Of a stretch of 64,000 nt of DNA, positions 1 to 64,000 are shown one piece after another. A model generated the notes under the pieces. The model had not been told where the DNA came from. It saw only the letters and a list, made by a program, of their open reading frames with translations, and searched no databases. Numbering within the stretch: the stretch's first letter is position 1; the number at the start of each line of letters is the position of its first letter. Both the position numbers and the translations under genes were made by a program. The stretch spans positions 2,543,001 through 2,607,000 of the forward strand of contig NZ_JPOL01000002.1 in assembly GCF_000733945.1 (NCBI RefSeq), written 5' to 3'. The DNA comes from Flavimarina sp. Hel_I_48. Lineage in GTDB: Bacteria > Bacteroidota > Bacteroidia > Flavobacteriales > Flavobacteriaceae.

Positions 1-163
1 ATTTCTTAACCCGAATATTCTTTTCATCCCAATCTTCCAATTCAATGTAGTGACCTATATATTGGTATGTTGAGCGACGATTTTTTGTAATACGTATGGC
101 AAGAGGATACAAGCCTTCTTTATTAGGCTTTTTGCGAAGAACTATTTTAGCGTTTGATGACAT
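1..163 (-). CDS. Tyrosine recombinase/integrase, N-terminal fragment (cut by window edge)
   Basis: The reading frame begins at an ATG (161-163) and runs leftward off the window, giving 54 residues. The visible part (MSSNAKIVLRKKPNKEG, then PLAIRITKNRR, then YIELEDWDEKN) matches the beta-rich arm-type DNA-binding domain found at the N-terminus of Bacteroidetes phage-type integrases. The catalytic domain (R-H-R-Y) would lie outside the window. The gene sits about 240 bp from a truncated tRNA-Leu 3' end and is transcribed away from it, the usual place for the integrase of an integrated element. The family call is inferred from the N-terminal pattern only; that the gene is intact cannot be known. 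Confidence 0.72.
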   Translation of the reverse strand, partial: MSSNAKIVLRKKPNKEGLYPLAIRITKNRRSTYQYIGHYIELEDWDEKNIRVKK

Positions 164-197
164 AATTGACCTAGTTTTGCGTACGAAAGCCAAATCA

Positions 198-302
198 GGT
201 ACAACATAGGTACAACATTCAATTTTGAATGTTTAGTTTACCAAGAAGTTTCCCTAAAGATACAAATTTATTAGTTTCTCTGGGTACAACATAGGTACAA
301 CA
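198..302 (+). repeat. Paired 20-bp direct repeats, candidate integrase arm sites
   Basis: GGTACAACATAGGTACAACA occurs perfectly at 198-217 and 283-302, 85 bp apart. Each copy holds two GGTACAAC octamers 11 bp apart, about one helical turn. The heptamer GTACAAC recurs at the tRNA 3' end (455-461). Repeated octamers between an integrase gene and its core site are typical of arm-type integrase binding sites; the binding itself is inferred. The 164-400 interval holds nothing else I recognise. Confidence 0.5.
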
Positions 303-400
303 AATGTTGAAATCAATTGATATTAGATGATATCAAAGAAAATGACATATTATATAATCAATTGAAAATGAGTGGCTTTGGTGCTGTTTGGGCAAATGTA

Positions 401-457
401 CGCTAGACTTAGGATCTAGTGCCGCAAGGTGTGGGAGTTCGAGTCTCCCCGCCTGTA
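401..457 (+). tRNA. tRNA-Leu(UAG) 3' portion, attachment-site remnant
   Basis: An anticodon arm CTAGA-CTTAGGA-TCTAG gives anticodon TAG (Leu). A short variable arm (GTGCCGCAAGGTGT) and a perfect T arm GGGAG-TTCGAGT-CTCCC follow, then acceptor 3' strand CGCCTGT and discriminator A457. No matching 5' acceptor strand (about RCAGGCG) is found upstream; the sequence at 374-400 only loosely resembles a D arm. I read this as the chromosome-side 3' fragment left by integration, not a working tRNA. It is followed directly by a terminator hairpin. Confidence 0.72.
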
Positions 458-776
458 CAACGAGAAAAGCCCTTCGGAAACGTAGGGCTTTTTTATTTTC
501 AGGGAATTACTAGCAGGGTGGCGAGATGAGAAGTTTATCCTGAGCCGAGCTACGAGAGTCTCCCGGACTCCCCTGAGCCTGTCGAAGGGCCTGTACAACG
601 AGAAAAGCCCTTCGGAAACGTAGGGCTTTTTTATTTTCAGGGAATTACTAGCAGGGTGGCGAGATGAGAAGTTTAACCTGAGCCGAGCTACGAGAGTCTC
701 CCGGACTCCCCTGAGCCTGTCGAAGGGCCTGTACAACGAGAAAAGCCCTTCGGAAACGTAGGGCTTTTTTATTTTC
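452..776. repeat. 138-bp tandem repeat (about 2.35 copies) carrying tRNA end and terminator
   Basis: Units start at 452, 590 and 728 (CCTGTACAACGAG...), exactly 138 bp apart; the third is partial. Copies 1 and 2 differ at one seen base (T538 versus A676). Each unit carries the last bases of the tRNA, a terminator hairpin and, in full units, a stretch ending CCTGAGCCTGTCGAAGGG, a motif common between genes in Bacteroidetes. The 46-codon period keeps one frame open on the minus strand, which makes a false ORF. Confidence 0.9.
465..499 (+). terminator. Rho-independent terminator after tRNA-Leu
   Basis: Stem AAAAGCCCT (465-473) pairs with AGGGCTTTT (484-492) and is followed by a T-rich run. The same hairpin is repeated at 603-637 and 741-775 by the 138-bp tandem repeat. 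Confidence 0.85.
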
Positions 777-1439
777 ATCCATAACTGTTTTATCTTAAAA
801 ACGGCCTAAAAGCAGTGTAAAACAACACGTTTTTAGCTGTAAAAGGCAGTTTTATAGCGCTTTTTCATTCGTTTTACGGCCTCTAAATATGTTCGGAAAA
901 AATTGCTTTAATTATTCGAGTTGAAAAAATTCGAGCAACCTTCGAAATATGTTTGAAAGAAGAATAACCAACTTTACGTTTAAAAGCCCCCATTTTTATC
1001 ATTATCTGTCAAACCGTCCAGTTCTCTATTTTAGATTATGTATAGTTGAAGTTGGTCAATAGTCTGAATATTTTGAATTATCCACTGAAACAAAAGTAGA
1101 ATTCCTTCCGCATTAGTTCCAAATCGAATCTCGTATGTCAAAGGATTGTTATATTCCAATATGGTTATTTCTGCTGTAAATACTAATTATTTCATAATTT
1201 TGCTTTATTTTAATTCGTTTGAATAAAGACAAAAGGCAAATTAATCTGTTGTAATTTATGATTGGGCAATTTCAACTTAAATTTTCATTGTTGGTGATTT
1301 TAAGTACATCTGCTGTTTTTTTAATGGAGACGCCTTAAAATTCAGTTATCACTCTATTGGTTTACTATACTTTAAAAAGTAACCTTAAAAATGCTTCGGT
1401 AAAATAGCTTACGATCAGATTAAAATAAATAGTATAACT
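777..1439. other. Intergenic stretch without a recognised gene
   Basis: No convincing gene, RNA or promoter match is seen here. A 50-codon stretch without stops on the minus strand (about 1031-1183, ending in LQLYII) reads like protein but has no start and no family I know. Confidence 0.5.
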
Positions 1440-3458
1440 ATGAAAACCAGATTATTTGAATCACTGGAAAAGTATTTTGTCCTTGCCTTAATAGTTCTGG
1501 TTTTTCTGTTTTTGGCTCGGGCAGGTGAACTTATGCTGTACAATAGCAATCATGCGCTTCCCGCTGATTTCTTTTCTTTACTTGTTTCTGGCTGGGCGAC
1601 TGATTTTGTTTTGTGGCTGCAATGGCTCTTGATACCCCTTTTGATTTTTGTCCCGTTCTTTATAATTACTCCCAGGATAACTGTTGTGGTCTTTGGTTTT
1701 TTAATCGTTGTATTTTTCGCGGTACATTTACTACTGATAAGTTATTTCAACACTTCATTGGTTTTGCTGGGTTCAGATCTACTGGGCTATTCGCTTGATG
1801 ATATTAAACAAACGGTGGGAGCATCAGGGAGTTTATCATTCGGTTCTGTTCTTCTTTATATTAGCGTGCTCCTGCTGTTGAGTGCAAGTCTGTATTTCTG
1901 TTCAACAAAATATCGCGTTCACAAATACTTTTCGATTTCTTTTATCTTCTTATCGCTTCTACTTATTATACCCCAGGTTTCTAACAGCGTGACTTTCTCA
2001 GAGGGAGCATCAGATTTTGGTAATTCGATCGTGGTCAATAAGTCTGCTCATTTTTATGGCGAGGTCGAACATTATTTTTCTAAAACAGCATATGAAGTTG
2101 ATATCTATGCTGCCAACTATTTAAGGAGTTACGGAGAAGATCATTTAACTAGAAGTATTGAGAAGGAATATACTTTTACAGATTTTCCTTTTTTGCATAA
2201 ACGTAAAAAGGACGATGTGCTTACCCCTTTTTTCAAACCCAATGAAAAAGCTCCCCATCTTGTCTTTATTCTGGTTGAAGGGCTGGGAAGGGCTTTTACT
2301 AATGAGGGCGCTTATCTGGGCAATTTCACCCCTTTTCTGGATTCTTTATCACAAAAAAGCCTGTACTGGAAAAACTTTATAAGTAGCGGTGGTAGGACGT
2401 TTGCCGTACTTCCTTCTATAATGGGATCGCTACCCTTTGCAGAAAAAGGCTTTCTGGAACTAAAGCAAAGCATGCCAAAGGAACTTTCCCTGATTAATCT
2501 CCTAAGCAAAAACGCATACGAAACCTCGTTTTTTTATGGTGGTAATTCTGAATTTGATGGTATGGATACCTATCTCAAAAAAAATGGGATTGATGGAATT
2601 TATGATGAACCTACATTTCCGCCTACCTATAAAAAACTGCCTGGTAGTGCCAATTTTAGTTGGGGTTATGGGGATAGGGAACTGTTCGATTATTATCTAA
2701 AGAAGAAAAAGGATAAAACGCTTTCAAGACCGCGACTGGATATTTTATTGACTCTGACCACGCACAGTCCATTTAAAATAAATGACGCAGAAAAGTATGA
2801 GGATCTCTTTGAAAAAAGGATGAATTTGCTCAATTTTTCTACCGAGGAGAAAGAAAATCACAGGGTTTATAAAAATCAATTTGCAACCATTCTTTATACA
2901 GATGAGGCCATTAAAGAACTATTTGAAACTTATAAAAAACGAAGCGATTTTAATAACACCATTTTTATTATTACCGGGGATCACCGTATTCCGGAAATAC
3001 CCATGAGCTCTAAAATAGATCGCTATCATGTACCCTTAATGATATATTCCCCTATGCTTACCAGAACCGCAAGTATTGCTTCGGTGTCAAGTCACTTTGA
3101 TATCGCCCCAAGTCTTTTGAATTATCTGGCGTACAACCATCAATTCAAAATACCTGTGGAAACCAGCTTTTTAGGCAGTGGTCTGGATACGGTACGATCG
3201 TTTAGAAATATACACGAGATGCCTTTAAAACAGACTAAAACAGACCTTGTAGATTACGTTAAGGGCATTTATCACCTTAATAAAGACAATCTTTTTGAAC
3301 TTAACAGGGATCTTGGTGAATTCAAGATTGAGAATGAAAACAAAAAAGCCGAACTGCAAGCAGCTTTCCGGGCCTTTAAAAGACGTAATTTGGAAATTAC
3401 TAATGGTGCTCCCTTAATTCCTGATTCCATCTACAACAACTATATCCTCAAGCGGTAA
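1440..3458 (+). CDS. LtaS-like membrane sulfatase/phosphoglycerol transferase family protein
   Basis: A 672-residue protein of the lipoteichoic-acid-synthase/alkaline phosphatase superfamily. The first ~180 residues hold about five membrane segments; the rest is a predicted periplasmic catalytic domain. Visible metal and catalytic motifs are LVEG (about 277-280), GRTF (about 317-320, its Thr a likely nucleophile), HSPF (His near 443) and TGDH (about 512-515). Members move phosphoglycerol or phosphoethanolamine groups onto polymers or lipids, and in Bacteroidota the substrate is usually unknown. The gene converges on, and ends 2 bp from, a polysaccharide operon, so modification of that product is possible but inferred. 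No promoter was identified upstream. Confidence 0.85.
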   Translation: MKTRLFESLEKYFVLALIVLVFLFLARAGELMLYNSNHALPADFFSLLVSGWATDFVLWLQWLLIPLLIFVPFFIITPRITVVVFGFLIVVFFAVHLLLISYFNTSLVLLGSDLLGYSLDDIKQTVGASGSLSFGSVLLYISVLLLLSASLYFCSTKYRVHKYFSISFIFLSLLLIIPQVSNSVTFSEGASDFGNSIVVNKSAHFYGEVEHYFSKTAYEVDIYAANYLRSYGEDHLTRSIEKEYTFTDFPFLHKRKKDDVLTPFFKPNEKAPHLVFILVEGLGRAFTNEGAYLGNFTPFLDSLSQKSLYWKNFISSGGRTFAVLPSIMGSLPFAEKGFLELKQSMPKELSLINLLSKNAYETSFFYGGNSEFDGMDTYLKKNGIDGIYDEPTFPPTYKKLPGSANFSWGYGDRELFDYYLKKKKDKTLSRPRLDILLTLTTHSPFKINDAEKYEDLFEKRMNLLNFSTEEKENHRVYKNQFATILYTDEAIKELFETYKKRSDFNNTIFIITGDHRIPEIPMSSKIDRYHVPLMIYSPMLTRTASIASVSSHFDIAPSLLNYLAYNHQFKIPVETSFLGSGLDTVRSFRNIHEMPLKQTKTDLVDYVKGIYHLNKDNLFELNRDLGEFKIENENKKAELQAAFRAFKRRNLEITNGAPLIPDSIYNNYILKR

Positions 3459-3460
3459 AT

Positions 3461-4618
3461 TCAATTGAGTCTATTTCTTTCTTCCTTTAGGATGTTAGTG
3501 AGCATAGGACGGTAAAACTTCCAGAAGAAACTGGAACGCTCAGAAGGTTTTCGATCATCATAGAAGAAACTTTTAAAAAAACCAATGCCTTTAAAATAGG
3601 AACTCGTTAGGCTAATACTATTATCGCTAAAATCCCCTGAAAAGTAATAAAAACGATAGTCTTTATCCAGATGGCTCAGAACTGCCGGGAAGGTATGGGG
3701 AATATTATTTTCAGTGAGCAGGGTAGCGCCGGCATTCATCAGTTCCATGGTAAATGAAGCCTCGATCTTATTAATTTTTAGGTCTGGTTGCATGATATCA
3801 AACCAAAAGGAATATTTGATTTTTTCGGGTAACCCCAATCTCTGTTGTGCTTGAACGGTGGAATGAATTTGCGGCAAAGCATTTTTTATTTGCTTACCTT
3901 CTTCTAAAATCATTACTTCATCCTTTATGTTTACAAAAACAAGACCTGCATTTTTGAAAGGCCATTGATCGTTATGCGTTCTTTTGTAATTCGTGATCAG
4001 CCATTTGGGTATTTCGGGGTTGGTGTCTATATCCAGATTTTGAAAATAACGCGCCGTCCAGCCTGTCCATTTTAGTCCGAACATCTTTTCGAATTCCGAA
4101 CGGTTTCTCAGTTGGGTAGGCGAGCCTATGGTATTGAATTCCGTAAGGATAAGTTTATGGCGGCTTTTCATTTTATTGAGCAGTTCAATATCCTGATTGG
4201 TCAAACCGCCGTATAATATGCCGGAGCGCGCGCTGGCGTCCCCTTCCTTAAACCATTCATTATTATAAATTCCGTAGGTATCTGTAAAATATACCATGTC
4301 TGCATCGCTGCCCAACTGGCTCAGCTGCTGGGATGAAAATCGTTCCAGTCCCTTCAGTTCATATTGCTCATCCTGCAAAGGGAAAAACCCAAAGTAATCT
4401 TCACTTATTTTATAGGGTTTATCAGACGTTTTGGTGATTTTATTGTGATTGAGCACCCAGTTTAGGGAAATATGTTCCTGACCATCTTTGGTAAGCACTG
4501 TTTTGTCAACAATGGCCACGACCATTTTTTTGTTCGGCGCAAGCAACCAGGCTATCCACATTCCGCAAGGGATTAGTATAATCAGTATAATTACAGAAAA
4601 GATGATTTTTTTTGCCAT
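3461..4618 (-). CDS. Membrane-anchored protein of unknown function
   Basis: A 385-residue protein with one N-terminal membrane segment (about residues 5-27) followed by a soluble, probably periplasmic domain. It contains an alpha/beta-looking stretch (DADMVYFTDTYGIY near 105, SGILYGGLTNQDIELL near 130, KLILTEFNTIG near 155) that vaguely recalls amidotransferase-like folds, but I recognise no catalytic triad and assign no function. It is the last gene of a leftward operon, starting 2 bp after the YaiO-type barrel gene, so translation is probably coupled and a role in making or exporting the same polysaccharide is likely. Confidence 0.8.
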   Translation of the reverse strand: MAKKIIFSVIILIILIPCGMWIAWLLAPNKKMVVAIVDKTVLTKDGQEHISLNWVLNHNKITKTSDKPYKISEDYFGFFPLQDEQYELKGLERFSSQQLSQLGSDADMVYFTDTYGIYNNEWFKEGDASARSGILYGGLTNQDIELLNKMKSRHKLILTEFNTIGSPTQLRNRSEFEKMFGLKWTGWTARYFQNLDIDTNPEIPKWLITNYKRTHNDQWPFKNAGLVFVNIKDEVMILEEGKQIKNALPQIHSTVQAQQRLGLPEKIKYSFWFDIMQPDLKINKIEASFTMELMNAGATLLTENNIPHTFPAVLSHLDKDYRFYYFSGDFSDNSISLTSSYFKGIGFFKSFFYDDRKPSERSSFFWKFYRPMLTNILKEERNRLN

Positions 4619-4620
4619 AC

Positions 4621-5880
4621 TTAAAAACGTTTGATGTATCCCAAACTAAGCGATACTTGATTGCCTCTGGTATCCCTTGCATATTCCTGATTTTCCAACG
4701 CGCCTGAAAAGGTAAGTATCGTAGTGTCCCATAATAATTTGCGGTAGCCCAGCGCGATGTTGCTTGATTTTAATTTGTAGATAGTATCAGGATCAAACAA
4801 TACACTGTTTGCGCTATTGTCTGGAGAAAGTCCCGTACCTATTTTAAGGCTGATAAAATCATCTGCCCCACCCAGATAATAGCGTACCGTTAATGCGTAG
4901 GAATGAGATACCGAATTTCCTGAAGGTGTCAAATACGTACGCAGATTGAACCAATAGTTTTTATAATATTTCCCAACGCCAAGCGTATAGATCCAGGTGT
5001 TTTCACTAAAAGCCAAAAAGCGAAAACCTGCATCGGCCTCAAAAGCAGCAGGCAGATTTGCGTATAGGGAAAAACCAGCGCGATATCTGGGAAATATCCC
5101 GTCTTTGCTGGATATACCACCGCTTACATAGGTGTAAAAAAGATCAGAAATACGGGGATAGGCGTCTATTTCAAACTGAGTTCCATTGGTTCTGAATCTA
5201 TTTGCATAATTGACACGTGCGGTCACCGAACCTAATTTTGTCTGCCTCGCATAATCTATACTTGCCAGATGCCAGGGATCATCAAAGCGTTTGTCAAAAT
5301 AGATGAATTCATAGTTGGCACCTATCTCGTTTTTGACCGAAGCGGTGTTTATACCGCTTATGATACTCCTCGCTTCGGTGAGCTTTGGGTTCTTTTTGAG
5401 GAGAAGATCCAAAGTCTTGCGGGCTTCATCATAGCGTTCCAGGTCCTTAAGGATTTTAGCTTTGAGAAGGCCTAAAGATTGAGAATCTGTATGTTTTGAT
5501 AGACCTGCGTCAACAATCACCAGGGCTCTTTCTGAATCTGAATTCCAATATTCTAAATTACCGTAGGCGAGCGATGCTTGTTCGTGACCTGCTTCTTTCA
5601 TCAAGACCTCATTGAATGTAGTGCGTGCCTTGGGTAGGCTGTCTGTAAACGTGTAGAGCCTTCCTAAAAAAACACCGAGTTCCAGATAATCCGGACTTTT
5701 TTTGAGCGCTTCTTTCATCAGGGCGATAGCCGTTACATAATTGTCATTATCAAAAGCTTCAGCACGAGCTTCTGTGTAAAGCTGGTCTGAGGACTTATTA
5801 TTTTGGGCCCAGGAAGACTGTATAAATCCAAACAGGATAAAGATGATGGTGATGTGACTGTTAGATTTTTTTGTGATCAT
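4621..5880 (-). CDS. TPR protein with YaiO-type outer-membrane beta-barrel
   Basis: A 419-residue protein with a signal peptide (about 1-25, ending SSWAQ), TPR-like helical repeats (about 30-170) and a C-terminal half of alternating aromatic/polar strands ending in GYIKRF, typical of an outer-membrane barrel. The layout matches YaiO-family proteins, which in E. coli are encoded near the glycosyltransferase gene yaiP. Combined TPR and barrel proteins (PgaA, BcsC) export polysaccharide, so this is the likely outer-membrane port for the product of the upstream GT2 enzyme. It starts 33 bp after that gene and ends 2 bp before the unknown gene. Confidence 0.8.
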   Translation of the reverse strand: MITKKSNSHITIIFILFGFIQSSWAQNNKSSDQLYTEARAEAFDNDNYVTAIALMKEALKKSPDYLELGVFLGRLYTFTDSLPKARTTFNEVLMKEAGHEQASLAYGNLEYWNSDSERALVIVDAGLSKHTDSQSLGLLKAKILKDLERYDEARKTLDLLLKKNPKLTEARSIISGINTASVKNEIGANYEFIYFDKRFDDPWHLASIDYARQTKLGSVTARVNYANRFRTNGTQFEIDAYPRISDLFYTYVSGGISSKDGIFPRYRAGFSLYANLPAAFEADAGFRFLAFSENTWIYTLGVGKYYKNYWFNLRTYLTPSGNSVSHSYALTVRYYLGGADDFISLKIGTGLSPDNSANSVLFDPDTIYKLKSSNIALGYRKLLWDTTILTFSGALENQEYARDTRGNQVSLSLGYIKRF

Positions 5881-5913
5881 TTCAAATAGTGTAAAACTGT
5901 AATACTTATTTTT

Positions 5914-7344
5914 TTACTTCTGGGCAGATGGTTTTCCAAAACCTGTACGGGTCATTTTTCCCCAGGAATCCTTGCCCATCAATAGGTCTATATTTCCCCT
6001 AACTGCAGACCACATCACAAAAGGGTGATAAATAAGTGGTTCTAACATTGCCGTTCCTAAAAGTTTTAGCATGTCTTGCGGCTTTTTATATTGCTGAAAA
6101 GTGAATTCTTCAAAAAATAAGGCGGTGATGGAAAAAAGTATGGAAAAGCTGTATACCACCCCAAAGAAAATGAAGAATACAGACCAGTTTATTTGCCCGA
6201 ATATAAAGAGAAATAGGAAAAATAAGATTCCAAAAAACTCTATAATGGGCGCTAACCATTCAAAAAATACCCAATAAGGGGTACTTAATAGCCCTAAAAT
6301 GCCATATTTAGGGTTAAAAATCATCTTTTTATGAATACTTAAGGTTTCTATCGTCCCCCTTGTCCAGCGGTTGCGCTGCCTATACAGGATTTTCCAGGTT
6401 TGGGGTACTTCTGTCCAGCAGAGGGGATCTGGCACAAAACCTACTTTATAGGGCACGTTTTTTTTGCGCATGAGGCGGCGCATGCGCACAAGCAGCTCCA
6501 TATCTTCACCTACGGTCTCGTGATTATAGCCACCGGCCTCAATGACCGTAGCTTTATCAAACATGCCAAAGGCGCCAGAGATGAGCAATAAACCATCTAC
6601 ACGAGACCATGCCATCCTGCCCATTAAAAAAGCCCTGAAATACTCTAAAATCTGTGCGCGCGCAACAAAGCTTTTAGGTAGGCAGACTTCGGTGATCCTG
6701 CCGTCTTCTACAACGCATGAATTTGCTACCCGAATAATACCACCGGAAGCGATAACTTTTTTCGTGTTGTTTAAAAAAGGTTTGATAAGTTTAAGAAGGG
6801 CATCACGTTCTAATATGCAATCTACATCTATACAGCATATTATATCGTGTTTACTGCTATTAATGCCGCTATTTAGCGCATCAGATTTTCCCCCATTGAA
6901 CTTATCTACGACTTTTAGATTTTTATAAGCTTTGTTTTTAGATACGTATAAGCCTTTAATGTTTTTTGAAGGAACGTGTTTAAACTGCAGGTCTTTGTCT
7001 AAATAAAGATCAAAGTGCTGCACGAGCTTTGCAAGCGTGTCATCACTGCTGCCATCATTGATTATTATGATCTCGTATGCAGGATAGTCAAGGGTAAGCA
7101 GGGATTTTACATTCTCTATTACATTTGCTTCTTCATTGTAGGCTGGTGCCAGTAAAGAAATCTTTGGCAAATGTGCCGATTGTAAAAGTCCTATCTCATC
7201 TTTAAAATTGTATCTGCGCTTATAATCCTTTAATTCTATCAAAGAAAATACAGAGGAAAAAATATAACCAAAAGACATGATCATGCCGTAGGCTAAGAAT
7301 AGCCAACTTGCAATATCTATTAGCTGATGAAAATTTATATTCAA
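5914..7344 (-). CDS. Processive GT2 family glycosyltransferase (PgaC/BcsA-like)
   Basis: A 476-residue inner-membrane enzyme. One membrane segment (about 13-37) precedes the GT-A domain, with DGSSDDT (97-103), DVD (173-175, metal and nucleotide-sugar), ED (280-281, catalytic base) and QRNRW (323-327, the QxxRW acceptor motif of processive enzymes). Three or more membrane segments follow (about 355-430). The set D, DxD, (E/T)ED, QxxRW marks polymerising enzymes such as poly-GlcNAc, hyaluronan and cellulose synthases; the sugar cannot be told. It is downstream of the HEAT gene and upstream of the YaiO-type port, which supports a synthesis-and-export unit. Confidence 0.9.
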   Translation of the reverse strand: MNINFHQLIDIASWLFLAYGMIMSFGYIFSSVFSLIELKDYKRRYNFKDEIGLLQSAHLPKISLLAPAYNEEANVIENVKSLLTLDYPAYEIIIINDGSSDDTLAKLVQHFDLYLDKDLQFKHVPSKNIKGLYVSKNKAYKNLKVVDKFNGGKSDALNSGINSSKHDIICCIDVDCILERDALLKLIKPFLNNTKKVIASGGIIRVANSCVVEDGRITEVCLPKSFVARAQILEYFRAFLMGRMAWSRVDGLLLISGAFGMFDKATVIEAGGYNHETVGEDMELLVRMRRLMRKKNVPYKVGFVPDPLCWTEVPQTWKILYRQRNRWTRGTIETLSIHKKMIFNPKYGILGLLSTPYWVFFEWLAPIIEFFGILFFLFLFIFGQINWSVFFIFFGVVYSFSILFSITALFFEEFTFQQYKKPQDMLKLLGTAMLEPLIYHPFVMWSAVRGNIDLLMGKDSWGKMTRTGFGKPSAQK

Positions 7345-7426
7345 GCAAATTGGGTTTTGAAGTAGGTTAAGGCATTCAGAACGTGTGTTTTTAAAACACG
7401 TGCAAGGGTAGTGCGTCCTGTAACCC

Positions 7427-8473
7427 TTATGCTAATTTATTTTTGAACGTTATTCCTTTTACAAGAGGGGTTTTGGGTTTAAAGTGACGGGCAATCTTTA
7501 GATACTGAATTTTTAATGCCCGCTCGTTTACTTTTATATGAGGGGCGATTGCCTGCAAATGATTTTCGGTTCCCATCACCTTAATGGTTTTGAAAATTTC
7601 TGTTTTGATCTTAAGGCTTTCTTTGGGAAAATTCTCAATAAGTAAGGGTATTGCTTCTTCGATTTCCATCTTTCGAAGGGAAACAATTGCTTGGTACCGT
7701 ATATCAGCATTGGGATGATTTACCAGTTTTTGTAAGGGTAAGATGTTCTCAAACTGATTGTGATCTACAATCATCTTAATACAAAAGATGGTAACGCTGG
7801 GTTGCCTGTGGTCCAGCCATCTGGAAAAATCAGGCATCTCCCCTTCATACGTGCGCAGCTCAGTTTCCATCCCTATTTGTTGCCACAGTGTCAGGGGCCT
7901 ATCTATTTTATCCAGAAACGCAAGTGGATTGTTTTTTGATGCGTTTATAAGGTACATAATTGTTTGATGACGTGTCTCCTCGCGTTTAGCATTGAGTTGC
8001 GGTAAGACCATATCTTCTGGTACAATAACATTCAATTGACTTGATGCATGAATTGCCCTGGCCTTTTTATGCCAGCCTCTTCCCTTAAGGTCTTTTAATA
8101 GAAACTTGTAGAGATCAAGGCCATCAAATAGTTCTTTGATCAGCAATGAGGATTCTCCCTTTAAATTGTTAGTGTACATAAGCAATTGAGTTATTGCAAC
8201 ATGGTTATCGTAGGTGGTTTTTAAATGTTCGTTCCTAAACTTCTTTAAGCCATTTGCCTTATCAAATTCTTCATCAAACAAAAAATTATTTATAAAATCT
8301 ATAATAAGAAGCTTTAGGTTTTTTTTCCTAATTTCCTTTTTATTTTTTCTAATGCGCAATACAAGAACAGTCCCCAGCAACACCACTGCCAGTATTGAAA
8401 AAAGTATGGTAAGCTTAAAATTGATTTCAAGTATTATAGGCCAGTCCTGAAATGATTTTGGGAAAAAGTTCAT
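7427..8473 (-). CDS. Membrane-anchored HEAT-repeat protein
   Basis: A 348-residue protein with a single membrane segment (about 17-36), a basic stretch (RIRKNKKEIRKKN) and a cytoplasmic helical region with HEAT-like repeats in the C-terminal half (for example NPADIRYQAIVSLRKM-like and LKIKTEIFKTIKVMG). I chose the ATG at 8471-8473 because it places the membrane segment close to the N-terminus; an in-frame ATG at 8542 would overlap the upstream regulator by 26 bp. HEAT repeats are protein-binding scaffolds. Between a CheY-like regulator and the GT2 gene, it is a plausible link between phosphorelay output and the synthase; this is inference. Confidence 0.75.
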   Translation of the reverse strand: MNFFPKSFQDWPIILEINFKLTILFSILAVVLLGTVLVLRIRKNKKEIRKKNLKLLIIDFINNFLFDEEFDKANGLKKFRNEHLKTTYDNHVAITQLLMYTNNLKGESSLLIKELFDGLDLYKFLLKDLKGRGWHKKARAIHASSQLNVIVPEDMVLPQLNAKREETRHQTIMYLINASKNNPLAFLDKIDRPLTLWQQIGMETELRTYEGEMPDFSRWLDHRQPSVTIFCIKMIVDHNQFENILPLQKLVNHPNADIRYQAIVSLRKMEIEEAIPLLIENFPKESLKIKTEIFKTIKVMGTENHLQAIAPHIKVNERALKIQYLKIARHFKPKTPLVKGITFKNKLA

Positions 8474-8516
8474 GGTATATATAATTTGTAATAAGGCTAA
8501 GGAGTCATTAGGGGCA

Positions 8517-8894
8517 TCACGTATTGTAAATGGATTTACCAAGAGAACGTTTTACCCTTAGCGCAAGCTCATTAGGACTAAAGGGTTTTGTTATAAAATC
8601 GTCTACACCCATAGAAAATGCATCTGTGATAATATCCTCCTGAGTTGCTGTTGATAAAACAATTATAGGTAAGTCTGGATGGTTTTTTTTTATGTATTCT
8701 ATCAGTTGGTTTCCAGTTATAAAGGGCAACATTAAATCAGTTAGCACAAGGTCAAAAGATTCTGATTCCAGTTTTTTCATAGCCTCCCGGCCATCTTCTG
8801 TAAGATGCACGTCATATCCTTCTTTTTTGAGCTTAAACTCCAGGGATTTTATAACCATAGGGTTGTCTTCTATTACTAATATTCTCTTCTTCAT
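8517..8894 (-). CDS. Single-domain CheY-like response regulator
   Basis: 125 residues making one complete receiver domain: acidic pair E9/D10, phospho-acceptor D53 (LVLTDLMLP), conserved Thr near 82-84 and K103 (ITKPF). There is no DNA-binding output domain, so it must act by binding a partner. It follows the receiver-Hpt gene by 19 bp and precedes the HEAT gene by 43 bp. It is the natural end point of a relay from the hybrid kinase through the Hpt protein, with HEAT or GT2 as likely target. Confidence 0.93.
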   Translation of the reverse strand: MKKRILVIEDNPMVIKSLEFKLKKEGYDVHLTEDGREAMKKLESESFDLVLTDLMLPFITGNQLIEYIKKNHPDLPIIVLSTATQEDIITDAFSMGVDDFITKPFSPNELALRVKRSLGKSIYNT

Positions 8895-8913
8895 GATAAG
8901 TTGGTATTTATGG

Positions 8914-9624
8914 TCATTTGAGTAACGGGTTACTCAATTCATTTTTTAATTGAATAAATTCATTGTTTAGAGCATCAACCATTTGACATATTTCTTCGTT
9001 AGGTGTTTGATAAACAAGGTTATGGCAAAGCATACTGCCCACTTTATTGCTTAACATCTCAAAAGATGGTTTTATGTTGTGGGCCACTTTACGTATTTCT
9101 TCAAAATCCTGATTTAAAAGTAATCCTTCCATTTCCTGTATTTTGACGGAAACTGATTGTTCGAATATTGTTAGGGATTCTAATATTAATTCTTCATCAC
9201 CATCATAAGTGTCTCTTAGGTACTGCAGGGAATACATAGGGGTTTCTGCCTTGTTTTCTGCTATCGCGATCGGTTTATTTAAAAATTCCTTTACGCTTTT
9301 AATAGTATGTTCAGTAAGGGAATTGGAAATAAATACAGCTGGATTTTTATTGCTTTCGCTATTTTTTTCCTCTGAAACAATTACTACCGGTAATTCCATT
9401 TTAAGTTCTTCCAGCACATAGTCAATAACTTTATACGCATTTAGAGGGGCAGCTTTTTCCTCTATGACAATGCCTGCTACGGCTTCGTTTTTTTTTATCC
9501 AGAGAATTGCGCTCATACTGTTGTTAAAATCAAATACTTTAAAATCTTCTTTTTCCAGTAATTCCCTTATCAATTGCCTTGAATTGTCGTTTGCATTAAT
9601 GACCAAGATTATTCTACTACTCAT
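8914..9624 (-). CDS. Degenerate receiver plus Hpt phosphotransfer protein
   Basis: 236 residues. The first ~115 fold like a receiver (RIILVINANDNSRQLIRELL) but the usual acidic pair is N/D-like and the phospho-Asp position reads GIVIEEKAAP, so phosphorylation is unlikely. The last ~100 residues look like an Hpt helical bundle with the phosphorylatable His in KVAHNIKPS (about H181). It lies 39 bp downstream of the hybrid kinase. The predicted job is to carry phosphate from the kinase's receivers to the CheY-like protein encoded next, with the dead receiver serving for docking. Confidence 0.75.
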   Translation of the reverse strand: MSSRIILVINANDNSRQLIRELLEKEDFKVFDFNNSMSAILWIKKNEAVAGIVIEEKAAPLNAYKVIDYVLEELKMELPVVIVSEEKNSESNKNPAVFISNSLTEHTIKSVKEFLNKPIAIAENKAETPMYSLQYLRDTYDGDEELILESLTIFEQSVSVKIQEMEGLLLNQDFEEIRKVAHNIKPSFEMLSNKVGSMLCHNLVYQTPNEEICQMVDALNNEFIQLKNELSNPLLK

Positions 9625-9663
9625 GATTTTCCCAATTTTACATTAACATATTTATTTACGGTA

Positions 9664-12600
9664 TTAACTAGCCGAAATTTTCTCTCCCCTGTCAAAGATC
9701 AACTCCTTGATTATCACTTTGTTTAAGGTTTGCATGATTACAGGTTTTGTCACATAGTCATTCATCCCGTAACTTAAGCATCGTTCCCGTTCACCCTTGA
9801 TCGTACGAGCGGTCAGTGCGACGATAGGTGTACTTGATAAGTTGTTATCCTCTTCTAGAGCCCTGATCTGCTCTGAGGCTTCAAAACCACTGAGTATGGG
9901 CATTTGAATATCCATAAAAATCAAATCAATTTTTTGTTCTTTGAAAGCCAACACCGCTTCCTCACCATTATCAACCTCAATAAGCTGTACTTTTGGCATT
10001 AGTTTTTTAAGAATGGTACGTGTAAGATGTTTGTTTACGGGATTATCTTCGGCCACAAGTATGCTAAATTCATAGGTTGCAAGATCTACTTTGCCAATTT
10101 CACTAGTAATCTGAGGGCTGGTGGCGGTAGAAAGTTCAGGATAATTTATCTGATTTATCAGACTAAAAAGCTCATCCATGTGTATAGGTTTCGTTTTATT
10201 GAACTGAACCTTATATTCTTTACATTTTTTAGCGGTTATTTCATCATCTACAGAGCTGTGCAACAATATAATAGGAAGTTCTGCCATGTCTATCTTAAGT
10301 GCATTTCTTATATGCTCAATAAGCTCCAGACCATCCATATAAGGCATATGATAATCTATGATGGCCAGACTAAAAGACTGGTCTTTTTCAAGAATATCTA
10401 TAGCTTCTATAGCATTTGGGGCAAGGACGGTATTAATATTTTGAGAGGTCAACATCTCATGTAAAATCTTGCGATTATTGTCATTATCATCAACAATAAG
10501 AACCTTATTGATATTGTGCATGGGTAGAACAGGCTTATCTATGACGGTATAGCTCTTTAATCCCACATCAAAATAGAATTTGCTTCCTATTCCCTGGGTG
10601 CTCTCTACTTTTAGGTTGCTACCCATAAGTTCAAGCAAACGGTTGCTTATGGTAAGACCTAATCCTGTACCGCCAAATTTTCTTGTTGTTGAGGCATCTT
10701 CCTGATCAAAAGCGAAGAATATTTTATCAAGGTTGTGCGGGGCAATACCTATACCTGTATCACGTACTGAAAAGGTAAAAATTTTAGTATCGCTTCCCCC
10801 TGTTCTATTTTTTGTGTCGATCTTAAGTTCAATTTCCCCTTGCTTTGTAAACTTGATCGCATTGCCTATAAGGTTCGTCAAAATCTGTTTTATACGAACG
10901 GAATCAATCCAGACAAAGCGCGTTACGGCAGGTGATATGTTGAGCAATATTTCAAGATTATTTTTATGTGCTTGATGCTTAAACATATCTATGATCTGCT
11001 CGCAAAGTGTAATGATATCCACTTTTTCTTCACTCAACTCGAGTTTACCCGCTTCTATTTTAGAAAAATCCAGGATATCGTTTATAAGGTCTAAAAGCGA
11101 ATTGGCCGAATTGAACACCGTTTGCATATAATTGCTTTGGCTTTCATTAAGTTCGGTTTTCATCAAAAGGTCTGTAAAACCTATCACTCCATTGAGCGGT
11201 GTACGAATTTCATGACTCATATTTGCCAGGAATTCAGATTTTGACTTGCTGGCCATCTCTGCTCTCTCTTTGGCGATAACGAGTGATTCTTCCATTTCTT
11301 TGAGCTCAGAAATGTCTGTGGAAACCCCCAGATAACCGGTAATTTGATTGTCCTGATTGCGAATAGTGGTGACCACCAGCTGTACGGGAAGTTGGGTACC
11401 ATCCTTTTTTCTATAGGTCCATTCTTGATATTTGGATTTTTCTAGATGCGCATCGTATGTGAAGACATCATTTGTATTTAGGGCGATACCTTTTTCCTCA
11501 GATAACTGTTGTCTTCTTGTTTCTACCTCTTCAGGTATATGAAACAAACTGGGGCTTTTTTTGTTTATGACCTCTTCAGCCTTATAACCTAGAATTCGTT
11601 CTGCACCTTTATTGAATTTTTTAATCACATGATTGAGGTCTGTCTCTACGATAACAATCTGGGTCGTCGCATCAAGAAGCGATTGTAAATCTTTAAGGGT
11701 ACTTTTGAGATCATTCTGGGCCTTTACATGCTGTGTCATGTCCACGACCTGAAAAATCAATGACTTTACACCACCCAGCTCGTCGTAGATGGCCGAGACA
11801 TAAAGGTGGCAGTTAACAATCCTCCCCTGCTTATGAATGTAGCGCTTTTCAACTGTATAATAGTCTATCTCATTGCTGAATATACTTTGTATATAATGCG
11901 CATCGTTATTATGATCATCGGGATGGGTAATATCCCAAAAATGAATCTGAAGTAATTCATTTTTTTCGTACCCCACCATGTGTGCAAGGTTTTTATTGAC
12001 CATTATCCAATCTCCTTTTGTGGATACGACCCCCATACCGTTCGGGGAATTTTCAAACGCCTTGACAAATTTATTTGCATTCTCAGTAGCCTGACGTTGT
12101 AGTTCTTTTTTATAGGTTATGTCCTGCACCTGTGCTACCACGAGTTTTCCCGTATGCTCGTTTGCGGGCATTAATGAAGAAATCATACTGCACCAGATAG
12201 TTTTTCCCGATCTGTGCTTGCATTGAATCTCTAATTTTTTAGTAGTGTTTTCTGAAGTGGTCAGCTCCTTTTTATAGTCCTGAAAGGCATCTAAGAACTC
12301 AGGATTTACCAATTCTTTGAATGTCAGCTTTGAAATTTGCTCTTCAGTAAACTTTTCCATCCCAAAAATGCGCTTGCTCGCTGGGTTTATCGCTACGATG
12401 GTATCAGATGGATCAAAAAGAAGGATTCCCAGCGGGGAATTATCGTAGATACTTTCAAACCTGTTTTTTGCCGCTTTAAGCTCAATTTGTTGCTTTTTTT
12501 GCTCATTTATATCTTGAAAAGCCCCAAAAACCCGTATACACTTGCCATTTACAAATTCAGGTTTTCCAAAAGAACGTACCCAGATTTCATTGCCCTTCGC

Positions 12601-13299
12601 CGTGACAAGTTTAAACTCATCATCAAATGGCTTCCCAAGTTCAATAGCTTCATTAAAGAGTTTCATAATAAGATCCCTACTCCAGCCTTCTTTATAAAAA
12701 GAAATCCCGACATTCAAATCTGGAACAAAGTCAGGATCAACTTCATGAATATCGTAGGTGACGCTTGTCCAACTTATCGTCTGGGAAATAAGATCTACAT
12801 CCCAGCCGCCTATTCTAGCTATGTGGTTGGTCTCTTTATAAATTGACTCAAATTTCTCTAAATGCAGTATTTGTTTTTCTAAATCTTCAATCTTATGGGG
12901 TACTGCTTCTTTTACTAATTTAAATTTAAATACTAAGCCTTTAGAGGCTAGTGCCAATATTTCAACGTTATATCCGGAAGGATCAGAGAATCTATTTTTA
13001 AATTCTAAGGTATCCTTATAAATTTCAGAAGGGTTTGCTTTAGCGCTAGCTATAAGCTCTTTTATTTGTTTTTTACAAGCAGAACCAGTAATCTTCGTAT
13101 AGATTTGGAAATGATCGCTTGCTTGTTCGGTATCAAATTTTAAGCTGTTTAAGAAAGAATCATTCATCCAGAATTTTTGTGTATCATCCCAGTTGACATA
13201 CCAGAAACCATCCAGGACATCACAGGTAAACCAGTCAAAAACGGAATCCGACTCTCGGATAAGTTGACGAAATTCTTCTTGAAGATTAGAGTAGGGCAT
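9664..13299 (-). CDS. Hybrid sensor histidine kinase, multiple PAS domains, HisKA-HATPase-REC-REC
   Basis: 1211 residues with no signal peptide or membrane segment, so a cytosolic sensor. About five PAS/PAC units fill residues 1-670. HisKA follows with the phospho-acceptor His near 695 (FLANMSHEIRTPLNG), then HATPase_c (NLIGNAIKF near 835, DTGIGI near 875, GGTGLGL near 900), a first receiver (Asp near 981, LAIIDYHMPYMDG) and a second (Asp near 1129, LIFMDIQMPILSG, KPV near 1183). It heads the leftward operon and should feed the Hpt and CheY-like proteins after it. The signal is unknown; PAS domains often sense redox state, light or small ligands. Confidence 0.93.
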   Translation of the reverse strand: MPYSNLQEEFRQLIRESDSVFDWFTCDVLDGFWYVNWDDTQKFWMNDSFLNSLKFDTEQASDHFQIYTKITGSACKKQIKELIASAKANPSEIYKDTLEFKNRFSDPSGYNVEILALASKGLVFKFKLVKEAVPHKIEDLEKQILHLEKFESIYKETNHIARIGGWDVDLISQTISWTSVTYDIHEVDPDFVPDLNVGISFYKEGWSRDLIMKLFNEAIELGKPFDDEFKLVTAKGNEIWVRSFGKPEFVNGKCIRVFGAFQDINEQKKQQIELKAAKNRFESIYDNSPLGILLFDPSDTIVAINPASKRIFGMEKFTEEQISKLTFKELVNPEFLDAFQDYKKELTTSENTTKKLEIQCKHRSGKTIWCSMISSLMPANEHTGKLVVAQVQDITYKKELQRQATENANKFVKAFENSPNGMGVVSTKGDWIMVNKNLAHMVGYEKNELLQIHFWDITHPDDHNNDAHYIQSIFSNEIDYYTVEKRYIHKQGRIVNCHLYVSAIYDELGGVKSLIFQVVDMTQHVKAQNDLKSTLKDLQSLLDATTQIVIVETDLNHVIKKFNKGAERILGYKAEEVINKKSPSLFHIPEEVETRRQQLSEEKGIALNTNDVFTYDAHLEKSKYQEWTYRKKDGTQLPVQLVVTTIRNQDNQITGYLGVSTDISELKEMEESLVIAKERAEMASKSKSEFLANMSHEIRTPLNGVIGFTDLLMKTELNESQSNYMQTVFNSANSLLDLINDILDFSKIEAGKLELSEEKVDIITLCEQIIDMFKHQAHKNNLEILLNISPAVTRFVWIDSVRIKQILTNLIGNAIKFTKQGEIELKIDTKNRTGGSDTKIFTFSVRDTGIGIAPHNLDKIFFAFDQEDASTTRKFGGTGLGLTISNRLLELMGSNLKVESTQGIGSKFYFDVGLKSYTVIDKPVLPMHNINKVLIVDDNDNNRKILHEMLTSQNINTVLAPNAIEAIDILEKDQSFSLAIIDYHMPYMDGLELIEHIRNALKIDMAELPIILLHSSVDDEITAKKCKEYKVQFNKTKPIHMDELFSLINQINYPELSTATSPQITSEIGKVDLATYEFSILVAEDNPVNKHLTRTILKKLMPKVQLIEVDNGEEAVLAFKEQKIDLIFMDIQMPILSGFEASEQIRALEEDNNLSSTPIVALTARTIKGERERCLSYGMNDYVTKPVIMQTLNKVIIKELIFDRGEKISAS

Positions 13300-13645
13300 A
13301 GCTGCTAATATCGTTTAGAAGATAAAAATAGGTATTTCAGCTGACATAAAAGCACTTCAACGCATTTAATAATAAACTTATGTTAAATATTAAGAAATAG
13401 GTATTTTGTTTTATGTTACCAGAAGTAAGAGAATGTAATCTGACCATTTAGTATAGAATCGCTTCAGATGTTTAAATAAAGGATAAAAGACTGGATTTTT
13501 ATCAAAAAAGAATTCCTGAAGGGGTCTCACGTATTTATCTAAAGGCTTTTTGAGACCATTGTTCCATATAGAACTGGCAATCAAATTAAAGCTACATCAT
13601 GGCCGTTCAATCAAAACCCTGGTTATCTTTACCAAAAATTATCAT
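13300..13645. other. Divergent intergenic region, kinase operon / helicase
   Basis: This must hold the promoters of two divergent units. I see no clean TAnnTTTG box. A 7-bp inverted repeat (GGTCTCA 13523-13529, TGAGACC 13551-13557) could form a hairpin about 90 bp before the helicase start, in its possible 5' leader. It has no T run and so is not a terminator. Confidence 0.45.
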
Positions 13646-14983
13646 ATGCCCGTAAGTTTCTCAGATTTAGGTGTCAATACCGCGCTACAACAGAGTTTAG
13701 CAGCTTTAAACATTATCCAGCCCACCGCAATACAGCAAAAAGCCATTCCGCTTATCTTAAACGAAAGTAAAGATCTTGTTGCACTGGCCCAGACAGGAAG
13801 TGGAAAGACACTTGCCTTTGGACTGCCCGTATTGCAACATATCGATCCTAAAAATGAGGCCGTACAGGCGGTGATCCTCGCGCCCACACGCGAACTGGGC
13901 CAACAAATCCACACCAATTTACTTTCTTTTGCCGCACATAGCCCAGAAATTAGCATTGCCTCCATTTGCGGTGGCATACCCATTAAACCACAGATTGAAC
14001 GCTTAAAAACGACTACCCACCTTATTGTGGCCACGCCGGGAAGACTGGTAGATTTGATCAATCGAAAAGCCATTGATCTCAGTAAGGTTGTTACTTTGGT
14101 CTTAGATGAGGCCGATGAAATGGTAACTGCCCTAAAAACGGATCTGGATAGCATTCTTGCTGAAATTCCCAAAAACAGGAGGACACTTCTCTTTACCGCT
14201 ACAATGCCTGGAACTATCAAACAACTGGTGCAAAACTATATGAGCAAACATATAGTGCACGTAGAAGCAGAAATGGAAACCGTGGGCCACCAGGGGATTG
14301 ACCATCAATTCGTAGTGGTAGAACCTATTGAAAAACTAGAGGTACTGCTTTATTTCCTGTCTTCTAAAGAAGGGGAGCGGGGCATTATATTTTGCAAGAC
14401 CAAAGCGGCCGTTAATAAACTGGCCAAAAATCTTGCTATTAATAAATTTTCTTCGGGAGCGCTGCATGGCAGTTTGTCGCAGCCTATACGCGATCGTATC
14501 ATGGGCCAGTTTCGGGAAGGGCATATTGATATTTTAGTGGCGACAGATCTTGCCGCACGCGGGCTTGATGTCAAAGAAATCAGTTATGTTGTCAATTATC
14601 ACCTGCCAGACACCTATGAAACCTATGTGCACCGTAGTGGCCGTACGGCAAGGGCAGGGGCAAAGGGGCTTGCGGTTACCGTCTTGCAACAGGAAGAGGT
14701 TTTTGAAATCCCGGAATTTGAGGAAGAACTGGGCATTAGTTTTAGCGAGATGAGAAAACCCGATGCGCAAAGTACCGAAGAAAACAATACGTTGCTATGG
14801 GCCAGGAAAATCTTTAAAACGAAACCGAACCGGACCATTCCGGCTGAATTCAAGGAGAAAATCAATACGGTTTTCCATCACTTAACGAAGGAAGAGCTGA
14901 TTGATAAAATACTGGCGCATCACTTGGCACAGACCGCAATTGCACCTAAAGAGGAGGCAAAACCCACAAAGAAGAAACGTTAG
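13646..14983 (+). CDS. DEAD-box ATP-dependent RNA helicase
   Basis: 445 residues from the ATG at 13646, chosen because the family's Q-motif region (SFSDLG) begins right after it; the frame is open further upstream (to 13550) but that part does not look like the family. Motifs in order: Q motif (PTAIQQKAIP), AQTGSGKT (48-55), PTREL (80-84), TPGR, DEAD (154-157), TAT in place of the commoner SAT, and HRSGRTARAG. A short basic tail (KPTKKKR) ends the protein. It unwinds short RNA duplexes in ribosome assembly or RNA decay. A second, diverged helicase follows 58 bp downstream, likely in the same unit or with its own promoter. Confidence 0.92.
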   Translation: MPVSFSDLGVNTALQQSLAALNIIQPTAIQQKAIPLILNESKDLVALAQTGSGKTLAFGLPVLQHIDPKNEAVQAVILAPTRELGQQIHTNLLSFAAHSPEISIASICGGIPIKPQIERLKTTTHLIVATPGRLVDLINRKAIDLSKVVTLVLDEADEMVTALKTDLDSILAEIPKNRRTLLFTATMPGTIKQLVQNYMSKHIVHVEAEMETVGHQGIDHQFVVVEPIEKLEVLLYFLSSKEGERGIIFCKTKAAVNKLAKNLAINKFSSGALHGSLSQPIRDRIMGQFREGHIDILVATDLAARGLDVKEISYVVNYHLPDTYETYVHRSGRTARAGAKGLAVTVLQQEEVFEIPEFEEELGISFSEMRKPDAQSTEENNTLLWARKIFKTKPNRTIPAEFKEKINTVFHHLTKEELIDKILAHHLAQTAIAPKEEAKPTKKKR

Positions 14984-15009
14984 GATTTAACCATTCAGGT
15001 TAACTTTTA

Positions 15010-15018
15010 TACTTTTTG
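15010..15018 (+). promoter_or_regulatory. Weak -7-like box before the second helicase
   Basis: TACTTTTTG resembles the Bacteroidetes TAnnTTTG -7 element with one extra T, 24 bp before the start codon. No clear -33 box is seen. Confidence 0.25.
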
Positions 15019-15041
15019 AACAATTACATACATACCAATTA

Positions 15042-16355
15042 ATGGCAAACGACATAAAAAACCAAAAGGACATCCTGGAAAAACTGGGTATTGAGGCCTT
15101 AAACCCAATGCAGCAAGAAGCCCTTGCCGTAATTGAAAAAACGGCAAATACCATTCTTTTATCTCCTACGGGAACAGGAAAAACACTTGCTTTTCTACTG
15201 CCCTTAATTGAAAATCTGGATATTGATAACCCGGAAGTGCAAGCCCTGATCGTGGTTCCCACCCGGGAGCTGGCCATTCAGATAGAACAGGTGGTGCGCG
15301 ATATGGGTTCGGGATTTAAAGTGAATGCAGTATATGGCGGCAGGTCAAAAAGTAAGGATAAAATCGAACTCAAACACACGCCGGCTATATTAATAGGTAC
15401 CCCGGGGCGTATCCTGGATCACTTTGACGATGACCGGTTTTCTAAAGCGAGCATCAACGATCTCGTGCTTGATGAGTTTGACAAGTCCCTGGAGATAGGT
15501 TTTGAAAGCGAAATGCGCGAAATCCTAAACGACCTTCCCGCGGTGCGCAGGCGCATATTGACATCAGCGACGCAGGGTGTGGAAATCCCCGGGTTTGTAA
15601 ACCTGAATAAACCGACGATTATTGAATATTTATCGGATAAAAAAGACCCTAAATTGGCCATTAATACGGTTATTTCACCAGATAAAGACAAGCTGGAAAC
15701 TTTATTTGAACTGGTACAATTTCTTGGAAACCAACCGGGGATCATATTTTGCAATTTCAGGGAAAGTATAGAGCGCGTAAGCGATTTCCTGACCGAAAAA
15801 AAGATCAGTCATACGTGTTTTTCGGGGGGTATGGAGCAAAAGGACAGGGAACGCGCACTTATAAAATTTAGAAATGGTACGAGCCAGATTTTGGTAGCCA
15901 CAGACCTTGCTGCGAGGGGGATTGATATTCCAGAACTCAAGTTTATCATTCATTATGAATTACCGCACGCGGCGGCAGAATTTACGCATAGAAACGGCAG
16001 GACCGCGCGGGTAAATGAAAAAGGCACGGCCTACGTACTGCAATGGAAAAACCAGCGATTACCAGATTTTATTGAAAAAACGGAGCCCATAACTATTCCG
16101 AAGGCAAAAACAAACGGGAACGAAGTATGGGAAACGCTCTTTATTTCTGGCGGGAGGAAAGATAAAATCTCTAAAGGCGATATCGCCGGCCTTTTTATAA
16201 AAGAAGGAAAAATAGCCCAGGATCAGTTGGGCGTTATAGAACTCAAACAAGACTGCGCATTTGTCGCCGTACCGCAAAAACTGGCAAATCAATTAGTCAA
16301 CAAATTGAATAACAGCAAACTTAAAAAGAAGAAAGTTCGCATTCACATACTTTAA
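15042..16355 (+). CDS. DbpA-like RNA helicase with DEFD motif II
   Basis: 437 residues. Helicase motifs: SPTGTGKT (41-48), PTREL (73-77), GTPGR (119-123), motif II DEFD (144-147) instead of DEAD, SAT, and HRNGRTARV. The last ~75 residues (ETLFISGGRKDKIS... AFVAVPQ...) resemble the DbpA RNA-binding domain, which in E. coli DbpA binds hairpin 92 of 23S rRNA in 50S assembly. The DEFD change keeps the catalytic D-E and final D, so activity is likely kept. It lies right after another DEAD-box gene of the same direction. The helicase call is firm, the DbpA-type role inferred. Confidence 0.9.
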   Translation: MANDIKNQKDILEKLGIEALNPMQQEALAVIEKTANTILLSPTGTGKTLAFLLPLIENLDIDNPEVQALIVVPTRELAIQIEQVVRDMGSGFKVNAVYGGRSKSKDKIELKHTPAILIGTPGRILDHFDDDRFSKASINDLVLDEFDKSLEIGFESEMREILNDLPAVRRRILTSATQGVEIPGFVNLNKPTIIEYLSDKKDPKLAINTVISPDKDKLETLFELVQFLGNQPGIIFCNFRESIERVSDFLTEKKISHTCFSGGMEQKDRERALIKFRNGTSQILVATDLAARGIDIPELKFIIHYELPHAAAEFTHRNGRTARVNEKGTAYVLQWKNQRLPDFIEKTEPITIPKAKTNGNEVWETLFISGGRKDKISKGDIAGLFIKEGKIAQDQLGVIELKQDCAFVAVPQKLANQLVNKLNNSKLKKKKVRIHIL

Positions 16356-16427
16356 TATCGAAATGGGAACAATTTATTAGAATCTTGAAGTGCTAAAAAG
16401 TCCTTTGATGTGTTGAAAATAGATATC

Positions 16428-16513
16428 GCGTTAGGGATTGCAGTAAAAATCCTTTTTGCGAGAAACGATCAAAAAGATTGTAGCGAAAAGCCCGACCCGT
16501 AGGGAAACGCCCA
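16428..16513 (-). repeat. Extragenic repeat family A, copy 1 (inverted)
   Basis: On the minus strand this reads GGGCGTTTCCCTACGGG, then GGGCTTTTCGCTACAATC, then AAAAAGGATTTTTACTGC and CAATCCCTAACGC. The same order of blocks occurs on the plus strand at 46302-46394 and 48202-48294. The rest of the 16356-16772 gap shows nothing recognisable. Confidence 0.8.
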
Positions 16514-16772
16514 AAACATTGAAAAACTGACCTAAATATGGCTAAAAACAGCATTTTTTGAGCACAATATCTTAAAAACAATTCCTATAATGAACACATT
16601 AAAAATCAGGAATATGGGATATAATTTAGAATACATTCTTAAATGGGCGTAGTGAAATATACCGAACAGCATTAAATACAATTAATTTTAATACTGCTTT
16701 GATAGAAAACACCACAGGTTTCACAATTTAAAAGATAACGCTTCAATCTGCACGTTTTCAACTATTAAAACG

Positions 16773-16780
16773 TACTTTTG
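16773..16780 (+). promoter_or_regulatory. Bacteroidetes -7 promoter element
   Basis: TACTTTTG fits TAnnTTTG exactly, 22 bp before the ATG at 16802. The -33 box is not clear. Its position supports the ATG at 16802 over the longer frame at 16778, which would start within the promoter. Confidence 0.5.
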
Positions 16781-16801
16781 CGCCCGCAAAATATACACGC
16801 T

Positions 16802-17251
16802 ATGAAACGCATTACAGAATACAAGAAACTCTTTGGGGTTGAAAAAGATATTGAACTTAAGGAACTTAAAAAAAGTTACAGGAACCTGGTTAAGGAATGG
16901 CATCCAGATAAGTTTCAGGAAGGTGATGAGAGACAGGCAGAAGCTGAGATCAACAGCCGCAAAATCATTGATGGCTACCATTTTCTCGTAAGTATCGCCC
17001 CAGAAACCAGGGCAGCCAATTTGGAAGAATTCAAAGAAACCACAAATGTGGCCGGTATTGAAGATTTTCAGCATAAAGGAATGCTTCTTGAAATTACCTA
17101 TTTAGATGGGAATACGTATGAATTTTTTGGTGTGACCAGAAAAATATATATAAAAATGGTAAACAGTGATAAGTTGAACCGTTTTGCAAAGCGTAATATT
17201 TATCCTAATTACCTGTACCGAAAGTCTAAAAAGACTGCGGAACACGCATAA
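16802..17251 (+). CDS. J-domain and KTSC-domain protein
   Basis: 149 residues. The N-terminal ~65 residues are a J domain with the diagnostic HPDK (34-37) in KEWHPDKFQEG, the loop that stimulates Hsp70 ATPase. The C-terminal part (about 95-145: ITYLDGNTYEFFGV, VNSDKLNRFAK) resembles the small KTSC domain, of unknown role, often found in single-domain phage and bacterial proteins. The start at 16802 is placed by the -7 box and by the J domain beginning at once. It is a stand-alone gene with its own promoter and terminator. It is presumably a DnaK co-chaperone with a special client; the client is unknown. Confidence 0.82.
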   Translation: MKRITEYKKLFGVEKDIELKELKKSYRNLVKEWHPDKFQEGDERQAEAEINSRKIIDGYHFLVSIAPETRAANLEEFKETTNVAGIEDFQHKGMLLEITYLDGNTYEFFGVTRKIYIKMVNSDKLNRFAKRNIYPNYLYRKSKKTAEHA

Positions 17252-17314
17252 TTGTAAATTGATATTCTCTGAAAACACAAAATTCAAGAGGTATTGATTT
17301 TAAGAATCCCCCAT

Positions 17315-17347
17315 AAAAAAACCGACTTTTTTAAGTCGGTTTTTTTA
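17315..17347 (+). terminator. Rho-independent terminator after the J-domain gene
   Basis: ACCGACTT (17321-17328) pairs with AAGTCGGT (17333-17340) across a TTTT loop, flanked by A and T runs that extend the stem. The symmetry would let it work on both strands. Confidence 0.9.
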
Positions 17348-17677
17348 TGTTTTAATAAAATCAGTTGCAATAATGTGAAGATGTCTTGTGACTTCGTAAT
17401 ATCAATTTATAAAATCTAACGCTGGGACTATTTCTGTTTCTGGAAGGGGTTTGTTCGCTATTAAAATGTACCTGGTGAAAAAATGTGAACGGGTTTGTTC
17501 TGTTTTTGAGCACTTTATTTAAAACAATGGCCACTCAAGTTTATACATCACAGGTATTAAGGGAATTTTAAGCAAAAGTGGTCTAAAATTCCTTATATTC
17601 TTCACATAAGGAAGTGGTCAAAAACGCTATAAATCCTTATAAATTGGTAAAAAAACACCCAAAAAAATACAATATAT
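17348..17677. promoter_or_regulatory. Upstream region of aldo/keto reductase with repeat cluster
   Basis: An 8-bp inverted repeat TTCCTTAT (17589-17596) / ATAAGGAA (17606-17613) sits between two near-direct repeats AAGTGGTCTAAAA (17576-17588) and AAGTGGTCAAAAA (17612-17623), about 55-100 bp before the start codon. This may be a regulator site; no regulator gene is adjacent. Nothing else is recognised. Confidence 0.3.
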
Positions 17678-18661
17678 ATGAAAAATAGAACCTTAGGAAA
17701 AAACGGATTTGAAGTAAGTGAAGTTGGGCTGGGCTGCTGGCAGATAGGTGCGGACTGGGGCAGCGAAATTGCTAAAAATGATGCGGAACAAATTTTGGAT
17801 ACCGCTTTTGAAAACGGGATACGCTTTTACGATACCGCAGATGTGTATGGCGATGGTAGAAGCGAAAAGTTGGTAGGTGCTTTCCTAAAAAAACATAAAG
17901 ACGAGGTCAAAGTCGCGACTAAATTTGGTCGAAACGGTGACATTTTCCCTGATAATTATACAGAAGAAGGTTTGCGTGATTGTGTTGAAAATTCCTTGAA
18001 AAGACTGGGCGTAGATCAGCTCGATCTTTTGCAGCTACACTGTATCCCAACCGAAGAACTGAAAAAAGGAGATATTTTTGACTGGTTGAGAACACTGCAA
18101 AAAGAAGGTAAAATTGCCCATTTTGGAGCAAGTGTGGAGAGTGTTGAAGAAGGTTTGATCTGTCTCAAACAAGACGGTCTGCAATCCCTGCAGGTCATCT
18201 TTAACATTTTCAGGCAAAAATTAGTGGATGAATTGCTTCCGCAGGCAAAAACAAAAGGCGTGGGGATCATCGTGAGATTACCGCTGGCAAGTGGTCTGCT
18301 TACCGGTAAATTTGATAAGGATACTAATTTTGATGAAAACGACCACCGTAATTTTAATCAAGATGGTGCCGTTTTTAACGTAGGAGAAACTTTCGCCGGT
18401 CTTCCCTTTAAAAAAGGAGTGGAACTCACAAATGAACTTAAAGAAAAGTGCCCAGAAGCTATGTCCCTAGCCGAAATGTCCCTGCGCTGGATCTTAGATC
18501 ACGATGCGGTCACGACCATTATCCCCGGTGCAAGTTCTGCAAAGCATATTAAGGAAAACGCCAGGGCAAGTGAATTAAAGCCATTACCAGAAGCGTTGAT
18601 GAAGGAACTATCTGAGTTTTATAGTAAGAATGTGAAGCAGTATGTTAGAGGGAAATACTAA
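17678..18661 (+). CDS. Aldo/keto reductase
   Basis: 327 residues, a complete (beta/alpha)8 NAD(P)H oxidoreductase. The catalytic tetrad is visible: D52 and Y57 (YDTADVYGDGRSE), K82 (VATKFG) and His in LLQLHC (about 121). The C-terminal cofactor region reads IIPGASSAKHIKENARA. These enzymes reduce aldehydes and ketones, and the substrate cannot be told. It is a single gene between its own upstream region and a decayed gene on the other strand. Confidence 0.92.
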   Translation: MKNRTLGKNGFEVSEVGLGCWQIGADWGSEIAKNDAEQILDTAFENGIRFYDTADVYGDGRSEKLVGAFLKKHKDEVKVATKFGRNGDIFPDNYTEEGLRDCVENSLKRLGVDQLDLLQLHCIPTEELKKGDIFDWLRTLQKEGKIAHFGASVESVEEGLICLKQDGLQSLQVIFNIFRQKLVDELLPQAKTKGVGIIVRLPLASGLLTGKFDKDTNFDENDHRNFNQDGAVFNVGETFAGLPFKKGVELTNELKEKCPEAMSLAEMSLRWILDHDAVTTIIPGASSAKHIKENARASELKPLPEALMKELSEFYSKNVKQYVRGKY

Positions 18662-18682
18662 TTATCGGCATACATTGAAAAC

Positions 18683-19215
18683 CTAATGGGTTATATAAGA
18701 AGGATTATTTAATCTGCATTCCGGTTGTGGTAAAAGAAAATGAATTGTTAGGCCACTTTTTATCACCGTTTGAAAAAGCGGTGTTAGATTAGGTTTTTTA
18801 TAGTAGTTAATAATAAAATTTGCCACCGTGCCTCCGGTTTCATCGGCTTCGTTGATAACATAATCAATGGTCTCCAAAGGTTTAAGGTACATGGGCTGAT
18901 CAAGAAATTATCTTAACAAAGCACCTGTGGTATTAAAATAATCTACCCGACCTAAAAACAAGGAGTCCGTTTTACTGGTATTTTTAATGCTCAGTGTTGC
19001 CGTAAGAAGTGTTTTTTCATCACGGGAACGTTGATATATTTAGAATAAATAGGGATATATACTTTTTGTAGATTTACCATTTCCCTTATGACAGGTGCCT
19101 TTTATGTTAGATTATGAACGCTAAAAGTTTCTGGAATTTCTTCAATATCATTGTTTTCTTTACAAGAAGTCAAGAGATCTAACAGCGATAGGTCAGATAC
19201 TACTAAATAGTGACG
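18683..19215 (-). pseudogene. Decayed DUF3124-like lipoprotein gene
   Basis: Reading leftward from about 19215, the frame gives a lipoprotein-like start (LLDLLTSCKENND), EIPETFSVHNLT, a TAA near 19104, then VYIPIYSK. A frame change near 19030-19050 leads to IYQRSRDEKTLLTATLSIKN, SLFLGRVDYFNTTGALLR, a TAA near 18912, then YLKPLETIDYVINEADETGG and ANFIINYY down to TAG at 18683. The chain VYIPIYS / LLTATLSIKNTS / VDYFNTTG / DYVINE..GG.ANF matches my memory of the DUF3124 family. Two stops, one frameshift and no start codon make this a clear pseudogene if the family call is right. A short intact ORF (18683-18892) is only its 3' piece. Confidence 0.68.
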
Positions 19216-19398
19216 CGTAGGTTAAAATTAGCGTAATAATGAGCGCTTTACATGAATGCGATAAAGAACTGGATCAGAATATAATTCCAACTTTAAATAA
19301 TTGAAAGTCTCAGGGGGTAAAATGTAGTCCGTAGGGTTTCGTTTGATTATATAGAAAAAGGACTGTATTTTAGCTGCTTCAGTTTGATTTACAAAAAT

Positions 19399-20277
19399 AT
19401 GCAGATTAAATTTATAGATAGAAAGACAGGGCAAATCAAGCAGGAAACCCCTCCTGCGGAGGGGCTTTTGAAATTTCTGTACGATAATCCATTTGGTAAA
19501 ACTGCTTTTTTGCCCCTGGCCAGACGCAAGTTTATTTCAGCCTGGTATGGTAGGAAAATGAATAAACCTTCTTCGGTTAAGAAAATTCAGGACTTTATTG
19601 ATACGCATGGTATAAACATGGAGGAGTATGAAGGAGGCGTTCCTGAATTTACATCTTTCAACGATTTTTTCTACCGAAAGTTAAAACCTGGAGCACGTAC
19701 CATAGAAAGTGGTTTTGTATCTCCTGGAGATGGCCGTTTGCTCGCTTTTGAAAGCGTTTCAGATCTAAAACATTTCTTCGTTAAAGGGCATGAATTTACG
19801 TTGCCAAAATTTCTAAATGATGCGCAACTGGCCAGGAAATATGCAAATGCTTCCCTCTTTATACTGCGGCTCGCTCCTAATGATTACCATAGGTTTCATT
19901 TTCCCTATACCGGTACGCCTTCGGAAGTAACCAAAATCAATGGGAAATACTATTCAGTCTCCCCACATGCCCTTGCCAATAATTTTGTAAAGGTGTTTTG
20001 TGAAAACAAAAGGGAATATTGTACGCTAAAATCTCAAGACAAAGGGGATATACTTCTCGTACCTGTAGGCGCTACAATGGTAGGTACCGTTATTGAAACG
20101 TATAGTCCAGGTCAGCAAGTCGCTAAAGGGGATGAAATGGGCTATTTTGCCTTTGGCGGTTCTACCGTTGCTGTACTCGTGGACAGGGAGAAAATCCAGA
20201 TAGATGCAGATATTCTTCAAAATACCCGTAATAAACTGGAAACCTATGTGCAGCTTGGTGACAAAATAGGCGTTTGA
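19399..20277 (+). CDS. psd: Phosphatidylserine decarboxylase
   Basis: 292 residues from the ATG at 19399 (an in-frame TTG at 19384 adds five residues and is less likely). Family marks: SPGDGR (about 114-119), NDYHRFHFP with a catalytic His, SPHALANN, and the self-cleavage site FGGST (Ser near 255), which yields the small pyruvoyl chain. It makes phosphatidylethanolamine at the membrane. The C-terminal GGST and the length fit the longer PSD subgroup rather than the short archaeal-type enzyme. It lies downstream of the DUF3124 remnant and has no evident operon partner. Confidence 0.9.
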   Translation: MQIKFIDRKTGQIKQETPPAEGLLKFLYDNPFGKTAFLPLARRKFISAWYGRKMNKPSSVKKIQDFIDTHGINMEEYEGGVPEFTSFNDFFYRKLKPGARTIESGFVSPGDGRLLAFESVSDLKHFFVKGHEFTLPKFLNDAQLARKYANASLFILRLAPNDYHRFHFPYTGTPSEVTKINGKYYSVSPHALANNFVKVFCENKREYCTLKSQDKGDILLVPVGATMVGTVIETYSPGQQVAKGDEMGYFAFGGSTVAVLVDREKIQIDADILQNTRNKLETYVQLGDKIGV

Positions 20278-20561
20278 TAAACATGTACTGCAATCGCGTA
20301 GAGACTACAATTTTCGATTTAAAGCTTTTAAACTAAATTTTCAACAAAAAATAATAGATTAGAAAATACTTTTATAAAAAAATACACAAAGTATAGCCGT
20401 ATTAAAAAAAAATTATATTTTTATAATCTACAGGCTTGTTATCGTAAAGTGATAGGTTATTATTAATGCGTTGTTGACGAGTGCATTAATAAATAATGTC
20501 GATGCTGTAGATAGAGCAGTATTGTGCTGTAGAGCGTTACCTAACATTTCAAAAGATATAT
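20278..20561. promoter_or_regulatory. Upstream region of ROK/permease operon with inverted repeat
   Basis: TATTAATGC (20461-20469) and GCATTAATA (20483-20491) form a perfect 9-bp inverted repeat with a 13-nt spacer, extended by TTAT/ATAA-type arms. It lies about 70-100 bp before the ROK start and is a candidate operator or hairpin. I see no clear TAnnTTTG box. Confidence 0.4.
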
Positions 20562-21407
20562 ATGGCTACTGTAAAAATGGGGATTGATATCGGTGCAACT
20601 AAAACGCACATTGGTATCATTAAAGATGCCCAGGTCATAGATGAAGTAAATTACCCTACACAAGCGCAGGCCTCTCAAGAAGCAATCATAGAAGAGCTCA
20701 TTGCGCATATGAGCACCTTTGCAAACCATGGTTTTGAGAGTGTGGGCATAGGCGTCCCAGGACTGGTGGATGAAAATTCTGGTATTGTTTACGACCTTAC
20801 CAATATACCATCCTGGCAGCACGTTCCTCTCAAAGAAAGGCTGGAGGGACACTTTAAGATCCCGGTTCGCATAACCAATGATGCTAATATGTTTGCCCTG
20901 GGCGAAAAGGCTTACGGTAGCGGAAAAAAATATCAAAACCTTGTGGGAATCACGTTGGGCAGCGGTTTTGGCGCTGGATTAGTCATTAATGGAAACTTAT
21001 ACTCCGGGATACTTTCCAGTGCGGGTGAAATGGCAGATATCCCTTATCTCAATGCAACAATTGAAGATTATTGCAGCGGTAAATTTTTCAGGGAGCACTA
21101 CGGCGTTGAAGGTGTGGAGGTAAGTAAGAAAGCCGCTCAGGGAGATCCTGAATCTATAAGAATATTTCATGAATTTGGTACTCACGTAGGTGCTGCCGTA
21201 CGTATGCTCATGAACATCTTATCGCCCGAAGCAATATTTTTTGGTGGTTCGGTGAGTAAATCCTTTTCCCTTTTTGAACAGGGCATATGGGATAAATTGA
21301 ATGCATATCCTTTTGAACGCGTTAAGGGCAAACTTCACATTGCGGCTTCTCAAACACCTAATATTTCCATACTTGGCGCGGCAGCGCTCATAGATGGCAA
21401 CGAGTGA
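20562..21407 (+). CDS. ROK-family sugar kinase
   Basis: 281 residues with the ROK ATP-binding start GIDIGATKTHIGI (8-20), the sugar-binding GVGIPG-like segment (GIGVPGLVDE near 63), TNDAN (about 103-107) with the general-base Asp, and GITLGSGFGAGL. The zinc site of most ROK proteins (CxCGxxGC) is missing: the stretch reads MADIPYLNATIEDYCSG with one Cys, and the usual GH after GE is also changed. It is followed 33 bp later by a sugar permease. Likely substrates, from the neighbourhood, are mannose or GlcNAc released by the glycan locus; this is inferred. Confidence 0.85.
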   Translation: MATVKMGIDIGATKTHIGIIKDAQVIDEVNYPTQAQASQEAIIEELIAHMSTFANHGFESVGIGVPGLVDENSGIVYDLTNIPSWQHVPLKERLEGHFKIPVRITNDANMFALGEKAYGSGKKYQNLVGITLGSGFGAGLVINGNLYSGILSSAGEMADIPYLNATIEDYCSGKFFREHYGVEGVEVSKKAAQGDPESIRIFHEFGTHVGAAVRMLMNILSPEAIFFGGSVSKSFSLFEQGIWDKLNAYPFERVKGKLHIAASQTPNISILGAAALIDGNE

Positions 21408-21440
21408 TTTTAAACAAACAACCTATAAATTAAGCCCACT

Positions 21441-22721
21441 ATGGCACACGTAACTACTACAGACCAAACACCCTCGTCTAAGGGCAGTACCCAGCGTTCA
21501 ATAATAATTATTGGTTCGCTTTTTTTTATTTTTGGATTTGTGACCTGGCTCAATTCGGTGTTGATCCCGTATTTAAAACTGGCTAACGAACTCAACAATT
21601 TTGAATCCTATCTGGTGGCTTTTGCTTCCTACATTTCTTATTTCGTCATGGCGATCCCCTCGGCCTGGGTGTTACAAAAAACAGGGTTTAAGAAAGGAAT
21701 GACCCTGGGGCTGGTCGTTATGGCTCTGGGTGCACTTATATTTATACCTGCTGCGCTTTCGCGCACGTACGGTCTTTTTCTTTTTGGCCTTTTTGTACAG
21801 GGAACCGGGCTTGCATTGTTGCAGTCAGCCGCTAACCCTTATATCACAATTCTTGGTCCCATAGAAAGCGCGGCTCGACGTATAAGTATCATGGGGATCT
21901 GTAATAAAATTGCAGGTGCACTGGCGCCCATAATCTTTGGTGCCATTCTTTTAAAAAACATGGATGCGATCGAGGCGAAGCTCGCCGGATTAGGAGTTGT
22001 TGAAAAAGCTGCGGAACTTGACGCACTTTCCGAAAGGGTAATTACGCCTTATATCATCATGGCTGTGGTTCTTGTCGCCCTGGGTATTCTTATTTATTTT
22101 TCGGCGTTGCCGGAAATTGAAACCGACGCCGAAGATGAAACCGTAGCAGCGGCAAATAAGAACAAAAAAAGCATTTTTCAGTTTCCGAATTTATTACTGG
22201 GTACACTCGCTATGTTCTTTTATGTGGGTGTTGAAGTTATTGCGGGCGACACGGTAATTAGTTATGCGCGTAACGGCCAGGATATCCCAACCGATGTGGC
22301 CAAATTCTTTACGACCTATACCCTTGTTGCCATGATTGTGGGTTATCTGGTGGGAACGGTGGCTATCCCTAAATATATAACCCAGGAAAAAGCGTTGAAA
22401 ATATCAGGTATTCTGGGTATTTTGTTAGGTTTATGTGCCATTTTTTCAGACGGCTACATTTCCGTATTGTGTATCTCACTATTAGGACTGGCAAACGCGT
22501 TGGTTTTTCCGGCCATCTGGCCGCTATCATTGGCCGGGTTGGGTAGGTTTACAAAAATAGGTTCCTCGTTTTTGATCATGGCACTTGCCGGTGGCGCGAT
22601 CATGCCCCCGCTATACGGCTATCTTGCTGATGCCTGGGATGCGCAATTGGCGTATTGGATCATCATTCCTTGTTATTTGTATATTTGGTTTTTTGCCGTA
22701 AAAGGACATAAAATCAAGTAA
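21441..22721 (+). CDS. FHS-family sugar permease (FucP/GluP/NagP-like MFS)
   Basis: 426 residues with about 12 membrane helices. FITWLNS-like start (FGFVTWLNSVLIPYLK), long GTGLALLQSAANPYITILGP and LANALVFPAIWPLSLAGLG are the signatures of the fucose/glucose-galactose porter family, sugar:H+ symporters of the inner membrane. It pairs with the ROK kinase gene just upstream, so uptake followed by phosphorylation of one hexose or GlcNAc is likely. A bidirectional terminator follows. Confidence 0.88.
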   Translation: MAHVTTTDQTPSSKGSTQRSIIIIGSLFFIFGFVTWLNSVLIPYLKLANELNNFESYLVAFASYISYFVMAIPSAWVLQKTGFKKGMTLGLVVMALGALIFIPAALSRTYGLFLFGLFVQGTGLALLQSAANPYITILGPIESAARRISIMGICNKIAGALAPIIFGAILLKNMDAIEAKLAGLGVVEKAAELDALSERVITPYIIMAVVLVALGILIYFSALPEIETDAEDETVAAANKNKKSIFQFPNLLLGTLAMFFYVGVEVIAGDTVISYARNGQDIPTDVAKFFTTYTLVAMIVGYLVGTVAIPKYITQEKALKISGILGILLGLCAIFSDGYISVLCISLLGLANALVFPAIWPLSLAGLGRFTKIGSSFLIMALAGGAIMPPLYGYLADAWDAQLAYWIIIPCYLYIWFFAVKGHKIK

Positions 22722-22747
22722 AGAGCTTTAATAAATAGTTGAAAAAT

Positions 22748-22790
22748 GGGCTAAAACAGGCTAAAAATGGTTGGTTTTAGCCCTTTTTTA
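22748..22790. terminator. Terminator between convergent permease and LytTR genes
   Basis: GGGCTAAAAC (22748-22757) pairs with GTTTTAGCCC (22774-22783) followed by TTTTTT. It overlaps the last codons of the leftward regulator gene (stop at 22788-22790). Confidence 0.85.
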
Positions 22791-23489
22791 TTGTAAAAGA
22801 CTCTCTTTTACTTCATTTATATAGCTGCGGCCTATGGTGTATTTGAGGCCTGCAATTTCCACACAGTTGCCTTCGATGGCATCCACTTTGTTTTTAGAGA
22901 TCGTATATGAACGATGTATACGAAGAAAGCGTTCTGCCGGTAGGCTATCTGTAAAGCTGCTCAGTGTCTGGTGTACGATATATTTACTGGTAAAGGTTAC
23001 GATCTTGATATAATCTTTGAGGCTTTCAACGATCAGGATTTCGTTGAGATAGATCTTGTTCATTCTCTTTTTATCAATTTTGACAAATAGATAATCGGTT
23101 TCGGCAGTTTTTTCAGGTAATGCGGGCATAGTGGATTTGCTATAAAGGGCTTTGTTGACCGCGCGTAAAAAACGGGGAAAGGGAATTGGTTTCAAGAGAT
23201 AATCCAGAACCTCCAGCTCATAACTTTGCACTGCATATTCTTCATGTGCCGTGGTAATGATCACCAGTGGCTTGTACGGCAAGCTTTGTAAAAAACTAAA
23301 ACCGTCAATCATGGGCATATTGATATCAAGAAATAATAAATCCACCGTATGGGTCTGTAAAAATTCAAGACTGTCTACCGCGTTGTTGAAGGTTTTTACA
23401 AGTTCCAGATCTTTTATCTTCCCCAGAAAGTTCTTGATTACATTTACCGCCAGGGGTTCATCATCTATAATAATGCATTTCAAACTCAT
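22788..23489 (-). CDS. LytTR-family response regulator
   Basis: 233 residues: receiver domain (D9/D10-type acidic pair, phospho-Asp D55 in LLFLDINMP, K near 104 in LLKPI) and a C-terminal LytTR DNA-binding domain (about 135-230: ILIVESLKDYIKI, RIHRSYTISKNKVD). The start codon overlaps the stop of the kinase gene by 4 bp (ATGA), so the pair is translationally coupled. Targets are unknown. The pair lies between the permease and the first GH92 gene of the glycan locus and may control it. Confidence 0.93.
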   Translation of the reverse strand: MSLKCIIIDDEPLAVNVIKNFLGKIKDLELVKTFNNAVDSLEFLQTHTVDLLFLDINMPMIDGFSFLQSLPYKPLVIITTAHEEYAVQSYELEVLDYLLKPIPFPRFLRAVNKALYSKSTMPALPEKTAETDYLFVKIDKKRMNKIYLNEILIVESLKDYIKIVTFTSKYIVHQTLSSFTDSLPAERFLRIHRSYTISKNKVDAIEGNCVEIAGLKYTIGRSYINEVKESLLQ

Positions 23490-24550
23490 CTCAGTTTCAG
23501 CTTTAGATCAACTACAAATTCATCTTTAAAGTTATGAATGTCCAGTTGGTATTCCTCTTTATTATATCCTAGTTCAAGTCTTTTTTTGACATTATCTATG
23601 CCTATTCCACCGGGGTTTTTATGTTTCGGTACGTAGCTTTTGCTGGTTGCGGTATTGCTGATCTTGAAATATAAAAACTCATCTTCCACGGTGAAATCTA
23701 TCTTTATGGAAACAGATCCCACATTTTTGTTGGCACCGTGTTTAAACGCATTTTCAACAAAAGGAATCAGGAGCATGGGTGGGATTTTTTTATTCTCAAG
23801 ACTACCCGAAAGGTTCAGGTCAATATTTAAGAGTTCGCCATAGCGTATGCGTTCCAGCTCCAGGTAATTTTGTATGCAGAGCAATTCTTTTTTTAAACTT
23901 TGCTTGTTGGGTTTGGTCTCATAGACCAGATAGCGCATAAGTTCAGAAAGCTTAAGGACAACATCTGGGGTCTTCGTAGATTGTTCCAGGCTAAGCGAGT
24001 AGATATTATTGAGGGTGTTAAAGAAAAAATGCGGCGAAATCTGGGAGCGCAAAAAGCGTAGTTCGGTCTCCATCTGTGCTTTCTCAAGTCGCGAGACCCT
24101 ACTGCTTTCCCGGAGAAAATCTGCCGTTATTTTTATTGCTGTTACAAACGAGAGTACATAAAACTCGCCCAGCATCATCACAATCGCATAATTAAACGTA
24201 AAATCTGTGGTTTGCTGGGGCCCTTCAGGCCATACATTATGACTTATTAGCCAGTAAGTCAGTAGATACTTTAAAAGTGCCATTACAAAGATTGCCACTA
24301 TAACGATGCTTGAAAACAGGATGAATTTTCGTGAATATATAAATTTAGGTATGAGATAGTAAATAGTAAAATAGCAGAGGCCTATGTGTAAGGGGAATTC
24401 TATCAGATTCCCCTTTAGGGAAAACAGCAGATCATCATAATAACTGCCCCACCTTAAGGTATTGAATGAAAAATACACAAGCCAGAATACCACGTGGTGC
24501 CTGGTGCTGATATCTCTCGTCCTGTTAATGAAATTTCCCAGTAAATTCAT
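23486..24550 (-). CDS. LytS/YehU-type sensor histidine kinase
   Basis: 354 residues. Four membrane segments (about 18-35, 52-68, 78-102, 120-142) form a membrane domain without an obvious periplasmic sensor. A His_kinase core of the LytS type follows, with phospho-His H174 in FLRSQISPHFFFNTLNN, and a HATPase domain (VENAFKHGA near 266, GIGIDNVKKRL near 320). It phosphorylates the LytTR regulator encoded next. It is divergent from the GH92 gene at 24756 across about 205 bp. Confidence 0.92.
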   Translation of the reverse strand: MNLLGNFINRTRDISTRHHVVFWLVYFSFNTLRWGSYYDDLLFSLKGNLIEFPLHIGLCYFTIYYLIPKFIYSRKFILFSSIVIVAIFVMALLKYLLTYWLISHNVWPEGPQQTTDFTFNYAIVMMLGEFYVLSFVTAIKITADFLRESSRVSRLEKAQMETELRFLRSQISPHFFFNTLNNIYSLSLEQSTKTPDVVLKLSELMRYLVYETKPNKQSLKKELLCIQNYLELERIRYGELLNIDLNLSGSLENKKIPPMLLIPFVENAFKHGANKNVGSVSIKIDFTVEDEFLYFKISNTATSKSYVPKHKNPGGIGIDNVKKRLELGYNKEEYQLDIHNFKDEFVVDLKLKLR

Positions 24551-24755
24551 ATCATTATCCCCTTAATAATTGAGAAAACAGCATAGATTCTGTTGTATGT
24601 CTTTTTACAACTGTTATTGGTCTAAAATTATTTTCTAACGTGGACAATTTATAAATATTTAAGATATTGACTGACCAATAATTCATCTTATAGTTATACT
24701 CAAATCAAAAAGCGATAAAAAGCAGTGGGTTGAGACTTTAAAAAGAAAATCTAGA

Positions 24756-27002
24756 ATGATAAAAAAGTATATATTTTTCACGGGAATACTATTTCTGTTT
24801 ACGGCCTGCGGCGAAAGTGAGCCCCAGACCAAGCATTCAGATAAAAAGATGGCACTCATTCAGTTTGTAGATCCTTTTATAGGTACCGGCGGTCATGGTC
24901 ACACCTATCCCGGGGCGACCGTTCCTTTCGGTATGGTGCAGCCCAGCCCAGACAATGGTCAGAATGGTTGGGACTGGTGTTCAGGATATCATTATTCAGA
25001 TTCCCTTGTGGCTGGTTTTGGACAGTTGCACCTTAGTGGGACCGGCATAGGCGATCTGGCCGATTTACTTTTTATGCCCGCCACAAAGAAAATCGATCTT
25101 ACCGTCGCGGTAGAAAAACAGGCCGATATTCCCTATCTGTCCCGCTATTCTCACGATAATGAAGAAGCCCATCCCGGCTACTATCGAGTATTTCTTGAAG
25201 ATCCTAAAATAGACGTAGAACTTACCGCAAGCCAGCGCAGTGCCTATCATAAATATACCTTTCAGAAAGACGATGACCAATCGGTTATTGTAGATCTTGG
25301 TTTTGCGATCAATTGGGACCGGCCCACCGAAACTTCCATAACCTTAAAAAACCCTACGACCATTACCGGAACCCGTCACAGTAAGGGGTGGGCAAAAAAT
25401 CAAAAAGTGTTTTTTGTTGCACAATTTTCAAAACCTATCGTGTCGCACCAATTTACGGTAGACGGAAAGCAAGTGAAATCAGACAGTATCTCCGGTAGAA
25501 AAACGGCTGCACAATTCTTTTTTAATTCCGAAGAAAATGACTCTTTGGAGGTTAAAATCGCCCTTTCTTCAGTAAATATCGCTAACGCGGAGGAAAATCT
25601 GGATGCGGAAACTTCAAATTTCAGCAGAGTAAAAAAAGAAACCGAAAACACCTGGGAACAAATGCTTTCAACAATTGAAGTTGAAACGCCGGTGGATTCC
25701 TTAAAAACACTGTTTTATACGGCGCTATACCATTCGCACCTTACCCCGGTTACTTTTAGCGATAAAAACGGAGAATTCCGATTGCAAAATGACAGTATTG
25801 CCAAAGGTGATTTTACCGCCTACACCACCCTTTCGCTATGGGATACCTTCCGCGCGCAGCAGCCGTTGTTGACGCTTACAAATCCTGACAATGTGAGCGA
25901 TATTATCAGCTCCATGTTAGCGTATTATGGCATAAACAAAAAACTTCCCGTATGGAACCTTTACGGAAACGAGACCAATACCATGACCGGCTATCATTCC
26001 ATTCCTATCATTACCGAAGCTTATCTTAAGGGAATAAAAGGTTTTGATGCCGAATATGCTTTTGAAGCCATGAAAACCACCATGATGCAGGATGAGCGCT
26101 GGATGGATCTTTATAAGGAATACGGTTATATCCCTTTTGACCTGGGAAATGAATCCGTTACTGCTACGCTTGAATTTGCTTATGATGACTGGTGTGTGGC
26201 GCAAATGGCAAAAGCGCTGGGCAAGCAAAAAGAATATGAGTTTTCCCTGGATAGGTCAATGGCCTTTCAGGAATTATATGATCCAGAAACCGGATTTATG
26301 CGCGGAAAATCAAAAGATGGCAAATGGCACGAACCCTTTGATCCTAAATTTTCCAAACACGAGACCAATACAGATTATACCGAAGGAAATGCATGGCAGC
26401 ACAGTTGGTTTGTACCGCACGCGCCAGACAGCCTCATAAAACTAATGGGCGGCAACGAAGCTTTTGTGGCTAAATTAGAACAGCTTTTTGCCGAAAGTTC
26501 CGAGATTTCAGGAGATGAGGCCTCGCCAGATATTTCAGGATTGATAGGACAATATGCGCACGGTAACGAGCCCAGTCACCACATTGCGTATTTGTTCAAT
26601 AAAGCCGGTGCACCCTGGCGTACGCAATATTGGGTTCATGAAATTCTAAAGACCCAATACGATACCACGCCTAACGGACTGAGCGGTAATGAAGACGCCG
26701 GGCAAATGTCAGCCTGGTACGTTTTTAGTTCTATGGGTTTATACCCTATGAATCCTGCGAGTACCACTTACGAGATAGGTAGCCCTATTTTTGAAAAGAC
26801 AACGCTTAATTTGCCTAACGGAAACACATTTACTATTGAAGCAAAAGACGTATCAGACACCAATTTCTATATTCAATCTGCCACACTGAACGGTAAGGAA
26901 TTCAATCAGACCAAAATCCCACACAGCGAGATTTTAAATGGCGGGACCCTGACACTGGTAATGGGTTCTGAGCCAAATGAGGCTTGGGCGGTTGCTAATT
27001 AA
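24756..27002 (+). CDS. GH92 alpha-mannosidase, lipoprotein (copy 1)
   Basis: 748 residues with a lipoprotein signal (C18 in LFTACGES), so probably surface or periplasmic. GH92 enzymes are Ca2+-dependent exo-alpha-mannosidases acting on N-glycan or yeast mannan. Seen: the N-terminal VDPFIGTGGHGHTYPGATVPFG block, the catalytic-acid motif EGNAWQ (E543) and the base motif GNEDAGQMSAW (D647). The full family length is present. It is the first gene of the rightward hydrolase run. A second GH92 at 32497 is only moderately similar, which suggests different linkages or arms. Confidence 0.94.
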   Translation: MIKKYIFFTGILFLFTACGESEPQTKHSDKKMALIQFVDPFIGTGGHGHTYPGATVPFGMVQPSPDNGQNGWDWCSGYHYSDSLVAGFGQLHLSGTGIGDLADLLFMPATKKIDLTVAVEKQADIPYLSRYSHDNEEAHPGYYRVFLEDPKIDVELTASQRSAYHKYTFQKDDDQSVIVDLGFAINWDRPTETSITLKNPTTITGTRHSKGWAKNQKVFFVAQFSKPIVSHQFTVDGKQVKSDSISGRKTAAQFFFNSEENDSLEVKIALSSVNIANAEENLDAETSNFSRVKKETENTWEQMLSTIEVETPVDSLKTLFYTALYHSHLTPVTFSDKNGEFRLQNDSIAKGDFTAYTTLSLWDTFRAQQPLLTLTNPDNVSDIISSMLAYYGINKKLPVWNLYGNETNTMTGYHSIPIITEAYLKGIKGFDAEYAFEAMKTTMMQDERWMDLYKEYGYIPFDLGNESVTATLEFAYDDWCVAQMAKALGKQKEYEFSLDRSMAFQELYDPETGFMRGKSKDGKWHEPFDPKFSKHETNTDYTEGNAWQHSWFVPHAPDSLIKLMGGNEAFVAKLEQLFAESSEISGDEASPDISGLIGQYAHGNEPSHHIAYLFNKAGAPWRTQYWVHEILKTQYDTTPNGLSGNEDAGQMSAWYVFSSMGLYPMNPASTTYEIGSPIFEKTTLNLPNGNTFTIEAKDVSDTNFYIQSATLNGKEFNQTKIPHSEILNGGTLTLVMGSEPNEAWAVAN

Positions 27003-27106
27003 TAAATACGCAAAGTGACCTGCAAGGTATGAACGAGGCACGAGCGATCCTTGTAGGTCTAAATGGGATATTGTTTTAAAGAGCAAAAAGCAAAAAAACG
27101 AGCGAA

Positions 27107-27233
27107 GGATCTCGATACAAATTTTTCGGCTCACGCCTCAAATTCACTCGATTTGACAGTAGCGGTTACAGATACCGTCACTTCGAGTGTTTTTCGTCGA
27201 AGCGGCAGCGAAGACTAAAAATGTATCGAGAAG
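27107..27233. repeat. Extragenic palindromic repeat family B, copy 1 (diverged)
   Basis: The outer arms GATCTCGATACA and TGTATCGAGA are inverted, with inner arms CACTCGA / TTCGAGTG and a block CGAAGCGGCAGCGAAGA. It is the same layout as the copies at 31885-32000 and 32116-32231, with a different middle. It could fold as RNA between the GH92 and CBM9 genes. Confidence 0.75.
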
Positions 27234-27255
27234 CGATATAACAAAATAATTTTTA

Positions 27256-28317
27256 ATGAAAGCCATAAAATCACTCGTCTACTTCCTTTTTAGCACCACA
27301 CTTTTCGCACAGGAAATACAGGAGCCTCGCCTTTATGTGGCCTACAAAACTACAAAAACCATCAAAATTGATGGAAAACCAGCTGAAAATGCCTGGGAAA
27401 CAGCTTCCTGGAGCACCGATTTTATTGATATTGAAGGGGAGAAAACGCCCAAATACAAGACCAATGTAAAAATGATCTGGGATGAGACCAATGTTTATTT
27501 TTACGCAAAACTGGAAGAACCGCACATTTGGGCAACGCTTAAGCAGCGGGACACCGTTATTTTCTACAATAATGATTTTGAGATTTTTATGGATCCGGCG
27601 GGGGATACCCAGAATTATATGGAGTTTGAAATGAATGCCTTCAATACCGTATGGGACCTTCTAATGCCACAAGCGTACCGGGAAGGCGGTAACGCCGTTG
27701 ACAGTTGGGATATCAAAAATATTCAAACCGCGGTCCACATGGAGGGAAGTATCAATGATGCCAGCGATACAGATAAATACTGGTCGGTTGAAATCGCGAT
27801 GCCGTGGGAGGTGCTTACCGAAGTCGCTCCCGGTGCAAACATCCCAAGGAACGATTTCTGGCGCATCAATTTTTCCCGTGTCAACTGGGATTTTGAGCTA
27901 AAAAACGGTGATTATTACCGAAAAACAGACGAAAAAGGCCAATTTTTACCGGAATATAACTGGGTTTGGTCACCTCAGGGAGTCATCAATATGCACGAGC
28001 CAGAGCATTGGGGCTATGTATATTTTGCAGACGTTTCCCCAGAGGTAAAACTCAATGTAAGGATTCCGCAGGATGAAAAAATACGCTGGGAACTTTATGC
28101 CCTCTACCGGGCGCAAAAGAGCTACCTGGATAAGAATAAAAAATGGGCAAAAAGCATGAAAAACCTTCGGAAAACACCAATTTTGATTGATGGAAAGCCA
28201 TTGAAAACAACCTTAGTAATGCATTCCGCAGGATGGAATATCACAGCTGAAAGTCCGTTTTCCAATAAAAAATACCTGATCGATCAGGAAGGCGATTACA
28301 AACAACTTAATAAGTAA
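27256..28317 (+). CDS. CBM9-like carbohydrate-binding protein, secreted
   Basis: 353 residues with a signal peptide (about 1-18, ending LFAQ). The body matches the CBM9-like/DOMON-type family of Bacteroidetes secreted proteins: IDGKPAENAWETASW near 38, MIWDETNVYFYAKLEEPHIWATL, NDFEIFMDPAGDTQNYMEFEMNA and WSVEIAMPW. It may bind glycan at the cell surface; no catalytic residues are evident. It ends 5 bp before the next gene, so the two are probably co-translated and work together. Confidence 0.82.
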   Translation: MKAIKSLVYFLFSTTLFAQEIQEPRLYVAYKTTKTIKIDGKPAENAWETASWSTDFIDIEGEKTPKYKTNVKMIWDETNVYFYAKLEEPHIWATLKQRDTVIFYNNDFEIFMDPAGDTQNYMEFEMNAFNTVWDLLMPQAYREGGNAVDSWDIKNIQTAVHMEGSINDASDTDKYWSVEIAMPWEVLTEVAPGANIPRNDFWRINFSRVNWDFELKNGDYYRKTDEKGQFLPEYNWVWSPQGVINMHEPEHWGYVYFADVSPEVKLNVRIPQDEKIRWELYALYRAQKSYLDKNKKWAKSMKNLRKTPILIDGKPLKTTLVMHSAGWNITAESPFSNKKYLIDQEGDYKQLNK

Positions 28318-28322
28318 CCTCT

Positions 28323-29441
28323 ATGCAAACCAAATACTTTGTCCTTTTACTGTGTTCCCTGCTGTTTTTCTCCTGCGAGGACCGCAAAAGTGAATCCATT
28401 GCCGCAGAACAACAGGAGAACGCGCAGCGAGATTCAATAGCTGACTTTAAATTTTGGACCTGGATCACCGCAGATCCTAAAAAAGCAGATTCAGCCTACA
28501 CTTCTGAATTTAAAAAATACAGTGAAAACGGTATTGACGCCGTGCTGATCAATACAAATACAGATGCCGAATTGCTCGCGCATCTAACGCCGCTGGCAAA
28601 GGAGCAGGGTCTTGAGGTGCATGCCTGGCTTATGACCATGAACCGTCCCGGGGACACGGTGGCCTTAAAGCACCCAGACTGGTATCAGGTAAGCCGCAGC
28701 GGGAAGTCCAGCTTTGACGACCGGCCTTATGTGGACTATTATCAATGGTTGTCACCAAGCAATCCAGAGGCGGTTCAGCATATTTACAATCTTATTGAAG
28801 GCCTGGCCAAAGTTGAGGGCGTTGCCAGCGTTCATCTGGATTACATCCGTTATCCAGATGTGTATTTGCCCATTGGTCTGTTGCCCAAATATGATCTGAA
28901 ACAGGAAGAAGAACTACCAGATTATGACTTTGATTATTCTGATGCGAGCGTCAATGCGTTCAAGGAAAAATACGGTAAAGATCCCCGCGAAATGGAAAAT
29001 CCCGCGATAGATATTGAATGGAAACAATTCCGCCTCAATCAGGTGAAAAATGTGGTAGATCACGCGTATAAAATAGCCCATGACAATGGTAAATACCTTA
29101 CCGCGGCCGTTTTCCCTTACCCGGAAATGGCAGACCACATGGTTCGCCAGCGCTGGGACAAATGGGATATAGATATGGTTTTGCCCATGATCTATAACAA
29201 TTTTTATAATGAGGGCATAGACTGGATAGGTTTTGCGACACAGCAGGGCGTTAACGACCTTGCCGAAAAAAATGTTGAGTTGCACACGGGACTCTACATT
29301 CCAGAAATGACACCTCAGGAACTAAAAGAATCCATTCAGATTGCTAAAGACAACGGTGCAAAGGGTGTGGCCTTTTTTGACGGTAATGCACTTACTGATG
29401 AGAAGCTTCAGGTGATTAAAGAGTTTAAGGAAGCGAATTAA
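28323..29441 (+). CDS. Putative glycoside hydrolase (GHL10/DUF4015-like), lipoprotein
   Basis: 372 residues with a lipoprotein signal (Cys in LLFFSCEDRK, about C19). It has TIM-barrel-like features of the GHL10 and DUF4015 group: EVHAWLMTMNRPG near 100, KHPDWYQVSRSG, VHLDYIRYPDVYLP near 175, WDKWDIDMVLPMIYNNFY near 280 and GVAFFDGNAL near 350. The Asp in LDYIRYPD and the MIYN segment fall where related enzymes have active-site residues. Its activity is not known. Since the locus otherwise lacks an endo-acting enzyme, this protein and the CBM9-like partner are candidates for the missing step; this is inference. Confidence 0.72.
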   Translation: MQTKYFVLLLCSLLFFSCEDRKSESIAAEQQENAQRDSIADFKFWTWITADPKKADSAYTSEFKKYSENGIDAVLINTNTDAELLAHLTPLAKEQGLEVHAWLMTMNRPGDTVALKHPDWYQVSRSGKSSFDDRPYVDYYQWLSPSNPEAVQHIYNLIEGLAKVEGVASVHLDYIRYPDVYLPIGLLPKYDLKQEEELPDYDFDYSDASVNAFKEKYGKDPREMENPAIDIEWKQFRLNQVKNVVDHAYKIAHDNGKYLTAAVFPYPEMADHMVRQRWDKWDIDMVLPMIYNNFYNEGIDWIGFATQQGVNDLAEKNVELHTGLYIPEMTPQELKESIQIAKDNGAKGVAFFDGNALTDEKLQVIKEFKEAN

Positions 29442-29465
29442 TTTGATAACAATTTTTTAAAAGTT

Positions 29466-29488
29466 CCTCCCCTTTTTTCAAGGGGAGG
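29466..29488. repeat. Short palindrome of a common extragenic repeat
   Basis: CCTCCCCTT (29466-29474) and AAGGGGAGG (29480-29488) form a hairpin followed by GTGCCGAAGGCGGAGGGG. The gap also has TGAAATAAGTTCAGGATGACG (near 29540). Both are motifs often seen between Bacteroidetes genes. Confidence 0.55.
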
Positions 29489-29572
29489 TGCCGAAGGCGG
29501 AGGGGTCATACGCGTGATATCCTCCCAAACTTCACCCTGAAATAAGTTCAGGATGACGCGTTTTTAAAACCA

Positions 29573-31885
29573 ATGTTTATGCTCAAACCAATCTATTCCC
29601 TTGTTCTTTTCCTTTTTCTGTCAAACTTCAGCTTTGCTCAAAATGCTTCGGAAGTAAATATCATCCCAAAACCAAAGCAGGTAACCTTAACCTCCGGAAA
29701 TTTTCAATTCAATCCAGAAACTGTTTTTGTTGCTCAATCTGAAGAAGAGAAGCAGGCCGCCCAGGTCTTGATAGAACGTTTTAAAGAGGCTGTGGGGTGG
29801 GAGTTGCAAATGACAACCGAAACTAAAGCAGGCAATTCTGTTCAGTTTGAGAAATCCGGCGGACTGGAAAATGAGGCCTACGAACTAAAAATCAACGAAA
29901 ATGGAGCAATAATAACCGCTTCTGGCGCTTCTGGATTTTTATATGGCATAGAAAGCCTGCGCCAGTTGCTGCCGTCCGAAATTGAAAATATTCAGCAGAC
30001 AACAAGCGAAGTAGCATGGAAAGTTCCCGCGCTTACAATAAAGGATGCACCGCGTTTTCAATGGCGCGGACTCATGCTTGACGTTTCACGACATTTTTTT
30101 AAAAAGGAATATATCCTGGAAACCATAGATAGGCTGGCCTTCCTTAAAATGAATACGCTTCATTTGCACCTTGTTGATGATCAGGGTTGGCGTATCGAAA
30201 TCAAAAAATACCCTAAACTGACCGAAATAGGCGCTTTTCGGGTGGATCAGGAAGATAAAGCATGGAATTCCCGCAGTGAAAATGATCCTGAAGAGAAAGG
30301 AACATACGGCGGTTTTTATACACAGGAAGATATTAAGGAAATCGTGGCTTATGCCCAGAAAAAGGGCGTCACCGTTGTGCCAGAGGTCGAGATGCCTGCG
30401 CACGTGATGAGCGCGATCGCTTCATATCCCTGGCTTGCCTGCGATGATACACCCATTGCGGTCCCTTCTGGCGGGATCTGGCCCATCACAGATATTTTTT
30501 GTCCTGGTAAGGAAACCACTTTTGAATTCCTGGAGGACGTCCTAACCGAAGTCATGGCGCTGTTCCCTTCAGAATATATTCATGTGGGCGATGATGAAGC
30601 CACAAAAACAGCATGGGAATCCTGCGCATCCTGCCAGGAATTGATGGTCAAAGAAGATCTGGAAAACGTGGAAGAGCTGCAAAGCTATTTCATGAAGCGC
30701 ATAGAACGTTTTGTAAATGCCAAAGGCAGAAAAATCATTGGCTGGGATGAAATATTACAAGGCGGTTTGCCGCCCAGTGCCACGGTTATGAGTTGGCAGG
30801 GTGTTGAAGGTGGCTGGGAAGCTTCAAAACAAGGCCATGATGTAATAATGACCCCAACATTTCCCTTATATTTTGACCGATATCAGGGCAATCCAGATTA
30901 TGAACCTCTTGCTTTTGATGGGGAAATCACATTGAAAGATGTTTACGATTTTGACCCCGTTCTTGATTCCATGAGCGTAGCACAGGCGCAGCATGTTCTT
31001 GGTGCGCAGGCTAATTTATGGTCTGAATATATCCCTACAGAAGCAATTTCTGAATTTAAGATCTACCCAAGACTCGCAGCGGTTGCAGAAATGGACTGGA
31101 CTCCAAAAACAGCTACGGACTGGTCTGATTTTTCTAAGCGTGCGCAACATTTAATGAAGCGTTTCGAGTTGATGGGGATTCAATATTCTAAAAGTTCGTA
31201 TGCGGTGACCGCAGCTGCAGATATGGATCTTGAAAACCGTAAAATTAAGATCAAATTGGAAAATGAGTTTCCTCGTGCAGAAATCCGTTATACGTTGAAT
31301 GCTCCTTTAGATGCTTCCGCAAAGCGCTATAAGACACCTATTGAATTGAAAAAAACAACCCAATTGCAAGCGGCGGTTTTTAAGGATGGAAAGCAAATGG
31401 GTGATACCTTAACGCAGGATTTTAAATTCCACAAAGCGGCTGGAAAGCAGATTGACTATTTAACAAAACCGCATAAAAACTACCCTGGTAATAATTCGTC
31501 GCTCATAAATGTTCTGCGCGGAAGCAAAAATTTTCATGATGGCCAGTGGCAGGCGTGGATCAATGATGCGATGGAAGTGGTAATTGATCTCGGTCAAACC
31601 GAAGAAGTAAAAAGTATAAGCCTGGGCACTCTGGAAAATCAAGGTTCAGGGATTTATTTTCCGGTGGAGATTATGGTCCTGGTTTCTCAGGATGGTGAAA
31701 ATTTTAAAAAAGCAAGTACATTTTCCAGAGCGTATAAAGCGAATTCCTCTTCCGAATTAAAAGATTTTAGAGTCGATTTTAAGGCGAAAAAAGCCCGTTT
31801 TATAAAAGTAATTGCCAAAAATGCAACCGACATTCCTAATCGTGGAAACGGATTTCTATTTGTGGATGAAATACTGGTGGAGTAG
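29573..31885 (+). CDS. GH20 beta-N-acetylhexosaminidase
   Basis: 770 residues with a signal peptide (about 1-23, ending SFAQ). Domains: GH20b N-terminal domain (to about 160), GH20 barrel (FQWRGLMLDVSRHFF near 165, LHLVDDQGWRIEI near 200, the Asp-Glu pair in HVGDDEATK at 337-345, GWDEILQGG), then a C-terminal chitobiase-like segment (about 555-625) and an F5/8-type-like domain (about 640-770). It removes terminal GlcNAc or GalNAc by substrate-assisted catalysis. The usual GGDE reads GDDE here; the catalytic D-E is intact. It fits trimming of antennary GlcNAc from N-glycans or of chitooligosaccharides. Confidence 0.93.
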   Translation: MFMLKPIYSLVLFLFLSNFSFAQNASEVNIIPKPKQVTLTSGNFQFNPETVFVAQSEEEKQAAQVLIERFKEAVGWELQMTTETKAGNSVQFEKSGGLENEAYELKINENGAIITASGASGFLYGIESLRQLLPSEIENIQQTTSEVAWKVPALTIKDAPRFQWRGLMLDVSRHFFKKEYILETIDRLAFLKMNTLHLHLVDDQGWRIEIKKYPKLTEIGAFRVDQEDKAWNSRSENDPEEKGTYGGFYTQEDIKEIVAYAQKKGVTVVPEVEMPAHVMSAIASYPWLACDDTPIAVPSGGIWPITDIFCPGKETTFEFLEDVLTEVMALFPSEYIHVGDDEATKTAWESCASCQELMVKEDLENVEELQSYFMKRIERFVNAKGRKIIGWDEILQGGLPPSATVMSWQGVEGGWEASKQGHDVIMTPTFPLYFDRYQGNPDYEPLAFDGEITLKDVYDFDPVLDSMSVAQAQHVLGAQANLWSEYIPTEAISEFKIYPRLAAVAEMDWTPKTATDWSDFSKRAQHLMKRFELMGIQYSKSSYAVTAAADMDLENRKIKIKLENEFPRAEIRYTLNAPLDASAKRYKTPIELKKTTQLQAAVFKDGKQMGDTLTQDFKFHKAAGKQIDYLTKPHKNYPGNNSSLINVLRGSKNFHDGQWQAWINDAMEVVIDLGQTEEVKSISLGTLENQGSGIYFPVEIMVLVSQDGENFKKASTFSRAYKANSSSELKDFRVDFKAKKARFIKVIAKNATDIPNRGNGFLFVDEILVE

Positions 31886-32382
31886 GATCTCGATACACGC
31901 TCCTAGTGTCGCGCACTCGATCTGACAAATTTATGTTGAACTGTCACTTCGAGTGGTTTTAAGCGTAGCGGTAGCGGAGATTAAAAGTGTATCGAGAAGG
32001 TTTTTTGATCTTGATTTATCGGGTGAAAACAAGATTCATATCAAGAATCTTAAGAAGTAGGCTTACGTTAATTTGAACCCGTTTCAGGTTTTCATCCATA
32101 TTGAGGGTTGAAACAGGATCTCGATACACGCTCCTAGCGTCGCACACTCGATCTGAAAAATTTATGTTGAATTGGTCACTTCGAGTGGTTTTAAGCGTAG
32201 CGGTAGCGGAGATTAAAAGTGTATCGAGAAGGTTTTTTGATCTTGATTTATCGGGTGAAAACAAGAATCTTAAGAAGTAGGTTTACGTTAATTTGAACCC
32301 GTTTCAGGTTTTCATCCATATTGAGGGTTGAAACAGGATCTCGATACGCGCTCCTAGCGTCGCGCACTCGATCTGACAAATT
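31885..32382. repeat. Extragenic palindromic repeat family B, tandem array
   Basis: Copies begin at 31885, 32116 and 32336 (GGATCTCGATACACGCTCC), with periods of 231 and 220 bp; the third is cut after its left arm. In each full copy the left arm CTCGATACAC pairs with GTGTATCGAG, and CACTCGA with TTCGAGTG. The linkers (for example 32000-32115) are repeated too, with 12 extra bases in the first. This fills most of the 611-bp gap between GH20 and the second GH92; no gene is seen in it. Confidence 0.88.
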
Positions 32383-32496
32383 TTTGGGGAGTGATACTCA
32401 TGCGATTCGGAAGTAAATTCAGAATGACGGATTGTATATTTTTATTAGTTCGACAAAAAATAAAAGTTTAAAAATTATAAGAACAACTTCTTAAAA

Positions 32497-34755
32497 ATGA
32501 ACCAAATACCTTTAAAAATCACCCTAAAACAGGCAATTTTATTACTCTTTTTGCCATTTTTCGCTCTCGCGCAGCAAAGCAATCCAGTGGATTATGTAAA
32601 TCCTTTTATAGGTACTTCAAATTATGGTGCTACTAATCCAGGTGCGATCGCGCCGCGGGGAATGGCCAGTGTATCTCCATTTAATGTCGCCGGAAGGATA
32701 GATTTGAATCCGCTGGAAAAAGACAGCCAGTGGTTGTCTAATCCCTATGTACATGAAAATAAATTCCTTACAGGTTTCAGTCAGGTAAATATGAGCGGCG
32801 TGGGCTGTCCAGATCTGGGGGTTATCCTTGCGATGCCAATCACCGGCGAACTGGAAACCGATTACCTAAAGTATGGTACGACTTACAGAAATGAAGAAGC
32901 GAAGGCCGGTTATTATTCCGTAGAACTGGAGAAATATAATATAAAGTCCGAAGCTACTGCGACCACGCGCACGGGTGTGAGCCGTTACTCTTTTCCCGCA
33001 GGGAAAGCTCATATTTTGCTGAACCTTGGGCTTGGTCTCACCAATGAACAGGGAGCAATGCTAAAAGTCGTTTCGCCTAGCGAGATCGAGGGAATGCGTA
33101 TGGTGGGCGCCTTTTGTTACAACAATGCAGAAGCTGCCTATCCCATATATTTCGTCGCCCGGGTTTCCCGGCCGGCAGCAGATTTTGGGATTTGGAAAAC
33201 GCCCGTAAAATATGAAGGAACCGAAGCAAAATGGATGACCTATAATGGTAAGACCCGCGTAAAGCAAGGGTTTATGAAGGAGGTTGTGGGCGATAGTATA
33301 GGGGCTTTCTTTTCCTATAATTTTGATAAGCCGCAACAACTAGAGATGAAAGTGGGCGTATCCTATGTAAGCATTGAAAATGCGAGGGAAAACCTGAATA
33401 AAGAGACTGAAAATAAGGATTTTGATGCTGTTTATGCGGAAACCGAAAAAGCCTGGAACGAAAAATTGAGTCGTATCGAGGTAGAAGGAGATTCTGAAGA
33501 GGACAAAACGATTTTCTATACGGCGCTTTATCATACCCAGATTCACCCCAATATTCTCAACGATGTCAACGGGGAATATCCCATTATTGGTAGTCGGGAA
33601 ACTTCAAAAACCGAAGGAACCCGCTACACGACATTTTCCCTTTGGGACACCTACCGCAATTATCACCAACTCATGAGCCTCATTTATCCCGAAGAGCAGC
33701 TGGATATGGTAAAAAGTATGCTTGACATGTACGATGAGAATGGCTGGCTGCCCAAGTGGGAACTGAATTCTACCGAAACGTTTACTATGGTAGGCGATCC
33801 TGCCAGTGCGGTCATAGCCGATACCTATTTGCGTGGAATAACTGATTTTGACGTAGAAAAGGCTTATGAAGCGATGTTGAAAAGCGCTGATCAAACCGAG
33901 GGAAACCCATTGCGCCCGGGACTTGCGGAATATATAGAAAATGGATACGTAAGCCTTGATTCTGATATCCCAGGTCCGGTTTCCACTACGCAAGAATATA
34001 ATATCGCTGATTATGCCATCGCAAAATTGGCACAAAAGCTAGGAAAAACAGCCGATTATAAGCGGTTTTCAGCCCGTTCTGGCTCTTATAAAAGGCTTTT
34101 CAATAAAGAATCTGGCTTTTTGCAGCCCAAACATGCTGATGGTAGTTGGATGAAATCTTTTGATCCTTTGGCGGGAGCAAATTTTACCGAAAACCCTGGA
34201 TTTATAGAAGGTAATGCCTGGCAGTATTTATTCATGCAACCGCACGATATCAAGGGAATGGTCAAGTTAATGGGAGGTGACAAAAGTTTTGAGCAGAAAC
34301 TGGACGATTTGTTTTCAAAAGACCAGTTTGATATGGCAAACGAGCCCGACTTTGCGTATCCATTCCTATATAATTTTATCCCAGGAAAGGCGCATAAGGC
34401 TTCTGAAAAAGTAAGTTCACTTATTGACACCTATTATAAAAACGCACCTGATGGCATCCCCGGCAATGATGATACCGGTACGATGAGCGCGTGGGTGGTA
34501 TACGCAATGATGGGTATTTATCCCATGACCCCTGCCGAACCTTCCTTTACACTTGTTAAACCCAGATTTCCCAACATTAAAATTCATTTGAATCCTGACT
34601 TCTACGGGAATGATGTCATAGAAATTTCTTCTGGTGTGTCCCAGGATGAATTCAATGTTAAGGCGATTTTGGACGGTAAAAATATCAGTAAAAATAACCT
34701 CTCCCATGAAATGCTCATACACGGTAAAAATCTCTCCTTTAAAGCTTTAAAATAA
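32497..34755 (+). CDS. GH92 alpha-mannosidase, secreted (copy 2)
   Basis: 752 residues with an ordinary signal peptide (about 1-25, ending FALAQ), unlike the lipoprotein copy at 24756. GH92 marks: VNPFIGTSNYGATNPGAIAPRG near 35, EGNAWQ with the acid E571, and GNDDTGTMSAW with the base D659. In place of the HGHTYPG block of copy 1 it has SNYGATNPG, and other active-site loops differ, so another mannose linkage is likely. It lies 194 bp before susC and is probably part of the same PUL. Confidence 0.94.
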   Translation: MNQIPLKITLKQAILLLFLPFFALAQQSNPVDYVNPFIGTSNYGATNPGAIAPRGMASVSPFNVAGRIDLNPLEKDSQWLSNPYVHENKFLTGFSQVNMSGVGCPDLGVILAMPITGELETDYLKYGTTYRNEEAKAGYYSVELEKYNIKSEATATTRTGVSRYSFPAGKAHILLNLGLGLTNEQGAMLKVVSPSEIEGMRMVGAFCYNNAEAAYPIYFVARVSRPAADFGIWKTPVKYEGTEAKWMTYNGKTRVKQGFMKEVVGDSIGAFFSYNFDKPQQLEMKVGVSYVSIENARENLNKETENKDFDAVYAETEKAWNEKLSRIEVEGDSEEDKTIFYTALYHTQIHPNILNDVNGEYPIIGSRETSKTEGTRYTTFSLWDTYRNYHQLMSLIYPEEQLDMVKSMLDMYDENGWLPKWELNSTETFTMVGDPASAVIADTYLRGITDFDVEKAYEAMLKSADQTEGNPLRPGLAEYIENGYVSLDSDIPGPVSTTQEYNIADYAIAKLAQKLGKTADYKRFSARSGSYKRLFNKESGFLQPKHADGSWMKSFDPLAGANFTENPGFIEGNAWQYLFMQPHDIKGMVKLMGGDKSFEQKLDDLFSKDQFDMANEPDFAYPFLYNFIPGKAHKASEKVSSLIDTYYKNAPDGIPGNDDTGTMSAWVVYAMMGIYPMTPAEPSFTLVKPRFPNIKIHLNPDFYGNDVIEISSGVSQDEFNVKAILDGKNISKNNLSHEMLIHGKNLSFKALK

Positions 34756-34949
34756 CATGGGATTAAGGCGTTTAATATTGCAGAATTTATAATTTTCCCA
34801 TTTTAAAATATGTCTGAAAAATGTTATTCAGCTATTGGTGTTTGTCATCGGTCGAAATCATTTGGTTAAGATTAACATTAAGGCAACATTTAGACTCAAT
34901 TGATTTAACCAACAGAAATTTTTCACGTAACAAATGAAAATCTAATCGT

Positions 34950-37900
34950 ATGAACAAAAAATATTTATTTTTTATTTTACTATGCTGTCTGTGCACCACC
35001 ATGGGCGCATTTGCGCAGGGTATTGTTGTTGAGGGGACGGTAACGGATGCCTCAAACATGCCACTCCCGGGAGCAACGGTGGTTGAAAAAGGAACCCAAA
35101 ATGGGACTTCTACAGATTTCGATGGAAATTACAGCATAGAAGTCCCAGGGGATGCCGTTCTTATATTTTCAATGATTGGATCTGCAAGTAAGGAGATTCC
35201 GGTAAATAACCAAACCAATATAGATGCTGTCCTTGATGAAAGTACAGAAAGTCTTGATGAGGTTGTTGTAACCGCATTGGGTATCAAACGCCAGGAAAAA
35301 GCCTTGGGCTATTCCTTATCGCAGGTTGATGGTGATGAGTTCTCTAAAGTAAAAGTGGTAAACCCAATCAATTCTTTGCAGGGTAAAGTTGCCGGGGTTA
35401 ATGTAACAGGATCTGCTACGGGATCTTCTGGAACCAGTAATGTGGTTATACGTGGTGGTAGCTCCCTGAGTGGTAGCAATCAACCGCTTTATGTTGTAGA
35501 TGGAATACCTATTGACAATAGTAACTTAGGGTCTGCGACAAATTATGGGGGTGTAGACTTTGGTGATGGTATCTCAAGTATAAATCCAGATGACATCGCT
35601 TCTATGAGTGTTCTTAAAGGAGGTGCTGCTGCTGCACTTTATGGATCAAGGGCTTCAAACGGGGTTATATTGATAACTACAAAAACTGGTAAAGGTCAGC
35701 AAGGTCTTGGTGTAGAGTTGTCAAGTCAGGTACAGTTTGAAAGCCTAAATTCTAACATTTATGAATTTCAAAACGAATATGGTCAGGGAATATTAGGTGC
35801 CAAGCCGGTAAACGGTACTGAGGCCTTATCTGCGGGTCTGTTGTCGTGGGGAGGTAGACTTGATGGTTCGCTAGTGCCACAGTTTGACGGTGTTGATCGT
35901 CCATACTCATATTCAGGTAATAATGTAGATAAGTTCTATAGAACGGGGACTAATCTTATAAACACGGTAGCAATAAGTAAAGCAGGTGAGGGCTATAACA
36001 TTAGATTTTCTGCAACTAATCTGGACAACGAAGATATTATACCGAATGCTGGCCTTAATAGAAAATCATTTTCGTTAAATGCAGGCGTACAGTTGGCAGA
36101 TAAATTATCACTTGATGTGAGTGGTAAGTATGTGCTGGAAAACGTAAACAATCGACCCAGACTTTCAGATTCGCCTGGAAACACAAATTTCTCTGTGGTG
36201 CTTACACCACCTAACGTAGATGTACTTGACTATAAGCCGGGATTAAATGCAGAGGGAACAGAAAATAGAATATCTACCGGAAGTACGTATCATCAGAATC
36301 CTTACTTCTCTGCATATAATTTTAGTAATGAGAGTCTTAAAAACAGGTTTATTGGTTCAGCTACCCTACGGTACAATGTCACAGACTGGATGTATGTTCT
36401 GGGAAGGGCAGGTATTGATCAATATGTTGCACGTCAAACATCCGTAGAGCCATTCGGAACTGCTTATAAGCCGCTGGGAGGAATGACTGAAGTTGCTTAC
36501 AATAACAGTGTGGTAGATGCAGATTTAATGTTGGGTTTTGAAAAAACCATTGCAGATAAGTACAGTTTCAATATAATAGTAGGAGGAAACAGTAACGATA
36601 TTAAAAATGAACGTACAGAACTTAATGGACAGGAGTTTGTACTTCCTGGTCTTGAAGATATCGCAAATGTTAACAATAGGAACTATAGTTATGATTATGG
36701 ACAAATAAAAAGAGGTTCCCTATATTACTCTGCCGAATTTTCTTATGATGATTACCTGTTTATTACTACTACAGGAAGACAAGATTGGTTCTCGACACTA
36801 TCCTTAAATACTAAGTCAAGCCCAAACTCATATTTTTACCCTTCTGTGAGTGGTAGCTTTGTTTTCAGCGATGCTTTCAAAATGCCATCATGGGTCACTT
36901 TTGGTAAGATACGTGCTGGTTATAGTGATATTGGTGGTGGTGCAGACGATCCTTATGTTCTTGCATTGTCCTATGGTATATTTGATAATTATAAAGCAAC
37001 AGGGGCCACTGGCGGTGTGCCATTAGGAAGGATTGTTGATAACCGTTTGCCTAATCAGGAATTACGTCCTTTTTCAAAGAAAGAATATGAGGTTGGGGTA
37101 AATGCCCGGTTCTTCAACAGCCGCCTGGGATTAGATCTTACCTATTACAGTAATAAAACCACAGACGATATTGTACCTATTTCTATATCCAATTCGTCTG
37201 GTTATGATGCAGCTTTCCTTAATGTAGGAGAACTGACAAATAATGGTATTGAGATGCTATTGGACGGTAGTCCTATTCGAAGTGAAAATTTTCGTTGGGA
37301 TGTAACGTATAACCTTACATACAACAAGAATGAGGTTGTCAAAACGGATGAAGATAATAATCCATTTTTTGTGGGTACTGGTGCGGCTACAGGTGTTAAC
37401 TCACAATCTGGTGCTATTGTAGGTAGACCGTTAGGTGCTATATATGGAACTACTTTTGTGAGAGATGATCAGGGTCGCTTACAGTATGATAGTGACGGTA
37501 CGCCTACTCAAGGACCCAACGAATTTTTGGGTAATGGTGTTGCTCCATGGTATATGGGTCTTACTAACTCCTTTAATATATATGACTTCAATTTTTCGTT
37601 TTTGATTGACGCAAAATTTGGTGCAGATATTTTCTCAGGAACCAGTGCTTTTGCAAACTATTATGGTGCAGGTCAGAATACCCTGGAAGGAAGAGCGAAT
37701 GGGCTGGATGTAAATGGTGTTGATACAGAAGGAAATGCTTTCTCAACAACGATAGCTCCAGAAAATGTACAGATCTACTACCAGAAACTGTATCAAATCG
37801 CCGAGGCAAACATGCAGGATGCAGATTTTATAAAAATGCGGGAAGTTAGTTTAGGTTATAGTATTCCTAGTAAAGCATTGGAGAATACATTCCTTACGAA

Positions 37901-38063
37901 TGCAAACATATCCCTGGTAGGACGTAATCTCTTCTTTCTAATGAGAAATACTAAGGGTATTGATCCAGAATCATCATTCAATAGTAGTTTTGGTGCTGGT
38001 CTGGAACGTTTTGGTCTTCCAACAACTCAGACGTATGGTGTAAGCGTAAACGTTAAATTTTAA
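34950..38063 (+). CDS. SusC/RagA TonB-dependent outer-membrane transporter
   Basis: 1037 residues: signal peptide (about 1-23, ending GAFAQG), CarboxypepD_reg-like domain (about 26-110, GTVTDASNMPLPGATVVEKGT), the SusC-type link SLDEVVVTALGIKRQEKALGYS, the plug (about 115-240, NVVIRGGSSLSG, YVVDGIPIDN) and a 22-strand barrel ending in VSVNVKF. It imports oligosaccharides through the outer membrane with energy from TonB. It pairs with SusD 11 bp downstream, which marks the PUL core. The substrate should be the glycan handled by the flanking GH92, GH20, GH3 and GH29 enzymes. Confidence 0.96.
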   Translation: MNKKYLFFILLCCLCTTMGAFAQGIVVEGTVTDASNMPLPGATVVEKGTQNGTSTDFDGNYSIEVPGDAVLIFSMIGSASKEIPVNNQTNIDAVLDESTESLDEVVVTALGIKRQEKALGYSLSQVDGDEFSKVKVVNPINSLQGKVAGVNVTGSATGSSGTSNVVIRGGSSLSGSNQPLYVVDGIPIDNSNLGSATNYGGVDFGDGISSINPDDIASMSVLKGGAAAALYGSRASNGVILITTKTGKGQQGLGVELSSQVQFESLNSNIYEFQNEYGQGILGAKPVNGTEALSAGLLSWGGRLDGSLVPQFDGVDRPYSYSGNNVDKFYRTGTNLINTVAISKAGEGYNIRFSATNLDNEDIIPNAGLNRKSFSLNAGVQLADKLSLDVSGKYVLENVNNRPRLSDSPGNTNFSVVLTPPNVDVLDYKPGLNAEGTENRISTGSTYHQNPYFSAYNFSNESLKNRFIGSATLRYNVTDWMYVLGRAGIDQYVARQTSVEPFGTAYKPLGGMTEVAYNNSVVDADLMLGFEKTIADKYSFNIIVGGNSNDIKNERTELNGQEFVLPGLEDIANVNNRNYSYDYGQIKRGSLYYSAEFSYDDYLFITTTGRQDWFSTLSLNTKSSPNSYFYPSVSGSFVFSDAFKMPSWVTFGKIRAGYSDIGGGADDPYVLALSYGIFDNYKATGATGGVPLGRIVDNRLPNQELRPFSKKEYEVGVNARFFNSRLGLDLTYYSNKTTDDIVPISISNSSGYDAAFLNVGELTNNGIEMLLDGSPIRSENFRWDVTYNLTYNKNEVVKTDEDNNPFFVGTGAATGVNSQSGAIVGRPLGAIYGTTFVRDDQGRLQYDSDGTPTQGPNEFLGNGVAPWYMGLTNSFNIYDFNFSFLIDAKFGADIFSGTSAFANYYGAGQNTLEGRANGLDVNGVDTEGNAFSTTIAPENVQIYYQKLYQIAEANMQDADFIKMREVSLGYSIPSKALENTFLTNANISLVGRNLFFLMRNTKGIDPESSFNSSFGAGLERFGLPTTQTYGVSVNVKF

Positions 38064-38074
38064 TATAAATCAAG

Positions 38075-39619
38075 ATGAAAAGAGCATTATATATACTAAC
38101 ATTAATAGCATCATTTTCAATCATATCCTGTGATAAGGACTTTGATGAAATTAACGTAGACCCCACTACTGCTTCCCAGATAGACCTGCGGTATAAATTT
38201 CCAACAGCCATTTTATATGTTGCTGGTCAACGCTATGAATCCTGGCGGGCAAACCTAATTTATCAATCTACCATGATTCAGCATTTGTCTAATACCCAGG
38301 GTTACTGGAATGGTGATAAATATACATACAGTGCAGGATATGCTGAAGCATTCTGGACGGCACAATATCCACAAGGTGTAAAAAGCATTGAAGATATGAA
38401 AAACCAACTGGAAACAGCAGGGGACACGACTTCTGCAGAATATGCCATGGTGCGTATCCTACGGGTTTTTCAATACCAGCGGTTGACAGACCTTTATGGA
38501 GATGTACCTTATAGTGAAGCGGGAGCCGCATTCATAGATGATGACCTTAGACCTTCTTATGATCTACAGGAAGATATTTATGCAGATATGCTGAATGAAT
38601 TGAATGAATCTGCCCAACTTTTAGGCTCTGGGACGAGCGCACTTGGTACTGCAGATATTCTTTTTGCAGGAGATCAGTCAAAATGGAAGAAATGGGCATA
38701 TTCCCTTATGTTGCGTTTAGGGTTAAGGATGACAAAAGTTGATCCAGCGGCAGCTCAGGATTGGGCAGAAATTGCTATAGCCGGTGGTGTAATGGAATCC
38801 AATGAAGATATCGCCTATGTGGTTCATGAAGAGGGCAACGGGATAGTTCAAAATGGAAACGGAGAAGTGTTTACCGCAGACGGAACTCCACGTATGAGCG
38901 AGACCTTTATTAACTTTCTACAGGGAGATCCTAGGTTAACTATTTTAGCTGCGTTACCTGAAGATACTGGAGAGGTAGATAGTGATGGCAATGCTATACT
39001 TAGAAGTGATGAAGAACGTCTAGATCCTGCTGCACAACGCGGTTTACCTAATGGACTTGATGCAACTTTATTGAGAGAGTCTACAGGTGAAACAAATACA
39101 CAGGATTATTCTGAGCCAAATAGGCTGTATATAACAAGTGAAGCAGCACCTATGTTTTTCCAAACGTATGCTGAAGTTGAATTTATGCTTGCTGAAAGTG
39201 CCGTACGCTGGGGATCGGGTGATGGTGATGCGGCGGGGCATTATGCCGCCGGTGTTGAAGCAGCCATGAAATTTTTAGAACTATATACTCCTAGCGCTGT
39301 TATTAGTGACGATGCGATTGATCAGTATCTTCAGGAAAACCCACTTGACGCTAACAATGCGCTTGATCAAATCAACACGCAGTATTGGGCAGCAACGTTC
39401 CTGAATGAATATGAATCATATGCAAACTGGAGACGTACTGGTTTTCCAACATTGATTCCCGTTAATTATCAGGGAAATGTGACTAATGGTACTATCCCAC
39501 GTAGATTGACATATTTAACTTCAGAACCATTGACCAATGGTGAGAATTATAGGGCTGCAGTTGACTCTCAGGGTCCAGATCTTTTGACCACACGTATGTG
39601 GTGGGACGTAGCTCAATAG
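38075..39619 (+). CDS. SusD/RagB surface glycan-binding lipoprotein
   Basis: 514 residues with a lipoprotein signal (C19 in FSIISCDKDF). It has the SusD_2-type layout: DEINVDPTTAS start, YQRLTDLYGDVPYSEA near 140, WKKWAYSLMLRLGLRM near 210, FQTYAEVEFMLAESAVRWG near 370 and a C-terminal WRRTGFPTLIPVN. It forms the lid of the SusC barrel and binds the incoming glycan. It overlaps functionally with the gene 11 bp upstream; a 165-bp gap follows before the GH3 gene. Confidence 0.95.
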   Translation: MKRALYILTLIASFSIISCDKDFDEINVDPTTASQIDLRYKFPTAILYVAGQRYESWRANLIYQSTMIQHLSNTQGYWNGDKYTYSAGYAEAFWTAQYPQGVKSIEDMKNQLETAGDTTSAEYAMVRILRVFQYQRLTDLYGDVPYSEAGAAFIDDDLRPSYDLQEDIYADMLNELNESAQLLGSGTSALGTADILFAGDQSKWKKWAYSLMLRLGLRMTKVDPAAAQDWAEIAIAGGVMESNEDIAYVVHEEGNGIVQNGNGEVFTADGTPRMSETFINFLQGDPRLTILAALPEDTGEVDSDGNAILRSDEERLDPAAQRGLPNGLDATLLRESTGETNTQDYSEPNRLYITSEAAPMFFQTYAEVEFMLAESAVRWGSGDGDAAGHYAAGVEAAMKFLELYTPSAVISDDAIDQYLQENPLDANNALDQINTQYWAATFLNEYESYANWRRTGFPTLIPVNYQGNVTNGTIPRRLTYLTSEPLTNGENYRAAVDSQGPDLLTTRMWWDVAQ

Positions 39620-39784
39620 AATTCTTGCCCTACCCAATTTCCTTTTTCGGCAGGAGTTAAAAACCCTGTCGTTAAAGATCAATACAAATTCTGGGCTTTG
39701 TTGATTTATTATTTTTTAAACTTTACTTCTTAATTTGGCTGGTATCTTATATCAGCCATTTTTATTACCAAAAGAACCGTTTTA

Positions 39785-42190
39785 ATGACTTTTAGGCACT
39801 TTTTATATTTTACGATCTTTTTTATTCTTGGCGGATTTGCTTTCGGCCAAAATATAGAAGTTTATAAGGATAGTAAGGCGACTGCCGAGGCTCGTGCGAA
39901 CGATCTGGTCGAAAAAATGACCCTTGAAGAAAAAGTGGGTCAGCTCAGTACGCTGCTGGGTTGGAAAATGTATGAAAAAACTGAAAATCGTGTAACCGAG
40001 AGCAAAGCATTACAACAAGCGATAACCGATAAACATATTGGTGCGCTCTGGGGAACGCTGCGCGCTGATCCATGGACGCAAAAAACCCTTAAAAATGGAC
40101 TCGATCCCAGGCAGGCTGCACAGGAAACGAACGCCATTCAGAAGTATGCAATAGAGAACAGCCGTTTGGGAATTCCGCTTTTTCTGGCAGAAGAAGCGAT
40201 GCACGGTCACATGGCAATTGGCACCACGGTTTTCCCCAGCGGAATAGGTCAGGGAAGCACCTGGGATCCCGAACTATTGACTGAAATGGGCAGCGCAATC
40301 GCTGAAGAACTTCGCGTGCAGGGCGCGCATATAGGCTACGGTCCCATTCTGGATCTCGCCCGCGAACCACGCTGGTCACGGGTGGAAGAAACCTTTGGTG
40401 AAGATCCTTATTTAACCGCCCAACTAGGATTAGGGGTCATCAAAGGCTTTCAAGGCGAAGGTTTTGACAGTAATAATAGCAATAGCAATAAAAAGGTGAT
40501 CTCCACCTTGAAGCATTTTGCCGCCTATGGCGTTTCCGAAGGTGGTCATAATGGTAATGCGGTGCATATGGGTGTGCGCGAACTGTTTCAGGATTATCTG
40601 TACCCGTTCCGGGAGGCGATAGATTTTGGAGCGCTTTCTGTAATGACCGCGTACAGTTCTATAGATGGTATTCCCAGCACGGCGCACAGGGAACTTTTGC
40701 AGCAGGTTTTAAGGGATCAATGGAGATTTAAGGGATTCGTCGTTTCAGATCTTGCCAGCATAGAAGGCATTATGGGCAGCCACCATGTTGCCGCTACATC
40801 ACAAGAAGCCGCTGCTCTCGCCATAAATGCGGGTGTTGATGCTGATCTGGGTGGCAACGGTTTTGGCAGCGCGCTTTTAAAAGCTGTAAAATCGGGCAAA
40901 GTGGATGAAAACCGACTCAATGAGGCGGTAAAAAGGGTGCTTTTGTTGAAATTTCAAATGGGCCTTTTTGAACATCCATATGTAGATGTGGAGAAAGTAG
41001 AAAAGAATGTACGCACCACAAAACACGTACAATTGGCCAGAAAAGTGGCTCAAAAGTCCATTATTTTACTTAAAAACGAAGAAAATCTACTTCCGTTAAA
41101 GAAGAGTCTGAAACATATTGCGGTCATTGGCCCTAATGCTGATGTGCAGTATAACCAATTGGGCGATTATACCGCGCCGCAGGCGGAAGAAAATATTGTA
41201 ACCGTGCTGGAAGGAATTCAGGAAAAAATGCCGAACGCGGTGATAACCTACGCAAAGGGAACCGCGATACGGGATACCACGCAGACGGATATCGCAACCG
41301 CGGTAAACGCTGCAAAAAATGCTGATGTTGCCATTGTGGTGCTTGGTGGCTCCAGCGCGCGGGATTTTAAAACCGAATACCTGGAAACGGGAGCGGCAAC
41401 GGTTTCTTCGGGAAAAGATGACGTTTTGAGCGATATGGAAAGCGGTGAGGGCTACGACCGTTCCACTTTAAACCTTATGGGGAAACAGCTGGAGCTTTTA
41501 CAAGCGGTTTATGCCACTGCAACGCCCACGGTGCTGGTTCTCATAAAAGGCCGGCCACTTTTACTGAATTGGCCTTCTGAAAACATCCCAGCCATTCTGG
41601 ACGCGTGGTATCCCGGTCAGGAAGGCGGCAACGCTATTGCTGATGTGCTTTTTGGGGATTATAATCCGGCGGGACGCTTGCCTATTTCCGTGCCCAAAAA
41701 TGTGGGGCAGCTTCCGGTGTATTATGACTATCTGGGCCCAGAGCGTAGGGATTATGTGGAAGGGGACGGCAAACCGCTTTATCCTTTTGGCTACGGACTT
41801 AGTTTTTCTGATTTTGAATACAAAAATTTGAAAGTGAGCGAAACAGGTAGCGGAGAAGGAATCGAGATCAAGATAAATTTCAACTTAAAAAATACAAGTA
41901 CTTTTGATGGGGAGGAAGTTGCCCAGTTGTATATCAGGGATGTCGCGAGCAGTGTGGTAACGCCTGTGAAACAACTAAAAGCTTTTAAACGCCTGTTGTT
42001 TAAAGCCGGTGAAGAAAAAACGGTTCAGTTCACCTTAACACCGAAAGATTTGTCGCTTTTCAATACGGAAATGAAACAGGTGGCAGAAGCCGGTGAATTC
42101 CAACTGATGCTGGGCGCTTCTTCCGAAGATATACGGCTCAAGGAAACTTTTAAACTTAGTGAAACTATACTCTTGAATGATGAAAAATAA
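39785..42190 (+). CDS. GH3 beta-glycosidase (BglX-like)
   Basis: 801 residues: signal peptide (about 1-21, ending AFGQ), GH3 barrel with nucleophile D322 in GFVVSDLASIEG, GH3_C (about 430-650, VIGPNADVQYNQLGDY) and a fibronectin-like domain at the end (about 700-790). The family covers beta-glucosidase, beta-xylosidase and some beta-N-acetylglucosaminidases; the linker KHFAAYGVSEGGHNG and GH3_C presence look like BglX-type beta-glucosidases rather than NagZ. Its place in an N-glycan-type locus is therefore odd and suggests a further sugar or a different specificity. It overlaps the GH29 gene by 14 bp. Confidence 0.9.
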   Translation: MTFRHFLYFTIFFILGGFAFGQNIEVYKDSKATAEARANDLVEKMTLEEKVGQLSTLLGWKMYEKTENRVTESKALQQAITDKHIGALWGTLRADPWTQKTLKNGLDPRQAAQETNAIQKYAIENSRLGIPLFLAEEAMHGHMAIGTTVFPSGIGQGSTWDPELLTEMGSAIAEELRVQGAHIGYGPILDLAREPRWSRVEETFGEDPYLTAQLGLGVIKGFQGEGFDSNNSNSNKKVISTLKHFAAYGVSEGGHNGNAVHMGVRELFQDYLYPFREAIDFGALSVMTAYSSIDGIPSTAHRELLQQVLRDQWRFKGFVVSDLASIEGIMGSHHVAATSQEAAALAINAGVDADLGGNGFGSALLKAVKSGKVDENRLNEAVKRVLLLKFQMGLFEHPYVDVEKVEKNVRTTKHVQLARKVAQKSIILLKNEENLLPLKKSLKHIAVIGPNADVQYNQLGDYTAPQAEENIVTVLEGIQEKMPNAVITYAKGTAIRDTTQTDIATAVNAAKNADVAIVVLGGSSARDFKTEYLETGAATVSSGKDDVLSDMESGEGYDRSTLNLMGKQLELLQAVYATATPTVLVLIKGRPLLLNWPSENIPAILDAWYPGQEGGNAIADVLFGDYNPAGRLPISVPKNVGQLPVYYDYLGPERRDYVEGDGKPLYPFGYGLSFSDFEYKNLKVSETGSGEGIEIKINFNLKNTSTFDGEEVAQLYIRDVASSVVTPVKQLKAFKRLLFKAGEEKTVQFTLTPKDLSLFNTEMKQVAEAGEFQLMLGASSEDIRLKETFKLSETILLNDEK

Positions 42191-43643
42191 ATCAATAAAA
42201 ACCGGTCAAAACAGCTCATTTTTAAACATAAACAGACTGATTTTAGTCCTTTTTGTCTGTTTTTCCAGTGCGCTTTCTGCGCAAAACGAAGTGCACGAGC
42301 GTTCTACCGAATATGAAGCGCCCACAGATCCCCAGGTGCGGGAAAAGCTTGCCGAGTGGGGCGATCAGAAATTCGGGATGCTCATTCACTGGGGATTGTA
42401 CGCCGTTCCGGGAATTATTGAATCTTGGCAATTGTGCTCAGAAGACTGGATAGAACGGCCAGATGGTATGGCGTACAACGATTACAAAGAATGGTATTGG
42501 AATTTGAGTTCTGTATTCAATCCGGTGAATTTTGATCCTGATAGTTGGGCAGATGCCGCAGAAGATGCAGGGATGAAATATGTGGTTTTTACAACAAAAC
42601 ACCACGATGGTTTCAACATGTTTGACACCCAGCAAACCGATTTTAAAATCACGAACGGCCCCTTCAAAGACAATCCAAAAGCCAATGTGGCGAAATATGT
42701 TTTTGAAGCTTTTCGTAAAAAAGATTTTATGATTGGTGCTTATTTTTCAAAGCCAGACTGGCATTCCCAGGATTTCTGGTGGGATAAATACGCTACGCCA
42801 AACCGCAATGCAAACTATGACATTAAAAAATATGAGGACCGCTGGAAATCCTATCAGGATTTCACCTACAACCAGATTGACGAACTCATGCACGATTATG
42901 GGCAAATTGACATTTTATGGCTTGATGGTGGCTGGGTTCGCCCGCTGGAAACGGTAAATGACGAGGTACGTGCGTGGGGTGCGCCAATCCCAGAGTGGAG
43001 CCAGGACGTAAATATGCCAAAAATCGCCGAAATGGCGCGCGAAGCGCAGCCCGGGATCATTTTTGCAGACCGCACCGTACACGGCCCCTATGAAAATTAC
43101 CAGACCCCGGAGCGAAAAATACCGGAAACCAAACTCGATAACCCCTGGGAAAGCTGCCTGCCGCTGGGCAACAATTGGGGATATGTTCCCAATGATTCTT
43201 TTAAATCTTCGGCGGAAGTGATTCATAATCTCGTGGAAGTCGTTGCCAAGGGCGGAAACATGCTTCTGGGCGTAGGGCCACAATCTGACGGTAGAATTCC
43301 ACTTGAAGTGGTGAAAAAGCTCCGGGAAATTGGGAGTTGGCTGGATAAAAACGGCGAAGCCATTTATGGAACACACGCCATAGATTATTTTCAGGAAGAA
43401 GCTACTTTTTTTACCCAAAATGACAAGAAAACCTTTGCTATAGTTTGCTTGAAAGAAGATCAAAAAACACCAAAAAGCTTCTCCTGGAGCGGAAATATTC
43501 CTAAAAAAGGATCAAAAATAACCTGTCTGCAAACAGGAAAAACCGTAGACTGGCAACTTAAGGACGGGAAGGTTTCCGTTCAGGTTCCCGGTATATTGAA
43601 AGGTGAAAAACTGCCCGCACTTGCCTTTTCATTTTCAAATTAA
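42177..43643 (+). CDS. GH29 alpha-L-fucosidase, secreted (copy 1)
   Basis: 488 residues. The start ATGATG at 42177 lies inside the GH3 stop region (14-bp overlap), so coupled translation is likely. A long signal peptide ends SALSAQ (about 36). GH29 marks: FGMLIHWGLYAVPG near 68, VFTTKHHDGFNMF near 143 and the nucleophile in ILWLDGGW (about D250). It removes alpha-linked fucose with retention. It has no extra C-terminal binding domain beyond a small beta domain. A second GH29 follows 21 bp later with a different layout, so the pair probably splits the linkages (alpha-1,2/3/4 and core alpha-1,6 or 1,3). Confidence 0.93.
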   Translation: MMKNKSIKTGQNSSFLNINRLILVLFVCFSSALSAQNEVHERSTEYEAPTDPQVREKLAEWGDQKFGMLIHWGLYAVPGIIESWQLCSEDWIERPDGMAYNDYKEWYWNLSSVFNPVNFDPDSWADAAEDAGMKYVVFTTKHHDGFNMFDTQQTDFKITNGPFKDNPKANVAKYVFEAFRKKDFMIGAYFSKPDWHSQDFWWDKYATPNRNANYDIKKYEDRWKSYQDFTYNQIDELMHDYGQIDILWLDGGWVRPLETVNDEVRAWGAPIPEWSQDVNMPKIAEMAREAQPGIIFADRTVHGPYENYQTPERKIPETKLDNPWESCLPLGNNWGYVPNDSFKSSAEVIHNLVEVVAKGGNMLLGVGPQSDGRIPLEVVKKLREIGSWLDKNGEAIYGTHAIDYFQEEATFFTQNDKKTFAIVCLKEDQKTPKSFSWSGNIPKKGSKITCLQTGKTVDWQLKDGKVSVQVPGILKGEKLPALAFSFSN

Positions 43644-43664
43644 TCCCTTGCAAAAACAGATAAA

Positions 43665-45122
43665 ATGACATATAAACTAGTGAATTTCAGTGCTTTTTTG
43701 AGCATATTCCTTCTTTTTTCCTGTGCCGAAAAGCAGGAAGTAGCAGCTCCAGAAGCTGTGGGTCCCGTACCTACAGAAGAGCAATTGGCCTGGTATGATA
43801 TGGAAATGAACGCTTTCATCCATTTTACCACAAACACATTTACAGATAAAGAATGGGGCTACGGCGATGAATCGCCATCCATTTTTAATCCTACGGAGCT
43901 TGACGTAAACCAGTGGATGAATACCTTAGAGAAAGCTGGTTTTAAAGGCGTGATTCTTACCGCAAAACACCACGATGGTTTTGCTTTGTTCCCTTCAGAA
44001 TTTACAGAGCATGATATTGCAAATTCGCCGTACAAAGAGGGCAAAGGCGATATTGTGAAAGAAGTAGCAGAATCTGCCCGGGCGCACGACTTAAAATTTG
44101 GTATCTATTTATCCCCCTGGGATCGCAACCGCGCAGATTACGGCCAGGATTCTTACGTAACCTATTACCGTAACCAACTTAAGGAGGTTTTTGAAAACTA
44201 CGGTCCCGTATTTGAAATGTGGTTTGATGGCGCTAACGGTGGTGACGGCTTTTACGGCGGCGCAGATGAAGAGCGGAAAATTGATAAAACCGTTTATTAT
44301 CACTGGCCAGAAACACTGGCGATGGTAGAGGAAATAGAACCAAACGTGCTGTTTTTTAGCGATGCGGGCCCAGATTTACGTTGGGTAGGGAATGAAGAAG
44401 GTATAGGTGGGGAAACCAACTGGAACACGATCACGCCCGATACGCTCTATGCCGGTCAGGCCGGAATTACAGAGCTGTTGAAAACCGGTAGCGAAGATGG
44501 TACAGAATGGATTCCGGCAGAGGTGAATACCTCTATCAGACCCGGCTGGTTTTATCATAAAGCCGAAGATTCGCTGGTACGTGATGCAGAAAATCTGTTT
44601 CAGTTGTACTTTACTTCGGTGGGGCGCGGTTCTACTTTATTGCTGAATATTCCGCCAGACCGCCGCGGATTGTTTCATGAAAATGATGTAGAGGCCTTAT
44701 TGGGTTTCCGTAAGATTTTGGACAGCGTTTTTGCCGTTAATTTAGCCGAAAAAGCATCCATTTCAGCAGATTCTTTCCGTGGAAATAGTGCATCATATAA
44801 TGCCGAAAATGCGATAGATGCAGACCCGGAAACCTATTTTGCAACTGACGATGCCACCACAACCGCTACGCTGGAAATCGAACTTAAAAAGGAAGAGGCA
44901 CTGCATTATATCGTGCTTCAGGAGTATATCAAACTGGGTCAGCGTGTAGAGAAATTTAAGGTTTCCGCTTGGGAGAACAATGCGTGGAAGGAAATTGCAC
45001 AGGGAACAACCATAGGCCACAAGCGTATTTTAGAACTCAAGGGTATCAATACCACAAAAATTAAAGTAAAAATCACGGCTGCAAAAGCGAGTCCGTTGCT
45101 TTCTAATATTGGTCTTTATTAA
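43665..45122 (+). CDS. GH29 alpha-L-fucosidase, lipoprotein with F5/8-type domain (copy 2)
   Basis: 485 residues with a lipoprotein signal (C20 in LLFSCAEKQ). GH29 marks: AFIHFTTNTFTDKEWG near 50, ILTAKHHDGFALFPS near 97 and the nucleophile in EMWFDGANGG (about D188). The last ~130 residues (KASISADSFRGN..NAENAIDADPETYFAT) resemble an F5/8 type C carbohydrate-binding domain. This layout is usual in GH29 subfamily B enzymes, which prefer alpha-1,3/1,4 fucose on branched antennae; the subfamily is inferred. It sits in tandem with copy 1 and before the glycosylasparaginase. Confidence 0.92.
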   Translation: MTYKLVNFSAFLSIFLLFSCAEKQEVAAPEAVGPVPTEEQLAWYDMEMNAFIHFTTNTFTDKEWGYGDESPSIFNPTELDVNQWMNTLEKAGFKGVILTAKHHDGFALFPSEFTEHDIANSPYKEGKGDIVKEVAESARAHDLKFGIYLSPWDRNRADYGQDSYVTYYRNQLKEVFENYGPVFEMWFDGANGGDGFYGGADEERKIDKTVYYHWPETLAMVEEIEPNVLFFSDAGPDLRWVGNEEGIGGETNWNTITPDTLYAGQAGITELLKTGSEDGTEWIPAEVNTSIRPGWFYHKAEDSLVRDAENLFQLYFTSVGRGSTLLLNIPPDRRGLFHENDVEALLGFRKILDSVFAVNLAEKASISADSFRGNSASYNAENAIDADPETYFATDDATTTATLEIELKKEEALHYIVLQEYIKLGQRVEKFKVSAWENNAWKEIAQGTTIGHKRILELKGINTTKIKVKITAAKASPLLSNIGLY

Positions 45123-45233
45123 TTTTTTTTGCAATTGGATATATAGCAAAAGGTCTAATTTTAATACTTTTAAAAGCAATTTTAATCACCGGAAATGGTC
45201 AAAAAATCGATCATTTTAGGGAAAAACCTATTT

Positions 45234-46208
45234 ATGAAACGCAGACATTTTATCAAAAAAGCAGGAATCACAGGCATGGCAATCCCTATGATCCCAGGTA
45301 CCTTATCAGCCGCTACTTTCTCTGAAGAGCAAAAATCATTTGCTGGCCCGGTGTGTATTGCTACCTGGAATTTTCATGAAGCAAGTAAAAAAGCTGGCGA
45401 ACTTTTAAAAACGGGATCATCTGCCCTAGATGCTGTGCAGGAAGGTGTAATGGTAGAGGAATCAAATGTGGCAAACACAACCGTAGGCATAGGCGGTACT
45501 CCAGACCGGGAAGGCAATGTAACGCTAGATGCGTGCATCATGGCCCCTGATGGAAATGCGGGCAGTGTAGCTTATTTGCAAAATATAGAACATCCCGTGG
45601 CCGTAGCTCGTAAAGTGATGGAAGACACCCCACACGTTATGCTGGTAGGGGAGGGCGCGCTCAATTTTGCCCTTCAAAATGGTTTTGAAAAGCAGGACCT
45701 GCTTAATGACAAAACGCGCGCCGCTTATAAAGAATGGCTTGAAGAAAAGAAATACCAACCCATCATCAATATTGAAAACCATGACACGATAGGGATGGTG
45801 TGCATGGATAAAAACGGGGATATCGCGGGCGCTTGTACTACCTCTGGCCTGGCGTATAAAATGCAGGGCCGTGTGGGCGATTCGCCCATTATTGGCGCCG
45901 GACTTTTTATTGACAATAAGATAGGTGGCGCTGCGGCCACGGGTATGGGAGAAGAGATCATTAAAAATGTGTGCAGTTTTCTGGCAGTAGAGTTGATGCG
46001 ACAGGGTAAAAGTCCGAAAGAGGCCTGTAAACAAGCGGTAGAACGTGTCATAGAACGTAATCCGGGTTATATGGATTTTCAGGTTGCTGTGATCGCCCTT
46101 AATAAAAATGGCGAGACCGGTGGTTACGCCATTCATGACGGTTTTAGTTATATGGTAAATGCCGAAGGCAAGAACGAGAATGTAAAGAGTGGGTTTTATA
46201 AGGGTTAA
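45234..46208 (+). CDS. N4-(beta-N-acetylglucosaminyl)-L-asparaginase (glycosylasparaginase)
   Basis: 324 residues from the ATG at 45234; this places a Tat-like signal (KRRHFIKKAGITG, ending LSAA) at the N-terminus, where a longer frame from 45195 would bury it. It is an Ntn hydrolase made as a precursor that cuts itself before a Thr; the site is NHDTIGMV with T185 as the new N-terminal nucleophile, as in the Flavobacterium enzyme. ACTTSGLAYKMQGRVGDSPIIGAG and GEEIIK are family blocks. It splits GlcNAc from Asn of N-glycans once core fucose is gone, the last step of the pathway suggested by this locus. Confidence 0.93.
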   Translation: MKRRHFIKKAGITGMAIPMIPGTLSAATFSEEQKSFAGPVCIATWNFHEASKKAGELLKTGSSALDAVQEGVMVEESNVANTTVGIGGTPDREGNVTLDACIMAPDGNAGSVAYLQNIEHPVAVARKVMEDTPHVMLVGEGALNFALQNGFEKQDLLNDKTRAAYKEWLEEKKYQPIINIENHDTIGMVCMDKNGDIAGACTTSGLAYKMQGRVGDSPIIGAGLFIDNKIGGAAATGMGEEIIKNVCSFLAVELMRQGKSPKEACKQAVERVIERNPGYMDFQVAVIALNKNGETGGYAIHDGFSYMVNAEGKNENVKSGFYKG

Positions 46209-46301
46209 AAATTGATGTAAATAAATTCGAGATCAACATCCTAAGAGCCACAATTGTAAACTAAACGTTTTTAGTGTAGCGTGGATTGTTTGATTTTTTT
46301 G

Positions 46302-46394
46302 TGGGCGTTTCCCTGCGGGTAGGGCTTTGCGTTGCAATCTTTTTGATCGTGCCTTACAAAAAGGATTTCCACTGCAATCCCTAACGCAAAATCC
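46302..46394 (+). repeat. Extragenic repeat family A, copy 2
   Basis: GTGGGCGTTTCCCTGCGGGT, then AGGGCTTTGCGTTGCAATC, TTTTTGATCGT, AAAAAGGATTTCCACTGC and AATCCCTAACGC. It is in the same orientation as copy 3 (48202-48294); the two lie either side of the decarboxylase gene. Confidence 0.85.
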
Positions 46395-46647
46395 GTTTCT
46401 TAGGTTCAAAACTTTGAAAAAGTTATCTTATAAATTGGTTCCATCAAATAATAGTATCACTGAATGAATTTTCTTCCAACGTAATCGCTTTATTATTAAT
46501 CAAAATTAAAACGGCTCCAAAAAAAACTGAAAATAGGTCTTTTTGAATCTTTTTTTATTAATCCCGGTCCATTTTTTCGTAATAGATTTCAGCCCTTAAA
46601 TCCCGAATAATTACCCATTTTCAGCCGTTTTTCGCCTATTAAATCCC

Positions 46648-46655
46648 TAATTTTG
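46648..46655 (+). promoter_or_regulatory. Bacteroidetes -7 promoter element
   Basis: TAATTTTG fits TAnnTTTG exactly, 14 bp before the decarboxylase ATG. A T-rich run (GTTTTT, near 46627-46632) lies about where a -33 box would be. Confidence 0.5.
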
Positions 46656-46669
46656 CCGAAAATTTTATT

Positions 46670-48094
46670 ATGGAATCCAAACCGGAAGCGCGTTTAGAAC
46701 TGTCTGAACAGGAAATGCTTGATTATGGGCATCGTATTGTAGATCTCATTGCGGGGCACCACGCCACGCAGCGCACTAAAAATCCGGTGGCGGTGGCTAC
46801 GCGCAAGGAAATGGATACCCTATTTTCAGAAGAAGCGCCAGAAAATCCTACCGATGCGCATAAAGTTTTGGATTTTGTGATGGAGCAGGTCATTCCTGGT
46901 ACCAATTTGCTTAGCCATCCCAAATTTTTCTCGTTTGTACCGGGACCCAGCAATTATATCAGTGCGATGGCAGATACGCTGGCGACTGGGTTTAACGTAT
47001 TTTCAGGAGGATGGGCAGCGGCACCTTCAGCGGCTGAACTGGAGATCGTGACCATGAACTGGCTGCTTAAAATGTTTGGGTTTCCACAGAAAAAAGGAGG
47101 TGGGATTTTTACCAGCGGTGGCTCAATGGCCAATCTAACCGCGCTGGTCACAGCCCGAAACATTAAATGTGGTGAGGATTTTTCAAAAGCTACCATTTAC
47201 TTGTCAGACCAGGCGCACAGCAGTAATATCAAAGCGATCCGCGTGATGGGTTTCCGTAAGGAACAGATTCGTATTATTCCTACGGATATGGAATTCAAAT
47301 TCGGTATCAATAAACTGAAAAATGCGATCAATAGGGATCGTCTGGAAGGTCTGGAACCGTTTTGTATTTTGGCTTCTGCGGGAACGACAAATACCGGTAC
47401 GGTAGATCCATTGGTTGAAATTGGTGAAATCTGCAAGAAGGAAAAGCTTTGGTTCCACGTGGACGGCGCTTACGGTGGTGCCGCGATTCTGGGCAAGGAC
47501 GGTAAGAAATTACTCAAGGGGATCGATAAGGCAGATTCGATCACCGTAGATCCCCACAAATGGTTTTATCAACCCTACGAAATGGGCTGTCTTCTGGTAC
47601 GCAACCATAGATGGCTTAGCGGTACTTTTACCGAAAAACCGGAATATTTGCGCGATGTGGAAGGGAATGAGAGCGAGATCAATTTTTTCGATCACGGCAT
47701 CCAGTTGACCAGACGCTTTAGGGCGTTAAAATTCTATATGTCAATAAAAACATTCGGATTGAAAGCTTTCCGCGAAGCGGTACAGTACAACATAGATCTT
47801 GCCGAAGCCACAGACGCCTATTTACGTAAAAGCCGAACCTGGGAAGTGGTTTCGCCGGCCACGCTGGCGATAATCAATTTCAGGTACAATCCAATTGCAA
47901 AAAACCTTAGTGAAAAAGAGCTCGATCAGCTCAATGCAAAAATTTCTGAGCAGGTGGTAAACAGCAGGCAGGCGATGCTGGTAACTACCATTTTAAATGG
48001 AATGATCGTGTTACGTATGTGCCTTATCAATCCCAGAACGACACTAAAGGATGTCACAGATACGATTGAATTGTGCGAATCTTTTGCAGATTAA
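46670..48094 (+). CDS. PLP-dependent group II decarboxylase (aromatic/L-amino-acid type)
   Basis: 474 residues of fold-type I. Seen: KFFSFVPGPSNY near 85, GGIFTSGGSMANLTAL near 145, LSDQAHSSNIKA near 180, HVDGAYGGAA (PLP-ring Asp near 265) and the Schiff-base Lys in DPHKWFYQPYE (about K297). This group includes aromatic amino acid, glutamate and 2,4-diaminobutyrate decarboxylases; the substrate cannot be fixed from these motifs. It stands alone between two extragenic repeats, with its own promoter box, and has no obvious pathway partner here. Confidence 0.9.
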   Translation: MESKPEARLELSEQEMLDYGHRIVDLIAGHHATQRTKNPVAVATRKEMDTLFSEEAPENPTDAHKVLDFVMEQVIPGTNLLSHPKFFSFVPGPSNYISAMADTLATGFNVFSGGWAAAPSAAELEIVTMNWLLKMFGFPQKKGGGIFTSGGSMANLTALVTARNIKCGEDFSKATIYLSDQAHSSNIKAIRVMGFRKEQIRIIPTDMEFKFGINKLKNAINRDRLEGLEPFCILASAGTTNTGTVDPLVEIGEICKKEKLWFHVDGAYGGAAILGKDGKKLLKGIDKADSITVDPHKWFYQPYEMGCLLVRNHRWLSGTFTEKPEYLRDVEGNESEINFFDHGIQLTRRFRALKFYMSIKTFGLKAFREAVQYNIDLAEATDAYLRKSRTWEVVSPATLAIINFRYNPIAKNLSEKELDQLNAKISEQVVNSRQAMLVTTILNGMIVLRMCLINPRTTLKDVTDTIELCESFAD

Positions 48095-48453
48095 AAAGTA
48101 ATTGAATATTCAGAAAGTGTCCTAATCTTAAAATAAACCGTTTTAGGAAGATACTCAATAAACTGAATTTTGAGCCGGTTTATAGCTTTTTCATTTCTTT
48201 TTGGGCGTTTCGCTGCGGGTCGGGCTTTACGTTTCAATCTTTTTGCTCGTACCTCACAAAAAGGATTTCAACTGCAATCCCTAACGCAAAATCCTTTTCT
48301 ATAATAGGAAATCGTTTTAAAGACACCCAAAGGGGAGGCAATTTCATCAGACCAATTTTTTCTGTAAAAGCAAGAACACATTTAAAAGAGAATTCCACTT
48401 TTCAATGTTAAATCATCAAAAAATTGGAGTTTAGGCATTGAAAACAGGCAAAA
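48095..48453. other. Intergenic region after the decarboxylase
   Basis: It contains repeat family A copy 3 (48202-48294). The rest shows no gene and no clear terminator hairpin. Confidence 0.5.
48202..48294 (+). repeat. Extragenic repeat family A, copy 3
   Basis: TTGGGCGTTTCGCTGCGGGT, CGGGCTTTACGTTTCAATC, TTTTTGCTCGT, AAAAAGGATTTCAACTGC and AATCCCTAACGC. It has a few substitutions compared with copy 2 and the same direction. Confidence 0.85.
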
Positions 48454-49353
48454 TCAGCCCTTATTTTGACTGATTTTCTGTTTTATTTCGTCATTTTCAA
48501 TACGTGCATTGGCCCCTTTTTTCCCAGCGACCAGTGCGCCCAGTGCACAGCCAAATTCCAGCGCGTATTGCGGATTGTTTTCGGTGTAGAGTATGTAGAG
48601 CAATCCGGCTAAAAAAGAATCCCCAGCGCCTACGGTATCCACTACTTTTGCAGCATAGCCTTGGCTTTCATAAAAATTATCGTTGTGCAGCAGTAGGGCA
48701 CCTTCGCCTCCTCGCGTAACGCACAGCGTTTGCGCATTTGTATATTCGTTTAAGAAAATAAGGCCATCCCGCAGGGAATTCATGTCAAAATCAAGAAATG
48801 CGCAGATTTGTTCCAGTTCGTCATCATTCATCTTAACAATATCTGCCATTTTGATAAGTTCCAGTACCTGTTCCAGTTCATAATGTGGCGCACGCAAATT
48901 AACATCAAAAACAGCTTTTTGGGCTTCGTCTAAAAGAGCAAAAAGTGTTTCCCTAGAGGTTTTGCTTCGGCAGGCAAGGGAGCCAAAAATGAACAAGTCA
49001 CTACCCGCAACCTCTTTTTTATTGGTTTCGGTTAAAGCAATTTCATCCCATGCCACCGGTTTCTTAATCGTATAAGAGGCAGACCCAGAAGCGTCCAGTT
49101 CGACATCTACGATTCCCGTTTTTAGGGCGTCGTCTGTTTGAACAAGCTGTTGCGCTATGTCGTAAGACTCCAGTTGCTCCCGTGTTTCGGTTGCGAGTTC
49201 GTCAGTTCCCAGTCGGCTAATGATACTGCTATCTGCGCCCAGGGAAAGTAAACGCAATGCCACATTGAGCGGCGCTCCCCCCAGGGCTTTTCCGTCAGGG
49301 AATTTATCCCATAAAATCTCTCCAAAACAGATTGTTTTCAATGGTTTTTGCAC
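48454..49353 (-). CDS. PfkB-family sugar kinase, probable fructokinase
   Basis: 299 residues with the two PfkB signatures: GKALGGAPLNVALRLLSLG (about 18-36) and DTVGAGDSFLAGLLY (about 240-254, with the catalytic Asp). It is cytosolic. It lies 55 bp downstream of a sugar porter that follows a GH32 enzyme in one leftward unit, so fructose released from sucrose or fructan is the likely substrate. Sugar specificity is from context only. Confidence 0.9.
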   Translation of the reverse strand: MQKPLKTICFGEILWDKFPDGKALGGAPLNVALRLLSLGADSSIISRLGTDELATETREQLESYDIAQQLVQTDDALKTGIVDVELDASGSASYTIKKPVAWDEIALTETNKKEVAGSDLFIFGSLACRSKTSRETLFALLDEAQKAVFDVNLRAPHYELEQVLELIKMADIVKMNDDELEQICAFLDFDMNSLRDGLIFLNEYTNAQTLCVTRGGEGALLLHNDNFYESQGYAAKVVDTVGAGDSFLAGLLYILYTENNPQYALEFGCALGALVAGKKGANARIENDEIKQKISQNKG

Positions 49354-49408
49354 AGTTAATTAGGTTTTACGTGAACTTTTTGACTAAAATTTAAAAGCCC
49401 TGGTTTCC

Positions 49409-50746
49409 TTATTTCAAAATCGTTTTTTCAAGCTCTTCAAGTGAAATTCCTTTAGTTTCAGGCATAAGGAATTTTACAAAGAGCAATTGCAGGAACATCA
49501 TAAAGGCAAAAAAGGCGAATATGGGCCATGGGTTGTCTTTAAAGATACCTGATTCAGAATCCAGAAAAACAGGTGTGAGCAGTGTTATCAAAGCGGCAAA
49601 GACCCAGTGTGTCCCCGTACCCCAGGATTGACCGTACGAACGGACTTTATTAGGGAATATTTCAGAAATAAACACCCAGATAACCGCACCCTGGCCTATT
49701 GCGTGAGAAGCGATAAATATAAGGATGAAGGTCAAAAGTATACTGCTGCTTGCACCGGTATAAAATGCCCATGCCACGACGAGCAGACTAATAATATAGC
49801 CAAAAGATCCAATGTACATAAGCTGCCTACGTCCCAATCTATCAATAAGGCCAACGCCCACAAATGTAAAAATCAAATTGATCACGCCAATGGAAATAGA
49901 ACTAAGAAGGGAGTCGCCTTCGGCAAGACCGGCACGTTCCAGAATTTCCGGAGCATAATAAAGTATAAAATTGATACCGGAAACCTGGTTGAAAAAAGCA
50001 ATCAAAAAGGCCAATATAAGTGGATTTCTAAACCTTCTGGAAAAGAGTTTCACATCATTTGCGGTATTTGCAAGGTCTGCTTTGATATCAAGGACCTGCT
50101 GTTTTGCTTCCGCTGGGTCATAAATTTTACTGAGCACCTCAAGGGCTTGCTGTTCGGCATTTCTCTTGTAGAGCAACCATCGCGGACTCTTGGCAACCTG
50201 CATTACCATCAAGGTGTAAATAAGTGCAGGGATCGCTTCAACGCCCAGCATCCAGCGCCAGTCATTGTCCCCCTGAAAACCCTGTAGCGCATAATTGCTG
50301 AAAAATGCTATTAGAATACCTAGAACGAGGTTGAATTGGTATAAAGCAACCAGTTTGCCCCTGTTTTTAGCCGAAGAAATCTCAGAAATATACGTGGGTG
50401 CCGCAACAGATGAAGCGCCAACTCCCACGCCGCCTATAAACCTAAAGAAAGAAAATAGATAAGGATCTGGTGAAAGTGCAGAACCCAGTGCAGAGACAAA
50501 ATAAAGTACCCCAATCCAGATCAGTGTTTTTTTACGACCCAACCGGTCACAGGGAATCCCTCCCGTAAGCGAACCTAAAACAGTTCCCCACAGGGCCATA
50601 GACATTATAAAAAGGCCATGAAAAAAAGGTGTGGTGTGCCAGAGTTCTTTAATGGGAAGGTTTGCGCCAGAAATCACAACGGTGTCAAATCCAAATAAGA
50701 AGCCTGAGAGCGCGACGGCAACAGACCATTTTTGTACTGCTTTCAT
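49409..50746 (-). CDS. Sugar porter family MFS transporter
   Basis: 445 residues with 12 membrane helices. Sugar-porter motifs: GFLFGFDTVVISGA near 17, GGIPCDRLGRKK near 65, SPRWLLYKRN near 190, QVSGINFILYYAPEIL near 260, DRLGRRQL near 303 and PETKG near 432. It probably imports fructose, glucose or sucrose across the inner membrane. It is placed 18 bp after the GH32 gene and upstream of the fructokinase, giving the order cleave, import, phosphorylate. Confidence 0.92.
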   Translation of the reverse strand: MKAVQKWSVAVALSGFLFGFDTVVISGANLPIKELWHTTPFFHGLFIMSMALWGTVLGSLTGGIPCDRLGRKKTLIWIGVLYFVSALGSALSPDPYLFSFFRFIGGVGVGASSVAAPTYISEISSAKNRGKLVALYQFNLVLGILIAFFSNYALQGFQGDNDWRWMLGVEAIPALIYTLMVMQVAKSPRWLLYKRNAEQQALEVLSKIYDPAEAKQQVLDIKADLANTANDVKLFSRRFRNPLILAFLIAFFNQVSGINFILYYAPEILERAGLAEGDSLLSSISIGVINLIFTFVGVGLIDRLGRRQLMYIGSFGYIISLLVVAWAFYTGASSSILLTFILIFIASHAIGQGAVIWVFISEIFPNKVRSYGQSWGTGTHWVFAALITLLTPVFLDSESGIFKDNPWPIFAFFAFMMFLQLLFVKFLMPETKGISLEELEKTILK

Positions 50747-50764
50747 GTATTGGTTGGTTTTTAT

Positions 50765-52336
50765 TTAATCGGTTGATTGGTTTTTCCAAATACTGGGAAC
50801 AGGTGCAAGTTTAAGGTTTTTAACGACATCTTCCGTTTGGATATTCAATATTGTATAGGGACTCTTCGGAAAAACCTGTGCAGTCATCGCGGTGGCACCA
50901 CCATCCACAAAAAATTCAATGGAAGATTGATCTGTAAATAAGGAAATGGAAGTTGGGCCCTTTTTTATAAACTGAGCAGGCGCGGTCATGATGCGATCAG
51001 CGAATTTCTCTGAAAAATCGGTTTCCCCAGAAGCTATGCGGTCGATATAAAACTGATTTTGCGTTTTTGAATAGCCCACATAAACGGAATCTTTTGACGC
51101 ATTTGATAAAGCAATCCTAAAATCTGATGGATTTTCTGGCAATTCAAATTCAATATGTGCCTGATTGAGGTCTTTATTTTCCAGCTGTACCGGTTTTTCA
51201 GCTGCAAAATTTTCGTAGCTGAGGTTTTGGGTGATGGCATCAACAGGATAATTGGTCAGGAAATAACCATCATCTTTTTTAAGTTCAAGCTTGCGTGGTA
51301 GTGTCATGGCACTGCGCCATTTTTCCGTAGGTGTTTGTTCCCCGTAATTCCAGTTGCTCATCCAGCCCAGAAAAACACGGTCATCCTGTGGCATGTTGTT
51401 AAATGTCACTCCTGCATAATTGTCGCGGCCCCAGTCAATCCATTTATCCTCTTTTTGTTGAGAGGTAAAAGTTTTCCCATCAAATTCACCTACAAAATAC
51501 TGCGTACCCGAGCCACCATTAGGCGCGCCGGGATTTATACTGATGAGCAGCACCCATTTTTCTTCGCCACCATCTACTTTAAGGGGGAAAAGATCTGGAC
51601 ATTCCCATACGCCGCCATGCGCACCTCTTTTTTGCCCAAAATCGCTCAGGAAATCCCATTTTTTGAGATCTGTTGAATTATAGATCTGCGCGTGATCACC
51701 GGCAACAAGTAGAAGTATCCATTTCTGGGAAGCCTCATGCCAGAATATCTTTGGATCCCGAAAGTCAATACCCTGATCCACATTCGGCACTACGGGATTG
51801 CCTTCATATTTTTCCCAGGTGTCGCCATCATCCAGGCTATAGGCGATGCCCTGGGTCTGGTAGTCCTCTCTGCCAGCTTCGGCCATTTCTGCATTGTGAT
51901 AGGTGAACATGGCCACCATAGGCGGATTTTCGGCAGAGCCAAAACCTGAAGAATTGTTTTGATCCACGACCGCGCTTCCAGAGAAAATATATCCCAGGGA
52001 ATCTGGTGCGAGTGCGACTGGTTTGTGTTCCCAATCCCTTAAATTTTTACTTGTAGCGTGCCCCCAGTGCATAGGCCCCCACTTCGTATCGTCAGGATAA
52101 TATTGATAAAATAAGTGATAAGTGTCCTTGTAAAAAACGAGTCCGTTAGGATCGTTCATCCAGTTTGCTTCTGGCGAAAAATGATACTGAGGCCTGTATT
52201 TTTCCTGATAATAAGCACTATCAGTGGTAGTTGTATTATTTTCGGTTTTTACAACTTCTGCATTGTTCTTTTCTTTGCAGCCAGAGGTCAAAAAGGTAGC
52301 GGTTACGAGGCCTAAAACAAATTTACGGAAGCGCAT
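50765..52336 (-). CDS. GH32 fructan hydrolase/invertase lipoprotein
   Basis: 523 residues from the ATG at 52334-52336; this start gives a proper lipoprotein signal (MRFRKFVLG... FLTSGCKEK, Cys near 20), which the longer frame from 52384 does not improve. GH32 catalytic motifs: NWMNDPNG (nucleophile about D62), FRDPKIF (transition-state Asp) and ECPDLF (acid/base Glu). A C-terminal beta-sandwich (about 380-520) is present. As a lipoprotein it should act outside the inner membrane on sucrose, inulin- or levan-type fructan. It heads the leftward GH32-porter-kinase unit, divergent from the LacI gene. Confidence 0.93.
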   Translation of the reverse strand: MRFRKFVLGLVTATFLTSGCKEKNNAEVVKTENNTTTTDSAYYQEKYRPQYHFSPEANWMNDPNGLVFYKDTYHLFYQYYPDDTKWGPMHWGHATSKNLRDWEHKPVALAPDSLGYIFSGSAVVDQNNSSGFGSAENPPMVAMFTYHNAEMAEAGREDYQTQGIAYSLDDGDTWEKYEGNPVVPNVDQGIDFRDPKIFWHEASQKWILLLVAGDHAQIYNSTDLKKWDFLSDFGQKRGAHGGVWECPDLFPLKVDGGEEKWVLLISINPGAPNGGSGTQYFVGEFDGKTFTSQQKEDKWIDWGRDNYAGVTFNNMPQDDRVFLGWMSNWNYGEQTPTEKWRSAMTLPRKLELKKDDGYFLTNYPVDAITQNLSYENFAAEKPVQLENKDLNQAHIEFELPENPSDFRIALSNASKDSVYVGYSKTQNQFYIDRIASGETDFSEKFADRIMTAPAQFIKKGPTSISLFTDQSSIEFFVDGGATAMTAQVFPKSPYTILNIQTEDVVKNLKLAPVPSIWKNQSTD

Positions 52337-52388
52337 TATGTGAAGGTTTATTAATAAATGTTGAAAATATGACATTTTATTCACAATA

Positions 52389-52402
52389 TAACGTTTTCGT
52401 TT
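52389..52402. promoter_or_regulatory. Candidate LacI-type operator
   Basis: AACG (52390-52393) TTTT CGTT (52398-52401) is a small palindrome centred in the 140-bp divergent region between GH32 and lacI-type genes. Its position suits control of both units; the site is inferred. Confidence 0.3.
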
Positions 52403-52455
52403 GTAGATTTATACTATTCGAGACGCTTGATAGGCGCTAGGCTTTCAGAAACCAG

Positions 52456-52463
52456 TATATTTG
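52456..52463 (+). promoter_or_regulatory. Bacteroidetes -7 promoter element
   Basis: TATATTTG fits TAnnTTTG exactly, 13 bp before the LacI-family ATG. No clear -33 box at the usual distance. Confidence 0.5.
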
Positions 52464-52476
52464 CATTTTTAATATT

Positions 52477-53520
52477 ATGAGAAGAAAACTTACCTTAAAA
52501 TTAATAGCTCAAGAACTGGATGTTTCAATTTCCACCGTTTCCAAAGCATTACGCGACAGTCCCGAAATTAGCGAAGAGACACGTGAAAAAATCAAGGCTT
52601 ATGCTAAAAAGTACAACTACAAGCCGAATAATATAGCCCTAAGCCTTAAGAACAGGAAAACCAATACGATTGGGGTCATAATCCCCCAGATCGTGCACCA
52701 CTTTTTTACTACGGTAATACGCGGTATAGAAATGACTGCCAGGGAGCACAATTACAATGTGATCATTTGCCTTTCCAACAACGATTTCGATAAAGAAGTC
52801 CTGAATATGGAACTCCTGGCCAATGGTAGTACTGATGGTTTTATACTTTCGGTATCCAAGGAAACCATGCTCAAGGAAGATTATCACCATTTAAACGAGG
52901 TGATAGAACAGGGCATGCCCGTGGTCATGTTTGATCGCGTCGTAGAAGGTATTCCCTGTGATCGTGTACTAATAGATGATAAGGCCGGCGCTAAAAAAGG
53001 AGTCATGCATTTGCTCAAAACGGGATGTCGTAAAATAGGAATCCTAACCTCACATGATTATAACAGTGTGGCGCGTTTGCGTACGGAAGGTTATATGGAG
53101 GCGCTTTCAGATGCCGGTGTGGCAATCAATGAAGATTTAATCCTAAAGTTGGATAATATTGATGAGTGCGATGATGATTGTCATGAGAAAATTAAGCAGT
53201 TTATAAAGAAAAACGATCTGGATGCCATATTTACGGTAAATGAACTTTTTGCGGTTGCTGCCGCCAGATATATTCAGGAAGAGGGTAAGCGTATTCCTGA
53301 CGATATTTCCATAATTTGTTTTACAGATGGTAACCTGTCACAACATTTTTTGCCAAGTTTAACCACTGTAAGTCAGCACGGTGAGGAGATGGGGCGCAAA
53401 GCAGCCGAAATTTTAATCGATAAATTGCAGCGGGATGAGGAGAATGAAGAATCTACTACCACTTACATTGACACAAGCTTGATACAGCGGGAATCCACAC
53501 ATACATTTAAGAACAGATAA
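52477..53520 (+). CDS. LacI-family transcriptional regulator
   Basis: 347 residues: N-terminal helix-turn-helix (LTLKLIAQELDVSISTVSKALRDSPEIS, about 5-32), hinge (AKKYNYKPNNIALSLK) and a periplasmic-binding-protein-like effector domain (TIGVIIPQIVHHFFTTVIRG near 62, CDRVLIDDKAGAKKG near 163, TTVSQHGEEMGRKAAEIL near 305). It probably represses both the leftward GH32 unit and its own rightward unit until a sugar or sugar phosphate binds. It is followed 9 bp later by beta-phosphoglucomutase. Confidence 0.93.
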   Translation: MRRKLTLKLIAQELDVSISTVSKALRDSPEISEETREKIKAYAKKYNYKPNNIALSLKNRKTNTIGVIIPQIVHHFFTTVIRGIEMTAREHNYNVIICLSNNDFDKEVLNMELLANGSTDGFILSVSKETMLKEDYHHLNEVIEQGMPVVMFDRVVEGIPCDRVLIDDKAGAKKGVMHLLKTGCRKIGILTSHDYNSVARLRTEGYMEALSDAGVAINEDLILKLDNIDECDDDCHEKIKQFIKKNDLDAIFTVNELFAVAAARYIQEEGKRIPDDISIICFTDGNLSQHFLPSLTTVSQHGEEMGRKAAEILIDKLQRDEENEESTTTYIDTSLIQRESTHTFKNR

Positions 53521-53529
53521 ATCATTTTG

Positions 53530-54186
53530 ATGAGTAAAAAAGGAATTATTTTTGACCTTGATGGGGTAATTGTAAATACTGCGGGCTTTCATTATTTAGC
53601 CTGGAAACACCTGGCAAATGATCTCGGTTTTGATTTTACCGAAGAGCAAAATGAAGATTTTAAAGGGGTTAGTAGGGTACGATCCCTTGAACTTTTGCTT
53701 GAAATAGGCGGTAAAACGGCAACTCAGGAAGAAAAAGATAAATGGCTGGAGTCCAAAAATGAAGAGTACCTCAGCTACATTGACGGTATGAGCGAAGAAG
53801 ATATTTTGCCAGGAGTCAAGAAAGTCCTGGATTATCTGAAGAAAAAAAATGTACCCATAGCCTTAGGATCTGCAAGCAAAAATGCGGTGCCCATTTTAAA
53901 ACGGGTCAATTTGTACCCTGTTTTTGACGCTACGGTAGATGGTACAGATGTCTCTAAAGCAAAACCTGATCCCGAAGTTTTTCTTATAGGTGCCAAAGAA
54001 CTAGGCATAGATGCAGCAGATACAATAGTTTTTGAAGACAGCATTGCTGGTGTACAGGCAGCAAATATTGCCGGTATGGTGAGCATAGGTATTGGCGATG
54101 CCGAAGTTTTACACGAAGCCGATTATGTTTTCAACGATTTTACGGAAATAGAAACCCAATTTTTAGACCAACTTTTGAAAAATTAA
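53530..54186 (+). CDS. pgmB: Beta-phosphoglucomutase
   Basis: 218 residues from the ATG at 53530 (an in-frame TTG lies just before). HAD-fold marks: FDLDGVIVNTAGFHYLAWK (nucleophile D9, acid/base D11, and the T/H cap residues typical of beta-PGM), LGSASKN (Ser near 114), KPDPEVFL and FEDSIAGVQAA. It converts beta-glucose 1-phosphate to glucose 6-phosphate. The gene is 3 bp from the GH65 phosphorylase, which makes beta-glucose 1-phosphate, so the pair forms one pathway. Confidence 0.94.
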   Translation: MSKKGIIFDLDGVIVNTAGFHYLAWKHLANDLGFDFTEEQNEDFKGVSRVRSLELLLEIGGKTATQEEKDKWLESKNEEYLSYIDGMSEEDILPGVKKVLDYLKKKNVPIALGSASKNAVPILKRVNLYPVFDATVDGTDVSKAKPDPEVFLIGAKELGIDAADTIVFEDSIAGVQAANIAGMVSIGIGDAEVLHEADYVFNDFTEIETQFLDQLLKN

Positions 54187-54189
54187 ACC

Positions 54190-56496
54190 ATGAACCAAGA
54201 TTATATAATTCCCTCTGCCTGGTCAATCCTTGAAGAAGGATTTGAAAAAGACCGTATTACTTCATCAGAAAGCCTTATGAGCATAGGCAATGGCGCCATG
54301 GGTCAACGGGCAAATTTTGAAGAGGAATACAGCGGCAAAACATTTCAGGGAAGTTATATAGGTGGGATTTATTATCCTGACAAGACGCGTGTGGGCTGGT
54401 GGAAAAATGGATATCCTGAATATTTCGCAAAAGTCATCAATGCTCCCAGTTGGATAGGTATAAAAGTAGTTATTGATGGGGAGCAACTGGATCTCAATAC
54501 CTGCTCCAGTGTTTCTAATTTCCGTAGGGAATTAAATATGAAAGAGGGATGGCTGAGCCGTAGCTTTAACGCTACCCTTCAAAATGGTGTGGAAATCAAG
54601 GTTTCTGCCCAGCGCTTTTTAAGTATGGAGCATGATGAAATAGGCGCCATCAAATATAAAGTTACACCGCTCAACCGCGATGTAACCATGAGTTATGAGC
54701 CTTATCTTGACAGTGGTATAACTAATGAGGATACAAATTGGGACGATAAGTTCTGGAATACGCTTTCTGTATCAGAAAACGGTAACCGCGCTTACATTAT
54801 GGCGCATACCATGAAAACGATGTTTCATGTATGTACCGCGATGTACAATAGTTTTACAGTAGACGGTAGGCCCATATCGCTTTCGCTAAAAACAAATAAG
54901 ACTGATACCTATATAGGTCATATATACGAAACCGAAATAAAAGAAGGTGAAGCTTTTACCATTCATAAAATTGCGGGTTATGTCACTTCTTTTAACCACG
55001 ATAAAGACACTTTAAAAGACGAGGCCAATAAAGTTCTCGATACCGCAAGCGCATTGGGCTACAAAGCGCTTTTAGAAAAACAAAAAGAGGACTGGGCGGC
55101 GATCTGGGCCATGTCAGATATCGTGATTGACGGCGACGTTAAGGCACAACAGGGAATCCGTTTTAATATCATGCAGCTCAACCAAACGTATTCGGGTAAA
55201 GATTCCCGTTTGAACATTGGTCCGAAAGGATTTACAGGTGAAAAATATGGTGGTTCTACATATTGGGATACCGAAGCGTATTGTATTCCATTTTATATGG
55301 CGACCAAAGATCAACAAGTGGCCAGAAACTTATTGACCTACAGATATAATCACCTGGAAAAAGCGATAGAAAACGCCGAAAAACTCGGTTTTAAAAACGG
55401 TGCGGCTTTGTATCCAATGGTGACCATGAACGGTGAAGAATGCCACAATGAGTGGGAAATTACCTTTGAAGAAATACATCGTAATGGTGCTATGATATTC
55501 GCCATTTATAATTATGTGCGTTATACTGGCGATTACAGTTATATTCCAGAAAAAGGACTGGAAGTTCTTATTGCTGTTGCTCGTTTCTGGGAGCAAAGAG
55601 CTACCTTTTCAAAGAAAAAGGATAGTTATGTAATTCTGGGTGTTACCGGTCCCAATGAGTATGAAAATAATGTGAACAATAATTTCTATACAAATTATTT
55701 AGCCAAATGGTGTCTGGATTATGCGCTTGAACACGTTCAAAAAGTAAGTGCCGATTTTAGTTCAGATTACAAACGCATACTTGATAAAACCAATTTAAAA
55801 GAAGACGAACTCAAATCCTGGAAAGCCGTTGCTGACAGAATGTATTTCCCATATTCTGAAGAGAAGGGCGTGTATTTACAGCAGGATAATTTCCTTGACA
55901 AAGAATTGATTACCGTTGCTGATCTTGATAAAAATCAGCGCCCCATCAACCAGAAATGGTCCTGGGACCGTATTTTGCGTTCACCCTATATCAAGCAGGC
56001 AGATACCCTGCAATGTTTATACTTCTTTGAGGATCAATTTAGTGAAGAGGAACTCAAAAAGCATTTTGACTTTTATGAGCCGTTTACGGTACATGAATCT
56101 TCGTTAAGTCCCTGTGTACATTCTATCCAAGCGGCAAAATTAGACAGGATGGAACAGGCGTACACCTTTTATTTAAGGACATCACGCCTAGATCTTGATG
56201 ATTACAATAAAGAAGTACACGAAGGTTTACACATAACCAGTATGGCTGGTACCTGGATGAGTGTTGTAGAAGGTTTTGGCGGTATGCGTATCAAAGAAGA
56301 TAAACTTTCTTTTGAACCCAAAATGCCCGAAGCATGGGACGGATTTTCATTCAAAATCAATTTTAGGGGTCAAATCCTCAAGGTAAGCGTACAGAAGGAA
56401 AAAGTAGGTTTTAGCCTTGATAAAGGGGATAACCTTGATATAATCGTAAATGGTAAAAATGTTGAAGTAAAAGCAGAAGGCATTACAGAAGTATAA
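54190..56496 (+). CDS. GH65 disaccharide phosphorylase (maltose phosphorylase-like)
   Basis: 768 residues without a signal peptide, so cytosolic. GH65 marks: N-terminal beta-sandwich (to about 270), helical (alpha/alpha)6 domain, catalytic acid E490 in VTGPNEYENNVNNN, and the phosphate-binding HESSLSPCVHS (about 636-646). Its GSTYWDTEAYCIPFY and GAALYPMVTMNGEECHNEWEI blocks are typical of maltose phosphorylase; trehalose, kojibiose and nigerose phosphorylases are the alternatives. It splits an alpha-glucobiose with phosphate to beta-glucose 1-phosphate and glucose, feeding the mutase encoded upstream. Its link with a GH32 enzyme in one regulon is unusual. Confidence 0.92.
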   Translation: MNQDYIIPSAWSILEEGFEKDRITSSESLMSIGNGAMGQRANFEEEYSGKTFQGSYIGGIYYPDKTRVGWWKNGYPEYFAKVINAPSWIGIKVVIDGEQLDLNTCSSVSNFRRELNMKEGWLSRSFNATLQNGVEIKVSAQRFLSMEHDEIGAIKYKVTPLNRDVTMSYEPYLDSGITNEDTNWDDKFWNTLSVSENGNRAYIMAHTMKTMFHVCTAMYNSFTVDGRPISLSLKTNKTDTYIGHIYETEIKEGEAFTIHKIAGYVTSFNHDKDTLKDEANKVLDTASALGYKALLEKQKEDWAAIWAMSDIVIDGDVKAQQGIRFNIMQLNQTYSGKDSRLNIGPKGFTGEKYGGSTYWDTEAYCIPFYMATKDQQVARNLLTYRYNHLEKAIENAEKLGFKNGAALYPMVTMNGEECHNEWEITFEEIHRNGAMIFAIYNYVRYTGDYSYIPEKGLEVLIAVARFWEQRATFSKKKDSYVILGVTGPNEYENNVNNNFYTNYLAKWCLDYALEHVQKVSADFSSDYKRILDKTNLKEDELKSWKAVADRMYFPYSEEKGVYLQQDNFLDKELITVADLDKNQRPINQKWSWDRILRSPYIKQADTLQCLYFFEDQFSEEELKKHFDFYEPFTVHESSLSPCVHSIQAAKLDRMEQAYTFYLRTSRLDLDDYNKEVHEGLHITSMAGTWMSVVEGFGGMRIKEDKLSFEPKMPEAWDGFSFKINFRGQILKVSVQKEKVGFSLDKGDNLDIIVNGKNVEVKAEGITEV

Positions 56497-56518
56497 CCGT
56501 AAATTTCTTATATCTGAT

Positions 56519-56558
56519 AAAAAACGGCCATTTTCATATGAAAATGGCCGTTTTTTTT
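56519..56558. terminator. Bidirectional terminator between GH65 and GyrI-like genes
   Basis: AAAACGGCCATTTTC pairs with GAAAATGGCCGTTTT across a small ATAT centre (about 56521-56554), followed by T on one strand and A before it, so it can serve both convergent genes. Confidence 0.92.
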
Positions 56559-56563
56559 ATGAT

Positions 56564-57484
56564 TTATTGTTTCTTAAGGGGGATATAAATATCGGCCTGC
56601 CAGGTGAGCGGGTCACCACCGTTTCTGGGATTACTATGGTACACTTCTAGAGGTTCTGGGGTAATGGCTATATTTTCGTTTTTCGCCCTTTCGTACAAAT
56701 CAAACCATGCCCGGTGCGATAATTTGTAATTTCCGTGAAAAGAGCCATAAATTGCTTTTTTAGGAGCTATTTTACGTATAAAAACCTCATTTCCAGAAAC
56801 GGGTTTATGGTTACCGGCAATGGGAAAACAAAAATCAAAGGTTATTATATCTTCCGGTACGTACCAGTGCTTTACTTGAAGCATGGGGAAACCATCCTGT
56901 TTGAGTCCATTCTCGATCATATAATCCTCAATGGAGCCTATAGTGGCAATCATCGCGCCGGCTTTCCCCTTAAGACTTGTCGTAGAGGTAATACACGCAC
57001 AGGTAGCTGCTGGTGAAGTTGTGGTTTGCTCCTTTAAATCGATCCTGTAACTTGACTGAAGATTATAAAGTTCTTTTCTAAATGCGATAAGATCTGTCTT
57101 CAGTTCCTGGATATAGTCATTTTCCTGAAACGGATTGATGATGGATAAACGCTGTGAAAATTTATTTGTGGTACTTCGTGTACGTACCGTAATGTTTGAA
57201 ATACTATCATACATAGGTTCAAAATGCCATACCAGTTCGATTGAGTCGGCAGCCTTTAAATGTGCCATCTGCGTAATTTCATTGAAGGACTCCCAGTCTT
57301 TTAGCTTTACGGTTTTGACCGAGTCTGTACCGTTCAATGTTTGAAGATTATAAACTTCCTGATAAGCTGTCCCCGGTCCATACGGTGATTCAAATGAAAT
57401 TTGATAGTCATACTTTTTGATAAAAAGAAACCAGCAAAGTGCAAGGACAAGGATGGTACAAAAAAGGGCAATTACTTTTTTCAT
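56564..57484 (-). CDS. Membrane-anchored protein with GyrI-like (SRPBCC/effector-binding) domain
   Basis: 306 residues with one N-terminal membrane segment (about 4-22). The C-terminal half (about 165-305: AGAMIATIGSIEDYM, QVKHWYVPEDIITFDFCFPI, YGSFHGNYKLSHRAWFDLYER, WQADIYIPL) resembles the GyrI-like/BmrR effector-binding fold; the N-terminal half suggests a SRPBCC-like segment. Such fusions are common in Bacteroidetes; role unknown, perhaps small-molecule binding. It lies 4 bp downstream of the haloperoxidase-like gene as the last gene of its leftward unit. Confidence 0.72.
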   Translation of the reverse strand: MKKVIALFCTILVLALCWFLFIKKYDYQISFESPYGPGTAYQEVYNLQTLNGTDSVKTVKLKDWESFNEITQMAHLKAADSIELVWHFEPMYDSISNITVRTRSTTNKFSQRLSIINPFQENDYIQELKTDLIAFRKELYNLQSSYRIDLKEQTTTSPAATCACITSTTSLKGKAGAMIATIGSIEDYMIENGLKQDGFPMLQVKHWYVPEDIITFDFCFPIAGNHKPVSGNEVFIRKIAPKKAIYGSFHGNYKLSHRAWFDLYERAKNENIAITPEPLEVYHSNPRNGGDPLTWQADIYIPLKKQ

Positions 57485-57488
57485 AGTG

Positions 57489-58835
57489 TTAATGCGATAC
57501 GATGGTATTATCTGTGGTCATTTGTAACTGGTCTATAACATAATTACCAAGATTAAGGCCTTGTTCTAAACCTTTTTCTATCGCGGCGCGATAATGTATA
57601 CCGCCGTACAACCTGCTTTCAGCGGCTTCTGTAGATGCCGCTCTAAAAGATGTAAAACTTCTTATGGGAAGTCCATAAGGTGTTTCCGTATCGTCATTAA
57701 AGCTGAAGTTTTCACCAAAAACAGAAGTCAGGGCTATAGATGCAGCACCAGAGATTACAGAATGCCCACTAGTATATTCAGGAAATGGAGGGGTTTGCAA
57801 AACGGGAACCCAGTTCTCATCAATATATTTATTGATGACCGTTTCTGGTCTTATAAGATTGCTGCGGTACTTCTCGTCCCAACAACTTATAAAACCATCA
57901 GCAATGGCAATAGCCGTTTTTGTATAGGCTAAAACGGTTGTTTCATAGTCAGAATCTGTTTTTTCGCACGCTATTTTCGCAATACCCATCCAGTGTGCAC
58001 CAGGGGTGATTTTTTTTGTGGCAAACATAAGATGGCCCTTGTGGGTAGATACGTAGGGATTACAGTCCCAAAATTGGGCAATAGCGGTTTCTTTGCTCGT
58101 TTCGTCAGCGCCGTTGGGATCGTTGTTCGTTTCATAGACTTCCATTACCTCTTTCCGAAAATCTGAATTTTCTTCCATTGAAAAAGCGGGTGGGGGCGTG
58201 GGCTTGAACTGGTCTGAAGATTTAATTACAAAGGGCCGTATTTTTGCCCAGTGCGGTTCAATACCATCCATATACGCCGGGGGAGTGGGCTGCCAGCGGG
58301 TCTCATCGTCAGAATATACGGAGAACTTGGGCATCGTGCGGGTCTGGGCATAATTGTCCTTACCCATCCATTCTTTAATGTGCGCTGCCACCTGCATTCC
58401 ATAATCTTTTGAAGTCTTGAAACTGACCGGGTTTTGTTGCTCCCAGGTAGAATACAAGCTATCGCGGAACAAGATGATGCGCTCTTCTGAAAATATCAAT
58501 TGCTTTGCTACATCATAATAGGCGACCAGTGAGGCAAGCTGGTAATTTAAACCTGTGGTGTCCAAAGGTGCGGGAACAGGTTTAAGATCCCTTAATTGAC
58601 CGGCGAGGCTTTTGTATTTTTCAGTACCACCCAGCATGGCTTCGTAGGCCGCAATATTGCTATAGGCATAGATGCGACTGGCCACCGGTGGGGAGAAAAT
58701 ATCATGCACCTGTATGGCGGTAACACGATCCTGAGCCGTATGATAATCGCCTGGTGTAATATTTATGTCCTTATCCCGCGTCGTGCAGGAGAGGCTAGTG
58801 ATAATCAATATAAGTCCAAAAAATCGCAACATCAT
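57489..58835 (-). CDS. Vanadium haloperoxidase/PAP2-type lipoprotein
   Basis: 448 residues with a lipoprotein signal (C17 in ITSLSCTTRD). The vanadate/phosphate site of the family is complete: K..six..RP (about K321, R328 in EKYRSNLIRPET), SGH (about 354-356 in PEYTSGHSV) and R..five..H (about R405, H411 in SRLYGGIHY). The same site serves either vanadium-dependent halide oxidation or acid-phosphatase chemistry; sequence alone does not decide. The start overlaps the FG-GAP gene's stop by 4 bp (58832-58835), so the genes are coupled. Confidence 0.88.
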   Translation of the reverse strand: MMLRFFGLILIITSLSCTTRDKDINITPGDYHTAQDRVTAIQVHDIFSPPVASRIYAYSNIAAYEAMLGGTEKYKSLAGQLRDLKPVPAPLDTTGLNYQLASLVAYYDVAKQLIFSEERIILFRDSLYSTWEQQNPVSFKTSKDYGMQVAAHIKEWMGKDNYAQTRTMPKFSVYSDDETRWQPTPPAYMDGIEPHWAKIRPFVIKSSDQFKPTPPPAFSMEENSDFRKEVMEVYETNNDPNGADETSKETAIAQFWDCNPYVSTHKGHLMFATKKITPGAHWMGIAKIACEKTDSDYETTVLAYTKTAIAIADGFISCWDEKYRSNLIRPETVINKYIDENWVPVLQTPPFPEYTSGHSVISGAASIALTSVFGENFSFNDDTETPYGLPIRSFTSFRAASTEAAESRLYGGIHYRAAIEKGLEQGLNLGNYVIDQLQMTTDNTIVSH

Positions 58836-61800
58836 CGTTCTCCTATTTTATACAGTTCAGCTTTTACGTTATTGTAGGTAACTAGTAAATGGTATACTTT
58901 GTCAACCTCTACTATTGATAGGTGCCTTACCGATTTCTGAAAGAAATTCAGACCCAAACCGGCAGTATTTATATCCTGTTGACCGCTTTTTAACAAAACT
59001 CCGCCCATGGCATCAAACTTACCATAATATGGTGTCAAACCAAAATAATTGCCACCCAGTAAAACTTCTTCACGGCCATCATTATCAAAGTCAAAATTCA
59101 ACATGGCTTTTATGGGCGCTATCTGTAACGCATTGCTGAAGGTACGAAATTTAAAAGCTCCATTGGTATTCTCCAGATATCCTGACGCTAATGTATGTAT
59201 TTCTAATTTTTCAGCGGTTTCCAAAGCCTTTTTTCCCATCACTTCCACAGCAGTTTTACCAGCAAAATCCTTATAGGTATTAAATTTTTTACGTATTATG
59301 CTCAATTGTGAAGACAACAGGTCCAGATCGTGTTCTAAATAGTAGTTTCCGTTCTTTTCCTGTGCAATAATACTCTCTTGAAGACCATTATTATCAAAGT
59401 CGGCGTGATACAACACAAGCGGGAATTTTGTGCTCGCATGTAGTTTTGAATTGAGTCCCCAGTTGCCCAGCAGATAATCCATATCCCCGTCCTCATCTAG
59501 GTCAAAGGGCAGCACAGTTTGCCATAGCCCATTGAGTTTTTCTTCAAGCAACTCATCTGTTACGTCTGTGAACCTACCATTATCATTTCTTATAAAAGTG
59601 GGGCGCATCCATTCACCTACCACAATTAAATCTTTATCGCCGTCCTGATCAAAATCCTCAAAAACCGCATCGGTTATCATGCCCAGTTTCTTGAAAACTT
59701 CTTGATTGGAATCCAAAAATTTTCCATCGGTATTGATTAGGAGGGAAGAAGCGGGTAGGGACCCATACTTTAAATTTTCGCCGTTAGCGCCCAGAAAAAT
59801 ATCCAGATCGCCATCACCATCAATATCAGATTTGCATATTACCGAATTATTTTGTCGTAATGGAGCCTCGTTTTTTAGTAAAGTGAAGTTACCTTCATCA
59901 TCGCCAGAATAATAAGAATCTTCAAGATTTACACTGCGTATAGACTCACCATCACCAGTGGCAAAATAAAGATCTATCGTACCGTTATTGTCAAAATCAC
60001 CTAATACTGCGGAAGTTTCCTCCTTGTTTTTGTTAAGCGCAAATGCCGGTTGCTTTTTTTCTTTAAAACCATTTTGATCCTGAAGAAAAACTTTCGCTTC
60101 CTGAAAACGAACACTGCCAAAGATTATATCATCCAGACCATCTTTATTGATATCCCCTACAGACACCCCGGGACCCTGATCTGACAGTTTATGAAGAAGA
60201 AGTTTTTGTGTTCCAAAGTCTGAATATTCGTTTTCAACGGGAGCGTAATCAATCCCCAAATTGTCTGCGACCTTGAAGAATATTTGGGTATTGACGTTCC
60301 CAAAATAATTCTTTAAATCTATGGGGAAACGCACTGCGGACGGATTTAAAGTTAATGTTTGATCTAACGCTATGTCATAGAGTATTTCCGCTTTTTGATC
60401 TGGCCAAACGATGAGCAGGGAATCTAATTTTTGACCCTCTTTAAAACCAAAGTGTATCGTGGGCTCTGACGAAGACTGCCAACTCTTAGTAGTATATAGT
60501 TGGCGGTATTGCAACTTTCCATTACTAAATGCGATCGCTTTTGTCCCTATAGCGAAAGTATTCCTAATTGTATCCTTAAACTTTAGTTTTAAAAAAGAAC
60601 CTGTAGCTCCTTTATTCTCATAAATACTTGCCGGTGCGTTAATATTATTGGTCACGAGATCCAGATCACCATCATTGTCTAAATCTGCGTAGGCTGAACC
60701 GGTAGCTGGCAAACTGTCGTTTGCTATCCAATTTTTAGATTGATTCGTAAATAGGGCATCGGGAGCTCCTGAATATATATAGTTGGTTACTTTGCCCGAT
60801 GGCATTTTATTGATCGCGCGTTCATCAATAAGGTTTGTGGTCTCAAGTTTTTGGCGAACCTGATCTGTAGAACTGTATTTTATATAATCCAGGTCATTAG
60901 GCCGGCGTGGGATACCGTTGCTTATAAATAAATCCTGATAACCATCCTGGTCATAGTCGGCGAAAAGTGCTCCCCAACTCCAGTCACTGGCAGCAACACC
61001 GCTCAGGAGTCCGGTTTCAGCAAAATACTTTCCATTTTGATTGATCTGTAGCATATTCCGGCTGTATTGCGGGTGATATCCAAGCCGCTCTATGCGCATT
61101 CTATCTGTATCAACATTATCATCCTTTGCAGAAGTTTTTAAAATACTTTCTTCTTCCGGAAGCATATCTAACGTGATCAGATCTATAAAACCATCATTGT
61201 TGATATCTGCCGCATCGCTGCCCATACTAAACCGTGAAATATGACCAAAATTGGTTTTCAGGCATTCCGTAAAAGTACCGTCATCATTGTTTAGATAATA
61301 GTAATCATCTTCATGAAAATCATTACTCACATAAATATCCGTAAAACCATCGTTGTTGAAATCAGAGGTAGCGATACCCAGGCCATAACTGTTTGCACCA
61401 CCGTAAATACCAGCTTCTTCACTTCGGTCTATAAATTTACCGCTTTCGTTAATAAGCAATTTATCGCCACTTTCTGAAACACGTTTTTCACGGATATTTG
61501 CCATACCGAAAGAGTTTGCGGTGTGAATCGCGTGATTAAGTAAGTACATATCCAAGTCGCCATCATTATCTACATCAAAGAAAGCAGCCTGGGAAGAATA
61601 GTTTTCAAAATCGAGACCGTATTCTTTTGCGCGTTCCTTAAAGGTAAGATCGCCATTATTTATAAAAAGCTGGTTATACCCCATAAAACCATTTATACCT
61701 ACAACGGCACAAACGTAGATATCCAGTAGTCCATCGCCGTTTACGTCTGCCATTGCGGTCCCCGTGTTCCAGTTTGCAGTACCGGCAACGCCCGCTTTTG

Positions 61801-62107
61801 CGGTAATGTCCTCAAATTTTAGGTCTCCTTTATTGAGATAAAGTTTGTTTTTGATCTGGTTGCCGGTAAAATAAATATCTGGAAGTCCGTCATTATTGAT
61901 ATCCCCAATACTTACCCCGCCACCGTTGTAATAATACAGGTAATCCAGAATGTTCTGATCCCTTGTTTCGGTCAATATATTAGCGAAATCGACGCCCGAG
62001 GAATCAGCGGAAATTTTCTGAAAAAAAAGTGCAGGATTTTCTTTCTGCTCCTTTGTACAGGAAAGAAGCATTGCTACCGAGATCCATAACAACAAGCATT
62101 TATTCAT
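58832..62107 (-). CDS. FG-GAP/VCBS repeat lipoprotein with ASPIC/UnbV domain (complete paralogue)
   Basis: About 1091 residues from the ATG at 62105-62107, which gives a clean lipoprotein signal (MNKCLLLWISVAMLLSC); the longer frame from 62137 lies mostly in the upstream gene. Repeats of the calcium-binding type (DINNDGLPDIYF, DVDNDGDLDMYL, DLDNDGDLDLV) fill about 50-500 as a beta-propeller. An ASPIC/UnbV-like domain follows (about 510-575, NTFAIGTKAIAF, LDSLLIVWPDQ), then a second propeller (about 640-900, SVGDINKDGLDDIIFG) and a C-terminal part. It is outer-surface, function unknown. It overlaps the upstream paralogue by 8 bp and the haloperoxidase-like gene by 4 bp. Confidence 0.85.
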   Translation of the reverse strand: MNKCLLLWISVAMLLSCTKEQKENPALFFQKISADSSGVDFANILTETRDQNILDYLYYYNGGGVSIGDINNDGLPDIYFTGNQIKNKLYLNKGDLKFEDITAKAGVAGTANWNTGTAMADVNGDGLLDIYVCAVVGINGFMGYNQLFINNGDLTFKERAKEYGLDFENYSSQAAFFDVDNDGDLDMYLLNHAIHTANSFGMANIREKRVSESGDKLLINESGKFIDRSEEAGIYGGANSYGLGIATSDFNNDGFTDIYVSNDFHEDDYYYLNNDDGTFTECLKTNFGHISRFSMGSDAADINNDGFIDLITLDMLPEEESILKTSAKDDNVDTDRMRIERLGYHPQYSRNMLQINQNGKYFAETGLLSGVAASDWSWGALFADYDQDGYQDLFISNGIPRRPNDLDYIKYSSTDQVRQKLETTNLIDERAINKMPSGKVTNYIYSGAPDALFTNQSKNWIANDSLPATGSAYADLDNDGDLDLVTNNINAPASIYENKGATGSFLKLKFKDTIRNTFAIGTKAIAFSNGKLQYRQLYTTKSWQSSSEPTIHFGFKEGQKLDSLLIVWPDQKAEILYDIALDQTLTLNPSAVRFPIDLKNYFGNVNTQIFFKVADNLGIDYAPVENEYSDFGTQKLLLHKLSDQGPGVSVGDINKDGLDDIIFGSVRFQEAKVFLQDQNGFKEKKQPAFALNKNKEETSAVLGDFDNNGTIDLYFATGDGESIRSVNLEDSYYSGDDEGNFTLLKNEAPLRQNNSVICKSDIDGDGDLDIFLGANGENLKYGSLPASSLLINTDGKFLDSNQEVFKKLGMITDAVFEDFDQDGDKDLIVVGEWMRPTFIRNDNGRFTDVTDELLEEKLNGLWQTVLPFDLDEDGDMDYLLGNWGLNSKLHASTKFPLVLYHADFDNNGLQESIIAQEKNGNYYLEHDLDLLSSQLSIIRKKFNTYKDFAGKTAVEVMGKKALETAEKLEIHTLASGYLENTNGAFKFRTFSNALQIAPIKAMLNFDFDNDGREEVLLGGNYFGLTPYYGKFDAMGGVLLKSGQQDINTAGLGLNFFQKSVRHLSIVEVDKVYHLLVTYNNVKAELYKIGER

Positions 62108-64000
62108 TAATTTCAAAAATTCTTGGCTTTTGGTCATTAATTGCGGCGATTACATAGGTTTTGCCATCTTTGTCCTTCACAGTTTGCAGAAATTTTACTT
62201 CATCACGAATAACAAACCCACTCTTATCATAGCCCTGCCATTCAAAATTTAAATTTCCGTCACCCAGTAGAACATTTCCAAAGCTTGCATCCAGTCGGGA
62301 AAACTGAGGTTTAAATTCAAAATTGTTACCCGCCATAACCAGATCCAGATTACCATCTTTGTTGATATCCTGGCAAACGATCCCACAAACACAGGAAAGT
62401 TGTACATGGCCAGGGAGATCTTTGAGCTCAAAATCACCATTGCCCTTATTTATCGCGATAACGGTACGGGAGTTGTTTACTTCTCGCACGAGCGCATGAT
62501 CGAGTTGCTGAGCACTAAAAATTTCAGAAATAGGTCTTTGCGCATAGTCAGATGCTTTCAGGTTCTTTTTCTTCAAGCTAGGCAATTGGCTTGTAAGTTC
62601 TTTCTTCATGTGAATAGGATAGTCCTTTCCGTTTTCATGAATAGTCATGATTTGTTCAATAGTGCCATTGTCATCGAAATCATTGATCCAGATCTTAACT
62701 GGTGTTTCTTGTGAAACTTTATAGGGAATATTGCTTCCCCTATTTCCCAGGATAAGATCCTGATCGCCATCCTTATCAAGATCTGCCGTTACCACGGTAT
62801 TCCACCATCCATTTTCGGTAGATAAAGAAGTCTTCATTTGCTGGAGGCCACGCCCTGTATTCCTGTAAATTTTTGGTGCCCCCCAGTCTACGGTAACTAT
62901 TAAATCCTTTAATTCATCACCATCAGTGTCACTCCAGGTTGCTGAGGTGATCATACCAGCATGCTTTAGGTCAAAGGCTTTTTTTTCTGTGACATCTTTA
63001 AACGTGCCATCGCCTTGGTTTTCTAAAAGTAAATGTCTGGGATCTACACCAAAAAGACTCACCACGCTGCGTGATCCTACAAATAGGTCTATATCCCCAT
63101 CCCCATCATAATCATAAGGTGCGATGGCAGCAACATTTTGATCTGCCGCAGGCAATTGATTTTCAGCTGCCACAAAGGATCCCTTGCCGTCATTTAAATA
63201 AAGCCTGGGTATATAGTACATATTCTCCCCCCGTTCATTTCCTCCAGATCCTATAATCAAGTCCAGGTCGCCATCTCCATCAATATCTGCAAATGCGGCC
63301 GCGGTATCTTCAAATAAATTATCAAGTTCGAGTTTGGGCTGTGATTTTTTTTCAAATTTTCCATTACCCATATTTAGGTAAATGCTTCCTGATTTTCCCT
63401 TTGCACCACCTATAAAAAAATCTTCTTTTCCATCACCATTGATATCGCCCGTTGCCATTGCCGGGCCTTCCTGAGAAAGTTTTTTATAGATTAAACCTTC
63501 ATAATCAAAGTCTGAATATTGATTTTCCTGATGCGCCTCAAGGGGTTCATTGGAAACTTCGGTAAGCAGTTGGTTTTGTTGCTGGCGGACTTCAGGTTCG
63601 TACGTTGCATTCGCGTCATTAATGTCAAGGGATAAGGTCTGATTAACCGCGACATTCTTGAAGACCTGAAAGCGATCATCTGGCCAAATAACCAGGAGAG
63701 AATCCAGGCTTTCAATCGCCCCAAGTCCCATGGTCAAGGAATAATCCATAGAAGATTGAAAACCGCGGGTAGGGTTTTCTTCCTGCATGAAAATTTTATC
63801 CCCTGAGAAGAGTTTGATTTTAGCGCCTATGGCGAAACTATTATCAGGTGTTCCTTTGAGATTGATTTTTAGAAAGTTGGTATTTGTCTGTTTCTCGCTG
63901 TTGTTGCGGTATAAAAAACTTTCCATATTGACATTGTTTACCACAAGGTCCAGATCGCCATCGTTGTCCAGATCGCCATAAGCGCAGCCGTTTGAAAGAC
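62100..64000 (-). CDS. FG-GAP/VCBS repeat protein with ASPIC/UnbV domain, C-terminal part (cut by window edge)
   Basis: The frame is open to position 64000 (CAYGDLDNDGDLDLVVNN at the edge), so the gene continues to the right; about 632 residues are visible. It has the same order as its neighbour: end of the first propeller, UnbV-like domain (NSFAIGAKIKLFSGDK, LDSLLVIWPDD), the link NQYSDFDYEGLIYKKLSQEGPA and a second propeller (ATGDINGDGKEDFFIG, DIDGDGDLDLIIG, DYDGDGDIDLFVG). The alignment with the next gene (EYSDFGTQKLLLHKLSDQGPG) shows the two are tandem paralogues. A GTG at 63944 is not the start. Confidence 0.85.
   Translation of the reverse strand, partial: LSNGCAYGDLDNDGDLDLVVNNVNMESFLYRNNSEKQTNTNFLKINLKGTPDNSFAIGAKIKLFSGDKIFMQEENPTRGFQSSMDYSLTMGLGAIESLDSLLVIWPDDRFQVFKNVAVNQTLSLDINDANATYEPEVRQQQNQLLTEVSNEPLEAHQENQYSDFDYEGLIYKKLSQEGPAMATGDINGDGKEDFFIGGAKGKSGSIYLNMGNGKFEKKSQPKLELDNLFEDTAAAFADIDGDGDLDLIIGSGGNERGENMYYIPRLYLNDGKGSFVAAENQLPAADQNVAAIAPYDYDGDGDIDLFVGSRSVVSLFGVDPRHLLLENQGDGTFKDVTEKKAFDLKHAGMITSATWSDTDGDELKDLIVTVDWGAPKIYRNTGRGLQQMKTSLSTENGWWNTVVTADLDKDGDQDLILGNRGSNIPYKVSQETPVKIWINDFDDNGTIEQIMTIHENGKDYPIHMKKELTSQLPSLKKKNLKASDYAQRPISEIFSAQQLDHALVREVNNSRTVIAINKGNGDFELKDLPGHVQLSCVCGIVCQDINKDGNLDLVMAGNNFEFKPQFSRLDASFGNVLLGDGNLNFEWQGYDKSGFVIRDEVKFLQTVKDKDGKTYVIAAINDQKPRIFEINE

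Follow-up and report, generated by a model that had tools for sequence, protein, structure and literature searches.

Organization of the locus

The window analysed here, a 64,000-nucleotide stretch of the Flavimarina sp. Hel_I_48 genome, contains seven reverse-strand open reading frames that run from 13299 down to 3461 (Table 1). The intergenic gaps measure 39, 19, 43, 82, 33 and 2 bp from the kinase gene onwards, and spacing this tight fits a single operon. All seven had been listed as closely spaced genes in a preliminary description, and all are real. That list had missed an eighth member, a convergent forward-strand gene for an LtaS-like transferase, which ends two bases past the last stop codon of the operon. 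The gene arrangement is well beyond chance.

Table 1. Genes of the locus, with coordinates in the window
Feature	Coordinates	Strand	Evidence
Cytosolic multi-PAS hybrid histidine kinase (HK), 1211 aa	9664..13299	-	Pfam: PAS domains, HisKA, HATPase, two receivers
Degenerate receiver plus Hpt phosphotransfer domain, 236 aa	8914..9624	-	Pfam
Single-domain CheY-like receiver (REC), phospho-Asp D53, K103, 125 aa	8517..8894	-	Pfam, 104.5 bits
HEAT-repeat protein, one N-terminal TM helix, 348 aa	7427..8473	-	Fold model, profile matches, neighbourhood
Processive-type GT2 glycosyltransferase, TM segments, no PilZ, 476 aa	5914..7344	-	Pfam/NCBIfam; TTG start uncertain
TPR plus YaiO outer-membrane beta-barrel, probable export port	4621..5880	-	PF19413, 250.7 bits; TIGR04390, 202.9 bits (cut-off 32)
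ORF7, membrane-anchored, GATase1/ThuA-like fold, 385 aa	3461..4618	-	Structure model, fold matches
LtaS-like alkaline-phosphatase-superfamily transferase, convergent, 672 aa	1440..3458	+	Sulfatase (Pfam), 119.5 bits

The domain composition of the signalling proteins agrees largely with what had been described. The PAS-containing kinase has its Pfam domains, and a hydropathy scan for TM segments found none, consistent with a cytosolic protein. The lone receiver has Response_reg as its sole domain over the Pfam cut-off; D10, D53, S81 and K103, as found in single-domain response regulators, are present and largely conserved, and there is no output domain. The intervening gene had been taken to encode an Hpt carrier. 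Its product does contain an Hpt domain (PF01627, residues 150-228, 25.2 bits versus a cut-off of 24.6), as in Hpt phosphotransfer proteins, with the histidine placed by eye within the motif AHNIKP. It is not a bare Hpt protein, however, as a degenerate receiver precedes this domain. The receiver part is a weak Pfam match (residues 6-90, 20.1 bits versus a cut-off of 30.2) and by eye lacks the Asp.

The assignment of a membrane HEAT protein is supported by the fold model (pLDDT 88.8), which is all helix, with a helical-repeat solenoid behind one TM helix. A fold search returned armadillo/HEAT folds, and the family profile matches alphaRep proteins. With Pfam HEAT_2 the window protein scores 24.5 bits, under the cut-off of 27.7, which is exceeded by its relatives in loci L043 (33.1 bits) and L050 (33.5 bits). 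The frame listed with a TTG start at 8542 runs into the receiver gene, and we place the start at ATG 8473. Two basic residues, R40 and K43, are invariant in the HEAT alignment and sit after the TM helix, which by the positive-inside rule places the solenoid in the cytosol.

The glycosyltransferase is GT2 by Pfam, has TM segments and carries, by eye, the motifs ND, DxD, GED and QRNRW, which we take to signify the processive type that had been proposed. Pfam detected no PilZ domain in it. The TPR/barrel port likewise stands as a YaiO outer-membrane barrel, far above the TIGR04390 cut-off. Of the listed papers that name yaiO, many deal with detecting E. coli.

ORF7 had been called an unknown membrane protein. 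It is membrane-anchored, but its structure model (pLDDT 85.1) gives it a recognizable GATase1/ThuA-like fold, and it has 1215 homologues at E <= 0.001; searches of Pfam and NCBIfam returned no match. Enzymes of the class I amidotransferase fold use a nucleophile Cys. Despite the fold match, none of the columns that are invariant or nearly so in 48 ORF7 sequences is a Cys, at odds with a GATase1 enzyme. ORF7 would be an anchored accessory, and it lies near the GT2 gene in 9 of the 76 GT2-selected loci described below.

The LtaS-like protein combines four N-terminal TM-like segments with the Sulfatase domain, the architecture of an LTA-synthase-like transferase. It reaches none of the NCBIfam cut-offs; among solved structures it matches VP1736 (3lxq) and a lipoteichoic acid primase (4uop). 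In relatives the gene travels with the set, either within the operon or fused to GT2, and we propose that its product is a polymer-modifying enzyme.

HEAT and GT2 genes are linked across the phylum

To avoid picking loci by their HEAT protein, we used the GT2 sequence as the query against 296 genomes that sample the phylum. Matches at E <= 1e-60 were obtained in 70 genomes, the window's own included. Outside its own genome there were 77 matches, one of which (G390 L187, split into two fragments by an internal stop) was removed by a 400-aa filter to leave 76 loci. A HEAT-type protein is encoded directly upstream of GT2 in all 76. The first profile accounts for 65 of these calls, an iterated profile run against a few sequences for 8, and frames hidden by overlaps, which match the iterated profile, for the other 3. 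The weakest iterated-profile call is L184 (E 8e-7 in one search and 2.8e-5 in another), and the weakest hidden frame is L179 (E 7e-7). Among background genes at least five positions away there were no HEAT matches (0/521) and three lone receivers (3/521). The HEAT-GT2 gap has a median of -1 bp in 143 loci, a partly HEAT-selected set. The linkage of HEAT and GT2 is strong.

Of the 76 loci, 56 have a lone receiver (<170 aa) in the same-strand operon. In 42 of these it occupies precisely the second gene position upstream of GT2; in total this position holds 46 REC proteins, four being long REC-GGDEF-REC proteins. In seven further loci (L123, L125-L128, L130 and L131) the order is REC-YaiO-HEAT-GT2, and in the rest the receiver is found elsewhere in the operon. 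A HEAT-GT2-YaiO..REC order occurs in L066, L068 and L149, the last with a DUF4838 gene between YaiO and REC. The same-strand operon is without a lone receiver in 20 of the 76 loci. Four of these have REC-GGDEF-REC in its place, others have GGDEF neighbours, and in several no receiver was seen nearby. In L124 a receiver together with Hpt lies next to the operon on the opposite strand. In 59 of the 76 loci, a YaiO-type barrel gene lies no more than six genes from GT2. Hpt proteins were counted in 18/76, a figure that is probably too low because the profile was built from seven seeds. Among the loci layouts we found no REC-HEAT or HEAT-GT2 fusion.

Gene order within the family

Conservation of gene order had been named in advance as a test that could overturn the proposed system, and the proposal withstood it. 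Besides the phylum-wide linkage, every one of the 29 named flavobacterial loci has the order HK, REC/Hpt, REC, HEAT, GT2; they come from genera that include Leeuwenhoekiella, Arenibacter, Gillisia, Allomuricauda, Flagellimonas, Robertkochia, Mariniflexile, Gramella and Mesonia. These loci were found by a scan with a HEAT alignment, so the presence of HEAT is itself uninformative here and it is the order of the other four genes that informs. Median identity to the window proteins is 75% for REC, 70% for GT2, 48% for HK, 42% for HEAT and 31% for the Hpt protein; the receiver accordingly tracks GT2 and not the kinase or Hpt protein. Relatives of YaiO, the LtaS-like protein and ORF7 were found in 22, 14 and 12 of the 29 loci, respectively. 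The seven loci in which no YaiO relative was found are all from Gillisia, and they do contain the genes for kinase, Hpt, REC and HEAT.

Across the Flavobacteriaceae, 55 of 199 genomes encode a HEAT relative, the window's included. In 55 of 55 other family loci GT2 comes after HEAT; in L069 it is fused to LtaS. On the HEAT strand, 51 of the 55 have a labelled receiver nearby, and finer layouts added L064 and L069. That leaves L117 and L074, where an unlabelled receiver-like frame of 115 aa stands before HEAT. The usual layout in the wider family group is REC-HEAT-GT2-LtaS-YaiO, accompanied by a shorter hybrid kinase carrying its own Hpt (L043) or by a stand-alone Hpt protein (L039 and L046).

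The phosphorylation residues of the receiver are conserved

Asp occupies the D53 position in 127 of 132 operon receivers and Lys the K103 position in 128 of 132, the window's receiver included in both counts. The five receivers without the phospho-Asp belong to L073, L120, L129, L149 and L171. In the unbiased, GT2-selected set it is missing in 4 of 55, the total differing from the 56 above because the positions inspected differ slightly between the two counts. Phosphorylation is thus presumably the rule with few exceptions. The exceptional, degenerate receivers are perhaps kept as constitutive binders that act without phosphorylation.

A proposed route from the receiver to the synthase

From the parts observed at the locus, their linkage throughout the phylum and the conservation of the residues for phosphorylation, we infer a synthase-dependent polysaccharide secretion system in which HEAT is the synthase partner that carries the receiver's signal, a reading we consider reasonably probable. 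At the inner membrane the GT2 would polymerize a sugar chain and translocate it, the TPR-YaiO barrel would export the polymer, and the LtaS-like transferase would probably decorate it with a phospho-alcohol. Phosphate would pass from the cytosolic PAS hybrid kinase to its own receivers, then to the Hpt protein and finally to the lone receiver. HEAT, which we propose to be an obligate partner of the synthase, would be anchored in the membrane by its single helix, the solenoid lying in the cytosol; docking of the lone receiver on this solenoid would turn the synthase up or down post-translationally.

We examined which partner goes with which by computing partial rank correlations between pairwise identities, in which each pair of genes was conditioned on the remaining two. 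Values are means of 500 subsamples of 50 loci, drawn from 99 loci with all four genes in which HEAT-selected and GT2-selected loci were pooled (100 before one duplicate GT2 was dropped). The highest partial correlation was HEAT-GT2 (0.48), followed by REC-HEAT (0.41), REC-YaiO (0.34), REC-GT2 (0.20), GT2-YaiO (0.19) and HEAT-YaiO (0.02). REC-HEAT exceeded REC-GT2 in 494 of 500 subsamples, but exceeded REC-YaiO in only 398 of 500. With 21 divergent representatives the values were 0.63 for HEAT-GT2, 0.28 for REC-HEAT, 0.26 for REC-YaiO and 0.04 for REC-GT2. These correlations weakly fit a chain REC-HEAT-GT2: REC-YaiO nearly equals REC-HEAT although contact between REC and YaiO is not expected, the loci are partly HEAT-selected, and a measure of co-variation cannot prove contact. 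For the control of the synthase by the receiver through HEAT, as the preliminary description had it, the conserved linkage and the predicted order of correlations are in favour, whereas the 20 loci with no lone receiver in the same-strand operon, the Asp-less receivers, the closeness of REC-YaiO to REC-HEAT and the failure to find a REC-HEAT or HEAT-GT2 fusion count against it.

The phosphorylated receiver could instead contact GT2 directly, in which case HEAT would serve the synthase in assembly or stability alone. Conservation within the set is highest for REC and GT2, well ahead of HEAT, and a natural REC-GT2 fusion is encoded elsewhere in the window genome (C2:122152-123396), its receiver part being 37% identical to the window receiver. 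Matches beginning at residue 1 or 2 of the query, and so covering both receiver and GT2, occur in 46 of 199 family genomes, the window's own included (counted by eye), and the GT2 part alone was matched in 11 further genomes. Receivers and GT2s are therefore joined elsewhere too, and direct contact deserves consideration on that account. Yet the GT2 in this fusion belongs to a different type, presumably dolichyl-phosphate-transferase-like judging by eye, and the lower partial correlation of REC with GT2 than with HEAT further makes a direct contact unlikely.

Somewhat less likely still is a target elsewhere, in another regulator or machine, with the operon shared for co-expression only. A lone receiver can pass its signal to a partner encoded at another locus, and in L177, a locus without a lone receiver, an AraC-type HTH protein is encoded upstream of HEAT-GT2. 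Against such a target, the linkage of the receiver to HEAT-GT2 persists across families and through gene reshuffling, and it is kept in the Gillisia loci where no relative of the export port was found.

Inputs to the HEAT-GT2 core

Control by phosphorelay had been suggested to stand in place of c-di-GMP control. In line with this, neither PilZ nor GGDEF was detected in the window's own genome. Within the family, GGDEF matches were found in 4 of 199 genomes (two over the cut-off), leaving 195 without a match. Some other lineages call for a qualification, because GGDEF proteins were found beside HEAT-GT2 when chosen neighbours were scanned. REC-GGDEF-REC proteins lie directly upstream of HEAT in L160, L161, L166 and L169, GGDEF-EAL proteins lie upstream of the receiver in L171 and L178, and a CHASE3-GAF-PAS-GGDEF protein follows GT2 in L181, L182 and L183. 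In the shorter counterpart of the latter in L180, CHASE3, GAF and PAS were found but GGDEF was not detected. These neighbours in some distant lineages indicate that the input may be exchangeable, and the HEAT-GT2 core seems to be fixed.

The same GGDEF neighbours could be read as the sign of a synthase that is fundamentally c-di-GMP-controlled, to which the receiver is a lineage-specific extra. The rarity of GGDEF in the family, the window genome in which neither domain was detected and a GT2 without PilZ make this very improbable. It is equally hard to credit that the GT2 product is a glycolipid or periplasmic glucan rather than a secreted polysaccharide: periplasmic glucans and lipids are also substrates of LtaS/OpgB-like enzymes, but the YaiO-type barrel near most of the GT2-selected loci gives them the layout of an export port.

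Taken together with an input that may be exchangeable, the proposed receiver-HEAT-synthase route may extend to a phylum-wide class of synthases, which we put forward tentatively and with slightly less than even confidence. Its membrane HEAT solenoid would be an obligate regulatory subunit that reads a phosphorylated lone receiver, a phosphorelay counterpart of the way in which c-di-GMP controls BcsA and PgaCD. In some lineages GGDEF proteins would feed the fixed core instead.

Relation to known systems

Several synthase systems share parts with the locus. In the PNAG system (PgaABCD/HmsHFRS), a GT2 synthase with a small membrane partner and a TPR/barrel port is controlled by c-di-GMP. The window GT2 has a comparable setting, but against the PgaC model TIGR03937 it reaches 150.7 bits where the cut-off is 422.3, and it is not classed as a PNAG synthase. 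The Bcs system with BcsG offers a GT2 synthase, a partner subunit, a TPR/barrel port and a modifier of the alkaline-phosphatase superfamily. Here, in contrast, the GT2 lacks PilZ and scores 39.1 bits against the BcsA/CelA model TIGR03030 (cut-off 699.1), which sets it apart from BcsA. PgaD and BcsB are partner subunits of these other synthases, analogous to the role proposed for HEAT. In E. coli yaiO/yaiP a YaiO barrel is likewise encoded beside a GT2, but we know of no HEAT protein or phosphorelay in that region.

Post-translational control of synthase-dependent pathways is frequently exerted via c-di-GMP, according to a study of Myxococcus xanthus (PMC12802240). The same study describes the nearest published mechanism, Dif-EpsW-EpsZ, in which a phosphorylated single-domain receiver activates a polysaccharide synthesis enzyme and so raises exopolysaccharide output post-translationally (PMC12802240). 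The EpsW target differs, being a large monotopic phosphoglycosyl transferase of a Wzx/Wzy pathway (PMC12802240), whereas the operon enzyme is a GT2 synthase by Pfam and has a HEAT partner; and the kinase there belongs to a chemosensory system, in contrast to the Hpt relay found here. By analogy, the window system would be a synthase-dependent counterpart of EpsW-EpsZ, with an adapter. In the literature searched we recognized no published description of this receiver-HEAT-synthase system, in agreement with the initial impression that no described system has this exact set.

If the model is true, it would explain how Flavobacteriaceae, most of whose sampled genomes have no GGDEF match, could switch a secreted polymer without new transcription. 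It would also name a partner subunit for the whole GT2 clade, and the receiver, HEAT and GT2 would constitute a compact system for receiver-to-enzyme signalling at the membrane.

Variation among the operon proteins and their neighbours

The last gene of the operon, ORF7, belongs to a large and well conserved Bacteroidota family with 1215 homologues, including Pedobacter members to which it is ∼60% identical. No model in Pfam or NCBIfam matched this family.

The HEAT protein itself is enlarged to 600–1000 aa at loci L042, L043, L045, L054 and similar ones; in the full sequences from L043 and L054, helical-looking parts are separated by long acidic low-complexity stretches. At five loci (L120, L129, L149, L171 and L073) the operon receivers have lost the phospho-Asp, which is D53 in the window, and still adjoin the HEAT–GT2 pair. 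In distant lineages this pair is adjoined by GGDEF (diguanylate cyclase) proteins with REC-GGDEF-REC (L160, L161, L166, L169), GGDEF-EAL (L171, L178) or CHASE3..GGDEF (L181–L183) architectures.

YaiO and the distal receiver flank a protein of 732–744 aa at L149, L133, L157 and L158. The L149 representative is DUF4838/glycosidase-20b-like and is possibly a polymer-degrading partner.

Other features around the operon and elsewhere in the genome

Upstream of the LtaS-like gene lies a frame that consists of one peptide unit repeated with almost no change, and it appears to be a short tandem repeat. The first gene of a tandem DEAD-box-helicase-like pair, annotated by eye, is divergent from the kinase gene, and helicase-like genes also occur near the system at L120, L149 and L153. 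Outside the window, a single 414-aa frame of the same genome fuses a receiver domain to a GT2 glycosyltransferase; in 46 of the 199 family genomes, matches cover both the receiver and the GT2 part.

Coordinates of the features described
Feature	Window	Own genome
Repeated-peptide frame	416-778	
ORF7	3461-4618	
DEAD-box-helicase-like gene pair	13550-16355	
Receiver-GT2 fusion		C2:122152-123396 (L188:10153-11397)
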